Under the pieces are notes generated by a model. It had not been told where the DNA came from and searched no databases. It worked only from the letters and a program-made list of their open reading frames with translations. The translations under genes and the position numbers were made by a program. 64,000 bases of DNA. Source: Halocafeteria seosinensis. Lineage: Eukaryota > Sar > Bigyra > Bicosoecida. Below are positions 1-64,000 of this stretch, in pieces; position 1 is the stretch's first letter; each line of letters opens with the position of its first letter. The stretch is from NCBI GenBank assembly GCA_001687465.1, contig LVLI01000263.1, forward strand, positions 102,477 to 166,476, given 5' to 3'.

Positions 1-2763
1 TTGCGTATCCAGGCTCGACAGACTTCCGTGGTTTTGGCCAGGAGACACCTTTTTCATATGGGGTCTCTCAAACTGAGGAAGGAGACAAACCAGACCAATG
101 GGCTCAATTTCTGGGGGAACGTAAGGTTTTCACCTCTTCGTGTACTTGCAATGAGCGTCTGGTATTCATTCAAATGATTGGGGTGATAATCTGTTGCAGT
201 TCTTCATGATGAGCGGCCCTCTTCTGCACCCGCCGTGCAACAGCGACTGAAGCTCAACCAGGCATTTCGTCCTACTGCTCAGGATGACATATACGAAGAT
301 GTAAGTGGTCATGCAAGAGACTTCGGGAGGTGTTTTTCTCAAATGTAATATTTTCCGTTGCTCAGAAGGCTCGGAGGCATCCGACGTACTTCCAGTATTA
401 TCAAATAGCCAGAGCAAATAGTTCTGGGACGTCTGGAAATTGGGACCGATCTCTTCCGGTTTCATTGACGCACCAATTGCGCAACGTGTCGCTTGCCCCC
501 GTAACTGAGGATGTTTCCGATACCCAAACGAATCAACTTTCAGAAGAGTTGGGGGAAGAGTATATTTTACGCACTGATGGGCTGACGAGCTCTTTAGACT
601 CTTGGACGACGACTACGCCTTGTCTGGGATACCCCCGTGCCGCTTCATCCCCAAATCCCTCGACTCTGCATTCGAACGCAGTTGCTCGGCATCCAGACTA
701 CGCTCATGCTGGCATGCATGAGATGCCGATGCATTGTTCACCAGTCTCACAGTATTCTCCGTGGAACCCTAATGGATATCACATGGTGAGTCCTCGTGTT
801 GTCAGTGGATGTATGAATTCATCACTTGGTAATATTTGGCCTTCCGCAGCACGCTCACGCAAATCCTCATCAAGTAGCAGCGGGAGACTCTGGTTCGATG
901 CCGAGCATGAACAGTTATCCTCCAAGATACTTTCCTACATTTGGCCCTACTCCGGACCAAGAAGGGTACGCGGTCCGTCAGCAGCCTCCTCTGCCTCCAG
1001 GAGCCCCGCCTCCTGCTCCCGCTCCCCCAACAGAGCAGCATCATAGTGTGCAAGCGGCTTCTACGTATTACATGAACCACGCTCAGAGGGTCGTTAGCCC
1101 TCCTGGTCGGTATGTCGGCATTTCAGGGAACATGCAATCCCCACTCGACATGGTGTATGCAGCCGTCCAAACATGCGGTATTGACGTTTTACATACCGAA
1201 CAGCATTACAGTAGTAAAGAAGGTTGCTCCCCACAATTACTTGGCTCAGAGAGTACCTGGAGTTTGAAACAGTTTGAAAAAGTCCCTTTTCCTCCCACTT
1301 ATGTGCAAGGAAATGCAGTAGAATTTGCATGCGACCAGCTGGGCAGTCGCTATCTACAATATCTGATATGCTTTGGATCGCCGAGCATCCGCAACATGAT
1401 TTGGGATGAATTGAAGCACTCTGCGGAGTCTCTTGTTTTAGATCGCTGCGGGAACTATGTGGTTCAGAGGATATTTTTGGAAGGATTTCCTCACCACAAG
1501 TACGATTCTTCGATGATAGTTAGACCTTTTTCTAATCCATTCTTACCCTCTTTGTTGTGCTTGCAGAACGGAACTTGCACGTACCCTCATGCCTCAAGTG
1601 CTTAGCCTATCGCTTAACGCTTTTGGCTGTCGGGTAATCCAAAAGGCTCTTGAAGGACTTCCAAACTGTAAGTCGCGATGGTGCATGTGTGTATGCTTTT
1701 ACTGAGGGATGCTGAACGTCCTTTACAGTGGAACGAGTAGGACTAATTCGACAAGTTTCTGGGCATGTGCTTGAGTGCATCTTCAATGAACATGGCAATC
1801 ATGTCATTCAAAGAGCTATTTCAACGGTATGCTCCATCTTACGATTTTCGATCAAGTACCTGGGTAAATTCTTGTTTGTTTGTAGCAGGTGAAGGGTTCC
1901 GATGTTCAGTTTATTATTGATGCCGTATCCGAAGCGGCAGACTCTTTGAGCTGTCATATGTACGGTTGCAGGGTAATTCAAAGGATTATGGAGCATTGTG
2001 ATGTCCAACAAATCTCGCAAGTGTTAGACAAGATTATGGATCAGGCACTTTCTCTCTCAATGGATCAATTTGGTAATTTTGTAGTTCAACACATTCTGCA
2101 ATATGGCACAAGCAGACAGAGATATACGGTTGTGGAACCTCTTATCGGGCACGCTGTTGCGCTGAGTCGTCACAAATTCGCCTCACACGTAATGGAGAAA
2201 GCGCTTTCGGCGACCAATGGAGAACAAAGGAAGCGTCTGATCCAGTCGTTTATCGATCCATCTGATCTTCGCGAAAATCCGATCTTCGAATTGATGAACT
2301 GTAAATTAGGGAATTTCGTGCTCCAGAAGGCGCTCACTGTTGCTTCGCAAGGTTCGTAAACTGCGTCTTATTTGTTCCATAACACGTACAAGCACGGACA
2401 TTCTTCCCCGTTGCAGATCAACAAAAGTCACTGTTTGCTGTCATTCGACGCTACGCCGACTCAGCAGCTCAGTCCCCATATGGTAAGCACGTCTATGCGA
2501 AGATGCAGCAGCTTTTGGGGAGCGATGGAGCAAGCGAGTCGGCTATTGATACTAGTGGCTCTAAAGGGGTCTCTCAAGTGCGCCATGAGCGTGGGAAAAA
2601 CTTCCCTCAGGAGAAGAAAGCCCCCACGGGAGGCAGTCATGGAAGGGAGGAAGCTCGGAATCGAGGAGGTCGTGGCGAAGGACGAGGCCGTGGCCGTGGT
2701 CGTGGACGTGGCAGAGGAGGAGGCGGCCGCGCACGTGGAAACAAGCGAGACCCCAATGCGTAG
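1..2763 (+). CDS. PUM: Pumilio-family RNA-binding protein (5' partial)
   Basis: Sequence-specific 3'UTR-binding repressor of the PUF family. The gene enters from the left edge. Eight exons fit: <1-120, 200-300, 366-785, 850-1499, 1567-1667, 1729-1826, 1889-2351 and 2417-2763. The N-terminal part is a low-complexity, Pro/Ser-rich region. The C-terminal part holds eight PUF repeats whose base-reading residues are visible in order: SRYLQ, NYVVQ, CRVIQ, NHVIQ, CRVIQ, NFVVQ, SHVME, NFVLQ. Read with the known PUF code this is the classic Pumilio set, predicting a UGUAUAUA-type target. A final helix (YGKHVYAK) caps the array. The extreme C-terminus is an RGG/GRGRG tail ending at the TAG at 2761. Family assignment is firm; the missing 5' exons lie outside the window. 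Confidence 0.93.
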
Positions 2764-2989
2764 AGTCACACTATTAGGGTCCATGGATCGAACCCAGTAG
2801 TTCATGCCTGCACATGTGAAGCCGAGCTTCACAAAGCGTCATGTCAATGTCATGCATTTTATGTTATATTGCGAGTAGTACTAGTACCTAGTACCGCCAC
2901 TCGAGTCTCGATGGTTTGTAAAGATAAGAATGTAAACAGTCTTCGTGTGGCTCCTATGTTGTGTAGTGTATGATAGTAACCGTGCCTCG

Positions 2990-5326
2990 ATGAGCAAGCG
3001 AGGGAGAGACGATGGACGAGCCTCCGGCTCATCCTCCTCCAGTGCCTCTCGTACTCAGTACGCTATACTCAGGCCGTGGATCGCTACAGTACACAAAATG
3101 CTGCGCAGTAAAGAATCTTCATCCATCGGGAGAATGGATGCAGATGCTCTAGTGCGTAAGGTGAAGCACCCTAAGAAGCTCAATGGCGACTCAGTAATCC
3201 CCAGTGGACATAATTGCCCTGTACAGTATTTTCAGTCCCTGGCACCCGAATATTCGACGTTCTATAAGTGCCACTCGTGCAATATGGACAGAGTATGTGC
3301 GTTCTGTGTGCAGCACTGCCATCAGCAACATGTTATCACATTGGATTCCTCCCGAGAAGATACCTGTGACTGTGGGATACTGCACCACCCGGGCCCAGAA
3401 CTCTCAGGACTTAAGCATGGCAGAGTCAAAGCCATTCACCGAAACGCAACGAGGATCACGATTGGGATGGTAAACTTACTCTTCTCTCTAAGGTGGAACG
3501 AAAACGATCACCTGACTACATTAGTCGATCAAATGACCTGGCAAGGGCACATCACTGTGGCGGCGGTTCTCAGCCTGATCCGGCGATTGGTGGGAGACAC
3601 GCTACCTTCCCCGAATTTGACACCTCTGGTGACGCAATTGCGAAACAGCAAGATTCTTAGGTGCTCTAAAGCCGGATCTGAAAACGCTCAAGCTTCCTGC
3701 CGCCATCCTTGGATGCATATTGTGTTTGTACTGATGGCTCATTGCGGGAAGATGCAACAGTGGGGAAAATTCAGTCTCGGAAACGGTACATCATTTGATC
3801 CGATAATTTTGTGTGCTCTCTCGAAGTATGGAGGTAAGATTGATAGTACTCCCGACACCCAGGGAATATCTATGCGGCAATGCGCTAAGTGGCCTCCTGC
3901 ACCACTCGTTGCCACTGAACACCCGATCAAGACTGGCGAGGTTCTAGAATTCACAGTACAGCGAATATTGGAGGATAAGGCTGATTTTGACATGCTGGAT
4001 AAGTATAATAATTGCTATCCCACTTTATTCAAGACTTCAATTTCGAGCAATGGAGATGATTACCGTAAGACTGCGGGACATGGTCCACCAGCTTCAGTAG
4101 AGTCCCAATCTCAAAGTGCTAGCAGCGGGGCCGAGGGAGATGAAATCGACCTTTACGAGCAGCTTTTGGGAGATGTTGCCGATGAGGATACACAAGATCA
4201 GCAAGCCTCTGATGATCGAAAGGAGATACCTCCAGGCGTCCACGGAGGAAATGAAACTGGCACACCCATTAGCAGCTTCACGATGGAACCGTTTAGCGAA
4301 GTTGCTCTGCGAAACAATTCATCAGGAAGTACATTGGTGATATCTTCCAGGGAAGATCTTGAAAAATTGGGTGGTTTTTTGTTCGAAAGGGTTTACTACT
4401 CTGCCCCTCATTCATTTGTAGCCTCAGTTTTCTTTCGTGTTGATGGAGAATCCATGTCCGTTGTATCTTTCTCATTTGAAGAGGTGAACATATCTATTGA
4501 CGTAGTCCAGCTTGTCCAGGAGAAGCTTGCACGGGAAAACAGAACTACGTCAGCAGTTCCGAATAAATCCGATACTGGCAGTTTGACAGAGAGCGTTCTA
4601 CAACCGCTTGCTTCCTTTTTCCTGGCACCGTCAGTGATTAAAGTCGGATATGGTATCAAACGGTCTCTGCTAGTCCTTGAGGAGGCGTTTGGACTTTATT
4701 TGGTCAATGTGTTTGATGTTTTGAGCGCCTGCTATACCCTGAACTGGCGTTCCGAAACGAGCCACTTGGGCTATTTGATACCCTACTTTTTTAATGTTGA
4801 CTCTCTATCAGGCCCTTGGCAACAGTTTCTCACCACCGTGGACCGGGATACATTCGTTTGTGGCATTTCTGCAGAGGGTACATCTGAGGATACAAAATCG
4901 TCAAGTGAAGAACTCTACTTCTGTAGTTTGTTGGCTAGGATCCTCCACCCATTAGGTGAATCAATGTGGACGCGTCTAGTACATGAGGATGTTTTTCCGC
5001 GTAAAGTGCGTTCCAGAGAACACATGGAAGAATTATATGGTTACTATGGCGTCTCAGAGGAAGAGAAAGTTTCCAACTGCGAGGTATGGCCCGGCGTGAA
5101 AATGCGGTACAGTATTGGGGAAACGGCGAAGTCCTCCAGCGGTACCATCTATGAGGCTCTCATACGGAGTCACCTCCAAGTCCTCAACCTTAGCAGAGAC
5201 CAGGATGACATCTGTAAGGGACCCGTTTTCATACCACCATGGTATAGTGTCTGCAAAAATTGCCATCGACGTGGTCATTTCCATGTCGATTGTCCTTCTC
5301 TACAAGGACTTTTTGGGAGCTATTAA
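2990..5326 (+). CDS. UBR-box protein with RRP6-like exonuclease fold and zinc knuckle
   Basis: Single-exon protein of about 778 residues. A UBR-type zinc finger spans about residues 73-130: a Cys/His series including CHSC, CAFCVQHCHQQH and CDCG. UBR boxes bind N-degrons in ubiquitin ligases. Residues about 448-600 resemble the DEDD exonuclease fold of RRP6/EXOSC10, including a VDGE exo-I-like motif and the stretch FGLYLVNVFD that matches the exo-II strand. The exo-II Asp is replaced (KRSLLVLEE) and no clear Y-x3-D exo-III motif is seen, so catalysis is doubtful. Residues about 754-767 form a CCHC knuckle (CKNCHRRGHFHVDC). An in-frame ATG at 2945 would add 15 unremarkable residues; I chose 2990 (MSKRGRDD). 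It sits between Pumilio and CNOT4 genes. The UBR call is fairly secure, the RRP6-like call moderate. Confidence 0.8.
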   Translation: MSKRGRDDGRASGSSSSSASRTQYAILRPWIATVHKMLRSKESSSIGRMDADALVRKVKHPKKLNGDSVIPSGHNCPVQYFQSLAPEYSTFYKCHSCNMDRVCAFCVQHCHQQHVITLDSSREDTCDCGILHHPGPELSGLKHGRVKAIHRNATRITIGMVNLLFSLRWNENDHLTTLVDQMTWQGHITVAAVLSLIRRLVGDTLPSPNLTPLVTQLRNSKILRCSKAGSENAQASCRHPWMHIVFVLMAHCGKMQQWGKFSLGNGTSFDPIILCALSKYGGKIDSTPDTQGISMRQCAKWPPAPLVATEHPIKTGEVLEFTVQRILEDKADFDMLDKYNNCYPTLFKTSISSNGDDYRKTAGHGPPASVESQSQSASSGAEGDEIDLYEQLLGDVADEDTQDQQASDDRKEIPPGVHGGNETGTPISSFTMEPFSEVALRNNSSGSTLVISSREDLEKLGGFLFERVYYSAPHSFVASVFFRVDGESMSVVSFSFEEVNISIDVVQLVQEKLARENRTTSAVPNKSDTGSLTESVLQPLASFFLAPSVIKVGYGIKRSLLVLEEAFGLYLVNVFDVLSACYTLNWRSETSHLGYLIPYFFNVDSLSGPWQQFLTTVDRDTFVCGISAEGTSEDTKSSSEELYFCSLLARILHPLGESMWTRLVHEDVFPRKVRSREHMEELYGYYGVSEEEKVSNCEVWPGVKMRYSIGETAKSSSGTIYEALIRSHLQVLNLSRDQDDICKGPVFIPPWYSVCKNCHRRGHFHVDCPSLQGLFGSY

Positions 5327-5394
5327 GAGGGACTTCTAGCGAAGGTTACGACTGTACCTCTAGTGTATCAAGATGTCCATTATTCTCTTATATT

Positions 5395-7443
5395 CTACAT
5401 TCTGTTAAAAGCTCCGGGAACTCCGGAGTTATAGTTCGGGTTATGTCCCGGTGCACCGGGCTGTTGCTGGTACATGCCGTATCCCGTCTGATAGGGAGGC
5501 ATTCCGAAGGAGTTCCAACCGGTCGGCTGTTGTTGTCCCTCTGCTGCACCGTTTATAATGTTCATTCCTTGAACTCCGCCATTTAAATCCACACTGTTGA
5601 GTGCCTGAGGAAGCTTCGAAATGTCCCCCGTGCCAGTCGCTGTCCACGCGCTATGATTAGCGGCAGATGGGTCCGTCACACCAATCGCTGCAGGGGTGAA
5701 TGTTTCAGCACCAAGGCCAAACTTTCTAGAGTCAGCATTACCGGCAAAGCTGTTCGGTACTCCGATTTGGGAGGCAGGGACAGAACGTTCCTTTGAGCTA
5801 TTTGCAGACGCCAAGTCTGCGACAGGTGCTTTTCTGGAAGCTTCCTTCGACTGATTTCCCATATTTCTCTGTAGCCCCTGAAGCTGGTAGTTCAAAGAAT
5901 CTATTAAAATTCGGCTCCCCCATTGGATTGGGTCTCCACTGTCGACGCTCGTCCCAACCGGAGTCGTCAATGTCGACGGTAACGAGAAAGATATATTACC
6001 CAAAGGGGCGGTGAGCGGGCTAAAATCTTCAGTGTAATTCCCCGACAACGCAAGAGCAGTTAATCTGGAACGCTTACTCAAGAGCTCACCGGGCGCAACT
6101 ACTACTTCCCCGTCTGCTTCAGAACCACTATCCGGACTTGAAGAAAGGACAGCATCGTCCCGACTAGGAATTTGCTGAAATCGAGAATTTGCTTGCTGTT
6201 GTCTGAAGTTTTCAGATCGCTGTTGAAGTATCGCATTCGTCGCTTGCCTATCATCTAGCTCGCCATACTGTCCTTCACTACTCCCATTTCCGTAGTCAAC
6301 CACTTTTATCGGGGCCGGAAAAACAGCACGAGGTTTCCCGTTCTTTTCGATAACTTTTGCTCCTTCAGGAATACCAGGGTGTGCAATTTGTTGGAAGTTT
6401 TTACCGGCCTGCATTTCCTCCTTTGTAAACGATGGAGCAACTTCATCGACGTGATGTAAGTACAAACACTCAGGATTGTGACATGGTCTTCCTTGTAAGA
6501 ACTGGTGACAATACTTTGTGGTTCCATACATCGCCCTGCAATAGTGCCTGATGGTTAAGCATTTGTACTAAAAACAGGGAAAAAGCACAACGTACTTAAT
6601 GACCCGGCCATTGTACGTAAAACCATCGAGAGCCCTGATAGCACATTCAGCATCTTCCCTGCATGTGAAAGTGATATAGGCACATGCACTATCGGGCCTT
6701 CCTGTACTTTCCCCTATCTTCCTGTTGACGACAATTTTTTTGATTTTGCCGTACTGTCCAAAGTATTCAGGTCTTCTCAGTAGCTGCAGTCGAGAACAGG
6801 ACGTCACAACAAAATGGACACCTAAAACCACGCTACGAAAATGTTTTGCTTACAGATTCCCTCGCAATACTCATCGGCAATCCCACTACGTATACCAGGT
6901 TCTTCTGTAGCACTCGAACACCTCTTAAACGCGCTCTGTCCGCGGGCGGTATTGTTCGTGCCACGCTGGCACCTGTATTCGATTTCCTCTGTGGATCTCC
7001 CTGATTAACGCCAGAGGTTCTCTCACTGTGACATATCGCGGGCGTAAACGATATGCAAACGTTAATACAGTCCCACCACTACGCGAGACTTACCCGGCTG
7101 CTGTACTGTCTCCGTTTAGGGATGACATATCCTCAGAACCACTGCCGTTCAGTCCACTACTACCGTCAGCATTCATCGCTTCCATCTCCGAGGGATCTTT
7201 GAATTGAGGGTTCTCCGAGTATATCTCCCTACATGCCGGGCACCGGCTATTGCCTTCTTCTCTTATTCTCTTCCAACAAAACATGCATACTTGGTACCCA
7301 CATTGGCAGGGGAAGAACCGTCTGTCCTGTTCATCCCACGCCTCACAACATATCGGGCATACTTCCGAGTCACCTTGTATCTGTTTGTTGGTGATATTCA
7401 CCAGCTCCTTGGCAATCGTAGCGCTACTCGCAGCTGTGACCAT
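5395..7443 (-). CDS. CNOT4: CNOT4-like E3 ligase (RING-RRM-C3H1)
   Basis: Ubiquitin ligase subunit of the CCR4-NOT complex (NOT4/CNOT4), acting in mRNA decay and co-translational quality control. Four exons on the minus strand fit: 7443-7094, 7025-6854, 6783-6596 and 6535-5395, giving about 616 residues. The N-terminus has the C4C4 RING typical of NOT4 (CPICCEAWD, PCQCGYQVCMFCW, RCPACRE). The RRM follows (NLVYVVGLP, RPEYFGQYGKI, AYITF, ALDGF), then a C3H1 zinc finger (CHQFLQGRPC, CLYLHH). The long C-terminal half is Gln/Asn/Ser-rich and looks disordered, ending GAFNRM. All junctions preserve frame and restore the conserved order. The domain trio is diagnostic. Confidence 0.93.
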
Positions 7444-7841
7444 GGTTCACTGTCTGTCTGTCGAAGTGCAACAATGTCTCTGCCCCTGTTCACTTCTACT
7501 ATCCAAGAGTCACCTGCACACGCAGTTTCATCATAAGCCAAACATGAAAGTAAGGAGGCACAAAAGTGAATATACCATCTAGAACATGTGATAGACCGAG
7601 TTTTTGCGCCCCACTATAAACCCCACAAACTCGTTGTCAAGGACTCATCCATACAAGCGGTCATTTCATACAAGCATTACCTCCTATGTTAGACCTTCCC
7701 ACAGTCATTTATCCCAAGTTTTCCACAGCATACCAACGGAATGCCCTTTCTTGCAGGCTCCCGATGTCTCAACTCGCCCTCCCCCTTGGCCTTCCCCCGG
7801 AAATATTTTTTGTAGTTTTATCCCTAATCCCAACTTCTTAA

Positions 7842-8093
7842 GAACTGCAAGACACTCCTGAAGGGGGGCATTACGTACCTTTACCACATATATCTGTGTC
7901 CACAGGTAGGTGGGGGATATACAATACTATCCCATCTGTCAGTCTGATCTGGGTAGGTTCACGCCCTGCGAGAACTATCGCCACAAACATGGCTGGGGTC
8001 CAATCGTCCCGGCACCTCGGACGGTGCAAAGTTGAAGTTACGAGTTCAACGACGGACGAAGAACTGCGAGACACAGTAAAGCGCTGCAAGTAG
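7842..8093 (+). CDS. Possible small or terminal exon, unknown product
   Basis: An open stretch of about 83 codons follows an AAG acceptor-like site and ends at TAG 8091-8093. Its last part (KVEVTSSTTDEELRDTVK) has the charged, helical look of a genuine protein C-terminus. An upstream open segment starts at an ATG near 7686, but no donor/acceptor pair joins it cleanly. I do not recognise a family. It could be a last exon whose upstream exon I failed to find, or chance. Confidence 0.22.
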   Translation, partial: ELQDTPEGGHYVPLPHISVSTGRWGIYNTIPSVSLIWVGSRPARTIATNMAGVQSSRHLGRCKVEVTSSTTDEELRDTVKRCK

Positions 8094-8107
8094 TTAGTTA
8101 GTTAGTT
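8091..8107. repeat. TAGT tetranucleotide microsatellite
   Basis: Four tandem TAGT units lie directly at the end of the small open stretch and upstream of the TMEM175-like start. It is a short simple repeat with no clear function. Confidence 0.7.
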
Positions 8108-8238
8108 GTCCGGGTTGATCGTTGAATCGAGTTCGCGTAAGCAACTCGGAGGGTGTCTCATCTTGTTCGTCAGGGTTTGAATGGACAGTGGACTGCAGCA
8201 GCAGATTTGTGTGGCGTGTCTGGGAACATAACATCGCA

Positions 8239-10518
8239 ATGGTCGTCTCTGTGGACAGATTCCTCGCCTTTTCCGACGCATACTTTGCCATCATCGGTAA
8301 GCAGCTTGCGTTTTCATTGGTGCAGAACCTGTGTGCTTCTCGTAGAGAGAGAGAGAGAGAGGTCAGAGTCCCAACGTTGTGTGAATTTCACAAGCGTGGT
8401 TGATTACTTACAGCTACTCTCATGGCGAACCATCTCGTGCAACTCGATGAAAAGACAGTGGACAAAATCAGATCCTCGGGGACCAGCTTTACTTTAGGAG
8501 ACGCAATTGAAAACAATTTGGCTGGTGTCGGTATATTCTTTGTCACATTTTTGCTGATCGCCAAAGTCTTTGATGAGCACGCCACAGAGATGACAAACAT
8601 CCCACGAATTCGTCCTGCGACAGTGACGGCACATATTATTGGCTTTTATCCTAGCGTTGGATTTCTGCCTGCGACAACGGCGTTCATATCTCTCTACTTT
8701 AGGGACAGCATTTACTCTTCAGTTCTGTTCTTTGTGAACCTGTTGGTGCTGGATATGGCTCGCGCATGGGTGCACCAGTCTCTAGTGAATCACAGCGACT
8801 GTGGAATCTTGGTACTATCAAAAGGAAAGATGGTTGTGGGACACCCTTCGTTGAAAGATTTCTTTGACGTAGGAAGTATACCGTTGCTAGGCTCCGTAGC
8901 GTCCAAGTACATCTGGCTTACTACTGCTGTTGAAGCAACATCCCTGACTATTTGCATCGTGCTTGCAGTGCTTACAGGGGTGAAGCAACCCGGACAGTAC
9001 TGGACAATACCGATTTATATTGTCTTGATACTCTTCGATGGTAATATTGCCGACTATCTCTGTTATCGCTGGATTCCACAGATAAACCAAGCGGCGAATC
9101 TGTTGTCCACTGGAATTGTACCAGCGCTCAACACAGAGGATGATAACAGGAATCGAATATCAGAAGCAGACATTGAAGATTATGAAAACTATTCGGATAA
9201 CTTGCAATATACTCGTCAAGACGCTATCCCAGGTGAATATTACGTACAGTCGGCTGTAAGTACTTCGTTCGTCCGTGTCCCATGGCAGAATAACGAGGAA
9301 GCCTTGTTTCGTTAGCTGCAGGCAAGCAGTTTTGGTACGTCGCACTCACTAACCTTATTCAGCTTGTAGTCTTCACCGGAAAACACGCTATATTCAGGCC
9401 TTGATCGGCTGGTAGCGTTTGCGGACGGTGTGTTCGGTGTGGTAGCAACACTGTAAGTGCACTTGAGTATATGATAGAGAGTTGTCACTTTACTTAAACT
9501 GTCGCTTGGTCGTCACAGCATCATCCTCCAGATTAAACCTGAAACTGGAGCTCACGGGCAACCTGTTGAGTCGTTCAATACGTATTTACACCGACACTTT
9601 CGGGAGCTTATTAGTGCATTTGCCGTTCTCATGCTGGCAGCGTCTTTGTGGAATATGCATGCTACCCTTGTTCGAACAATGAGAATGTAAGTGTATTCCA
9701 GCTGGTTGTACTGGATCTCTCTCTGTCTCTCTCTCTCTTTCTCTGCATTACTTGTCGTCGAAACTCAGGTCGAATGATAACGTTGCTCGCCCATGCTACC
9801 GAGTGAATATGTACGTGCTATGGTTTCCTCCTGTCGGCAACGTGGGTCGAAGAATTCTTCATACATCGTTTATTGAAACAGGCTTATCCTGTCTGTGAGT
9901 GGGATTCTTCCTTTCTCGTTCTCTCTAGTGATCGATTTTCCTAGCGACTATCTTTCTGCGTAAGTCACTCCCGTTCTCCTCTGGCAGAGTTTACTACACT
10001 AACCCAGTCGGTCATTCAGGTTGATTATTGGTATAGTTCTGCTTGTAGTCTCCCTAGGCTTTCTAATGTTCTTGATCCACGTGACGTACAAGTTCCGGAA
10101 GCACCAAATGAAGTCAAATGCTGTTGAAGCGGAGTTGTTGGACAAACCCCTCCGACAGTCAGCTTCGGAGAATGAACAACAGGAACGGGAAGCTATCTGC
10201 TTTAAGCGCCGAAGCAATCAAGTGAAAATAAAGCTATCGTTATTGATCCTCGGAGCCATTATCCTCATATGTTTAGGCTTAGCGGGTGGTGAGGGAGATG
10301 GGAAAATCCACGAGTGGGTGACTACGAGTGTCCTCATCATCTTGGTACTAGGACTGGCTACAGAGCTACGTAAGTTGCTTATTGACAATCATAGCTTATC
10401 CCATTTACTCTGAGATGCCCTGGAACTTGCAGTTGCCGAGAGCATCCTACAATGCTCTAGAAAGGTATTTGGGGAAGAAGATGAAGATATTGATCTCTCT
10501 TTGACTGGACGTACGTGA
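8239..10518 (+). CDS. TMEM175/DUF1211-like potassium channel, intron-rich copy
   Basis: Endolysosomal-type K+ channel family (two repeats of about six helices). Eight exons fit: 8239-8296, 8414-9255, 9370-9452, 9519-9686, 9769-9810, 9882-9959, 10020-10369 and 10433-10518, giving about 568 residues. Each repeat opens with the family's pore-helix signature: DRFLAFSDAYFAIIATLM at the N-terminus and DRLVAFADGVFGVVATL at the start of repeat two, the latter followed by LQIKP. Multiple hydrophobic helices follow in each half. Exon joins were checked against the paralogue downstream; for example VNM-LILSVSGILPF aligns with VNGVVFSWVGLIPF there. Intron 1 holds an (AG)n tract and the intron after exon 4 a CT-rich tract. 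The last exon and stop are less certain, because a GTGAGT donor overlaps the stop. Confidence 0.85.
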
Positions 10519-11337
10519 GTACACGGTCTCGCACCGGTTGCAGTAGTTGAAGGCTTAACAGTAAATGCCGAGGTGAGAACGGAAGATGGAAGTATTGATC
10601 CGTCTCGTTCTGAGGCTCGCATCCCCAACCTCCCGAGGATGTGTTCCAACTAGGTTTCGACAACCAAAGTAGGTGCGATGAAACAAAGGGACACCGATAA
10701 ACATTGTCGAAACCCAGTCTGATTCATTAAGCTGCCGTGAAATCCCAGCAGTTGGGCATGTTTCGACAACAGTCGATCGCTGGCAGTACTAGTTTGTATA
10801 TCGAATCATTTGTGCTCGTTGGATTGTAAGGATGCTCGTACTTGACTCGATCGTTTCCTTTAGTGGGTTGATTGGGTAAGCAGTTTCGGGACAGACGTAT
10901 TTTCCGGCCTCTGGAGAATTGGACCTGATTCGCCGTAAATCCCCACTTTCTGCAATTATAGGACTATTGCAATTCCCTTTTGCAGTAGATTACAAATAGG
11001 CAGTCCTTTAAGCGAGGCTTCAAAGTGGGGCCATGCGCAATTCATTGATAGGGGCCACAAATAGTCCACGAACCAACGAACACCATTCATGCATCCGCGT
11101 TCAGAACTTCAACCCCTATGAACTCTGTGTACCAGACTGTACCACCAGTATAACTGTGTGAGAGACTGCCGCCAGGTTGAAGTACGAGGTACGCTCCTCA
11201 TTAGAATACTCCAACATAGAGTGCAATACCCATGGGCCATAGTATTGGCTACCATGTCAAGATGCCTCGATCTGCGAGTCAGTGCGTACGCGCAGTCGCG
11301 GCTCAAAAGGGTTGATTGGCCTTGGCATCCACTAAAG
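10519..11337. other. Intergenic spacer between tandem TMEM175-like genes
   Basis: About 0.8 kb with no coding domain, RNA gene or obvious repeat. Only short unsupported open frames are present. It presumably holds the 3' end of the first copy and the promoter of the second. Confidence 0.5.
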
Positions 11338-13026
11338 ATGACGGTCTCTGTGGAGCGATTTCTGGCATTCACCGATGCCTACTTGGCCATTATCGGTACG
11401 CATTTAGTACACTCTGTCAAATGTTTGGTTATCCTTATCATGTGAGTGATGCATGCAACAACTGCAGCTACGTTGATGGTTACGGCCTTGGTCCACCTGA
11501 AAGACAAGTCTATAGAGACAATACAAAACGCTGAGAATGTGGAGCATAAACTGAGGGAGGAGCTGTCACACAGATACCTGGGAGTGGTGGTCTATTTCAT
11601 CACGTTCCATGTCATTGCGCGGCACTTTCTCATGCACGCAAAGGCGATGACGAGTATCCCCCGAGTCAAATTGGGTACCATCGCAGCGCATATTTTCGGA
11701 TACTTCCCGGCAATTGCGTTTCTCCCTTCAACAACATCATTTTTGGCTACTTACTTTGACAGAAATGCTTACATCGGATTTGCCTTTTTTGGGAATTTGA
11801 TTCTACTCTCTGTGGCCTCGGGAATTGTTGATTACACCCTCATTAAAGATAGTGACTGCCGACTACTTGTTTTCTCGAGGAGCATCATGCATGTTGGACA
11901 TCCGGATGTCCTGGAGAAGGTAGATCAAAAAGGATATGCAATGAGATATTCTACTTCTGTATGGTATACTGTATACAGGATATGTGGAGACACAATTTCA
12001 CTTTCCATTTCGATGGCTATTACAGTAGCCGTGGGGGTCGGCAGCTCACCGGGAGAGTGGTATTTGTATCCTATTTATGCTGTCTTGGCGCTGCTCCACA
12101 AATTTGTAGATCGTGTGGTCATCTCCAAATGCTTTCCACCTATAGCGCAAGTAGGAGCGACTGTACAGAGTCGTTCGCTACTAGGCGAGGCTCAAAGGGA
12201 ACGGACTAGGAAACACAAGGCTTCGCTCTTCGACAAGTCTCGTCTGGAGGCATTCGCTGATGGTGTGTTTGGTATAGTGTCTACACTCATTGTATTGGAA
12301 ATAAAACCCAATAGTGTCAGTGGTGAAGATTCGGAAGCACTAGGAGCATACCTCCACGAACATCGCGGAGAAATCATTTCGGCAGTTGTTGCACTGCTGC
12401 TGACGGCCTCGTTGTGGAATATTCACGCGACAATGGTGTCCCTCTTGGAGAAGAGTGGGGATGACGTTACTCATTGGACGTTTCGTGTTAACGGTGTCGT
12501 TTTTTCTTGGGTTGGTCTTATCCCGTTTTCTATATCGCTTGTGACAGACTTCCCCAAACTGGCGTTACCTCCGCTAATTCTGGGGATAGTGTTCCTGTTC
12601 ATTACTATGGCGTTCACTGTTTTCCTGATCCTGGTTACGCGAAAATTTACGAAGAGCAAGCAAGCCGAAAGAGACAGCCTCGTCAATAACGTAGATAGCT
12701 CAAGTGCACACCACGATGACGATACAAGTGATCCTGATGTACTGCACTTCAGAAACATCGCAAATCAGGCCAAAGTAAAATTGGTGCTCTTCGGTCTGGA
12801 AGCATTTGCGCTAATTACATTAGGACTAGTGCGTCTGCACAATGGACCAGCGCATCATGACTTCGTCATTACGTCCATAATGTTGGGTCTATTATTTTGC
12901 CTCAGTCTGGAAATGTTCTTGGAGACGAGGCCGTACTTTAAGGAGTACGTAGACGACGATCTAGATCATCTCCGCGGTTCACAAGCGGAACAAGAGTTAA
13001 AAGAATATGGATCATTTGACTCGTAG
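11338..13026 (+). CDS. TMEM175/DUF1211-like potassium channel, intron-poor copy
   Basis: Tandem paralogue of the upstream channel, about 538 residues. Two exons: 11338-11395 and 11468-13026. The first exon (MTVSVERFLAF) and the phase-1 intron inside ATC-G match the first copy exactly, but all later introns are absent. Repeat one carries ERFLAFTDAYLAIIATLM, so the usual FSD is FTD here. Repeat two carries AFADGVFGIVSTLIVLEIKP. Both halves have the expected hydrophobic helices (for example GEIISAVVALLLTASLWNIH). An acidic tail (YVDDDLDHL) follows. Residues such as WNIHATMV are shared with the sister gene, supporting local duplication. Confidence 0.88.
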
Positions 13027-13285
13027 TTGTTATCACTATCAACTTACAACTACCCCACGACTCTCGACCATAATCTAGGGTTCCGATCTTCAACCATCCA
13101 CAAAGGACTTAAGTGGTGTGTTCCCTACCTAAATCTGTAATTAATATAGTATTTGTTGCATACACGTGTTGTCGCATAACATTTTGTCTGTATGCAATTG
13201 TCGAGTCTGTGAGTATGCCGCTGCGTTGTCAGGACATTTAATTAGGGGTATATATTCACGAGTTCGAGAGTGATGCACTAACGGT

Positions 13286-14642
13286 ATGGAATTACAAGGT
13301 GATTGGAGTTATGAAGAGCTATCAGACACAACAAAAATGGCTGCTAGACAAACTCCAGTACTACATAAATCTGGTAAAAAGTACACAGCTATCGCTGATG
13401 GCGATGGACGAAGCTCTGAAGCGGTTAATCCTCAGGATGGAAGCGTTGGCCCCACAACGTGTTGTTGCGGCTTATGCATTGTGAAGCGATATCAGGCATT
13501 TAGCAGCCCCCTGCTTTTGTTTATTATTGGATCTATGGCTCTCTCACCGTTAGCAATGTAAGCATGATGTTAAATGATATGGGATGTATATACGCAGTCG
13601 TAACAATGCCACGACCATACTGCAGCACACCACATTTGTCGGAAAACGAGTGGAAGTCTACCACAGCGTTGCATTCGATACTTGGAATCGCTTGTTTGGC
13701 CCTGCTCGTCTGCACCACCTTCATTGAACCAGGTATGCAGCTTGCACGAAGGGACGGTGTTTTCCGATGTTTGACTGACCACCAGTGCGAGCCTTTGCAG
13801 GCGTATTACCGAGAAACACGTTCGACGAACCGATCATTCCCAAGACGAAGGAGTATAGTGACCTCCTACCATTTCGAACGATAGCGAGAGCTGATGCTGA
13901 AGTGGAAGTTCCTCCTGTTCTTGGAAGTGATACTCCCTCCTTAATCTCTCCATCCACTACACGTATCTGGACGATGCACCAAAATGAAGCCTATCGTAAC
14001 TGGCACCAGAATTACAGGTACTGGGCCATAAGGAGAAACAAATACTCACAATTTGAAGCGGTTTACAATATGCAACAACGATTAATTAGTCATGAAGCTT
14101 GCAGCACCGGTGGAAGCACAACCTCTGAGATGATCCACTTGGAAGATATTTTTCCGCTACGAATCTGCTCGGTTTGTAATCTAATCATATATCCTCAAGT
14201 GGTTCATATGCAGTCGAAACTTGGTCACTGCGTTAATGGCTTTGACCACTACTGTCGCTGGGCAGGCAGTGTCATCGGTCATCGCAATTACGCTGCATAT
14301 GCCAGTTTCCTCTTTTCGTTATGGCTATTCACCGGAAGCGGTGTAGTGTTTTCCGGCCTCGTTCTGGATTGTCTTGTGAAAGGAAGTGATTCCAGAAACG
14401 ATTTAAAGGTAGCATTCGGCATGCGCCAGCAGTACCACTTGATTGCGCTGGGAATTTGCGGCCTGCTCCACTTAGTTATATTCTCTTATGTTTGTAAGTG
14501 GAGTTGCCTAGCATTGAAGTTGGCCAACCGGACCTTTCCACTTTCCGCTGCAGCATTCGTGGGCACCGTCCACCTTTACCTGCAAGCAAAAAAGTTGACT
14601 CAATCACAGCACATGTCGTTAGACCAGTTTCGCAAAAAGTGA
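13286..14642 (+). CDS. Divergent DHHC-family acyltransferase (DHYC motif)
   Basis: Predicted four-helix membrane protein of the palmitoyltransferase family, about 386 residues. Exons fit 13286-13557, 13626-13732, 13801-14493 and 14554-14642. Helix 2 ends in the family's FIEPG-VLPRN (DPG-like) motif, which the splice restores. The catalytic segment reads GFDHYCRWAGSVIGHRNY: DHYC in place of DHHC, as in some fungal members. Upstream only part of the Cys-rich domain is kept: CSVC and HC remain, while the usual HCxxCxxC reads HMQSKLGHC and the usual NCVG is SVIG. Helices 3 and 4 are clear. The canonical TTxE is not evident; the nearest match is KLTQSQ. Activity is plausible but the zinc site is reduced. 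Confidence 0.8.
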
Positions 14643-14943
14643 GCGCTGGATACACGAGCGTGAGTATTTCAGCTGGAATTCAATTCGTTTGTATGTTAAC
14701 AGGTTTTCGCAAGCGCGCTTTGCATTTAGGATAGGACACTCATTTATTCAAGGCTATAACGAAGGAGACTACCTTTATTGTTCTCAAATACCTAGTATAG
14801 TACTAGAGAGGACTACGTCTGCACAGTACTTGCAAGATCAACTAAACGACGCATGCTGAAGACGCAGTGCAGTGTAGGCTATCTCGCAATGAATGGCATG
14901 CACAGTAACGCGAATAGCGAATATATCAATTCTAATACACTTT

Positions 14944-16161
14944 TTATCGGTTGTTCTCTTCGTCCCCTCCGCTCTGCCTTTCGGATTCTTCTGCGTTTCG
15001 TTTCTCTTCTTCGCCTTCAAATGTTGGCAACGATTCTGTCTGGAGCTGGTATCTAGAGGCAGATTCAGCACTATCCTGGTAACCGGACATTGCCGCTTCC
15101 GTGACTGATTCTAATTGTAGAGGCTCTCCCGGTTTCCGATAAGCCCAAGACTTAGCTTCTTCAGGGATAGGTGACCGGCTTTGACGGCGCACTTCAGCCC
15201 GTTTCTTCCAAGAGTACCAGTTTCTAATTTTCTTATTTGTTGTCGCTTTTTCGGCCCTTGTCGGTGAGATAGCGTATGGGTGGTCTATCGGTACAAGTAG
15301 CGGGCGACCAAACTTCTTAATGAGTGTCATCTCCTTCCGGTACTGAGGTTTCTGTTTAGGGTAAGCTTCCCCGCGAGCTTGACGTATCTGTTCAAAGGCG
15401 CGCTGTCTCTCTCCCAAGACAACCTTAATTCGCGCCATTGTCTTCTGTACCTTCTTGAGCCTATGTCCATCCGGTTGGGCGATATTGCCTTGTGAATAAA
15501 AGAGTCGCTCTGAGAGTAGCATATTTTTCTCTTTCAGACATACAAACCATAGCTTGTGCAAATCCTCAAAACTCTTTAATCGCAGTTCAGACGCTTTCCA
15601 CGCCCTTCCTGTCAACACACCAAAATGTCAAACAAATTTATGCCTAACTCTCATGTCCTTACATCCACTAAAATGTCACTACAGTGGTTGCTCCGTACCT
15701 GACTTGACGGCATCTTTGGCGTACTGGTCCGGCCCAAAGAATTCGGCTAGTCCCATTCTAGCCGGCGTAGAACTTGTAAAATAGCGTATAGAATCGGCCT
15801 TTCCATCTCCGAATGTGTTTATGCGGTTCTGAGCTCTCCATAGCCGTGTGTATGCTGTGCCAGCCGGTGTCCAGCTTTTAACACTGTCTATAAGAGATTC
15901 ACTCCTCCGAAGCAGCCCTAGGTTGCGGCTCGACACCGTCGTTAGAGGCCCCATTATTCTCACCGGATTTCCCCCTCCAAAGCCTCTAAAATGGACTTGT
16001 ATGCAAGCGACAAACCTAGGAGACTCCATACTCCTAATTCCAGCCCCAACCACGGCAGGGCAGGCCCGAAGTTCCCGAACCTTACCCCGCCACGGTCTCG
16101 TTTTCATCCCAGAGCGGCTTCTCATAGGTCCATTTAGGGTTGTTCCAAGGAGATTATACAT
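14944..16161 (-). CDS. MRPL47: Mitochondrial large-subunit ribosomal protein uL29m
   Basis: Two exons, 16161-15699 and 15608-14944, about 375 residues. The splice joins AVKSG to RAWKASELRLKSFEDLHKLW, the conserved uL29m/MRP-L47 core, followed by LKEKNMLLSER. Bacterial L29 corresponds to this helical hairpin; the mitochondrial protein has N- and C-terminal extensions, both seen here. The N-terminal part is basic and Ser-rich, fitting a mitochondrial presequence, and leads to the conserved GLAEFFGPDQY. The C-terminus is charged (GGDEENNR). It is divergently arranged with the ubiquitin-L40 gene, so two ribosomal-protein genes probably share one promoter. Confidence 0.9.
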
Positions 16162-16238
16162 AGAGGAAACTCAGAGTACAAGAGTGTATTGTCTGTGCTC
16201 ATCGTGGTTTTAGGGGAAACACAAACCGAGTAATAACA
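16162..16238. promoter_or_regulatory. Short divergent promoter shared by uL29m and ubiquitin-L40
   Basis: Only 77 bases separate the two opposite start codons, so both genes must be driven from this interval or from sequence inside the genes. No specific motif is claimed. The pairing of two ribosomal-protein genes suggests co-expression. Confidence 0.5.
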
Positions 16239-16874
<636 letters not shown>

Positions 16875-17378
16875 TTTCTTTGTATTACCAATGAGTATAT
16901 GGCCTATGGGACAACCCCTTTTTTTGCACAACCCTTTGATATAACAATGCACAAAAATTTCTGTTGGTTGTGCTTGATTGCACGTGGAGAGTAATGTGTC
17001 TTCTTGGTATACTGGCAGAGTGCTCTGCCGACCCGGGCAGATAATGTGGTCGTCCAGACACGAGTATGTAAGGCTAGGTTTGCTTGCTCTCACCCATTTC
17101 CTTCCAAATCACCACTTTGCGTTTTCTACATTGTAATTTCGAGGGGGGAACTACGCTCTTTGTACTATTTCGCTTACCATCGACATCTTGAGTCACTGCT
17201 CGTCCAGCGAGATGTGAAGCTGAAAACAGCATTTGCTGAACACTCCACGGAGTCCACGAGTAGATGCGTATTGGCTCCATATATTGTTGTACGATCTCAT
17301 AGAATTTTGTTTCATTCTGTCTCTGTGGTGCGTGGACCTTGCGAGTGGACGTGCAGCCGGCCGCAATTCTTGAACAAT
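16875..17378. other. Intergenic region upstream of MTO1
   Basis: About 0.5 kb between the ubiquitin-L40 stop and the MTO1 start. The MTO1 reading frame is open upstream to about 17004, but that part lacks family features and is probably 5'UTR. No RNA gene seen. Confidence 0.5.
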
Positions 17379-19987
17379 ATGATGCGACGAGCTGCTGCAG
17401 CGACAATATGTCGCTCCCAACTCCCCTACAGAGGTTTTGGAACATCATCTGCCATCTCTTTGTGCCGCCAGAAGTTTATGAGTGCCCCTATATCTAGGCG
17501 GTCCTTCTCTAAGGAAAATCGCAATGCATTGATGGATACCTTCCGGTCTCCAATCACTCCAATTAATCTCAACACTGAAGGAGCCTCCAATTCCTACTCC
17601 TGTGATGTGGTGGTCATTGGGGGAGGACATGCGGGCTGCGAAGCAGCTGCCGCTGCAGCTAGAACGGGTGCATCTACTATTCTCCTCACGCAGAAAGTCT
17701 ACACAGTCGGAGAGATGAGCTGCAACGTAAGTACACCATGACGGGTTATGGTGTAGTAAACTCTGGCAGGATGTGGACTTCCTTTGTCGGGATATTGCAG
17801 CCGTCATTTGGTGGAGTAGGCAAAGGGACGCTGGTGCGCGAAATAGATGCACTGGATGGTCTTATGGGAACCGTTGCTGATGACGCCGCTGTGCAGTTTA
17901 AAGTCTTGAATCGCTCCAAGGGAGCAGCCGTGCAAGGACCACGAGTACAGGCTGATCGCGACCAATATAAGATGAGGATGCAAGAGATGATAGCTGCTCA
18001 ACCAAATCTACGGGTAGTAGAAGCTAGTGCGGAAGATCTCGACTTAGATGGTACGGCTCATTGAAACAACAAGAAGTGGTGACTAATTCTCCTTTATGTG
18101 TGTCGTGTTGTCTTCCAGAAGCCCCCAATGGTGTCCCCAAGGTCAGAGGCATCACCACCGGAGATGGAGGATACATCAGGGCACAAAAGGCAGTTCTTAC
18201 AACTGGGACGTTCCTCAGAGGGGTAATACACATCGGTGACAGATGCTACGCAGCCGGGCGGCATGTCAGAGACAGGTAAGTGTCGCCGCTACCAACGATT
18301 ATTCTACAGCCTTGATTGAGTATGCTCCCTATGCAGCGATGAAGTTGAAGCTCCCACTGTGGGCTTGGCCGGTACTTTAATGCGCTTAAATTTTCCCCTT
18401 TCAAGGCTCACAACTGGTACCCCTCCGAGGCTTGATGGTCGAACCATTGACTATACTAATCTGGAACCACAACAAAGTGACCCTATTTCGGTGCCACTGT
18501 CGTTCCTCAACTTTGGGAAGTCTATGCGCAACGAAGGAAACTTAATCCGTTGCCATTTGACATTTACGAATCAAAAGACACACGACGTAGTTTCCCAGAA
18601 CTTTCACCGTTTGCCTCAGTTCGTCGCTAACGAGGGTAAGGGGCAAGGGCCAAGGTAAGTTGTTTCTGCAAATTTGTTTTTTGGGCCGTGTCAATATTCT
18701 GATTTTGCCCTTCACAGAAACTGCCCGGCCTTGGAAAGGAAAGTATTACGATTTCCGGATAGAACCAGTCATCAGGTATGGCTTGAACCGGAGGGGTTGA
18801 ATACGGATGTTGTTTATCCAAATGGTAAGTGCAACTTGCTTGTTACGCATCGCACAACGTACCTTATCTGTTGGAGGTTGAGATTGTCACCAGGAATTAC
18901 CACTGCTCTCCCGGAAGAGATACAAGAAGACATGGTTAGAACTATACCTGGCCTTGAAGAGGCAAAAATCGTACGTTTTTGGAAACGACTATGTATTGTT
19001 TGGCAGATGCGACGTACAAACTTCCTACTACAGACACGACCGGCCTACTCTGTCGAATATGATTTTGTGGATCCTCGAACCTTGTACTCGTCCCTCGAAT
19101 CGCGGCCTATTAGTGGCCTCTTTTTAGCTGGTCAGATCAACGGCACTACTGGTTACGAAGAAGCCGGTGCTCAAGGAATCATTGCCGGAGCTAATGCCGG
19201 TTTTATTGCTACTGGAAGGTCCCCGATGATCATGGACCGTACTAACTCCTTCATCGGCGTACTTATTGATGACCTCACTACTCTGGGAACAACAGAACCA
19301 TATCGGATGTACACATCTCGCTCTGAGTATAGACTGAGCGTCCGTGCTGAAAACGCTGATCTACGTCTGACCGAACTTGGTCGTGAAAGAGGGATTGTTG
19401 GGTCAACCCGGTACGAGAATTTCCTGGAAAGGAAGTCAATGATCGAAGCTGGTCTGAAGCAGTTGGACTATTTCCGCTTAACTTCTCACGACTGGAAAAA
19501 CAGAGGATTCAATTGCAGCCAAGATGGACAGTGGAGAAGCGCCGCCGATATTCTATCTTTCCCCGGAGTAGATATGAGCATGTTGAAAGATTCTATTGGG
19601 CTGCCACAAGATCTGGAGGGTCGTTGGCAGAATAGTGTTGAGGAGCACATTCAGGTCCGTATATATGTGTCTGTTATGTTTCTCTGAAGTACTGATGCAA
19701 CATTTTCCCTTGTCCTGCAGATTGAGTGCAAGTATAGAAACTACTTAGAGAGACAGCGCAGAGAAATCGAAGAGTTTAAGAACTCCGATGCCTTAGAACT
19801 CCCTCCTAATGTAGACTTCAATTCGCTTTCCCAGATTAGCAAAGTAGAAGCTGAACGACTGTCGGATGCGCAACCGAGGACGCTTCACGCCGCCTCGAGA
19901 CTACCTGGCATCCGACCGAGCACACTTATGGTGCTGCATAAACTGGCCAAGCGTGAACACTCCCAACAATCCAAGGCTTCTAACTAA
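17379..19987 (+). CDS. MTO1: Mitochondrial tRNA U34-modifying enzyme MTO1 (MnmG/GidA)
   Basis: FAD-dependent enzyme that, with MSS1/GTPBP3, carboxymethylaminomethylates (or taurine-modifies) U34 of mitochondrial tRNAs. The start [12 protein letters not shown] gives a basic presequence. The FAD-binding motif is [14 protein letters not shown]. Exon joins restore [71 protein letters not shown] and [16 protein letters not shown], the last across an intron that is open in frame and easily missed. [17 protein letters not shown] and [14 protein letters not shown] are textbook GidA motifs. The C-terminal helical domain ([28 protein letters not shown]) is present, ending TAA 19985-19987. The length fits a complete enzyme. 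Confidence 0.96.
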
Positions 19988-20927
19988 ATATGACAAAATA
20001 AGAATGCAACCCGGAAATAACTGTAGTTGTGATCTGTTTAAGGGCTAAAGTCCGGTTATATCATACAAAACATACTTGTAGACACAGAGGAGACGCTCTA
20101 TAAGACTACCCCGGTAGACTCCGTGAGAAGATAGGCAGTGAGTGCCTGTGAGTCGATAATGTCAACAGTGACCCCTGTTGTCTAAAATCACGTGAATGTA
20201 CTCAAGCTTCGTCGTATTACCCTACTGTGTTTGTATACGGACGTAAAGTTTACTAGCGAGGGGGTAGTAGAAGATGTGGTTGTAGCGTAATGGGAAAGAT
20301 ATCCTCACGGTGAAATCACCCATACGATCAGTGTAGTGTATCAAGCAGTGCGATGACGCATTGCGTTCTGTTCCGGAATCGGGCCGCGATAATCGGGATC
20401 ATCTGAAGTATGCTGCGGGGACGGCCAGCGATTAACAGGGAATTCCACTCAAAGCGAAGGATATTCAGATATGGCGCAAGATAGGCTTGATATTGGAGAC
20501 TATCTACGCATGGATAAAATGCCACTGAAGGGAGAGAGAGGGAGGTGCTCGTAGACCAACGAAGGGAAAGAGAAATGAAGCCAGTTATGGCTAACCCCCT
20601 CTTCTTGTTATCCACGTAGGTTATCCTCCCCATGCATACAACAACAAACAAGGATGCCTGCAGAGCAACACACTTCGCTAGACCGTCTTATATGACAAGT
20701 TGTGCCATATGTTGCATCATGATTCATAACAGCTGCTAGACTACTGGTACAACACCTGTCTTTTGTGGTGTCTTCACAGTCGTTCAACTTTTAACAGAGC
20801 TTCACATCATTTGTCTCGTTGATACAAAGGAGCTCTACTACGTTCTCCTCCCGGTTTGTACGTGCGACTTAGATCAGAAGGGCCACTTTTGTCTGTGATA
20901 GTAAGGAGACAAATAATAAAAGTCGCC
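19988..20927. other. Intergenic region, no supported gene
   Basis: About 0.9 kb. A minus-strand open frame of 107 codons (20328-20651) has no recognisable motif and was not accepted. No tRNA or repeat was seen. Confidence 0.5.
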
Positions 20928-22470
20928 ATGGCTGAAGATAGCGCCACAGGCGGCGCTTCATCGTCGCACTCCACCCAGGGGTCTCGAAGGAAGCAAGGGT
21001 ATGCAGAGCAGCATTCACAAGGAAACGTGGAAGGAACTTCGGACGATGCAGCTGTCAGTAAACTGTACGTGCGCTGTTGGTTGTTTCATAATATTGCTGG
21101 GAGGAATTCAACGGGTTGATGTGCAGCTCTGCTGTCAAACTCGGTTATATAGATGACCCATTTTTGCACTATTTTGTCAAAAAGCACAAAAGAAGATCTC
21201 CCCTAATCAACCGAGGTATGTTCCCACCGGCATGGACTTCGTACTCAGAATATCTGATATAGTGCCTGAATCGTGACCCCACAGGATACTTCGCTCGGAT
21301 GATAGCTCTGGAAACGATTGCTACAGATTTCGTGAATCTCAATCGAAGAGGATGTCAGATCGTCTCTTTGGGTGCAGGACAAGATACTCTCTTCTTTCGC
21401 TTAGCGGTACGTTATCCTGGACGATTTACTGCGCAGTTCTCTGATTGAATTCGACCGTGGTTGGAAACAGAAAGAAAATCTATGCCCAACGAAGTTCTTC
21501 GAGATCGACCTTCCAAGTGTTACTCATTTGAAGACTCAAGTACTAGAGGGAAATACGTCTCTTCGTCAAATGATTCTGAGTGATGACCCTTACCAAACGT
21601 ATGATGAAGTTTTCAGGAAGAGTGAGGTACCAAACGAAGCTGCAGGGGACTTCCGACCCCGTGGATCCCGGTATGCGCTGATAACAGCTGACTTAGCCGA
21701 TTTAGAGGATTTGAAATCGAAACTATGTGAAGAGGCAATTGATTTCAGGTAGAGTAAACTTACATATGTGCTCATGCGTTGTAGAGTATCGACTTCACGA
21801 TGTCCTATTCATACAGTTTACCTACCCTCTTCATTTCGGAATGCGTACTAGTGTACATGGATCCTCGCCAGAGCACGCAATTGATAAATTGGGCTGGGAA
21901 TGCATTTCCCAGCGGAGCTTTTGTTACGTATGAACAGATACATCCAGATGATGCTTTCGGGCATGTAAGTGCACACATAAGCTTCTTTGCGATGCACTCC
22001 CTTAATGCGTTTTGATATATTGTGTGCATCCATCCGCAGATAATGCAGCAAAACCTGTCCTCAAGGGGTGCGTCCCTGAAAGGGCTTCACGCGTATCCAA
22101 CCCTGACAGCTCAAGCAGCAAGGTATACGGATAACGGTTGGTCGTACGCAAGCGTCGCCGATATGAACGACATTTACTACAAGTATATCCCGCAGTAAGT
22201 CCACATTTGAGAGGACTGAGATCATACCGCTCGGCACTGCGATTTGTGCGCAGAGAAAAACTGAAGGACGCCGAACAACTGGAAATTTTCGATGAATTTG
22301 AAGAGTGGCACTTGATGATGGGACACTACTGTATAGCTGTTGCGATCAATGACCAAAGCAACAGGCTTGGGGAGCCAGATGAGCATGGCGAGGTCCGGAT
22401 ACCCCCGGAATCGCTCTTACGATTACTGTGGTCAAAGCATATATATTACCCGGATGATACAGCCAAGTAA
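20928..22470 (+). CDS. LCMT1: Leucine carboxyl methyltransferase (PP2A methylation)
   Basis: SAM-dependent enzyme that methylates the C-terminal Leu of PP2A-type catalytic subunits (LCMT1/PPM1). Exons join to give an N-terminal Ser-rich leader and then GYIDDPFLHYFVKKHKRRSP and INRGYFARM, the conserved substrate/SAM pocket region. The SAM motif is IVSLGAGQDTLFFRLA, followed by FFEIDLP. Further motifs are LPTLFISECVLVYM, VTYEQIHPDDAFG (typical LCMT loop) and FDEFEEWHLMMGHYCI. A splice at 22195 joins IPQ to EKLKDAEQ. About seven introns, all with GT-AG borders. It ends TAA 22468-22470. The family is certain; individual exon edges are good to a few bases. Confidence 0.94.
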
Positions 22471-23093
22471 AACGGTGTTAGGCGGTTCCACAATTCAGAG
22501 CCTCTCGCTGTCTCCGCATGAGGCAGACTGAGGTCTGCCAGATGAGGTTGAGCGGACAGTCTCAATCGTAGCACTAAAGTTGTGTAGTACGATTTCTGTA
22601 TTCAATATACAGTGGTATCCACTCCTGTTCTTGAACAGTTTCTACCGGTTTTAATTCCGTGCAGGGTGCGTATCTTTCCGCGTCCGCATGGACGGCTACA
22701 GGCTTCCACGCACACTGCTATCACAGTCTGTTGAACGACCTAAGGGGTACATCGATGACCTTTAATGATACAGATATACTATTTCCCCGTCGGCCTCTTC
22801 GCAAGTTCTGCGATATGCGAAGCGGACGCACGCGGTCACCAGGAGCTGTGTGTTCCCCGCCATTCTTCGCTAGCTCCGGCATTGCGCAAACAGGGCAGTC
22901 ACTTCCGTACAAGTAGGTTTCCTACTCCACGCCTATTGTTACCGTGTAATCTGGATTGATATGTGTTCCAAGTTCTTCAGTTGCTAATTCTGGTCCCCAG
23001 ACACGATCTGAAGAAGAATAATATGCGAAGGCTGGTTCTGTTCTTCGGCGTAAGTCGGCATGTAGCTGGTGCAAGCGAGTGCGGTGGTGAGAA
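22471..23093. other. Intergenic region, no supported gene
   Basis: About 0.6 kb. Contains a plus-strand open frame of about 85 codons (22659-22916) without motifs and minus-strand shadows of the next gene. Nothing functional recognised. Confidence 0.5.
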
Positions 23094-26000
23094 ATGAAGG
23101 GTGCTATGCGAACGGAGAGGCACAAGAAAGGAGTGAACAGTCGTCCCACTGTAAGCAGCAGGAGTCTATGGCACTGTTCATTCATTGTTGCGCTGATTTT
23201 CAACGCTCTGGCGACCTCCGCCTGGGCAGCGACGGTGTCTAGACACCGGGTTGGACCGCAAGATGTCAACAGGCTGTTTGCGCAGCAATTTCGACGAGAT
23301 CCTTTCACCAATACAAACCGTGCACTATCTGAACTGAGCGTAGACAATTTTGATGAGCAAGTCGCGCAGATTCTGTTCCATGAGTTCAATGTGTCCTCCC
23401 CGCAACAGTTTCGCAACCTCCAACTCGACGGCCTCGTAGATGCTTGCGAATCGCTTAAAATTGCCCATACGTCATGGAACGATGTGCAGAGAAATGGTTG
23501 TTCGTTGACTCTGGCAAACTTAGACTATTGCAACGGAACCCTGGAAGGGGTAGTATGTGACAATTTAGATGTACCGTTCGTGGATGGTTCTGGTGGAGTT
23601 GAGAACTTCAGCGTGAGCGTTGTAGCCGAGCTCGACTTTAGCAACATTCACGTATACGGAAACCTCCCGCAAGAGTTGCATAAGCTGCCTTTTTTACAAA
23701 TCTTTGCTGTTTCTGGAAGCGTTCGGACGAAAATACCAACGAAGTTGCGAGGCCTAAAACTCATGTCGGTGTTCGAAATTAGATCGTCCGGTTACATGAC
23801 ACGGATGCTTGGTGTTGGTCAAGAGATTCACGTACTTTCATCTGAGATATTTTCCCATTGGCCCCTGCTACGATCTCTGTGCTTAGAAAATGTCGGTTTA
23901 ATCGGAGACTTATCTTTCGACCTCGCTGGCACACTAGAGTCCTTGCAGGTGCCGAATAACCACCTCCGACTCCCTCCATCAACAGGAGACAACACAACCA
24001 GAGAAGGACATGCGTTCTTTCCGAAACAAAACTTAAGAATAAAGAACCTTAAAGTTCTTGATGTGAGTTTCAATCCCTTGGGACTATACCTGCCCTTCCT
24101 GGAATCACAACTATTCACTGAAGAATCGAAGTTGAAACACCTCAATTTAGCCGGTACAGGATCTTATGGGCCCTTTTTTACCTCTCTTCCCCGATCTATC
24201 GAGACCCTAATTTTAGACAAAAACGGAGGGCAGATAACGGGTACACTAGCGCATCCGGGTCTCGCGATGGCGACGAACATGCAAACGTTTCGCTGCACCG
24301 AATGCAATCTAGGACTTGGTGGCCGGGAGAAATCGTCTCAGTCACTATTCGACATGTTTAATTCATCCATAGAGCATTGGCACCATTTGGAGTATTTCGT
24401 TCTATCCAACACTGCACCTACAGAAAGCACTCTGGGGACAACAGTCGAACCGAATGGCTGGACGCACACCGGAGACACAGAGAGGAACATCGATAGTGGT
24501 CCTCCACCGTCCATGGCCCCTTTCACCAAACTCAGGTATTTTAGATGTAATTCATGTGGTATACGAGAGAAGGTGGCTTCCTTTCCGCCTCCTGCTAGTT
24601 CTGAAGAGCCTGGGTATATCTCTGTACATTTCGGGAACGATTCATCGCACAACGGAGATGCCATCTTAAAGACGAAGTCATTTTTCTTTAGATACTCATT
24701 ACTTTGTACGCCGGAAATCACTTACCCTGGCATAGTAGTTGCTTCACTTAGCTCTCTTAATCGGGGACTCCCGAGTTGTAAATGTCCCCAGGGGTGGTTC
24801 GGCCAAGATGGCGCATGCATACCATGTCCTTCATCTGCGACGACACAAGGCGATGGAGCCACCAGTCTCCGACAGTGCCTGTGCGGCAAGGGGCAGCATG
24901 CTCGCCCCGTAAACGATTCCGTTGGTGCCACCGCTTTGCTGTCTGAAGAGGGCGGAACTTGGTTCTCTTGCGATGATTGTCCACAAGGAACATTCAAGTC
25001 TTCCCCAAAGCATGATGAATGCGCAGTATGTCCACCACATTCCACTTCCTCTCCCGGGGCCACCAGTCGGTTTCAGTGTCTTTGCGAACCAGGATATGTG
25101 GTATCGAGTTCTCCCCAGGATGAGTTGACATGTGTGCAATGTGGTGCAAACCACTTCAAAGCTTTGGAAGGATTCCAGCAAGGCTGTAGTGTTTGTCCTG
25201 TAGGCACCTTTTCTGGAAGGGCATCTGCTTCCTGTTCACCGTGTGCTACACAAGGTGTAAAGTGCCAGAATGGAACAGTGTCTCTGGTCCCCGGCTGGTG
25301 GCAGCGTCCCATTGAGAACAAGGGTTCAGCAAACAGAGAACTCGGTATTGACCCTTCAAGACCTTTTCACCGGTGTCCCAATCCTTTTGCTTGCCGTGTC
25401 GGTGACGGTCAACATAACTGTTCGAAGGGATACAGGGGAACGCTATGCGGAGAATGTAACAATCGCGCAGGTTATGTAAAAGTCACCCCATATAGATGTT
25501 GGTCCTGCTTCTCTGATTCTTGGAAAAACGGTATGCTCTTCATGGGCATACTTACCGTTGTAAGCGGGGCAGTATTCGGTTTGGTGTGGTGGCACGCTCA
25601 AGTAGGCCGTCACACGAGGTCTGTAATTGTAAGAATCTTCGCGCAGTACTTGCAACTTCTCGTAGTAGTGGTACCTCTCGCTACGAATGGAAGGGATAAT
25701 CTCGCTGCTTCGATCTTATCTATTGAACAGGATTTAGGGTATTTCTTCCTCAAATGCGCTATAACCCCATCGTTTGCCGTTGGAGAAGTACTGCGTTTGT
25801 CTGTCCCAATCTTTTGGATATTAGTATGCGCAGCTACTTGCTTGTGTGCGAAATGGCTACGTTGGACCGGCGATGCTCACTGGATATTCTTCCATTGCTT
25901 GGTCACGTTTTATTATCTTTACGTTTGGAGTATCGTCCGATGGTCTATCGTTGCTTTCCATTGTGAGGAATTTAATGGCCTGAATGTCATGCGTTCCCAT

Positions 26001-26894
26001 CCTGAAATATACTGTTCCTCAGGGGAGTATATTGGAGTTGTATCGATGTGGGGGTTCGCTCTTCTGATTTGCTTGGTTGCAGGACAGTTCTTCATTATGA
26101 GGCGGGTGTATCGGTGCTACATGAATGGTGTTGGAGTAAGTGACATCAGAAGTCTCGGCTTCGTGATCCGCGGTTTCATTCCCGTTTCGTCAAAAAATGC
26201 GTATGCGTATTCCGGGTTGACTGATGTAGACAGAGTATACTGGTGGTGGCCTGCTGTAATTGTTACGCGGTTTCTCCTTGTGATGATTCTGCGCGAATTC
26301 GTGACGGACGTACGGGAATGCAGCGTTGCAATATTGCTTTGCCTTCTTGGCTACCTTTCGCTGCAGATTCATTGCCGACCATACTTCGAACACATACATA
26401 ATGTCATCGAAAGTGGAAGTATCCTGGTGTTGCTCCTGATACCTGCGACCATTATCAGTTCTCCCCTTGACGCAAACCTCCAATCCATTCCCGACACTAA
26501 GCATGCCCTTGTATGGTCGATACAGGTCGCGTACAGCTTGCTTTGCTTGGCTGCTATGGTTTATGTGGGTTGGAGTAGACGCAGCAGTCTAAGTGGTACG
26601 AAGTTTTCTGCGAAAGGAGGCCAAGAACCTGTGGTTTCCGGTATATCTAGTCAGTCAACGAGCGCTGATACAGATGGTAACGAAGTCTTCATCCTGAAGA
26701 GTCCGGAGGAGGTCCGTAGCCAAGACGAGCTTTTGAGAATGGGTGTCGATTCCGCTACATCAGAAAGCGAGAACAACGACGACCACTGCTCCGAAACGAA
26801 GTCGTATGAGGCAGGGGTGCAAGTTGGTACGCGTTCCCAGTACCTGAAACGCAAGTTAAGCACAGTAGAAGAAAGTGATGAGGAGCCCACATAA
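23094..26894 (+). CDS. Large LRR / cysteine-rich / multi-spanning membrane protein
   Basis: Intronless, 1266 residues. A hydrophobic stretch near residues 28-46 (HCSFIVALIFNALATSAWAA) looks like a signal peptide. Residues about 180-360 contain irregular leucine-rich repeats (LRSLCLENVGLIGDLSFDL, LKVLDVSFNPLG, LKHLNLAGTGSYG). Residues about 560-790 are Cys-rich ephrin-receptor/GCC2-GCC3-like modules (CKCPQGWFGQDGACIPCP, CPQGTFKSSPKHDECAVCP) ending GYRGTLCGEC. From residue about 813 there are roughly seven to nine membrane segments, including FFHCLVTFYYLYVWSI and a region with CRPYFEHIHNVIESGS, reminiscent of TRP-like or receptor-like proteins of protists and fungi. The C-tail of about 90 residues is Ser/Glu-rich. 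It is likely a surface receptor or channel, but the ligand and exact family are unknown. The lack of introns contrasts with its neighbours. Confidence 0.85.
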   Translation: MKGAMRTERHKKGVNSRPTVSSRSLWHCSFIVALIFNALATSAWAATVSRHRVGPQDVNRLFAQQFRRDPFTNTNRALSELSVDNFDEQVAQILFHEFNVSSPQQFRNLQLDGLVDACESLKIAHTSWNDVQRNGCSLTLANLDYCNGTLEGVVCDNLDVPFVDGSGGVENFSVSVVAELDFSNIHVYGNLPQELHKLPFLQIFAVSGSVRTKIPTKLRGLKLMSVFEIRSSGYMTRMLGVGQEIHVLSSEIFSHWPLLRSLCLENVGLIGDLSFDLAGTLESLQVPNNHLRLPPSTGDNTTREGHAFFPKQNLRIKNLKVLDVSFNPLGLYLPFLESQLFTEESKLKHLNLAGTGSYGPFFTSLPRSIETLILDKNGGQITGTLAHPGLAMATNMQTFRCTECNLGLGGREKSSQSLFDMFNSSIEHWHHLEYFVLSNTAPTESTLGTTVEPNGWTHTGDTERNIDSGPPPSMAPFTKLRYFRCNSCGIREKVASFPPPASSEEPGYISVHFGNDSSHNGDAILKTKSFFFRYSLLCTPEITYPGIVVASLSSLNRGLPSCKCPQGWFGQDGACIPCPSSATTQGDGATSLRQCLCGKGQHARPVNDSVGATALLSEEGGTWFSCDDCPQGTFKSSPKHDECAVCPPHSTSSPGATSRFQCLCEPGYVVSSSPQDELTCVQCGANHFKALEGFQQGCSVCPVGTFSGRASASCSPCATQGVKCQNGTVSLVPGWWQRPIENKGSANRELGIDPSRPFHRCPNPFACRVGDGQHNCSKGYRGTLCGECNNRAGYVKVTPYRCWSCFSDSWKNGMLFMGILTVVSGAVFGLVWWHAQVGRHTRSVIVRIFAQYLQLLVVVVPLATNGRDNLAASILSIEQDLGYFFLKCAITPSFAVGEVLRLSVPIFWILVCAATCLCAKWLRWTGDAHWIFFHCLVTFYYLYVWSIVRWSIVAFHCEEFNGLNVMRSHPEIYCSSGEYIGVVSMWGFALLICLVAGQFFIMRRVYRCYMNGVGVSDIRSLGFVIRGFIPVSSKNAYAYSGLTDVDRVYWWWPAVIVTRFLLVMILREFVTDVRECSVAILLCLLGYLSLQIHCRPYFEHIHNVIESGSILVLLLIPATIISSPLDANLQSIPDTKHALVWSIQVAYSLLCLAAMVYVGWSRRSSLSGTKFSAKGGQEPVVSGISSQSTSADTDGNEVFILKSPEEVRSQDELLRMGVDSATSESENNDDHCSETKSYEAGVQVGTRSQYLKRKLSTVEESDEEPT

Positions 26895-27411
26895 TGTCTA
26901 ATGGTGGGCCTAAGCAGCTCCCTGTCCCTCTTGCGCTGCGCATCAGTACCAAAATTCAGCCACTTTTTCCAGCGGTACTCTAGTAGAAGAGTTTCCAAAA
27001 TAATGTACAGTTGCTTATAATTGTACTTGTGCATGCAAGCAAGAACTGCACTCCAACTATAGTATAGAATGAATAGCACAAAAAATTCCGTTAAGTTAAT
27101 GATCCACATTTGTGTGGTCAGTGGTCAGTAACCTCATTACGCTGTCTCAGAGCCCGTCTGACCACTTCTGCACAAGTTGCCTGTGAACCTAGAGCTGCGT
27201 TGGTCTCGAGACTCTCGAATAGTTTCTCCTGAGGAATTGTTGCGTCTAAGTATCGATTCATTATCGGTATACAGTGGGAACAATTTAAAATTAATGGTTT
27301 ACTAAGCTGTGGAATGGGAAATCGGAGCGAAGAAAGGGTGTAGAACAGCTAGTTTGCTTGCATAGACGGACAGAGACACGGGTGCAAAGCGAACCCAAAA
27401 TATAAGTTAAA
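26895..27411. other. Intergenic region, no supported gene
   Basis: About 0.5 kb between the large receptor-like gene and the small mS38 gene. Minus-strand open frames here overlap the receptor gene's 3' end and lack motifs. Confidence 0.5.
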
Positions 27412-27991
27412 ATGAGCGCAAAGATGTTTATTTCCCGGCTCCGATTGACCGTAAGGGCTCCTTTTCCGACGAGGTTATGCCCCCACAACTTGGATTTTAC
27501 TCATGGCATGGGAGGTATGTTTTGAGCTTGCTGCCCCCGGATACATGTCCATCCTTGCAGTACCAGAGAACGTCTAGTCCTGCTGACCCGGAGGACCTGA
27601 TGTGGTATGTCATTTCTTATACATTGTTGTCTGGTACGATTGCAGCGGGAACCCAAAGGGGGTTAATATCATCTATATCGAGAAGTGGAACGAGTTACAC
27701 CGCGAATGTGGGGTTAGGCTCAGCACCAAATCAGCACGCTCTAGAAAGAATTAGTCTTCCCAGTCTTATACATAATCCTTTCACGTCTCCACAAGGCCAA
27801 GTTAGGTGTGACAGCACAAAGCGAAAAAGGGTAAGAAAATATTGCCTCTATTATTGAGAATCACGGGGCATAACCCACACTACCATCTACTTCACCTGGT
27901 ATGTCAGGCACGCAAGATGAACAAACACAAATATCGCAAGTTCAGAAGGAGGATGAGGAACCGTGGTGGCAAAAACTTGAAGTCTGATTAG
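27412..27991 (+). CDS. Mitochondrial small-subunit protein mS38 (AURKAIP1/COX24-like)
   Basis: Small three-exon gene: 27412-27450, 27561-27830, 27917-27991, about 127 residues. Exon 1 gives MSAKMFISRLRLT, a basic amphipathic presequence. Exon 2 is Ser/Pro-rich and ends STKRKR. Exon 3 starts MNKHKYRKFRRRMRNRG, so the join reads KRKRMNKHKYRKFRRRMR. This very basic helix with the MxKHKyrK core is the hallmark of mS38 (DUF1713), which inserts into mitochondrial small-subunit rRNA. The diagnostic exon is only 25 codons. The exon 1 donor (GTAAGG at 27451) is the least certain element; an alternative is a start in the exon 2 frame at 27477. Confidence 0.72.
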
Positions 27992-28765
27992 GGTAGCGTC
28001 AATATGCAATCTCACAAGGTGGTATCATAACATTGACCATGAAGTGCTCCCTACCGCGAGTTTTCTTTCGATGATTCGAACCTTTCAGATTGCTTGTTCA
28101 TTTGACAATCTCGAAGAGCTTTTACCAGTCCTTGACAATATCTCCAGTCTCTGTTGTTCTCTCCCATACACTTCTCCATCGCGTAGAATTCCTGCGCAAG
28201 TGGTTACCTCGGAAGGTGCTGGTTCCATCAGAAACTTCGCGCAGCGCCCGTACCTTCGAACATCCTGAAGACTGTATTTTACGGTCTATATCATCTTCAC
28301 TTTCGTTTTCCCCTTTCTCTCTCCGCGTAACATGCGCCATCTATAACTAACTTGGTGCTGGTGGACAATTCGATTCCTCTGCCCAACAAAAGGCTTTACC
28401 ACCCCATATGGTTGTAGTATATCATTCGATCACACCCACTGTAGCTGCTTATTCCTACTATCTCAACAAGCCTCTTCGTTGACGTGCATTTACTTCATTC
28501 GAAAGCTATTGCTATCTGCCGGCCAGTGCCACCCCCAGTGGCCCTCCTCCACACACCGGGCGGATGCTCTGAATTTCTGAGAGTACTGGTTTGATTTGAT
28601 AGGTCGACATAAGTACCCCATACCTCGTACGAGGCATCTTCTTTGTTGTGGTAACAAGGAACAAACAGTAAAGTGCGCTATCTACTTTTCTGCCGTGATA
28701 CATCTTGAATGGAATTGGAATCAGAGACTCCTGCCGACCTCCTTTTGTAAACACATAAACCTACA
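27992..28765. other. Intergenic region, no supported gene
   Basis: About 0.8 kb. Short open frames on both strands (28044-28350) lack motifs. A B-box-like GGTTCGAATCA on the minus strand near 28070 has no tRNA cloverleaf around it. Confidence 0.5.
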
Positions 28766-30691
28766 ATGGCCGACTCAGATATCCCCAGTAAGGATAAATT
28801 GGCAAAATGGCTTCTGGATGAGGTGCGAAAATGGTAAGTGCGTGGTACGTTGCGTCAGGGGTGACAGTGAAAGCAACAGTTTTGAGTTCCTTGAGGGCAA
28901 CAGGGCTCCTCAAACGGATCCGTCGACAATGGCGGACTATGTCCTCGAACTGGTTCGGCAACAAGGAACAGACTCTGCATCTGAAGGACGACACCAGTTC
29001 CTTCTGAACCACCTAGGAGAGATCATGGGAGATAGTACGTTCTAAAATAGGCTGTAGTCGGACAGCTGGTGTGCTCACGATTTAACTGGCTGAACAATGC
29101 AGGCACCGAAACCTTCGTAAATAAGTTGGAAGATGCACTTGATAATGAAACATACCTTCAAAGAGATACCTCAAGACGCGATGAAAGCAGACGTAGTAGA
29201 TCTGACAGGCGAAGTAGTGGCAGTCGAGACCGACGACGGCGCAGTCGGAGTCGGAGCCGAAGCCGTGATCGTGACCATCGTCGACGGCGCAGTCGAAGCC
29301 CTCGTAGAGGGAACGAGTCTGGGAGGGGCGGCAGAGGTGGGCGCTTGAACAATCGGCAGCGAGGGTTTAGGAACTCTGGAGGGGATGGTACGTTTTTTCA
29401 GCAAAACAAAGTTCCTCCAGAGGGTGCACTCCAGTATGGCATAGGGCAGATGCAATTTCAGCCTCCGCAACACACGGGTTTACTCGGTTCACGGCCAACA
29501 GGGGTGCGTCTTGATATTGCACAGGGCGATGGTGAGCCCGTTGACAACCCGGGTGGAATGAAGACGATCCGAGTGACCCGAATCCCCTTTCAATTATGCA
29601 GCATAGTAGCTTTGAGCCAGTACTTCCAGAAATTTGGACATATCGCGAACATGAACTTACGAGACGAAAACGGGGAAGCGTTTGTCCAATTTTCTGACCC
29701 AGATTCTGCCACGAGAGCTGTTAACGATCGTGCACCTGTTTGCGACGAGCCGTCCATCGTGGTGCGCTTTGCGCGGTTCGAACTCGGTTCAAAACGAAAC
29801 AAGCCCCGTGGCGGAAAACACTACCAAGGCCCGTCGCGAAATCAAAGAGGACAGTACTGGAACGGTCAAGAGACTACTCAGGAAGGTGATGAGTACCGTG
29901 ACAAGAGTCAGCCGGCAGCCAGTCATTTGGAACGGGAGTTGACACCGCAAGAGAGGCAGACTGAATTCCTACGTAGGCAGGAAGAGCAAGAAGAGCAACT
30001 TAACAAGATGATCCAGGAGCAGCAAGAACAGTTCCGAAGACTCCGCGAAGAAACGCTCAGTAAAGAAGAAAAACAACAGCTCAAAAAAGATTTGGTCGAA
30101 AAGTCGAAAGTGATACAGAAGAAACAAGTGCATTTGCAAAATGCATTTAAAACGGCTAAACGGGCGGCAGAAGCTCTTCGTGGTGAAGAGCCTTTGAGTA
30201 TGCCTCCTGGTGGTCATAGCGAGGAAGAAGACAACGATGTGGTATTCTCTCATGCATCTGCCCGAATTCAAGAAGAATGGAAACCCATGACTTCCCGAAA
30301 TCAGAGTGATGAATCTGTAGAAGAAGTTTCTGCTCCGGAAACCGATAAGAACACATCAATTAGAGAAAACCCTAGTAGAGCCAGTACCGTCGTGGACAAT
30401 AGGACCACAAAAGTGCTGGTATATTTGCCTGCTGACCATGATGGTGAAGTTGATGCCAAGGAAGACGTAGTTTCGGCACTAAATGATTATGGGGTAGCAG
30501 AGGTAGTTGGTGAGGATAAGGAAACGATAATAGTGGATTTTAAGAACCGCAGAGCTGCAGAAAGAGCTGTTAAGGATGGCGCAACCGTCGCGGGCCAGCA
30601 GTTAAAGATCGAGTGGTACGACACAAGGAAGCGCCAAAAAGCTGAACAACAAACTACAACAGCGGAAGAAGCAACAGTGGAAGAGGCATAA
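28766..30691 (+). CDS. RBM26/RBM27-like RNA-binding protein
   Basis: Three exons: 28766-28833, 28880-29034 and 29103-30691. The first intron is only 46 bases. The N-terminus is a PWI-like helical domain as in RBM26/27 (KLAKWLLDEVRKW, TMADYVLELV, FVNKLEDAL). Next come an RS domain (RRRRSRSRSRSRDRDHRR) and an RGG stretch, then RRM1 (MKTIRVTRIPFQLC, YFQKFGHIANMNL, GEAFVQFSD). A long Glu/Gln/Lys coiled coil follows at about residues 350-440 (EQEEQLNKMIQEQQEQFRRL), and a C-terminal RRM (KVLVYLPADHDGE, TIIVDFKNRRAAERAV). This is the RBM26/27 layout apart from the CCCH finger, which I do not see. The human relatives act in nuclear RNA surveillance adaptor complexes. Family assignment is good. Confidence 0.85.
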
Positions 30692-30741
30692 CTCTCAACA
30701 TTTTGTTCACGATTTCATTCTTCAGGACGAAGTATTGCTAG

Positions 30742-31736
30742 TCAAAGTCCCGATGCCGAGTACCCTCCGTCGACTGCGAGCAGAACCGCGTATCTCTCTC
30801 TCTCTAACCACACGAAAGTGCCAGCGTCATTTCACGTACCGAAAAGCGTTTGTCCAGTGATCTTCTTCGAGTTATCCGATGCCAAAAATGTTGCCGTTTC
30901 TCCGACGTCTTCAATGGTAATATCTCCCTCTAGGAATCGTTTCTCCTTGGATGCGTTGTACAAGTCGAGAAATCCGGGGATCCCCCTCGCGGCAGGTGTT
31001 TGAATGGGACCCGGACTGATGCAGTTCACACGGGTATTATATGGTCCCTGATGACGTTATCGAAGAAACAGAAGGAATAGGTTGGTCCGTAGTCAACTCG
31101 GTCGTGGCTGGGCAATCACTTACCAATTCAGCTGCGAGGGACCGGCAAGTGGCTTCCAATGCAGCCTTGGCTGGTCCCATCGCCTTATAGTTCTTGATCG
31201 CTCTTTCACCTCCTAGAAAACTTAACCCTATTACAGAGCTGGCTTGTGATGCTTTCAAAAGAGGCAATGCCTCTCGAGTGAGAGCCACCATGGAATAACA
31301 ACTCACATCTAGCGTGTACAGGAAGTCCTGTCGTTTCGTATCCACAAAATCGGATTGCATTGCCTCACCGGTGCTCGTGGCAATCGAATGACATAGCCCA
31401 TCAAGACGTCCTTCAAAGCTTTCACTTATGGTTCTCATAGCTTCAAAAACCGACTGGTCCTCAGAGACATCGCACTCCACTAACAACGGAGGATTCTCCT
31501 CCCAATCTTTGGTCAGATCTTCCACGCGCTTCTTGAACCGCTCCGACTGATATCCAATTGCAACTTGTGCCCCTGCATTATACCATGCCTGCAATAATCA
31601 TCTTGTTAATGAACGAAACCCTCGTCTCACGACCCCTTGTGTACGTAGTAGTGTCCGAACATACATTAGCAATTCCCCATGCTATGGAACGCTGGCTGGC
31701 CACACCAAACACAGCCAAACGCTTACCGACGAGCAT
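30742..31736 (-). CDS. fabI: Enoyl-ACP reductase, FabI type
   Basis: NADH-dependent enoyl-acyl carrier protein reductase of type II fatty-acid synthesis. Four exons, 31736-31665, 31588-31124, 31047-30840 and 30773-30742, encode 258 residues, close to bacterial FabI length. Seen in order: FGVASQRSIAWGIAN (cofactor loop), ECDVSED, LDGLCHSIA, then the catalytic segment LSFLGGERAIKNYKAMGPAK with the Y-x6-K pair (the upstream Tyr of the bacterial enzyme is Phe). VNCISPGPIQTPAARGI and ITIEDVGETATFLASD follow. The tiny last exon restores LFVDGGYSASGL. The SIAWGIA-type loop resembles bacterial FabI rather than the plant/apicomplexan plastid type. No transit peptide is visible before the first Met; an upstream exon may be missing. 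Confidence 0.93.
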
Positions 31737-32021
31737 TTTCGCATCCTATGCAGACTAAACGATCAATAATACTCTCTAGCTATGCACATCCCGAAATTCT
31801 TGCCAGCATTCCACGACTAATTCCCCGTAGTAAAGCTCAGCAGAATCGATCAGCGACGGCTACGTTTCCAAACTTCAACTTCAAGGACAGATGCATGAAC
31901 TTGTTGTATACACGTCGACACGAACCGACTTGTCGTGCTATCCCGGGCGGATACGTTTTTTTAATGCGCTAAAAGTGCTCACATCAACGACAAAAGAAAG
32001 TATAACATCCCTTCCCTCATA
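31737..32021. promoter_or_regulatory. Divergent promoter interval, FabI / TFIIS-F-box gene
   Basis: A 285-base spacer between two opposite start codons. It may also hide an upstream FabI exon carrying a targeting peptide, but no frame-compatible one was found. No motif is claimed. Confidence 0.35.
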
Positions 32022-33290
32022 ATGGAGTCCTCAAAGGACCAGCCGTGCTCCGAACATGTTTGTTCCTCATCGAGTACCGCCTCTAGCACTCAAGAGACCC
32101 ATCCGTCCCCCACGGCGCCCATAAAGGAGGACAAGAGATTGAGGGATCGATGTGTCAAACTTCTCGACAGCGCAGTCAAACGTGGAATGGCAAAGTTAAG
32201 CCCGGAGATTCAGCAACGGTGCTATGCGCAACCTCAACGAGAGACTTGTGTGAAGAATCTCGAGGAACAGGTGTTTTCATCTGCAGAATATGAAACGAAC
32301 ACGAGGTACCGAGAATCTATTCGCTCTTTAGTGTATAATTTAAGCGAAGGAGGCACTATTTTAGAAGCTGCCATGATGGGGTTCATCTCCTCGGACCTGC
32401 TGGCATGTGTCTCGGTTGGAGGAGAAATTGCCCAACTACTAAGTGAATTACAAGATGCTCGAGATGCGGCGTTTATTCCTGCGTACAACCAGAATTCGAC
32501 TTTTTTACAAAGGTTGCAACCGTGCTTTCCACTGATTTTTTCATTCTTGCACGCAAAAGAATTCGCCAAGTTACAGCTCGTGTGCCGCAGTTTCAAACGA
32601 GTTGCTGGGTCAAACCTCTTCTGGTACGCGTATTGTACAAGAGACTTCTCCAAAGAAAAGCCAGTCATTGGCGCAAGCAATAAAATGACAGAGATACAAA
32701 AGAAAAAATGGGGGAGATCATCTTTGTTGGTCGAGAATCCCTCTTGGGGAAGCTTCCCCTGTAGCGAAGCTACAATCTTGCAAACATTTCTCAATAATAG
32801 GTTGCTATTTACCCAGCAGACATTCCCAAAACAGAGGCGCAAAGTATCTCAAATTGCCGGAGATCGGGTCTCAAAGCACTACCGTCGCCACTCAAGACGA
32901 AGGAGGAAACGTCGTCGTTCCACTGCTGAAGCTGGCATCCATGCAGACACGGGTGATCACAACTACAATGATAATAGCAGTTCTAACACGCCAATTACTG
33001 GGAATGGTATGGAATTTACCTCAGCGCAACTTCCTGTAATGCGCGACGAGTTTGGAGAGCCGTGGAAAAATGTGTATTTACGTTTGTACATTAGAGCTTC
33101 TCGTCTTCTAGCAGCAACACGCAAGCCAAAAGTGTCTTGTGCTACATGCAAGTCTGACAGCGCAGAAATTAGGATTTATTCGCGGGCAATGACGTTCATC
33201 AAGTATGCCTACTGTTCTCTCTGCTACAACGTCCGTGTACTGGAATGCAGCCACGGTGACCTAGCCGATATTGTAGACGCTCTCTTTTAG
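32022..33290 (+). CDS. TFIIS central domain plus F-box protein
   Basis: Intronless, 422 residues. After a Ser/Thr-rich leader, residues about 38-150 match the TFIIS central (TFS2M) domain, the part that docks on RNA polymerase II: RLRDRCVKLLDSAV, NLEEQVFSS, YRESIRSLVYNLSEGG, MGFISSDLLACVS. Residues about 168-215 read as an F-box (CFPLIFSFLHAKEFAKLQLV, CRSFKRVAGSNLFWYAYC), which would bind SKP1. A basic patch follows (HSRRRRKRRRS). Residues about 382-412 have two CxxC pairs (CATCKSDS, YCSLCYN) spaced like a shortened TFIIS zinc ribbon, but the RSADE catalytic loop is absent. Inference: an SCF-type adaptor aimed at RNA polymerase II. The TFIIS-M and F-box calls are fairly strong, the ribbon weak. 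Confidence 0.78.
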   Translation: MESSKDQPCSEHVCSSSSTASSTQETHPSPTAPIKEDKRLRDRCVKLLDSAVKRGMAKLSPEIQQRCYAQPQRETCVKNLEEQVFSSAEYETNTRYRESIRSLVYNLSEGGTILEAAMMGFISSDLLACVSVGGEIAQLLSELQDARDAAFIPAYNQNSTFLQRLQPCFPLIFSFLHAKEFAKLQLVCRSFKRVAGSNLFWYAYCTRDFSKEKPVIGASNKMTEIQKKKWGRSSLLVENPSWGSFPCSEATILQTFLNNRLLFTQQTFPKQRRKVSQIAGDRVSKHYRRHSRRRRKRRRSTAEAGIHADTGDHNYNDNSSSNTPITGNGMEFTSAQLPVMRDEFGEPWKNVYLRLYIRASRLLAATRKPKVSCATCKSDSAEIRIYSRAMTFIKYAYCSLCYNVRVLECSHGDLADIVDALF

Positions 33291-34039
33291 TAAGTGGAAT
33301 TGACTGGCATGCGGTCGATTTGGTAGAGAAGCTTGGGGCATGCACTGAGATTGAACTGTACTCGTTCCTCCCTGAGGCCTTCGGACGGTGAGACATGGCC
33401 TATTAAGCAGCAGCGAAGAAGCACGAGGTCCTCGGTGATTTCGAACGCGCCACTATGGGAATCTGAAAAGCATGGAAGCATGGCATTCTTTCATCCGAAA
33501 TTGAATCCATGCGCTTAATAGCAAACCTCCCGTATCTGTGCAAAACGGACGCGTTCGGTCCAGCCAGCCAACAAGGGCCAAAAGACCATCACCATTTGGT
33601 AGCATGAATCCGTATATACTCTGTGAAAAAATAGCAACTCTTCTAGATGAATGTGATATATTGTTTCGCATGCTCGTCACTACACTAAGTAGTACACTTT
33701 CATTGAATACGGAGTCCAGAGCTCTCCCCAGCGTTGGCCCCCTAAGGTAATACCTTTCAAAGCCTCTGTTTTGTTCCATTTGTGGGTCCTTCGACGAGGC
33801 CAGTGGTGCACGACTGTTCTCCTTTCTGTCTGTAGGAGTATAAAATCTTGCAATATTTGCTGTGTATATCGAAATCAGCGTGTTCGTCGTCGGGGGTCCA
33901 GTTGAGGGTGTTTAGGGGTCCTTTATTGACGCACACACCTCTCTTTTGTCCTATGACTGACGATATACGCATACGGAGGAGTCCATAGTATTTATGGTTA
34001 TGCTTTAAAAGGGTGACGACAGGAGATACAGTGGTGTAA
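33291..34039. other. Intergenic region, no supported gene
   Basis: About 0.75 kb before the 2066-residue ORF. Open frames on both strands are short and motif-free. Confidence 0.5.
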
Positions 34040-37000
34040 ATGTCCTCATCCTCCTCTGCCTCTTCGTCCTCTGCGCAGCCCCATTCGGGAGAGACCAGCT
34101 CCATGGCACAGCAGGAGCCTCAGAGGGGCAGCAGGCCTCTAAGCGAATACCCAGAGGCACAATGGGAGGGGATGATTGCTTTTGTGCAGGAGAAAGAGCA
34201 TGAAGACCCAGGGGATACAAGGCTCTGTAGAGGCCGAGTGGGGAATATCCACTGGCGAGAAGGAGGCAAGGTCCCATTGGTACTGGACTCGGGTGATTCG
34301 ATCTACAGGAAGCCCAACGAAGTCTATGTGTGGGACGAGGTCTCTGCAGAGGGTGGTGGCAACTCCTCTAGCATTGGACCGCCAGATCGGAAGAGAAGAC
34401 ACTCTAGCACGCACAGCAATGTATCTGAAGCTGATGAAGCAGGCTACAATGGAGATGACTCTGACGGAGGCGACGTGGACAAAGGTGACCAAGACTTAAC
34501 GGGTTGGCCCGTGAGCATTCGAGAGGGTGAATACCAAGGCTGTCACGGATTTGTTGAAGGTGTTGTCGGTGACGGACAGTTTGAGGTGTCAATCATTAAC
34601 GAACGAGTTCCAACGGATTCCTCTTTTGTTATAAAGCGTCGTGACCAATTAGAGCTCTCTACATCGCAAGCAGCTTTCTCAGGTATGCTCGGTAAAGGAA
34701 CAGAGAGCGCTTCCTCTTCCGACTCTAGCGCTCACCGAGAGGCGACGGCTAGTTACCCTCAGATCACTCAAGCTCTAAAGACAGCCGTCCAGTTATCTGG
34801 TATAACGAAGATTGACCCATTGTCTGTTGGTCATCAATTGAAATTGCTAGATCTAAGTGAGAGCAATCTGTCTGAGTCCCGTATTCCCTCTGTGGAAGAA
34901 GCCAACGATCAGTGGGCTGAGGTCTCAGAGAGAGAAAGGAGAATAATAATTCGACACCTAAACAATTGCCTCCCAGGGTCTCTGCGTCCCGTTGGCTTAC
35001 CTCCTGAGTCTAAAACGTCAACAGCTCCAAAGAAGACCATCAAAACTTCGAAATCGAAGAAGGGGTCGCGATCCAGCAGATTCAAGCGCACCCAGGATCC
35101 TTCTAGAGAAGAAAATTCGCCACATACTAAGTCGTCCCAAGTGCATACCTCGGAAGAGGATACAGAAGAAGAACTCGATCCCGAGGACATGACGATTGAA
35201 GATTTAGGCCTTGAAATGGAAGAATACGATACAGAGGAAGGAGCGGTAGATCACGAGAGCACATTCATCTCGGCTGTTTTGGATGTCGGTGCAGGCGCGA
35301 CGCTACAGAGTACTCATAGAATCCTCGATTTATTGACCCTGTGTACTGATTGGTCAACAATGCTTGAAACGTCCCGCGCAGAAACTGGAGATCGAGAGGA
35401 ATCCTCTTCGATGTCAACTCGTCGGACCACGAGGAGAGCCAAGGGACGTCTCCGATCTACATCGACGCACACAGATGACACTGCCTACGACAGTGAAAAT
35501 TCGACTAAAAAGACTGGTGAGAACAAGGCGCACAAGGAAGAAGAAAATAAGAGTATGGACAAGCCGGCGGAGGGTTTGACCATTCGACAACCGGACGCCT
35601 CGGTTCGCCGTTCCGCTCGGGGCGGCTCAACTCCGGGAGCGTTGTCAGAAAGCATGCTTGCACGGCAAAAGTATTCTCCGAAAGAAGACCAAGATTCCAA
35701 GTCTAATCCGCAGAGAGAGGGTGAAAAAGCGACTGAGAAGACAACTAGTCGGTCTCAAGGTGAAAGTGACGCTGTGTCTGCCAAGAGAGATCGAGACATA
35801 AAGGGGAAAAGTTCTTCCAAGACCACTCACGCAGCACAGCAAACCTCTGCTCGAGGTAAAGCAAAACTCGGCAAGGAAGCGCCGAAAAATGCTGCAGGTA
35901 ATGCAGAGAGGGAAACGAGCTTCATTGAACAGCCGGTCCATCCCTCTTTTATGGCGGCGACTGTAGACCAACCCGCCGACGTTGCGAGCGAAGATGATAT
36001 TGCATCCTCAATTACTTCGCATCCTCCTTACGGGAACACATATTTCGCTTATGATAATACTTTGAATGGCTTAAATTCTGGACTGACGTTTCAAAGCGGT
36101 TCTTCTGTTGCTCTCGATGCGACTAGCTCCATTCGCCGTCGTTTACGGGAAGAAAGGAAGATTCACTGGTCCCACAACGAGGATTACACTTCTGATGTCA
36201 TTGAATGGGCTCAGCAGCATGGTGGAGCTGGACTTCCGCTTAGTGTAATTCCGTTCTACCCGGGGAATCGCTCTCATGTCTCACAAGAAGGAGCATTTGA
36301 ACGAATCAAGGATTCCCGCTACCTGCTGCTTCATCCAGAATTAGTGGCACGAAGTATGCAAGGATTATCGTCTGTCTCTGGAGGAGGGACGTCAATCAGA
36401 AGAGTAGCTGATCAATACGGTTGCCAAGGGGGCGATAGTCTTTACGATTTGGCTTCCCAACTGGGCATAGCGAGTCAGCTAAATCTTCAATCCTTTTCGG
36501 CAGTTGAAGCTGAGCATAGGAAGGGCAGAATGTCGACTTCTATCAGCTCGGCTGTTGTGGAAGACCGAGAAGCTGGTGTTGAAGAAAACAATGCCGATGG
36601 GGAAGACGAGGAACTAGACGGATACAGAGGCCCAGAGGAAGATAGCGAGCAGCCGGACGGGCGACGGAAACCTCGTATAGGGGCCGGTGGAAAGAGAACG
36701 CAAGAACGTTTCGCATTTTATAACGTCTACTGTGAGTGGGCGAAGTCTAAGAATATTGTGCCGCTGGCCTTCAGAAATTGGTATTATGCGCTTGATGTGA
36801 AGGATAGATTACGTTATCAAGTAAACAGATTGAGAGAACGACAAGACTGGGACCGTAGGGCTTACATTCACGAATTTACATCCAATTTGGATTTGTCGTT
36901 TCCGGACAGATATTCTGAGGCCCTTATTGCTAGAGCCCTTCAGAGACTCGGCACCAGGGTACACCAAGAATTTGGGGATACCTTGAACTTGGATGAAGTA

Positions 37001-40000
37001 TTCAACCTTGAAAACCTTGAGCAAGTGGCTCCAGGTATCGCTGCAGATACCAGGAGTAAGATTGAATCTATTGAGCCAGGAAAACCTATTTTATACTTTC
37101 AGATTGGAGAAAACCAGCTTAAGAAACTGGAGGAACAGTGTCTGTTTGGGCACCGAGAGCAAGAGCGTCCGAAACGAGGAGACAATGAGCTACCGGATTT
37201 GGACGACGTGCCCTGGTACATGTTCCAGCGGTACCTTTTCAGACGCAATCTTCTATGTTCAACAGTTGCACCCACTAATTGCTTTCGACAAAAAGGGGAT
37301 TTTACGAAGAATGGGCGAGAAACCAGTGAAGCTGCAATTTCGAGTCCCTATCTAGGAACCGAGACAGACAGTGATAGTGACGATGATGTGGCCCAAAGAA
37401 ACTCCGCAAGTATTGGTTTGAATTCGCTCCGGCACCACAATGTGGAAAGAAAGCGTCAGCAACCGGTGGTCCCTGAACCTCAAACGATGGATCAGTTATT
37501 CTGCGGCCATGCTGTGGACATTGACAACTCCTTAACATGCCATGCGTGTGGTCGTGAAAAAGAATCCTTGGCCGAAAATTGCTGGAACCCCAACTGTTAT
37601 CTATGCCCTATATACGGCTTTAAAGCAGAATGTCGAAGACGCCGCACCATGTCTCAGTCTGCAGATGCACCTACAGTTCGCGATCCATCCGCCTTATGTA
37701 GTCCGAGATTGGCTTCATGGGTTAGAGGGGTCTTAGAGGGTTGCGGCTCGCTCACTCAGAGAACTCCTCGCTTATATTATAACCTGATTCGGGGGTTTTC
37801 CAAGAACAATCCCCACCTTGGAGATGAATGTAGTGTGGGTAGAGCGCCACAGAGAGGAAAGCGATACCGTTGTTCTGCAAGCGAGACGGATTCTAGCATC
37901 ACTAGTGTTGCCCCAAAATGGCAAAAAGGGGCCATACGCTCTCATTTCATGCCACTCTCGGAGGAAATTGAGGCTGACACTAAGCTTCGTGAATTGTACG
38001 GCGAGGAATACGCATTCGCGTATGCTCACTCGTTTGGTATGCCTCGGCATAAGAGTACTTTGGCCGATGCAAACAGTGGCGAAGAAAGGGTTATGTCGTA
38101 TGCTAGAGACTTTACCGCGCGTAGAAGGAAGGTGGGTGGTCTTGCAAAGGCCAGGGAATACCTCAGGTGTACCCGAAATGCCATTGGTCAGCCGGTATCT
38201 AAAGCATCCGAAGAACAAGCTGGTACACAGTCTAATGCAATTTTGAATCGGTACAAGAGATTCAGCCGTAAGCAAGGTGTTGCCATGACTGAGACGTCAG
38301 TTGTGGGAGGGTTGGGAGATAATACTTCTGCCACAGCATTGGCTCGCCAAAAAGCCGGCAAAACACTGCTGAGAGACGGCAACTCTTCTGGTCGGGAATT
38401 TTTCTCAGAGCTTTGGGAAGAGAACGAGCGCTTGCGCGATTGCGGAACTATAACTTCTGAGGATGTTCGTGGTAGCTACAGGGATACGTGCCGGTTTGGT
38501 CCCGTAAAGACCGCAGACGACATTTGTACTGGTGGGTTTACTTGCCCTTCAAATCCCCGACTTGAGATTGAAGCACAAATTGCGCAATACTTTCACAGCA
38601 CTGCGGAAGCGCTATCACGACTAATTTCGTCTGACGGTATGAAAGAGTTTTTCCATACACGATCAAACCTGATGAAAATACTGACTGAAGACTACATTGA
38701 CCAGGATCCCCATCAAGTAGTGTGGGATAGACTTTTCAACAAGGGAGCTCTGAATCAGAATCCGACCCCGGTTCTTGCAAACCTTAATCTTGAAAACCCA
38801 GCTCCGCAGAATCCACGGAACTGCTCAGTTGGCGATCGCACGGCGCTCGGAGAAATGATTACCTCAGCCTTACAAGTTCAGTTCAGTGATGGCAATCCTA
38901 CATCAACGACCGCTATTCTACTTTCGTTCGATTGTAAAATCTATAGAGGAGTTTTCACCGCTCTGAATCGCGACTTCTTTTCGTGTCTCGAGAATGCGTG
39001 TATTAGTCATATCAAAGAAGCAACCCAAGCAGAAGAGATGTCGGACACACAGTATTTGGCTGCTGCTGTTGTTCAACGGTTTTCTAACTCTATTAGAGAC
39101 CATTTGTTAGTCAATGCCAACCAGAACACTATAAATGCGATGTATAGCGACATTGCAGATTTCATGGACGAAAACAACAGGGCCCAACCGGAGCTTACTG
39201 TTCCGAAGCAACTGCAGAAGTGGGGGGAGGAAATAGGCAAGCACGTCAACCACCAGATAGAACCGGCACTGATTGATAGCGTCTCAAACGCCATACACTG
39301 TTTGACGCAAGGTTTAGGAGCTCTATTTTTACTCATTTCGTATCTCACGCAAATGATATCTAAAAGGAACGCTGCCAAAGCCTTCATTGGATCCACTGCT
39401 TCCCGGAAGAACACGGTGCAGATATCCGACTTGATAAGCGAAATAAGTGCGGACGCAAAGACCACAATCATTTCTCGAATCATAAATGGTCTCAGGGGTT
39501 CAAGATACCTTCAAAGCCGAACATTGGAAGTATTGAAGGAGTCTGTAAAACAAGGCGCCATTGTCTTCCAGCCTCTACTTTCTTGCCAATCGGCAAATGC
39601 AAGCCAGAGCGCCAACAATCGCTTCAACGCAGCAGTAGCGCACGCTCAAGATAGCGCGGACACAATGCTGCCTCAACGTTCAGAACCAAGCGGCGTCAAG
39701 CAAGAGCAAGAAGCACAGTCAACAATCTTCGAAGAGCAACCTGACGACGAAGACTGGTCGTTTTATACGTATTCGGCACCCGTGCGCGTTGTCGGTCTCA
39801 AACGGGGTAGGGAGGACCTCTACTGGGATAACAGAGAAGCTTCGAGCCCCAACTCACTCGATCTAGCAATGCTCTACGATAGCGCTTACAACCACAGGAA
39901 AGTATCAATGGAGGCGAAACGGGCTCGTCTGCTACATCCTCACGGCGGCTTGCCGAATTTCCCAACGAAGGGAATTTTACCACCCACTGTGACGGCTCCT

Positions 40001-40240
40001 TTTTCGCTATGTAATGCTGATTCTGCCAACTCCCACCGGTATCGCTACAACGCACTCGCTCCAGATGAGACAGACCACGAAGTCGCCTCGGCCTGGAAAC
40101 GTCTGGTTGATTTCCGGAGGTCCGCCATTGAGCCCCAGGAGCTTATGCAATTACGACCCTCCGTGGCACGACTTCGCTCGGGCGATAACCTTCAGATCCT
40201 GTCTGAGACTGCTATGTTTGAAGCCTCAAAGGCCACCTAA
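34040..40240 (+). CDS. Giant intronless protein of unknown function (2066 aa)
   Basis: One uninterrupted ORF of 6.2 kb. Residues about 35-100 and 155-210 contain two small beta-rich modules (WEGMIAFVQEKE, RGRVGNIHWREGG and WPVSIREGEYQGCHGFVEG) that recall KOW/Tudor-like folds. Residues about 300-650 are Ser/Lys/Glu-rich and probably disordered. Residues about 690-760 (KIHWSHNEDYTSDVIEWAQQ) and 890-970 (FAFYNVYCEWAKSKNIVPL, RNWYYALDVKDRLRYQVNRL) are conserved-looking helical blocks. Residues about 1155-1205 hold a Cys cluster (CGHAVDIDNSLTCHACG, CWNPNCYLCP), likely zinc-binding. The C-terminal third is helical with no clear family. The composition suggests a nuclear or chromatin protein, but I do not recognise it. 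It is surely coding, given its length and the absence of stops. Confidence 0.8.
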   Translation: MSSSSSASSSSAQPHSGETSSMAQQEPQRGSRPLSEYPEAQWEGMIAFVQEKEHEDPGDTRLCRGRVGNIHWREGGKVPLVLDSGDSIYRKPNEVYVWDEVSAEGGGNSSSIGPPDRKRRHSSTHSNVSEADEAGYNGDDSDGGDVDKGDQDLTGWPVSIREGEYQGCHGFVEGVVGDGQFEVSIINERVPTDSSFVIKRRDQLELSTSQAAFSGMLGKGTESASSSDSSAHREATASYPQITQALKTAVQLSGITKIDPLSVGHQLKLLDLSESNLSESRIPSVEEANDQWAEVSERERRIIIRHLNNCLPGSLRPVGLPPESKTSTAPKKTIKTSKSKKGSRSSRFKRTQDPSREENSPHTKSSQVHTSEEDTEEELDPEDMTIEDLGLEMEEYDTEEGAVDHESTFISAVLDVGAGATLQSTHRILDLLTLCTDWSTMLETSRAETGDREESSSMSTRRTTRRAKGRLRSTSTHTDDTAYDSENSTKKTGENKAHKEEENKSMDKPAEGLTIRQPDASVRRSARGGSTPGALSESMLARQKYSPKEDQDSKSNPQREGEKATEKTTSRSQGESDAVSAKRDRDIKGKSSSKTTHAAQQTSARGKAKLGKEAPKNAAGNAERETSFIEQPVHPSFMAATVDQPADVASEDDIASSITSHPPYGNTYFAYDNTLNGLNSGLTFQSGSSVALDATSSIRRRLREERKIHWSHNEDYTSDVIEWAQQHGGAGLPLSVIPFYPGNRSHVSQEGAFERIKDSRYLLLHPELVARSMQGLSSVSGGGTSIRRVADQYGCQGGDSLYDLASQLGIASQLNLQSFSAVEAEHRKGRMSTSISSAVVEDREAGVEENNADGEDEELDGYRGPEEDSEQPDGRRKPRIGAGGKRTQERFAFYNVYCEWAKSKNIVPLAFRNWYYALDVKDRLRYQVNRLRERQDWDRRAYIHEFTSNLDLSFPDRYSEALIARALQRLGTRVHQEFGDTLNLDEVFNLENLEQVAPGIAADTRSKIESIEPGKPILYFQIGENQLKKLEEQCLFGHREQERPKRGDNELPDLDDVPWYMFQRYLFRRNLLCSTVAPTNCFRQKGDFTKNGRETSEAAISSPYLGTETDSDSDDDVAQRNSASIGLNSLRHHNVERKRQQPVVPEPQTMDQLFCGHAVDIDNSLTCHACGREKESLAENCWNPNCYLCPIYGFKAECRRRRTMSQSADAPTVRDPSALCSPRLASWVRGVLEGCGSLTQRTPRLYYNLIRGFSKNNPHLGDECSVGRAPQRGKRYRCSASETDSSITSVAPKWQKGAIRSHFMPLSEEIEADTKLRELYGEEYAFAYAHSFGMPRHKSTLADANSGEERVMSYARDFTARRRKVGGLAKAREYLRCTRNAIGQPVSKASEEQAGTQSNAILNRYKRFSRKQGVAMTETSVVGGLGDNTSATALARQKAGKTLLRDGNSSGREFFSELWEENERLRDCGTITSEDVRGSYRDTCRFGPVKTADDICTGGFTCPSNPRLEIEAQIAQYFHSTAEALSRLISSDGMKEFFHTRSNLMKILTEDYIDQDPHQVVWDRLFNKGALNQNPTPVLANLNLENPAPQNPRNCSVGDRTALGEMITSALQVQFSDGNPTSTTAILLSFDCKIYRGVFTALNRDFFSCLENACISHIKEATQAEEMSDTQYLAAAVVQRFSNSIRDHLLVNANQNTINAMYSDIADFMDENNRAQPELTVPKQLQKWGEEIGKHVNHQIEPALIDSVSNAIHCLTQGLGALFLLISYLTQMISKRNAAKAFIGSTASRKNTVQISDLISEISADAKTTIISRIINGLRGSRYLQSRTLEVLKESVKQGAIVFQPLLSCQSANASQSANNRFNAAVAHAQDSADTMLPQRSEPSGVKQEQEAQSTIFEEQPDDEDWSFYTYSAPVRVVGLKRGREDLYWDNREASSPNSLDLAMLYDSAYNHRKVSMEAKRARLLHPHGGLPNFPTKGILPPTVTAPFSLCNADSANSHRYRYNALAPDETDHEVASAWKRLVDFRRSAIEPQELMQLRPSVARLRSGDNLQILSETAMFEASKAT

Positions 40241-40266
40241 ACTATCGGCTGCGCTCTGTTACACCA

Positions 40267-42674
40267 TCACTTGCTATTTCCTAGTACATATGTTTCATAG
40301 GTGCGCCGAATGACTTCTTCTTTCGTTTCGCACGTTTTTTTACTGTCGAATATACCAAGGTTGTGTCCTAGCGCGTAGTACGCCTTCTCGAAGCAATCAT
40401 TACCTCCTGCAGTGTAGGCAGCTGCAGATACGAGTTCGTTTGTAGTTAGATCACAACCTTTGGCCAAGTGGGATATGTGTTCTCTCAGATTGATAGAATT
40501 GCCCAGGATGTTATCCCCATGAAATCCAAGGACAACAACACACATACATGCCGTAAGAGCTATTCCTTCTGATATTGTCATAGACTCTCTCGGAGGGGTA
40601 TGAAAGGTGTATATAAGACTTGCCAGGAAGTCTCGGAATATAGAGTTCTCAATGCGTAACCCGGAATGCTTTGAGACAGCATAAAGGTATTTGTACAGCT
40701 GCTGCAAGAAGTGCCTGTTGTCTGCATGTTCGTCTACTTCATATTCTCCATCAACAAGACCACACAGTTTCCAAGTATCTCTAGTAGAAAGATCAATGAC
40801 AGTACTCCACAACCATCCATAAAGCGACGGTTTTAGTTCTTCCTCTATTAGAGAGTGTAACTGACTTCCACTCAGAGGTGCGAAGTCTTCACTGGATCCA
40901 TCAGAGTCTTCTCCCTTATCTCCATCAGATTGAAGGTCATACGCGCCATCATCATCTACTGTTCGCTCGTGCGAAAGAGTGGGAGGGTTCGCTTCCATGG
41001 TTTTTACCGGCACCTCCGATACTGCATGATCCTCTTCGCATTCCTCCGTAGATGACTTCATCGTAGATACCTCACCCCCCATCTTCACCGAAGCGGCTCT
41101 CCCGCTTACGGTAGGATTGCCACTGACACCTACATGATGCTCCCTAGAATTACTGGCGCGTCCAAGCGACGGTACAAGATATCCACCATCCTCTCCATCC
41201 TGTCTGTGTACGGTATGCCGTTCCTCAGCAAAAGCCCACTCGCGGGAAGCACTCCGGTTTACCTCAGTCCCCAGCTCTCCTGTGTGCGGTTGAATGGAGC
41301 TACCTTGCCTATTCTGCCAACTTCGACACTCTCCAGGATTGGATACGTTTTTGCTACTGGTGGTCTTCCCGCATCCACCTCGAGGACTGTCATTCGCTCT
41401 TCTCTCTATCCTCTCGGCGAGCTGATTCACTGTGACTCTTCCCTTTTGTGGAACGTTTTTCCATCCAGTATCCCGAGGTATGCTATGAAAATCCACTCTC
41501 GCCTTCGATAATTTCTCCGAAAGCACTTTCTCTTCGTGGTTTTCGGTTGAAGTACTTGCTTCCCCATTGTAAGTGTTGAAAGCCTGTGTTTCTGTCAGTT
41601 CCCCTTTATCAACCAGTGCCTGCCGTTGACGAATCCATTCTTCTTTGGGAAGCAACGGTTTCTTTTTTGTTTCCCGGTTACTCTTCGGCGTCCTTCGTCT
41701 GGAGTATTTTTCTTTTTCTCGTGCTTTCTTCATAGAAGACAAACAGATTAAGCCGTCGTCGGTCTCCTCTACGAGTCTCTGAGTTCCAGTACCTGCTCGC
41801 TTGTCTGAAGCCAATCTCTTATCAGAAGAAATGTACAAGCCTTCAATTAAATTTGATCCTCCATCGTCGAAATTGTTTACGCTACTCTGGTTGAAGTCGC
41901 TCGTACGAGGCCTCTCCACGATGTGTAGACTGTCGGGAGAAGTTCGTCCAGCTGCACTGACGCGCTCGTCGAGAGCGTTCTCGGACATATAATTTTGTCG
42001 ATCGCCCTCTCTTTGTTGTCCACAAAAGGGTGAAACGTCCACAATATATGAGATACCGTCTTGCAAACGAAAATTCGGAGGAACTTCACTAAGTTGGGCA
42101 TGAGCATATGCAGCCATCTGCGGGAGTGTCGTCCATAAAGCGTACCCCCGACTAGTCGTAGCATTGCATCCACACAAACTTACTTTGCAACAACGAGTTG
42201 AGCAGTATGCAGTTGGCAATCGTACATGACTATTCTTGTACTCAGTCACTTTGGCAAGCTTGCGGAACCTGCGCACAGACCACAATTGTTTTTGGCCAAA
42301 CGTGTTGAATGCGGTGAAACAATAAGAAATCCTATTGCGTCCTACCTGTCTTTCTGAGTCTGGGATATACTTGCTCCACATGTTGCGTTACCGCAATACA
42401 GAGCCAAAACTCGTTCCTCAAGAATTTCCTCGAACTTTTGAGGGGTGAGCCACTGGCATATTTGCACAAACCGATCCGTTGTCACTTTCGGCTTAACACA
42501 GAGTTCGCATTCTAGTTGAAACACCTCTCGCTCCAGTTTCTTCCTCGCTTGAATTGCTTCCTGTAGCTGTGCACTGGACGATTCCTCCTTTTTTCTGCGC
42601 TCTAGCTGGTGTCTCAGCTGTCCAGAGCCTGAGGCCGTGTTGGAGGCTGTCTCCTGTGGCTGGCGCTGCTGCAT
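40267..42674 (-). CDS. RPAP2: RNA polymerase II CTD phosphatase RTR1/RPAP2
   Basis: RTR1/RPAP2 removes Ser5 phosphate from the RNA polymerase II CTD and helps polymerase import. Two exons, 42674-42346 and 42268-40267, about 776 residues. The conserved RTR1 domain is near the N-terminus (about residues 45-150): VTTDRFVQICQWLTPQKFEE, ILEERVLALYCGNATCG, then across the intron KDRFRKLAKVTEY and AYCSTRCC. The zinc Cys pairs (CGNATC and CSTRC) match the family's C-x4-C and C-x3-C. The intron is also open in the second exon's frame. The long C-terminal region is polar and low in complexity, then helical (residues about 520-776). It lies near the TFIIS/F-box gene, another apparent polymerase II factor. 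Confidence 0.87.
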
Positions 42675-42935
42675 TATTGAGTGAATGCGGAACCCTGTGG
42701 CAGAGCCATACTACAATACTATCACACAAACATCCACTTGGTGATGGAACGGCTTACAACATGTGAAGCTGCAAGTTGTTGAAGCAGCTTCGTTGAAGGC
42801 TGTAGCCTGTATACACTGTAGTCACTGTGTAGTGTAGACACTGTGGCTGAGTCGGTGTGATTCGCAACATTACTGTAAAGAATTAAAGTAGCAGGGTAGT
42901 TGACGAAGCACAGGTAGTGTCTTTGATGACACAAA
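42675..42935. promoter_or_regulatory. Divergent promoter interval, RTR1 / SNU23
   Basis: A 261-base spacer between opposite starts of two nuclear RNA-metabolism genes. It probably carries both promoters; no motif is claimed. Confidence 0.4.
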
Positions 42936-43761
42936 ATGGCTTCATCATCATCAGGGACCTCTTCTGGTGCTACGAAAGGTGTGCATAATTTCAAGCGTAG
43001 AACCTTTGACACAAGCAAATACGAACAGATTGCCAAACAGGAAGAACTACAACCAAAAGGAGATGAGGAAGACGCTTTAAAACGTAAGGGAAACAGCGAT
43101 GGGGAAGTGGTTGAAGGACCTTCAGGTGTACGACGAGTTCCCGGATCCAAGCGAGCGTTCTTGCAAGAACGAAGCTGGGCTCCAGACCTATCAAAGAACT
43201 TAGGGAAAAGCAAGGTAGGTTTGCTTTTCGTACGTTGGTGCTCTGTTCATTAGTTGCAATTTGGTTCTTCATTTTCAACCACAGGTTATTTCTGACCCTG
43301 ACCAAACCCAAGCATTCCAAAGCAAGGTTACTGGCGCAGTATTGCGCGACTCGTTAGCATATCTGGACCATATCAACGGAAAAAGATGTATGTTTCGGAT
43401 GATGACACGTACAGGATCATATTCTCATTGCACCACGGCACACGCTTATGATGCAGATAACCGACAGTTAGGATACAGTATGCGGGTAGAGCGCAAGTCT
43501 GCGTCAGACGTGCGGCAAAAGCTTGCCGAACTAAAAGAAAATGACAAGAAACCGAAAAAGAGATCCGCGGAGGAAAAATTAAAAGAATTCGATGAGACTA
43601 TGGCTGAAAAGAGAAAGAAGAAGCGATCTAGTGATTCTGAAGGGAAAAATGACGAATCTACCATCGAAGGTAATGCAACTGGTGACGAAGCAGAGGGCTT
43701 GGACCCAGAAGTAGCAGCAGTAATGGGATTCAAGGGTTTTGGAGGAAGCAAGAAATCATAA
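42936..43761 (+). CDS. ZMAT2: U4/U6.U5 tri-snRNP protein SNU23/ZMAT2, zinc finger degenerate
   Basis: Spliceosomal tri-snRNP protein. Exons 42936-43214, 43285-43387 and 43457-43761, 228 residues. Family marks: FKRRTFDTSKYEQIAK, RAFLQERSW, LGKSKVI, DSLAYLDHINGKR, LGYSMRVERKSASDV and the C-terminal MGFKGFGGSKKS. The normal C2H2 finger reads YCNVC...LDHINGKKH; here the two Cys positions are Ser and Thr (FQSKVTGAVLRDS), the first His (LDHING) remains and the second is Tyr (GKRYNRQLG). So three of four zinc ligands are gone. The second intron is 69 bases and open in frame, but removing it restores the family spacing. Function in splicing is likely retained through flanking helices. Confidence 0.88.
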
Positions 43762-44615
43762 AAATGAACATGGAAACACCGAAAGCCAATTCTTTGGCCA
43801 TTCTGGTTTCCACCCCCAAGTTACGCCCCATGCGTCGGCCAGTGGAGCTCTTCCAATCTCAGGGCTACTGTAAGCCTACCCAACAGGTACGTACCGCCGT
43901 CGACAAACACGGTGGACATTGTCTCTGCTTCTCTCAGAATCTCAGTGACGGTCCTTCTGAAAGTCGCCTTCCTCGGCAGTTGTTGCACATCTAATGAAAT
44001 ATTGCATAGATAGTCTTCTACAGTGTAACCCAATGCTTAGCATCCACGTTAGAAACGGCCATCCTGTCGCCGTTGAAGTCCGGCCACACACAAGTTGTTT
44101 CTTTTTTCTTTTCTTTTTTTCTTTACTCATCTATAGTTACAACTCAACACCACAACTTGTAGATAAATAGCATAAAACTATGAGTAGAACAAATCATTGC
44201 TTGCTTCAAAATCTCCGACTCGAAAACGCCTTGATCTGGCTTTGTGGATCCCGGAGTTTCCAGCCCTTGAAGGTGGGCGTTGGTACCGCTTCACGACAGC
44301 GACTCCAGCGATGGTACGTAGGAAAACCGCCTTGTTCTGATGCATTGCTTGTAGTTAGAAGGTTTCTCCTTTGGGCAGGCACATAGTGTATTACTCCTTT
44401 ATCATGCGATACTGATTGATATTATATAGAGCAACGTGAACAGTGGCCGCGACAACGGTTACGTGTTCACAGAGTCCTAGTGAACAGCACTTTCTACGGG
44501 AAAGCTTCAATAATTTTTCCCCTTAAATATGTCAGTCTAGTCAAATCCAGAATTATGCACTTGGCAGACGAGACTGCAGGCTTTTGAATCCATTCCAAAA
44601 GCAAGCAAACAGAAA
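43762..44615. other. Intergenic region with possible small minus-strand gene
   Basis: About 0.85 kb between SNU23 and the 7TM-FIST gene. It holds a T-rich polypyrimidine run near 44098-44124 and the open stretch described separately at 43821-44034. Nothing else supported. Confidence 0.4.
43821..44034 (-). CDS. Possible small protein or last exon, unknown
   Basis: An open stretch of about 70 codons on the minus strand ends at TAA (43821-43823). Its residues look protein-like: VEDYLCNISLDVQQLP, RRTVTEILREAE, LLGRLTVALRLEELHWP. It has no ATG of its own; an AAG acceptor-like site precedes it. An upstream ATG in another frame (MAVSNVDAKHW, near 44062) could belong to the gene if an intron or sequence error intervenes. 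I recognise no family. Confidence 0.28.
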
Positions 44616-47600
44616 ATGACAGATATCGCAGCATTTCAAACGGACGCTTCCAACGCTGCGTCGATAGTGTCCTATGTGTTGCTGAGCATTGGTCTTATAG
44701 GGTCTATTGCTCTTCTCTATGTTAATGTCACGGGCAATCAAAGAACAGTGGACTTCATAATCGGAGCGCCAGTAAGTTGCAAGACACAGTAGGTTCATTT
44801 CCAATATTCTTTTACGGACGGCTCACTGCAGGCTCTTATAATTTCTACGTTCGGCTATTCCGCCTTAGTTACGAGCCATTTAAAAGGGTCACCTTGTTGG
44901 ATCAGTTTTGCAACAGTTATAGGAGCTTTCAGTATCACTTACGCGTTTCTCATTGCAAAGCGTAAGTACTATTCAAGAATTGCATGGCATTCGTGTGATC
45001 ATCCCATACTCCCACCACAGTATCCACATTGAGAGTTATATACTTGAACAAAACATTGAAGAAGTTTGCAACAACTCGATCACCCGTAGCTAAAAGAGTT
45101 TTGCTGTGGATGATTCCCGATATTCTCATCACAGCAGTATGGTTTGGGGTTGATTCGGACATCCGGGATACACTAAAAGTTTCCCAGTTCACAATAATTA
45201 ACGTGAGTCGCTGCCATGAATTTCTCAGTGTACGTTAAGGACAAACAGAGACCTGGTTGATAATGCTTCGCAGAACGTAGACGGAAAAGTTTTCGACAGT
45301 GAGTTTGAGAAGACGGTGAATTGTTCACTTCCAAGGAGCTTAAACTCTTTGTTTCCTTTGCTAATAATTGTGTATCGGATATTGCAACTGATTTGTATGT
45401 TCCGTCTGTACTGGAGTATGAGGTTGATCAAAGCACCAAAGGTGGTGCAATGCTTTCTTGGAGGCTTGTCTTCGTTCATTGCATTAACACTAATTATGTC
45501 TGGTCTTCCGACTCTCATATTCACTAGTAGCCTCACTTTGCGAATCGTTTCATGGGAAATCTCCTTGTTCTTCTCCTTACACTTTCTAATATGGGGAAAT
45601 TATGGACATCAGATGTTCAAGAAGATCGGTAAATATTTCGGGAGTGATAACGAGATGCTAAGTGACCTGGATACCGCGGTGGCAACGAGTACTAAATCGA
45701 ATGTATCAGATGCAGTTGGCGAATGTGTGGAACGTCTACACTCAAGGCTAGAAAATTGGCCTTCTTTCGTTGTTGCCTACTGTTCAGACAAGTATGGAGC
45801 TGACAACATTTCTGCGGCGCTCCGGGAACGGATGCCTGCGGTCCCGTTTGTAAGTACTTCAGGCGACTTCTGGAAGAATGACGAAAATTTACTCTGTATA
45901 GTGTATTTTCCAATTCGAAACTCAGATAGGGATGAACAGCATACTTGGAGTTTTCCAAAATACTTCCTTCGTTTCATCAACAAACGGATACTATCTTTCT
46001 CTATGGGGCGTGTATGATCCTGATGGCGTGTACAAAGTGGCGTCGCAACAAGTGCACAGTGGTCCGACTGACCCCTCAGACAATGGTGAGTCGAGTTTAG
46101 CGGTCAGCTGTCGCCATAGCTTTTGACCCATTTTCCCTGCAGATACTGCAATCGCAAAACACAATAATGTGGCTAATGGCTCAGCAATCGATGAAGTTGA
46201 TGAAGACGTACCCGACGAAGGAGGCCCGCCGACTGCTCAATCCTTGCCTACTTCCAAGACCAATGATCCATTTACGGTTGGCAACGGATCGAAGACAATA
46301 AAAGAAGCAGTCAGCGCAGGTTACAAAGAAACCTGTAGCTTTCGAAGCGAGCATAAAAAATCTGCGGAACGGGATGATCGGACGAGTGTAGCTAAACATA
46401 GGAACAGCAAACTAGATCCGGACTTCGTTATCTGCTTTTCTCAGGGACTCGAGGAGGAAGCCGTGGCTGAAGCATTGGACGAAACGTTGCCCGAATCCAC
46501 CTCCGTCACAGGAGGAAATATTACTTCTGGTTATATCACAGGGACATTTGGGATTTCTACTCAAGTTCAAGGAGTAGTTTTCAGCAGTGAATGTGCGAAT
46601 GCTGCGGAGCATACGATAGTACTCGCTTCCTGCTGGCCATCAGTGAAGACTAAGTGCGTCATTGCAAGTGGCTATATTCCCCTTCCTCAGAGTGCCGCTG
46701 TTCGAAGGGATGACGCGGAAATAGGTAGAGAAATTGAAAGACTAGATAGAATCGCTGCAGCAGCGAAGTTAGATAACTGGACTGGAAGGGATGTCTTTGA
46801 CGGCAAGCAAAGCACTCGGAGACTCTCATTGGTAAGTACCTGACTTCAACGAGTAGCACGTATTCTGTGGATTGATTTCTTCGATTTTTCATGTGAGCAG
46901 ACTCAGTCCAAGACCTTCCAAAAGGCAAATTATGCCTTAGCGCGCCTATTGGGCAACGACCTATACGGACAAACATGTTACCAGGGAATCGAAGTAAGCC
47001 GATACTGAACCATTTGTATGTAATGGCATTATTATTACGTCAGCACTTTATCCACAGTTGTTAAAATCGAATAGTGACGGTTCTGTAACCGTCGGGGCGA
47101 ACGTACAGAATGGAGAGAAACTCACCCTTATGTCGACAACCGTGTCCCAACAAATTAGCATTATAACAGCCTCGATGGAGAATCAGATCAAAGAGCTAGG
47201 CTCAGTTAATTGTCGAGGAGCATGTTTTTGCTATGCTCATTCATGCGTCAAGCTGCTTGGAGATGAAGTACAAACGTTCAGTCAGCGCTTGTCCGCCACG
47301 CTGAAGAGGGGCGCATTTACAGGTATGATAGGGGCATTACCGAAACAAGCAAGTTGCCTCGAAGCATTCAGCACCATAAATGTTTTTGCAGGAGCATGCT
47401 GCTCCGGCCAGTATTGCACGGACACCAATGGCAAGGTCCGGTTTTGGACGGGACAATGTAGTGCCGTTTTGTTCACAGATGAGCCTAAGTTTCCGCGGTA
47501 CACATTTCGCCGGGCTACCAGAAAGTCGACTTCTTCAGGGACTCGTTACTGTCCATGTTTGCAAAGTCGAAAATCAAGTAGCACCGGCAAAATATTGCCC

Positions 47601-47756
47601 ATGTCACGTACGAAGAGCACCACTTTCGAACCCTTGAGGCGTTCTGTTATCACTCATACTGGTGGTTCCAAGAAACCCAGTGTAACTTCAAATAGAAAAG
47701 TATATGGAGCGAAACCATTCTCCAGCACGATGGGTCACTTGTTCAGCAAGCATTGA
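44616..47756 (+). CDS. Seven-transmembrane (class C GPCR-like) protein with cytosolic FIST domain
   Basis: Eight exons (44616-44771, 44832-44961, 45021-45202, 45274-45849, 45926-46085, 46143-46831, 46901-46993, 47058-47756) give about 894 residues. Residues about 12-250 hold seven hydrophobic helices in class C-like order: CWISF in helix 3, a basic loop after it (STLRVIYLNK), and WFGVDSDIRD then VNCS in the second extracellular loop. The rest is cytosolic. Residues about 318-660 match a FIST N module: SFVVAYCSDKYG, ALRERMPAVPFIGMNS, then DFVICFSQGLEEEAVAEAL, LPESTSVTGGN and GVVFSSEC. Residues about 663-770 match FIST_C (DGSVTVGANVQNGEKL, FCYAHSCVKLLGDEVQTFSQ). The tail is Ser/Thr/Arg-rich (SRKSSS, RRSVITHT). 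FIST is a ligand-sensing domain of bacterial sensors and FBXO22-like proteins. The joint architecture is unfamiliar to me. Confidence 0.8.
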
Positions 47757-47769
47757 ATAAGCTAGATTC

Positions 47770-50138
47770 TCAGGCAAGAGATGGAAGAAAACGAGAAACA
47801 ATCCCCTTAAAGAACGGCAAAAATGCTTGCACGATTTCCGAAGACGGTTCAGAAGCCTTGACTTGTATGGTCACTAACTCGTCTTCGTGAAGTAGCGTCA
47901 CTTCAATGAGAAAGGTGACGTTCGGCTCTGCTATTGCAAAGCAGTAAATGCGCTCTTTAGAGTCCACTCTTCCTGAAGCGAGACAATGGATGTCGTGGGT
48001 TCGCAGCGCACTAATGAAACTGTTAGTATCCTCAAGCATCTGTCGATCTAAGGCATCTGAAAGTGTATATCTGCGGAGAGAAACAAGTGCTAAGTTACAT
48101 GAGCAGTAACGCCATTGGGTGGCTGTTTTACGTACATAGTGGGGTATTGCTTCCATACCCGTTCGAACTCGCTTGGCTGCATATAACCAGCCGAGCTTAA
48201 TGACACATGCAGTTCATCATGTGTATTGGGTGCCCTCTCAGAGTAACTGCTGTCATACGAAGTCCCATGAATGGCGGTCATCTCCAGGTTCCCTGTATCA
48301 CCTTGGTCAGAGGAATAGCCACTGGGTTGCTCGTCCGTTGGCTCAATTGTTTCTTCCTGCAGCGCTCGATAGTTTGCCGGAGTTCTGCAGCAGATTCGCT
48401 GTAAACAACGTAGACAGCAACGTCTCATTCGGCGGACACAACACAGAGCAAGGGCTGTAACGGCAGCAACAACGGATAGAGCACTAATAGCGTACGTCTT
48501 CCATGTAAAGTCGTAGATCCAATCCGGAAAAGATTTATGCTTATTATCTCCTTCGTGATCAACTATGACCTCAAGAAGCACACTTACTGAGTACTCCACT
48601 TCTTTGGCAGTAACCTTGAGCTCAGTAACTGCCATTGACCCACTGAAGCCTTTAAAACATGACGAATCGATGAAGAAAAGCAATTCACGTCTCTGACCTC
48701 CATCGACCACTATTGGCAGAGACTCCGCGGGCCGTGGCCATGGCTCTTTGGAGTTGCTACAGTCTTTGGGGCTGGAACCTACAGGTTGAATCTTCGAGAT
48801 CGTGAGAGCGTAGCAACCGGAGTTTGTTGCGTTTATAGTGACTGACATCGTATCGTGATGTGTCAACCGTAGCTTTACCAAATCTGGCGATAAATGAAAC
48901 ACAGGGCCACTCCTATAGTCTATACCGAATACTGCAAACTGAAGGTATGAGGTTATGCCCTTTTTCCTCAGAGGAGAATTGGCAGACAGAATTTGCGAAT
49001 ATAATTCCTTCGTTAGTCGCACCAGTTCCGGTCTTGGGTCGGGAGCACAAACACTCAGTGACACATTCATATGGAGAATGGCTGCAGTATCCTCCGCAGA
49101 CTGCAATGCAATGTCCAGTTTCGAGCCAGCGTTGTCAAGAGACTCACGCAATCTCCCATCGATAAGCATACTTAGGTCGTCATGGGAAAATGACCCATAA
49201 ATAGAAGTTCCTTCTTTGTCTAGTCTGAGTTGGAAGTCTGCTCGATAAGCAAACATAGGGGCCTGTAGCAACGACGAAACGCTCGGAGTAGCTAAACTCC
49301 CCGAAGTCGGGGTTTCGCTTATTCTGGAACTAGGTTGGCAAGTGGAGCTTGTTGTACGCGTTGCTCTGTAAGGACTTACTGAAGCCCAAAACGTCGTTGT
49401 GGTGGATGCTGTAGGTGGTAGGATCGACGGAGCTTTAGACGTAGCCACAGATGTCGAGCTGAACGGCGAAGAACTTCTAGATGCAGATGCAAGGGGGCTG
49501 CCGACAATACTACCCGTGGAAGTCGGTGAGGGTTCAATTGTGTTCGTGGCAGGATTGTGCGAACGTGCAAACGCACGAGTGGTAGTTGACCAGGCGCATG
49601 AGCTTGGAGATCTTAAGGTTGCCGTCATGCTCTGTTTCTCATTTTGGGTACCTTCAGGCGTCGGTGACACTGTCAATGAAGCGAGAGTGGACATTGTCGT
49701 CATACTTTGTTTCTCATTTTGGGTAACTTCAGGTGTCGGTGACACTGCCAATGAAGCGAGCGTGGGTGTGGTAGTATTCGAAGAAATCGTTGGTGTGCGT
49801 CTAATGCTGGTGGAATGAGATCCTTCGGAAGATGGTGAGTATCCCAAAGTCGGAAATGCAGTCGTCGAAGACGCCAAATAACTTGTTGTACTGGTTGCAG
49901 TGAATTCGAGAATCCGCGGAGTAGAGGTCGCCGAGATACTACTTGTCGGCGTCATTGATCCGGCAGCTAACTCCATTTCTGATAGCTCCCGTTGCTCTAC
50001 ATTGTGTCTATTACCTCCTCCTCCGCTAGCATGGCGTGTTTCGTCGGCTGTAGCGAGTGCCGAGGCGAGCATGGCCAGATACAGCAGGACGCCACCACAT
50101 GATATGCACCATGGCCAACGATGTATTGTCTGTGTCAT
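47770..50138 (-). CDS. Mucin-like type I membrane protein with beta-adaptin-appendage-like tail
   Basis: Two exons, 50138-48136 and 48070-47770, 767 residues. A signal peptide is visible (CGGVLLYLAMLASALATA); I prefer the Met at 50138 over the one 10 codons upstream. Residues about 45-270 are Ser/Thr/Pro-rich and mucin-like, with a 25-residue tandem repeat. Residues about 275-520 form a folded luminal/extracellular part with Cys residues, ending in a beta-rich segment. One membrane helix follows (AISALSVVAAVTALALCC), then a basic, Cys-rich stop-transfer (RRMRRCCLRC). The tail contains FERVWKQYPTIYTL, YCFAIAEPNVTFLIEV and VTIQVKASEPSSEIVQAF, matching the C-terminal platform subdomain of beta-adaptin appendages. 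That domain normally sits in soluble AP complexes and binds endocytic adaptors. The appendage call is moderate, the topology strong. Confidence 0.72.
49626..49775 (-). repeat. Tandem 75-bp repeat in mucin-like ectodomain
   Basis: Two 75-bp units with a few differences encode TLASLAVSPTPEVTQNEKQ and TLASLTVSPTPEGTQNEKQ plus a Ser/Met/Thr linker. Seen directly. They are typical of expanding O-glycosylated stalks and may vary in copy number. Confidence 0.85.
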
Positions 50139-50247
50139 GATTAATTCAATTTCCTCCAGGGAGAGCAATTTTCCTTTGGCTCGTCTGAGAGGTCGTTTAT
50201 ATCGATCCTAGCGCATATTTCGGCGCCAGTAATTGGCGTGTAGGAGC
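50139..50247. promoter_or_regulatory. Short divergent promoter interval
   Basis: 109 bases separate the start of the appendage-tailed membrane protein from the aldo-keto reductase start. Both transcripts probably initiate here or just inside the genes. No motif is claimed. Confidence 0.35.
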
Positions 50248-51517
50248 ATGACCTCACAAACAGTCCTAGGGGCTTTTCAGCCGCCTCCTGTGGAATTGCC
50301 TGGACCCTGGAAACCGAAGATGCCTTTAATTGGACTTGGGTACGGTTTTCGACGACGTATTTTTGTGCAATGGCGGCTGACCGAAAAACCCTATTTGTAT
50401 GTAGGCGCGCGCAGAACATGGAAGAGTGAACCAGATCAAGTGGGTAAAGCTGTACTGACGGCAGTGCGGTCCGGCTACAGGTAGGACTCGGATTCGTGCG
50501 GCAGCGCATGAACAACTTAGTATACCGAGTGATCCTTTGCATGTGTCCACAGACATCTGGACCTAGCGGCTGGCTACAAGAACGAGGACAAAGTAGGGGA
50601 AGCGTTGCAGACGTTGTTCGATAATGGGGAGATACGGCGTGAGGACCTGTTCATTACGAGTAAGCTATTTATGACTCATTGTACACCGGAGGACTATGAT
50701 GAAATGCTTAGCAACACCCTATCTGCTTGCCGGACAAGCTACTTGGACTTGTACCTTGTATGTGTGTCAGTCATGAGATTCCGTCGGGATGTATGTACAC
50801 AACCTGTGAATCGTTCTTGTTGCTCCAGGTTCATCTTCCTTATTTTTTGCGAAAGGATGCTAAAATGCCACCGGATCCGAGCGATTGTAAAGGATACGAT
50901 AGGAGGGCATTCAAAGCTCTCTGGCATAAGCTCGAAGAGGAAGTCGACAAGGGACGGCTCCGGAGCATTGGTGTCAGCAACATGAGTATTCGCAAACTAC
51001 ACAATCTTCTCGAGGATTGCAGAATAAAGCCAGCAAATAATCAAATAGAAATGCATCCGTATTTACAACAGAAGAAGTTGGTAGAATTTTGTCAAGAGCG
51101 GGGCATCACCGTGACAGCATTTTCTCCCCTAGGTTCTCCAGACAGGCCAAATGCAGGAAATGATTCGTCGGGGATGCCGCCAGTATTAGAAAATGACGTT
51201 ATCCGTAACATTGCAACTAAGCACAATTGTTCTTCTGCCCAAGTTCTTCTACAGTGGGCCATCTCACGGGGTATTGCAGTGGTACCGAAAAGCGTAACGA
51301 GCTCTCGAATCCAAGAGAACATTAAAGCGTTCCGACTGGAACTTGATTCTCATGACATGGAGGACATAAACTCTTTGGATGTTCATGTATGTACGCAAAC
51401 ACATCATCTTATTCCAAGTGGGTAGTCGTACTTCCCCGTTTGCAGATACGGTACCTGAAGATGGACAAATTTATCCCTCAGGGAGAGCATTGGAGGCAGT
51501 TGTGGGACGAGGAGTGA
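50248..51517 (+). CDS. Aldo-keto reductase
   Basis: NADPH-dependent carbonyl reductase fold (AKR superfamily). Five exons; joins restore MPLIGLG-TWKSEPDQVGKAV, SGYR-HLDLAAGYKNE, YLDLYL-VHLPYF and DVH-IRYL. The catalytic tetrad is visible: Asp in HLDLA, Tyr in AGYKNE, Lys in ITSKLF and His in LVHLPYF. IGVSNMSIRKL, PANNQIEMHPYLQQKKLVEF, TAFSPLGSPDRP and VPKSVTSSRIQENIKAF are standard AKR motifs, the last binding the 2'-phosphate of NADPH. The C-terminus reads EHWRQLWDEE, and the last exon is short. The substrate cannot be told from sequence. Confidence 0.95.
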
Positions 51518-51562
51518 TGACCGAATGTACAACAACTTAACATGAAGTAGAGATCTCTCGTT

Positions 51563-52611
51563 CTAGTGAAACAGCTTCTTAATCTGTTCGTAAAACACAA
51601 ACGTAAGAATTGTGTGTGGACCAACTCGGATGAACTGCGCAACCGACCCTTTGTACAGTGCGAGTATTCCTTCATGTCTTGTTGTCTTCACCAGACAGTC
51701 CATTGGGCTCCTGTATATCCTTTCCGAATCCTGATATATTCTTGTTGCCGCCACATCTAAAGGATTCATCACTGCAACAACGCTGACGGCTGAGAGTATT
51801 GAGCAAATAACATGGAGCATGTAATTGTCGACAACGTTAAAGCGATTCTTGATGACTTCCTTTGATGAATCGTAGACTACTAGCTGGCAGATTGAGCTGC
51901 TAGTAAGCCGGAGTACTGCATCCATTGACCCACGATTTCCTTTCGTATTGCATCTCTAGATCAGACGCCTCAGCTTACCTGCTGCATCCGCACCTCGGAA
52001 GAACCCCTGTAGCCCCTGGTTGCTCCAAATTTTCTTCACCGCGTCCATGGATCCAGAGTATACATATGTCCTTCTAGCCTTGAAAGCTGATCCGCTGGAT
52101 TGCATACGAGTCTTGATCAAGGAGAATGGAGAGGCGATAGCACCAGCGATCCCACCAGCAATGGTGGCAGAACAAGCTTTCACAGAGGTGGTCTCAAAGC
52201 GGCTAGCAGGATCTTGTGTTGCTTCCCGTCTTGCTTGGAACAAGTTGCGAACATTTTCTTCAATACCATGGTAGAGTCCAAAACGCACACCATTTAGCAC
52301 TGCAGAATCAGGTCACAGTGTCGCGGTTCATTGCTCGACTTCCTAACTTAAGATTCTTACGTACGTAAATTGAAAATAATTGCGGGAGCAATCCCTTTTT
52401 GTGCTTCCGCTATACCTTCATACCACAATATTCTCTTTAAAGCGTCGAATACGTTTGCATAATTACCTATAGTTTTGTGTCCTAGTTCCCCAGCAAGTTG
52501 AAGTCGAGTTTTGGCCACGTCTAGCGGATTGGAAAAGACCACTGCTACTACTGATCCCAACGCTCCAGCGGTGGCTTCTATGAAAGCTGAAGGACGATCG
52601 CTCAACTTCAT
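51563..52611 (-). CDS. Mitochondrial carrier, OAC1/SLC25A34-35-like (copy 1)
   Basis: Inner-membrane solute carrier with three tandem repeats. Exons join at FNL-LLNGVRFGLYHGIEE and DAA-VLRLTSSSICQLVVYD. The three signature motifs are seen: NPLDVAKTRLQ, SPFSLIKTRMQ and NPLDVAATRIY. The second half of each repeat has the usual EG..G/KG pattern (YEGIAEAQKG, NQGLQGFFRGADAA, HEGILALYKG). The layout and the FRGADAA-VLR segment resemble oxaloacetate/sulfate carrier OAC1 and SLC25A34/35. It ends QIKKLFH. It is closely related to the next gene, suggesting tandem duplication. Substrate assignment is inference. Confidence 0.93.
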
Positions 52612-53019
52612 TTTGTTTCCAGTGTGGCGTCTACTGCTTCAGATGCCGTCAATCCCCCATCCACGACAGGAACACATCGACACAGTAGGGTCTTCTTGTG
52701 TGTCTCTCAACCAACAACTACATGGGTATTATTCTTCCGGGAATATCCGACAGGGTTAAAGTCCTAATAACAAAGGCGTTACTATGACATCAGACACTAT
52801 CAAATCCTACGGAATTCTACCCCACATACGTCAGAACTTGGAACATCGATATCGTCAGTGACTCGTCACTTCACACCTTCACAAGTAACTCCACGGCTGG
52901 AGCCGAAGTGCGTACGTGCATTCCTAATCTGTGTTGGTTTGAGAACTTACGCGTTTTGCTGTGTACATTATAGTAGTTCAGGTACGTCCCAGTGCACCTT
53001 GTTGCACTGAAGATACCAA
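52612..53019. other. Intergenic spacer between the two carriers
   Basis: About 0.4 kb with no supported feature; it should carry the promoter of carrier copy 1. Confidence 0.5.
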
Positions 53020-54468
53020 TTACCGATCAGGAACGACTTCGCCGTATATCATACGAAATAATTTCTTGTACTGCTCTAAAAACAAGAATACTAAGATTGT
53101 GTGAGGTCCGCTTCGTACATACAATGCCCTAGACCCTTTGTATAGTCCCTTGATTCCCTCTTTCCTTACAGTTTTAACGGCGCAGTCAATCGGTGAGCTA
53201 TAGAATCGATCCTGTTGGTTGTACATCCGGGTAGAGATCTGTTCGAACACCCATATATCAGTCCTCATATGACAAGAGAAAGTTGGTAAATCCAGTTCAC
53301 TTCTACTTACAACATCGAAAGGATTCATTGCAGCTACCACCAGGATTCCCGCCATGAAGGATGCAATGAAGTGAGCAAATGGACCATCTTCCAGGCCACC
53401 ATAATATATGCAACAAGATTTCAGAGTATCATACGTAGACAATTGAACGCCAGAACCCACTCCCACTCGAAACACTGCATTCATTCGAACGAATATTAAG
53501 TGCAAAGGGACAAAGTGCAAGTTCTCGATACACGCACATGCTGCAGTAGTGCCGGTAAAGAATCCTCGTACTCCCTGATCCTCGAACACATGCTTTGCCA
53601 CATCTATAAAATTGGTATACTGCCTCCCTACATGCCGTTGTTTTAAATGATCACTTTGCGCCTGAAGCCTAGTCTTCAGTAGGAAAAGCGGATTGCCGAC
53701 GACGGAACCGATCATTCCTGCAACTGTACCTGTTACCACCTTGATCGCCCATTTCGCTGCTCGAATATCTGGAGATAAACTATCGTATGGTTGATCAATA
53801 TATTCTTCTCCTATGGTCAGCGTTGTCAGTTTCTGATCCAATTTCGGATATAGTCCTAGCCTAGTACCGTGAGTTGCTGCAGGCGCAATAAAAGACGAGT
53901 GACGTGGACTGCGATAACTTCAACTTCATCAGGAATTGACCCCACAATTGTAAGCCCAAGACATCATAGGTCGAGAACTGCTTCAGAACTATATCGGGAT
54001 CCAAAGATAAGGAAATTGCAAGAAAAGACGATCCCATCCGACAGTGAACGCGTGCTAACCAGCTTCGCAACCGTGTCACTCGTTGTCCAGGTGTTCGACA
54101 AGTTTCACACTCCATATATTGACAGCGAAATCGGAGGTGCGCAGCTATACTCATAGGACTGGGTGTTGCCAACAAAATGGATAATTCTCTCGTCACTTAC
54201 CTATCTGATATAATACGGCAGGAGAGAGACCCGCCTGGATGCCTCGAAGACCTTCACGTTCGAAGATTTTACGAAATGCACCAGAGAATGACCTATACGA
54301 CTTCTGCACGTAGGAGGACATTTCCCCTGCCAGTTGCATTCGCGTCTTTGCCACATCAAAGGGGTTGCTGAATACGCATGCCGAGGCTGCCGCTGATGCG
54401 CCCGTGATACAGCTCAAGCCTAGAGGAAGGTCGCCAGATCTTCCCCGAGGATAGTTCCCCTGCGGCAT
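53020..54468 (-). CDS. Mitochondrial carrier, OAC1/SLC25A34-35-like (copy 2)
   Basis: Paralogue of the carrier just downstream on the same strand. Four exons. The first (from Met 54468) ends SPAVLYQI and is joined across an intron of about 300 bases, the longest in this window, to ATHGTRLGLYPKLDQ. The next join, GTTAA-LFRVGVGSGVQLSTYD, removes an intron that is open in frame. The last, NPFDV-ISTRMYNQQ, removes another open intron. Signature motifs: NPFDVAKTRMQ, NPLFLLKTRLQ, NPFDVISTRMY. Splicing at these sites restores normal carrier spacing, so the longer unspliced readings are not the protein. Substrate probably a di- or tricarboxylate; inferred only. Confidence 0.92.
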
Positions 54469-54738
54469 ATCTTGCGCCAGAACTTATGTCAGCATCATTT
54501 ACTTTACTTCGAGTGGCTAACATTTTGTTCATTCTTCCGCAAACAAAGCTCGTTAGTGTCATGAAACCATAAGGGAAGAAAAGCTTCGTCAAGCATTTGA
54601 CCTGGGCTTGAAGTTTGTCACCATGTTGAAGTAATGAACTGGATCCGATGGATTCCGATCGGAATCGCGAGTCATGGCTGATGACCACATCAAACCGCTG
54701 AGCAACATTGTAAAGAGTGTAAAGGATGAGTCTACGAG

Positions 54739-55930
54739 CTACCGGCCTACTTTTCCCGCGGCGGTATTTGTCTTCGGGTCAGCTGTATACGCCTGTAACG
54801 TGATGAGTATGTCGTTTGCGGCGTCCTGAAGTTCGCGTAAATCGGATATATAGAGCATTCGGAGGATAGACGCCGCCTTATTCACAAGTTTATCTGTAAG
54901 AGAAATAGTTTTGTCCGAGGGCAACCAAGCAGAGCCGAAAGATACAAACACCTACCGTGTGTATCCAAACCGGGGGGAAACACTTTAGGATCCGCATCCG
55001 AAAATGTAGCTTCTTCGTCAATTGCAGCCTTTACGGGCTCGCCTTCAGTGGTTATGACACTTAGAATTCGCTGACGGATAACTCTTCCAGCCTCTTGGAG
55101 GACAGGGAGTGCCTCACTCGCCTGTATTTCATTGTTTTGGAGCGCTTCAGCGCGCGTAAGTTTCAAAAGATCTGCTAGTTCTCTAAGTTTCTCTTTGCTT
55201 GTGGAATCTAATTTGGTATCTCGATCTTCTTTTTCCTGGGCTTCAGCGCTCCTTTTAGTTTGCTCCGCGGTTTGATTGTTTAATTCGTCCTCAATCTGTA
55301 GGCTGTGAGCCTTGGCAATTACATTCTTAGGATGCCTTGAGAGTTCCTCGCATTTTACATTAATCGATTCACCTGTACCACGAGCAAAAACCACAATTTC
55401 TTTTTTAGCATCAGGGCTGTTAAGGCTGTCTTTTTATCCTTCTTACCGCTATCTTCAAATTGCAAGCCGATGGCCTGGTTGATCAGCCAGTGTAAATACT
55501 TCGGCATGTTGTCCATGTTGAGCCTATCATTATGCAGGAAAGGGCATTTGTTCGAAAGCAAATATTGACGAAACGATTCCTGCCACTGCTCATCGTTCGT
55601 TCTTAGTCTCACACGCTCGTCTATAGGCCATTTTCTTATTTGTTTGTCCTCAAGCCATGATACTACGCGCACCGCGTCATTTTGTTCTGCAGTCATACGC
55701 CCGAAACGACAGGCTATCAACCATCTCAGAGGTACTGTTCTTAGAGATCATTGCTTACGTATAACAGGCTCTGCTACCCTTGTGAACGCTCTTAACTCGT
55801 CGGGACAACCCAGAATACGAAGCCTCCTATCCAATGCCTCCATAGGCCGAGGGACTGACCTACCAGACATATTAAGGTGCAAGCACTGCAGCGTATACAA
55901 TACGTTTGATATGATGTCAATTATCAACAA
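54739..55930 (-). CDS. RTRAF: RTRAF (CLE/C14orf166/CGI-99) RNA transcription-translation factor
   Basis: Homologue of human RTRAF, a subunit of the tRNA ligase complex and of cap-binding RNA transport complexes. Four exons from Met 55930. Joins give PVIQ-QNDAVRVVSWLED, FEDSG-ESINVKCEEL and DTH-DKLVNKAASIL. Family marks: VVSWLEDKQIRKWPIDER, LLSNKCPFLHNDR, WLINQAIGLQFED, LLKLTRAEALQNNE, AASILRMLYISDLRELQ, and the nearly invariant C-terminus AYTADPKTNTAAGKVGR. An acidic/Lys insert (about residues 140-190) is longer than in animals. The C-terminal match leaves little doubt. Confidence 0.93.
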
Positions 55931-57472
55931 TATACCAGCAATACCGACAGGTAGTACATGTATACCAGCATGTATTGACAGTATTGTACGATCATCATGT
56001 GAAGTCCATTGTGAACCTTAATTCCACGAGATAACCGAACAACTCACAGCTGTGTATGCGCATGTAAGACCACGAACATGGGTTGGAACAGTCGCGGAGC
56101 AAACTGTGCGAACCGAACTAAGATCAGCTGCTTACCTGCACCGTACCGGGTGAAATGAACTGCAAGCTTTTTTTATTGCGACTGTCGAAACATGGAGTGT
56201 TTTGATCAATAATATGCGAAACACTCAGGGGCTAGTCACTCCCGATGAGTACTACCGGTGTTGTGTGTATCTAAGGCCCACCCGCAAATGTTCGTACCCC
56301 TCCATTAACAGATTTAGAAAATGGTAGGCAGGTGTCTGTAACGTATTCAGCTACACTGTACAATTCCTGTGTTGTGCACTTCCACCCACGTCGTCTGGTG
56401 AGACGTCAAGCCCCGGTTCGCTGTAAAGGAGTTCCAACTTCTCGCAGCGCTTCTAGTTAGTTACACACACAAATGCGACAGATAGCCCACCGGCCGGGAA
56501 GTTGACCGCATCCTCTTAACGAGGAGCGGTATGCGCGTGTTACTAGTTAGTTACTCCATAGGAATCTGCTTGCTGGAAGCGGCGAGGGGCAAGTTCATTC
56601 AACCTCTTCGAGTCAATTGCCATGACATTACGCATATATTCCTTGGTAGTCATGATAAGCTCATGGTATATGCAACAATCAAGTTGGTTGTGAAATAGGG
56701 AAGACGACCTGCCTGATCCGATATTTGTGCAAGCACCGAGCATGGCAACGTCGTTGCATGTATATCGTGCTAACCGTGAGTCCAACGATATGAGACTTTC
56801 TCCCGTGATCCGCTATTTCCTTTTCTTATGAGACACCTTACGAGAAGTGGTCAATTTACAAGAGGAATACGACAATGATATCCGTATCTTTCCACATAAC
56901 GGGGATCGGCATGCGTAGAGTTCTGCGTCCACCCGGGAATCCAGGACACGCACGGGCGCGGCGCCGTCGGTTGAGGCGGTCGCAGCCTCAGCTTCTCGCT
57001 CGCAACAGTACGAGAAAGTCACGCGATTTGGGGGCATCAACCCAATGCAGAGGAATGAACGAATTGGGTGGGAAATAACAGATTTCGTAACGCATCGAGG
57101 TTCTGCTTAGGGTGTATAGACTGCTCTGTTAACACCGGCGACCTTCGCAACGGAAAACCTACCAGCCGAGTGCCGAGTTACCTTCCCTTCCACCATCTGA
57201 CTAGAGGTCAAGAGTCTTATAAATCAACTGTAAGTATGTCAATGGGCCGCTGCAATCTGCTTGTACTCTTATGTGGAGGTGTCGAAGCTAAAACATGGAA
57301 CACCAATGTGTCACGTCGGCATTGATTGCGAGAGGCTGTGGATCTCGGATTTGACGCCAATACGTGTATTGGCAGGACCAAGACCATATCTCTCTGAGTT
57401 GCTTTGTTCATAAAATTCTTCTTTTCACTATCTTCTTTGCAGCTCACTCGTAGGGCGCAGAAGTGCATAAGA
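55931..57472. other. Intergenic region of about 1.5 kb with a short repeat element
   Basis: Largest gene-free stretch between genes in the window. It contains a 78-bp element flanked by a 12-bp direct repeat (separate entry) and several motif-free open frames on both strands (for example 56543-56785 minus). The right end should hold the protein kinase promoter and 5'UTR. Confidence 0.5.
56453..56554. mobile_element. Short repeat element (78 bp) flanked by 12-bp direct repeats
   Basis: The sequence CTAGTTAGTTAC occurs at 56453-56464 and again at 56543-56554, bracketing a 78-bp segment. The segment includes a hairpin (CCGC-A-TCCTC / GAGGAGCGG, loop TTAAC). A near-identical copy lies in inverse orientation at 63934-64000, and its left end coincides exactly with the element boundary next to the direct repeat. 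This pattern fits a small non-autonomous mobile element with target-site duplication. With only two copies in view the class is unknown. Confidence 0.55.
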
Positions 57473-60327
57473 ATGGGGTGCTCCTCCTCGAAAACCGCGC
57501 CGGAAGATTCCAAACATACAGACGACCGCAATACGGACGAGCCCACAGTAAGAACTGATATAGTTACTAATTGGGGAAGTAGCGTGTAATCGTAATCATA
57601 TTCGACTTTCGCAGTCGCCCAGACATGTCAAGCACGTGGATGTGAACAAGGAAAAGATACATGAACCAAAGCCAAAGTCGGCTTCCAGTAACAGGAAAGC
57701 TGTAACGTAAGAACTGAAGTGTGTATATCTGAACTGTGCCATGAATTTCACCTGATGACATCCCTGTGGAAAACTTGTACAGCGCTGAATCATATGATAC
57801 GTTCGCACGGAAAGTTGGAGAGGAAGCGGAAGCGAGAACTAATGCTGATATTGAAGCCGCTCAGCATGCCCTTCATGCTCGCGAGGATACAATACCAGAA
57901 GACGGTGCAGCGGAGGAGCATAAAAAGGATGACGCACACATTGAAAACGAGGAAAACAAAGCTCCGCCAAAAGACGAACAGACGCTCGAGATACTCCATC
58001 ACGCCATCCGCAGCTGCTTCATTTTCAATGGTCTAACCAGAACCGAGGAGGATAGTATCGTTGCCGCCATGCATCCTCACAGGGTACCTGAGTCGGAAGT
58101 AGATACCAGTCTTTCCGACACATATTTCGTATGCACCGAAGGGCAACTCTTCGTGACATCTGGCTCAACGGAAGAGACGCTAAATCCTGGTGATTCGTTT
58201 GGAGAACTATCATTGCTCTACAAAACCACCGCTCAAGTCAAGATTGAGGCCAATACAGAAAGCATAGTATACTTTCTAGAGCGTGAGAGCTACAAGAAAG
58301 TTATTGTATCCGCATCTGCCAAATCAATCAAGGAGAACTATGCCTTCTTGAAGCGGTAAGTCCGTTCTGACCGTGGAGCCATGTCGCACGTTACAAGCGC
58401 TTTTGTATCTGTTTGCAGAGTGAATATGTTTAAAGATCTTCCGGACGAAAAGCTGTATCAGCTAGCAGAGGCTGTTGACCGGGAATCGTTTGAAACGGGA
58501 CAGAGTATTGTAGAACAGGGAGAAGAAGGGTCTATGTTCTATTTAATTGCAGGCCCTAAACGTACAGCTCAGGTAGGTGATGATGGATGTTATTCGGGCC
58601 CCCCTCTGTTAACATTGTTTAAGAATGTTGTTTTGTCCTTCAGGTTCAAGTACTCAAGACATACGACGACGGAACAACGATGGAAATTATGCGCCTAGGA
58701 GTGGGTTCGTATTTTGGAGAGCAGGCACTGCTGAACGATGCTCCGCGAGCGGCAACTGTGAAAACTGCGACGCCAGTCCAGTGTCTTCAGCTCGAGAGAT
58801 CAAAATTCAAAGACTTATTGGGTAAGTCATTTCCTGTCCCGCTTTTTGCATCTGTATTCACCTTTCGTATCAACTGGGTTCAGGTGACTTAGAAGAAAGC
58901 ATGCGAGAACAGCATTCGAAACGCGAAAAGCGAGAGATGAAGAGAATTCAGTCCAGTGGTTCAGGAATGTGGAAGTCTAGTACTCCTCGCGGTTCTCCAA
59001 GAGCCAAGAAGACGTTCAGCTCCGAGGAAATGAAGAAGACTCACAGCTCAGAATCAATGAAAAACAACACGCACTCAAAACTGGTTGATGGTGAAGCTTC
59101 AAGTGAGAATGCAGTGCGCCGCGCTGCGACTGTGCCGCAGCTTCGCACCGATATTTCTTTAGATCGGCTGCAACGCTTCAATGTCATCGGGGAAGGGGCT
59201 TTTGGGAACGTGCACTTGGTCAAGCATATAGACACGGGAGAAGTGTTCGCTGCTAAACAAATGCAAAAGGTTAAAGTTGTTGAAACCAAGCAGAAGAAAA
59301 ACGTGATTAACGAAAAGCGCATTATGGCGATGATAGATCATCCCTTCGTAAGTACATGTATTCTGGTGAGCTTCTGGGCACTCAGCCACATTTGCGGGGA
59401 AGTTCCTTTTCAGGTAATCCGCCTTCACCAAACTCTCAAAGACAAGAACAATTTATTTTTGATATTAGAGTATCTAGGAGCAGGAGATATGTTCAGCGTC
59501 ATTATGAATAATGGCGGTAGATTCAGCGAAAATGTTTCGCGTTTTTATGCAGCAATTGCCGTGACGGTTTTGGGCTACATACACCAGAAGAAAATTCTGT
59601 ATCGGTAAGTGGCACTTGGTCTGTTTCTTGACTCGTCTAAGAGAACACCACCTTCTTTCAAACCCAGTGACCTGAAACCAGAAAATATGGTATTTGACGC
59701 TGATGGTTATTACAAATTTGTGGATTTTGGCTTTGCCAAGATCGTCAATCATAAGACGTTCACGCTCTGTGGCACACCGGAATATTTAGCCCCTGAGCTT
59801 GTCCAAGGAAGGGGCCATCATAAGGGTGTAGACTATTGGGCCCTGGGTATTCTAATTTTTGAGATGCTAGCCGGCTATTCGCCGTTTGCGGACCACAAGA
59901 ACAATGACCAGCTTCAAATTTACAAGAACATATTGCGGGGCAAGTTGCGATTTCCTCGCTCAATAAAGAGTCGGGGCGCTCAGGACTTAATCGGTCGGTT
60001 GCTTAAGCCAAATCCTGCAGAAAGACTTGGATGCCTCAAAGGGGGAGCTGAGGACATCAAGGCTCATGAATGGTTTGAGAATTTAGAGTGGCAGAAGCTG
60101 TATAGGAAAGAATTGCCGGCGCCACTTCCAATAAAAGCTAAGCAGCCAAAGTTTGATCCGAAGAGAGCCGCAGCCCCAGGAGACTTTGGTAGAGCGAAGT
60201 CATACACGTGAGTGATACTCAACTCTATTAACCTTAACAAATACAATCCTACTTGGTGTGTATGCTATTTCGGTATAACTTTGAAACTTGCAGTGATGAT
60301 GGAAGCGGGTGGGATCAGGAGTTCTAG
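57473..60327 (+). CDS. PKG: cGMP-dependent protein kinase (AGC family)
   Basis: Cyclic-nucleotide-activated Ser/Thr kinase, 766 residues from nine exons (57473-57547 ... 59668-60207, 60294-60327). The N-terminus MGCSSSK is a textbook myristoylation plus palmitoylation signal, implying membrane anchoring. The first cyclic-nucleotide domain (IRSCFIFNGL, GDSFGELSLLYKTTAQVK) lacks the phosphate-binding Arg and part of the preceding loop, so it is probably inactive. The second (QGEEGSMFYLI, FGEQALLNDAPRAATVK) is intact. Kinase motifs: GEGAFGNV, FAAKQM, YRDLKPEN, DFGFAK, CGTPEYLAPE. A 34-base last exon restores the AGC tail end DDGSGWDQEF, replacing an apparent earlier stop. cGMP rather than cAMP is inferred from family layout. 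Confidence 0.95.
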
Positions 60328-60335
60328 AGACATGG

Positions 60336-62704
<2,369 letters not shown>

Positions 62705-62971
62705 TCAAGCTTAACAGCGCTAACTTGTACCTACCTTGAGCTACACAGACCTCTTCCTTTGCAAAGGGATTTAAACGCAAAATACTACTCTAAACTGAAT
62801 CGCGAAGCCAACGTAACGATGTACACTAACAACCCATTCACTCGTCGGTACACTGCTGCTGTCCATGGGAGGTGAGACCTGCCATGCTGCAGTACCGCAG
62901 GTTGGTCGCCATATGAAACGCGGATAATACTACTGCACACCGTAAAACAAAGATAATCTTGGTATCTTGTT

Positions 62972-62995
62972 CCTGGAGCCTGGAGCCTGGAGCCT
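62972..62995. repeat. CCTGGAG heptamer repeat (3 units)
   Basis: Three perfect tandem CCTGGAG units plus CCT, upstream of the glutathione reductase start. A short simple repeat with no assigned role. Confidence 0.8.
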
Positions 62996-63933
62996 ACAGG
63001 CTGTAAGTGTTGACTCCCTCGAAGAAATATCACGCTCGCGAGCAATGATCAGTCGTGCACAGTTACCATTGACGGGATAGGACGTTGTTCGCTCTTTCCG
63101 ACACAACAGTTGGAGTGCTCCCATAAAAAAGTTTGAGCAACACATAAAAAGACCGATGCTGCGGCGCTGTTCTCTCACTCGTCGTTTTCTAAGGAGCAGT
63201 CCACTGGGTAGTAAATGGGACTAAGTGTCACCAACGGGCCGCTGGTCACTGACACAAACGCTGCAACTAAAGAGATGGGATATGTTCAATTCGTTTGATA
63301 GTGACTTCGGAAAGTTTATTAGGAGTCGTAGTTTAACTGATTAGGCAGTTTACCTCTTTTTAGTTGTATTCTGGCGTGTCTACAGAAGTCAGCATTGCTC
63401 CTAGGTATTCGTCTGGTATGAGAAGACCAGTGACTTAGTGAGTTGAATCCAAGAGTATCTCTACTGTTTATTCGAGAATTCTCTGGTTAGTGTGATAAGC
63501 GAGGTTAGTGCATGTGTCATGTTAGTAGCCCTTTGGCGCGTCGCAGCCACGGTGGACAATGAATGGCCGAGAAGCAGCTCTATCCATCCAAGCAATGCAC
63601 TCCCAGTGGACAAAGAGTCATGCCATACTACGTGATCACACATCCACACAGAGGATGAGGATGTGGGCATTCAAGGTCCGGTCTTCTTGGTTTAACACGG
63701 TGGAGATTCTCGAGTCATTTTGCCAGCAGCATCGCTTCGAAGTCGCATAATACCAATTTCGGGTTGTTTCCCGGAATCAAACGAAGACGCGCTGTCTCTC
63801 TTCTCTGAACGTGCCACCGGAGAGCTGCTGGTACCAGTAGCAGTAGAACATGTGCCTCCTGAGCTTAACCAGTGCTGTGTTCCCTCACGGCGCATGTCAG
63901 CAAGGCTGCAGGAACAGCGGGCCCGTCGCTGCT

Positions 63934-64000
63934 TAACACGGGCGCATACCGCTCCTCGTTAAGAGGATGTGGTCAACTTCCCGGCCGGTGGGCTATCTGT
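63934..64000. mobile_element. Second copy of the short repeat element, cut by window edge
   Basis: Matches the reverse complement of 56476-56542 over 65 aligned positions, with two extra G residues near the end and one C/T difference. It begins TAACAC, exactly at the boundary of the first copy, and runs off the window before the other end is reached. No flanking duplication can be checked. Confidence 0.55.

Follow-up and report, generated by a model that had tools for sequence, protein, structure and literature searches.

A gene of Halocafeteria seosinensis that joins a class C-like seven-helix part to a FIST domain

We analysed a 64,000-nucleotide stretch of the H. seosinensis assembly GCA_001687465.1 (contig LVLI01000263.1), hereafter the window, and all coordinates refer to positions within it. 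At 44616-47756 its plus strand carries one multi-exon gene, with nine exons and eight GT...AG introns of 57-76 bases, whose product is probably 871 residues long. Based on the gene model and hydropathy, exon 1 (44616-44771; residues 1-52), whose stop-to-stop frame starts at 44541, supplies the start codon, a putative outer N-terminus of about 15 residues, the first transmembrane helix (TM1) and the start of TM2. Exon 2 (44832-44961; residues 53-95 and part of 96) encodes most of TM2, C74 before TM3, TM3 and K95, as judged from the gene model, hydropathy and an alignment to class C receptors; exon 3 (45021-45202; to residue 156) follows with the basic inner loop 2, TM4 with W136, and the start of outer loop 2, placed by the gene model and the same alignment. 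Exon 4 (45274-45849; residues 157-348) is one open frame that runs through outer loop 2 (D164, C173), TM5-TM7 and, after a 26-residue linker, 60 residues from the start of the FIST part. The gene model and Pfam assign FIST N, the MNS motif region and the start of a polar insert to exon 5 (45926-46085). By the gene model, exon 6 (46143-46831) holds most of that insert (residues ~396-490), which lies within FIST N, followed by the part of FIST that carries GLEEE and TGGN, and exon 7 (46901-46993) separates FIST N from FIST_C. Most of FIST_C falls in exon 8 (47058-47322; gene model, Pfam and a local bacterial HMM), whilst its end (GACCSGQY), a basic Ser/Thr-rich tail and the stop codon fall in exon 9 (47392-47756; gene model), which, like all the others, is on the plus strand.

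The motifs named in the initial annotation (CSDKYG, MPAVPFIGMNS, VICFSQGLEEE, VTGGN, DGSVTVGANVQNGEKL and HSCVKLLGDEVQTFSQ) are all present in one reading order within 44616-47756, and MPAVPFIGMNS straddles a splice junction. That annotation had described eight exons and 894 residues, a model that retains the last intron (47323-47391; GT...AG, 69 bases, in frame) as coding sequence. The place of the FIST_C motif C-x-x-R lies 35 residues from the G-E (here G-Q) place if this intron is spliced, and 58 if it is retained. For comparison, we searched genome contigs with a motif pattern for bacterial FIST genes and obtained at least 118 loci; at 104 of these the motif lay in a frame of more than 300 residues, and 102 of them entered a local HMM. 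The same spacing is 32-38 in 92 of the 96 bacterial frames that have a C-x-x-R before the motif, and 36 in FBXO22. Splicing is favoured because the 35-residue spacing matches both, and the product is therefore probably 871 residues long, by way of a ninth exon, rather than 894. Pfam FIST_C scores 24.2 bits in the whole spliced protein and 22.2 bits in an exons 7-9 piece with the intron retained, although the lengths of these queries are not the same; the bacterial HMM does not discriminate between the eight-exon and nine-exon models, at 30.7 bits each. By codon usage, a weak test, the coding frame scores best in five of the nine exons (1 and 5-8), and all nine are open.

Seven hydrophobic regions were found by hydropathy in the first part of the protein, in agreement with the seven helices of the initial annotation, with peaks at residues 16-34, 47-65, 76-94, 122-140, 181-199, 213-231 and 244-262. 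Putative inner loops 2 and 3 contain eight and four K+R, respectively, and no D+E; outer loop 2 contains five K+R and six D+E. The seven regions and the basic inner loops fit a topology with the N-terminus outside and the C-terminus inside. We built an HMM of class C receptors from GABBR1, GABBR2, mGlu4 and CaSR, and it scored 15.9 bits against this part. None of 500 hydropathy-keeping shuffles (492 reported, best 14.8) and none of 10,000 shuffles in a second set (9,853 reported, best 12.9) reached that value. Five other frames of the window gave -0.1, -1.9, -1.8, no reported score and -2.7 bits, and a 1267-residue multi-helix frame gave -1.3.

Seven of the 18 columns that are invariant among the four references are retained (G26, C74, K95, W136, D164, C173 and L193), and 11 are not. 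The cysteines in TM3 (C74) and outer loop 2 (C173), K95 in TM3 and W136 in TM4 align with all four references, and in class C receptors these two cysteines form a pair. The description of this part as class C GPCR-like has the local profile and this cysteine pair in its favour, but the Pfam 7tm_3 model, the check proposed for it, gave no match even at an E-value of 10 (HMMER filters discard most weak matches), and an hhalign comparison with the four-sequence profile was weak (probability 19.9%, E 0.0011). As the identity to GABBR1, GABBR2, mGlu4 and CaSR is only 17, 18, 17 and 14%, no class C branch is favoured. A phmmer search of the PDB with the seven-helix part returned one chance match (E 0.73). 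We conclude from the local profile and some conserved landmarks that the seven-helix part is class C-like, its membership of the class being unproven.

Pfam found no Venus-flytrap domain in the gene model. A 180-residue plus-strand frame, itself without a Pfam match, ends at 43761, some 850 bases upstream of the start codon, and, given that the frame of exon 1 is closed at 44541, a flytrap domain would have no room between the two, though a far upstream exon might still carry one. Some members of class C, for example GPR156, have no flytrap domain.

The junction of the two parts lies within exon 4. A single uninterrupted exon (45274-45849), with no stop and no change of frame, runs from helices 5-7 into FIST, so that the fusion does not depend on guessed splicing. 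For the part of exon 4 that follows TM7, the bacterial FIST HMM gave 15.9 bits, the best of 10,000 shuffles (5,630 reported) reaching 6.9. Pfam FIST found no match in exon 4 alone, and FIST is therefore assigned to this exon from the local HMM and from those matches of the whole protein that start there.

When exon 4 was used to query 5.8 billion proteins, a sole relative was found among the 123 candidates scored (P0002; E 1.1e-86), a 205-residue protein from a 699-base ENA contig. It is identical to exon 4 at 136 of 192 residues: 77 of 109 from loop 2 to TM7, 14 of 23 in the linker and 45 of 60 in FIST. Its tail gave 13.0 bits against the bacterial FIST HMM (best of 10,000 shuffles, 7.3; 5,752 reported). 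The relative diverges from the spliced protein where the two splice junctions are predicted, ahead of NVDG on one side and past VPF on the other. The two residues that follow VPF in it are VS, the same as in a read-through of the window gene's own intron; we infer that the two genes share splice sites. The relative most likely comes from another species, since the identity is 71% and only the window locus was found in the organism's own genome. A search for the same fusion in related protists had been suggested, and what recurs in this second sequence, a protein sequence, is the junction as encoded by exon 4. Whole-protein and FIST-only queries of the same 5.8 billion proteins (~8,000 candidates scored each) returned no relative, nor did a scan of viral contigs with exon 4.

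We considered whether neighbouring seven-helix and FIST genes had been read as one. The lack of a whole-length homologue among 5.8 billion proteins and of a Pfam FIST match in exon 4 alone would be in keeping with such an artefact of the gene model, but both parts share one exon without a stop or change of frame and the junction is repeated in the relative. On these two grounds we rejected this explanation, which we regard as barely credible, and the claim that one gene joins a class C-like seven-helix part to FIST is upheld. An AlphaFold2 model of exon 4, for which the alignment comprised the relative and ten bacterial pieces, had a mean pLDDT of 75.9 and a pTM of 0.36, with three long helices and no strands assigned; its FIST piece had a block pLDDT of 91-97, with two helices and no strands assigned. 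As a model of a fragment, of low overall confidence and with that pTM, it is uninformative on the whole fold.

In the whole protein, Pfam FIST (PF08495) matched residues 321-590 with 35.2 bits (E 1.5e-8), which passes its cut-off of 23.2 and bears out the predicted domain. Exon 6 alone gave 22.1 bits, just below that cut-off. For FIST_C (PF10442), the match to residues 658-758 is significant (E 3.9e-5), but its 24.2 bits fall under the curated cut-off of 28.5. When the seven-helix part, the insert and the tail were trimmed away, FIST rose from 35.2 to 39.6 bits, and FIST_C scored 26.5. The bacterial HMM matched three collinear stretches, at residues 289-356 (17.6 bits), 479-542 (3.7) and 668-715 (5.6), for a total of 30.7 bits. 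Because the first stretch begins there, FIST starts near residue 289 and not, as first proposed, at 318. FIST N is interrupted by the polar insert of ~95 residues. Searched against the PDB with phmmer, the FIST part gave no match.

The initial annotation had called this a complete FIST sensory domain; a complete FIST that acts as a small-ligand sensor is not supported in that form. The FIST_C signature of the bacterial and FBXO22 type is C-x-x-R followed by G-E; here the R is missing and the E is replaced by Q757. At the usual spacing of 35, the C-x-x-R place reads A722-H-S-C725 and the cysteine is lost; in a MAFFT alignment C725 itself is the cysteine, three places further on, and the spacing is 32. 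The E of the G-E in FIST N is likewise not retained. The invariance of G-E in the bacterial set is by construction, as that set was chosen by this motif; FBXO22, which was not so chosen, retains the C, the R and the E. In a MAFFT alignment, whose sequences are very distant, 43 columns are conserved in 70% or more of the bacterial frames, and the window protein is identical at 19 of these, including the column of the FIST_C cysteine (C725). A working FIST pocket could thus still be present.

What the FIST part does was left open in the initial annotation between sensing inside the cell and serving as the receptor's output, and here ligand sensing is a guess, docking or regulation being at least as likely. 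In bacterial NosP, FIST is described as a heme-based sensor of nitric oxide, and NosP binds heme and controls a histidine kinase (PMC12570481). By extension, the protein could be a receptor with two inputs and one output, in which the seven-helix part senses the outside and FIST senses a small molecule or gas inside (an amino acid, or heme/NO). The 19 of 43 retained columns are consistent with this, and so is the NCBIfam search of the FIST piece, whose sole match is NosP (16.9 bits, E 0.0027). This match covers only residues 6-51 of the piece, within the first repeat, and its score is far under the cut-off of 450, on which ground we rejected membership of NosP itself; moreover, FIST_C lacks its R and E, and the G-E of FIST N lacks its E. 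We therefore regard a two-input receptor as rather doubtful. The same tentative standing applies to its fuller form, in which a class C-like bundle without a flytrap domain would read the outside, a prokaryotic-type FIST, recruited independently of FBXO22, would read an internal molecule or gas, and the inner state would gate the G-protein signal.

At the other extreme, FIST could be a degenerate passenger on an ordinary class C-like GPCR, its tail adding bulk or trafficking signals. The low FIST scores, the large polar insert and the altered signature residues would all be expected of such a remnant. However, in the relative the start of FIST is about as conserved as the transmembrane part (45/60 versus 77/109), which argues against free drift and makes this explanation quite improbable.

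We searched the organism's own genome assembly (30,592,128 bases in 605 contigs). A G-alpha gene is present (E 9.0e-75), and RGS domains gave nine matches, spread over about eight places; coupling of the putative receptor to a G protein is therefore possible. With the whole protein as query, the window locus alone was returned (four candidates scored), and no close paralogue was seen. Family searches of the assembly for FIST, 7tm_3 and the light-harvesting family PF00504 found none; as the FIST search missed even the window gene, such absences in an intron-rich genome are weak, and they give no more than a hint that the host is not a typical alga. No clear seven-helix part was found before the kinase at three PIP5K genes (L141-L144, four loci with short flanks).

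These genes bear on a further explanation, that FIST is a direct output without a G protein and that the activated receptor releases or recruits a FIST partner, such as the ubiquitin machinery, as in FBXO22. The FIST domain of human FBXO22 is described as serving in substrate recruitment, as having no obvious ligand-binding pocket and as recruiting BACH1 via an edge hairpin (PMC11185555). FBXO22 is also a eukaryotic FIST protein, whose human sequence lies over the Pfam FIST_C cut-off and just under that of FIST (23.0 versus 23.2 bits). Its C326 reacts with aldehyde compounds and is adjoined by E362 (PMC13316043). FBXO22 retains C326, E362 and the R that lies three residues after C326, whereas the window protein is without the R and the E. 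We rejected orthology to FBXO22, since phmmer gave -1.5 bits and Pfam found no F-box in the window protein. The same two results, and the presence of G-alpha and RGS genes in the genome, make a direct output unlikely.

Our preferred reading is that FIST is a docking or regulatory module and not an internal ligand sensor, and we give this about an even chance of being correct. It is preferred because some of the FIST signature residues are lost and because the FBXO22 domain is described as being without an obvious pocket and as acting via a partner (PMC11185555).

The tail offers candidate kinase sites, as had been noted: four of the five [RK][RK]x[ST] sites of the protein lie in this basic Ser/Thr-rich stretch. 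The initial annotation also pointed to a gene for a cyclic-nucleotide-dependent kinase (PKG) 10 kb away. The cyclic-nucleotide and kinase frames at 57745-60211, ~10 kb from the gene, are real as PKG-like domains, but with other genes in between, their position does not count as evidence for a link.

The closest known layout is that of the GPCR-bigrams of oomycetes and other protists, in which a seven-helix receptor and an accessory signalling domain share one protein, the partners being PIPK, INPP, AC, PDE, TKL and AP; in the available portions of these sources, the partners listed do not include FIST (PMC6033456, PMC5784254). The window protein likewise has seven helices and an accessory domain in one chain, but the partner is FIST, which is non-catalytic, and Pfam finds no domain other than FIST and FIST_C. 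The word FIST has no occurrence in the main text of PMC5784254 or in that of a choanoflagellate GPCR survey (PMC12716839). The statement that no receptor with a seven-helix-FIST layout has been described also stood, in that none was found in the full-text literature searched, a body from which most subscription journals are absent. Plant 7TM-RGS proteins share the combination of seven helices with a non-catalytic cytosolic regulator (PMC6033456), and have RGS where the window protein has FIST, a distinction drawn by description and not by sequence.

Compared with the class C receptors (GABA-B, mGlu and CaSR), the protein shares the TM3 and loop-2 cysteines, the K in TM3, the W in TM4 and the local profile, and differs in its C-terminal FIST, in that no flytrap domain and no Pfam 7tm_3 match were found, and in its identity of 14-18%. 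With bacterial FIST and NosP it has in common the three collinear stretches, the first of which is best retained, and the 19 of 43 conserved columns; it differs by its fusion to a membrane receptor, the loss of the FIST_C R and E, and the ~95-residue polar insert. We regard the seven-helix-FIST protein as a new form of the established GPCR-bigram layout, in which the partner is non-catalytic.

We propose a single-chain receptor in which a class C-like bundle, with its N-terminus outside and no flytrap domain found, would lead through the 26-residue linker to a cytosolic FIST and then to the basic Ser/Thr-rich tail. The seven-helix part would sense a signal, within the membrane bundle itself should a large outer domain be absent, and the bundle would change in response. 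Held at the membrane, a docking or regulatory FIST would either recruit a partner protein to the receptor or limit the receptor's coupling to a G protein, and such partner-based action would be analogous to that of the FIST domains of FBXO22 and bacterial NosP. Phosphorylation of the tail may tune the action of FIST. The whole would work like a GPCR-bigram, but with a partner domain that is non-catalytic.

FIST is known mainly from bacterial sensors and FBXO22. With this gene, a non-catalytic FIST joins the short list of domains fused to eukaryotic seven-helix receptors, and the roles of FIST in eukaryotes may extend past substrate recruitment for ubiquitination. If FIST gates the receptor, the protein would provide a direct test case for the control of a flytrap-less class C-like bundle by an inner domain.

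Two membrane-protein frames lie close together on the forward strand of the window, at 8404-9312 and 11446-13023, and their N-terminal starts are moderately similar. The second carries a TMEM175 potassium-channel domain (Pfam), and the Pfam scan of frame 8404-9312 returned no match. The 1267-residue frame at 23091-26891 (+), in which an Ephrin_rec_like domain (Pfam) is followed C-terminally by ~9 hydrophobic stretches, is not class C-like by our local class C profile (an HMM built from GABBR1, GABBR2, mGlu4, and CaSR), against which it scored -1.3 bits. At 31965-33287 (+), a single frame combines a TFIIS central domain with an F-box-like domain (Pfam). Finally, a cyclic-nucleotide-binding domain followed by pieces of a protein kinase domain (Pfam) extends over several frames at 57745-60211 (+); these frames probably constitute a PKG/PKA-like gene.

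Elsewhere in the same genome, three of the loci with RGS matches have further features. At the first, L137 on contig C60, the RGS match lies in an open frame of 1506 residues; a long frame at this locus contains inositol-polyphosphate-phosphatase-like motifs, and L137 is perhaps an RGS-phosphatase fusion. The other two, L139 and L140, are spaced ~4 kb apart on contig C357. Downstream of the RGS match, both genes contain a LOV-like motif (NCRFLQGPETD). The Pfam scan, which of this pair covered L140 alone, gave 38.2 bits for RGS and 59.9 bits for PAS_9. L139 and L140 are likely to be light-sensing G-protein regulators.
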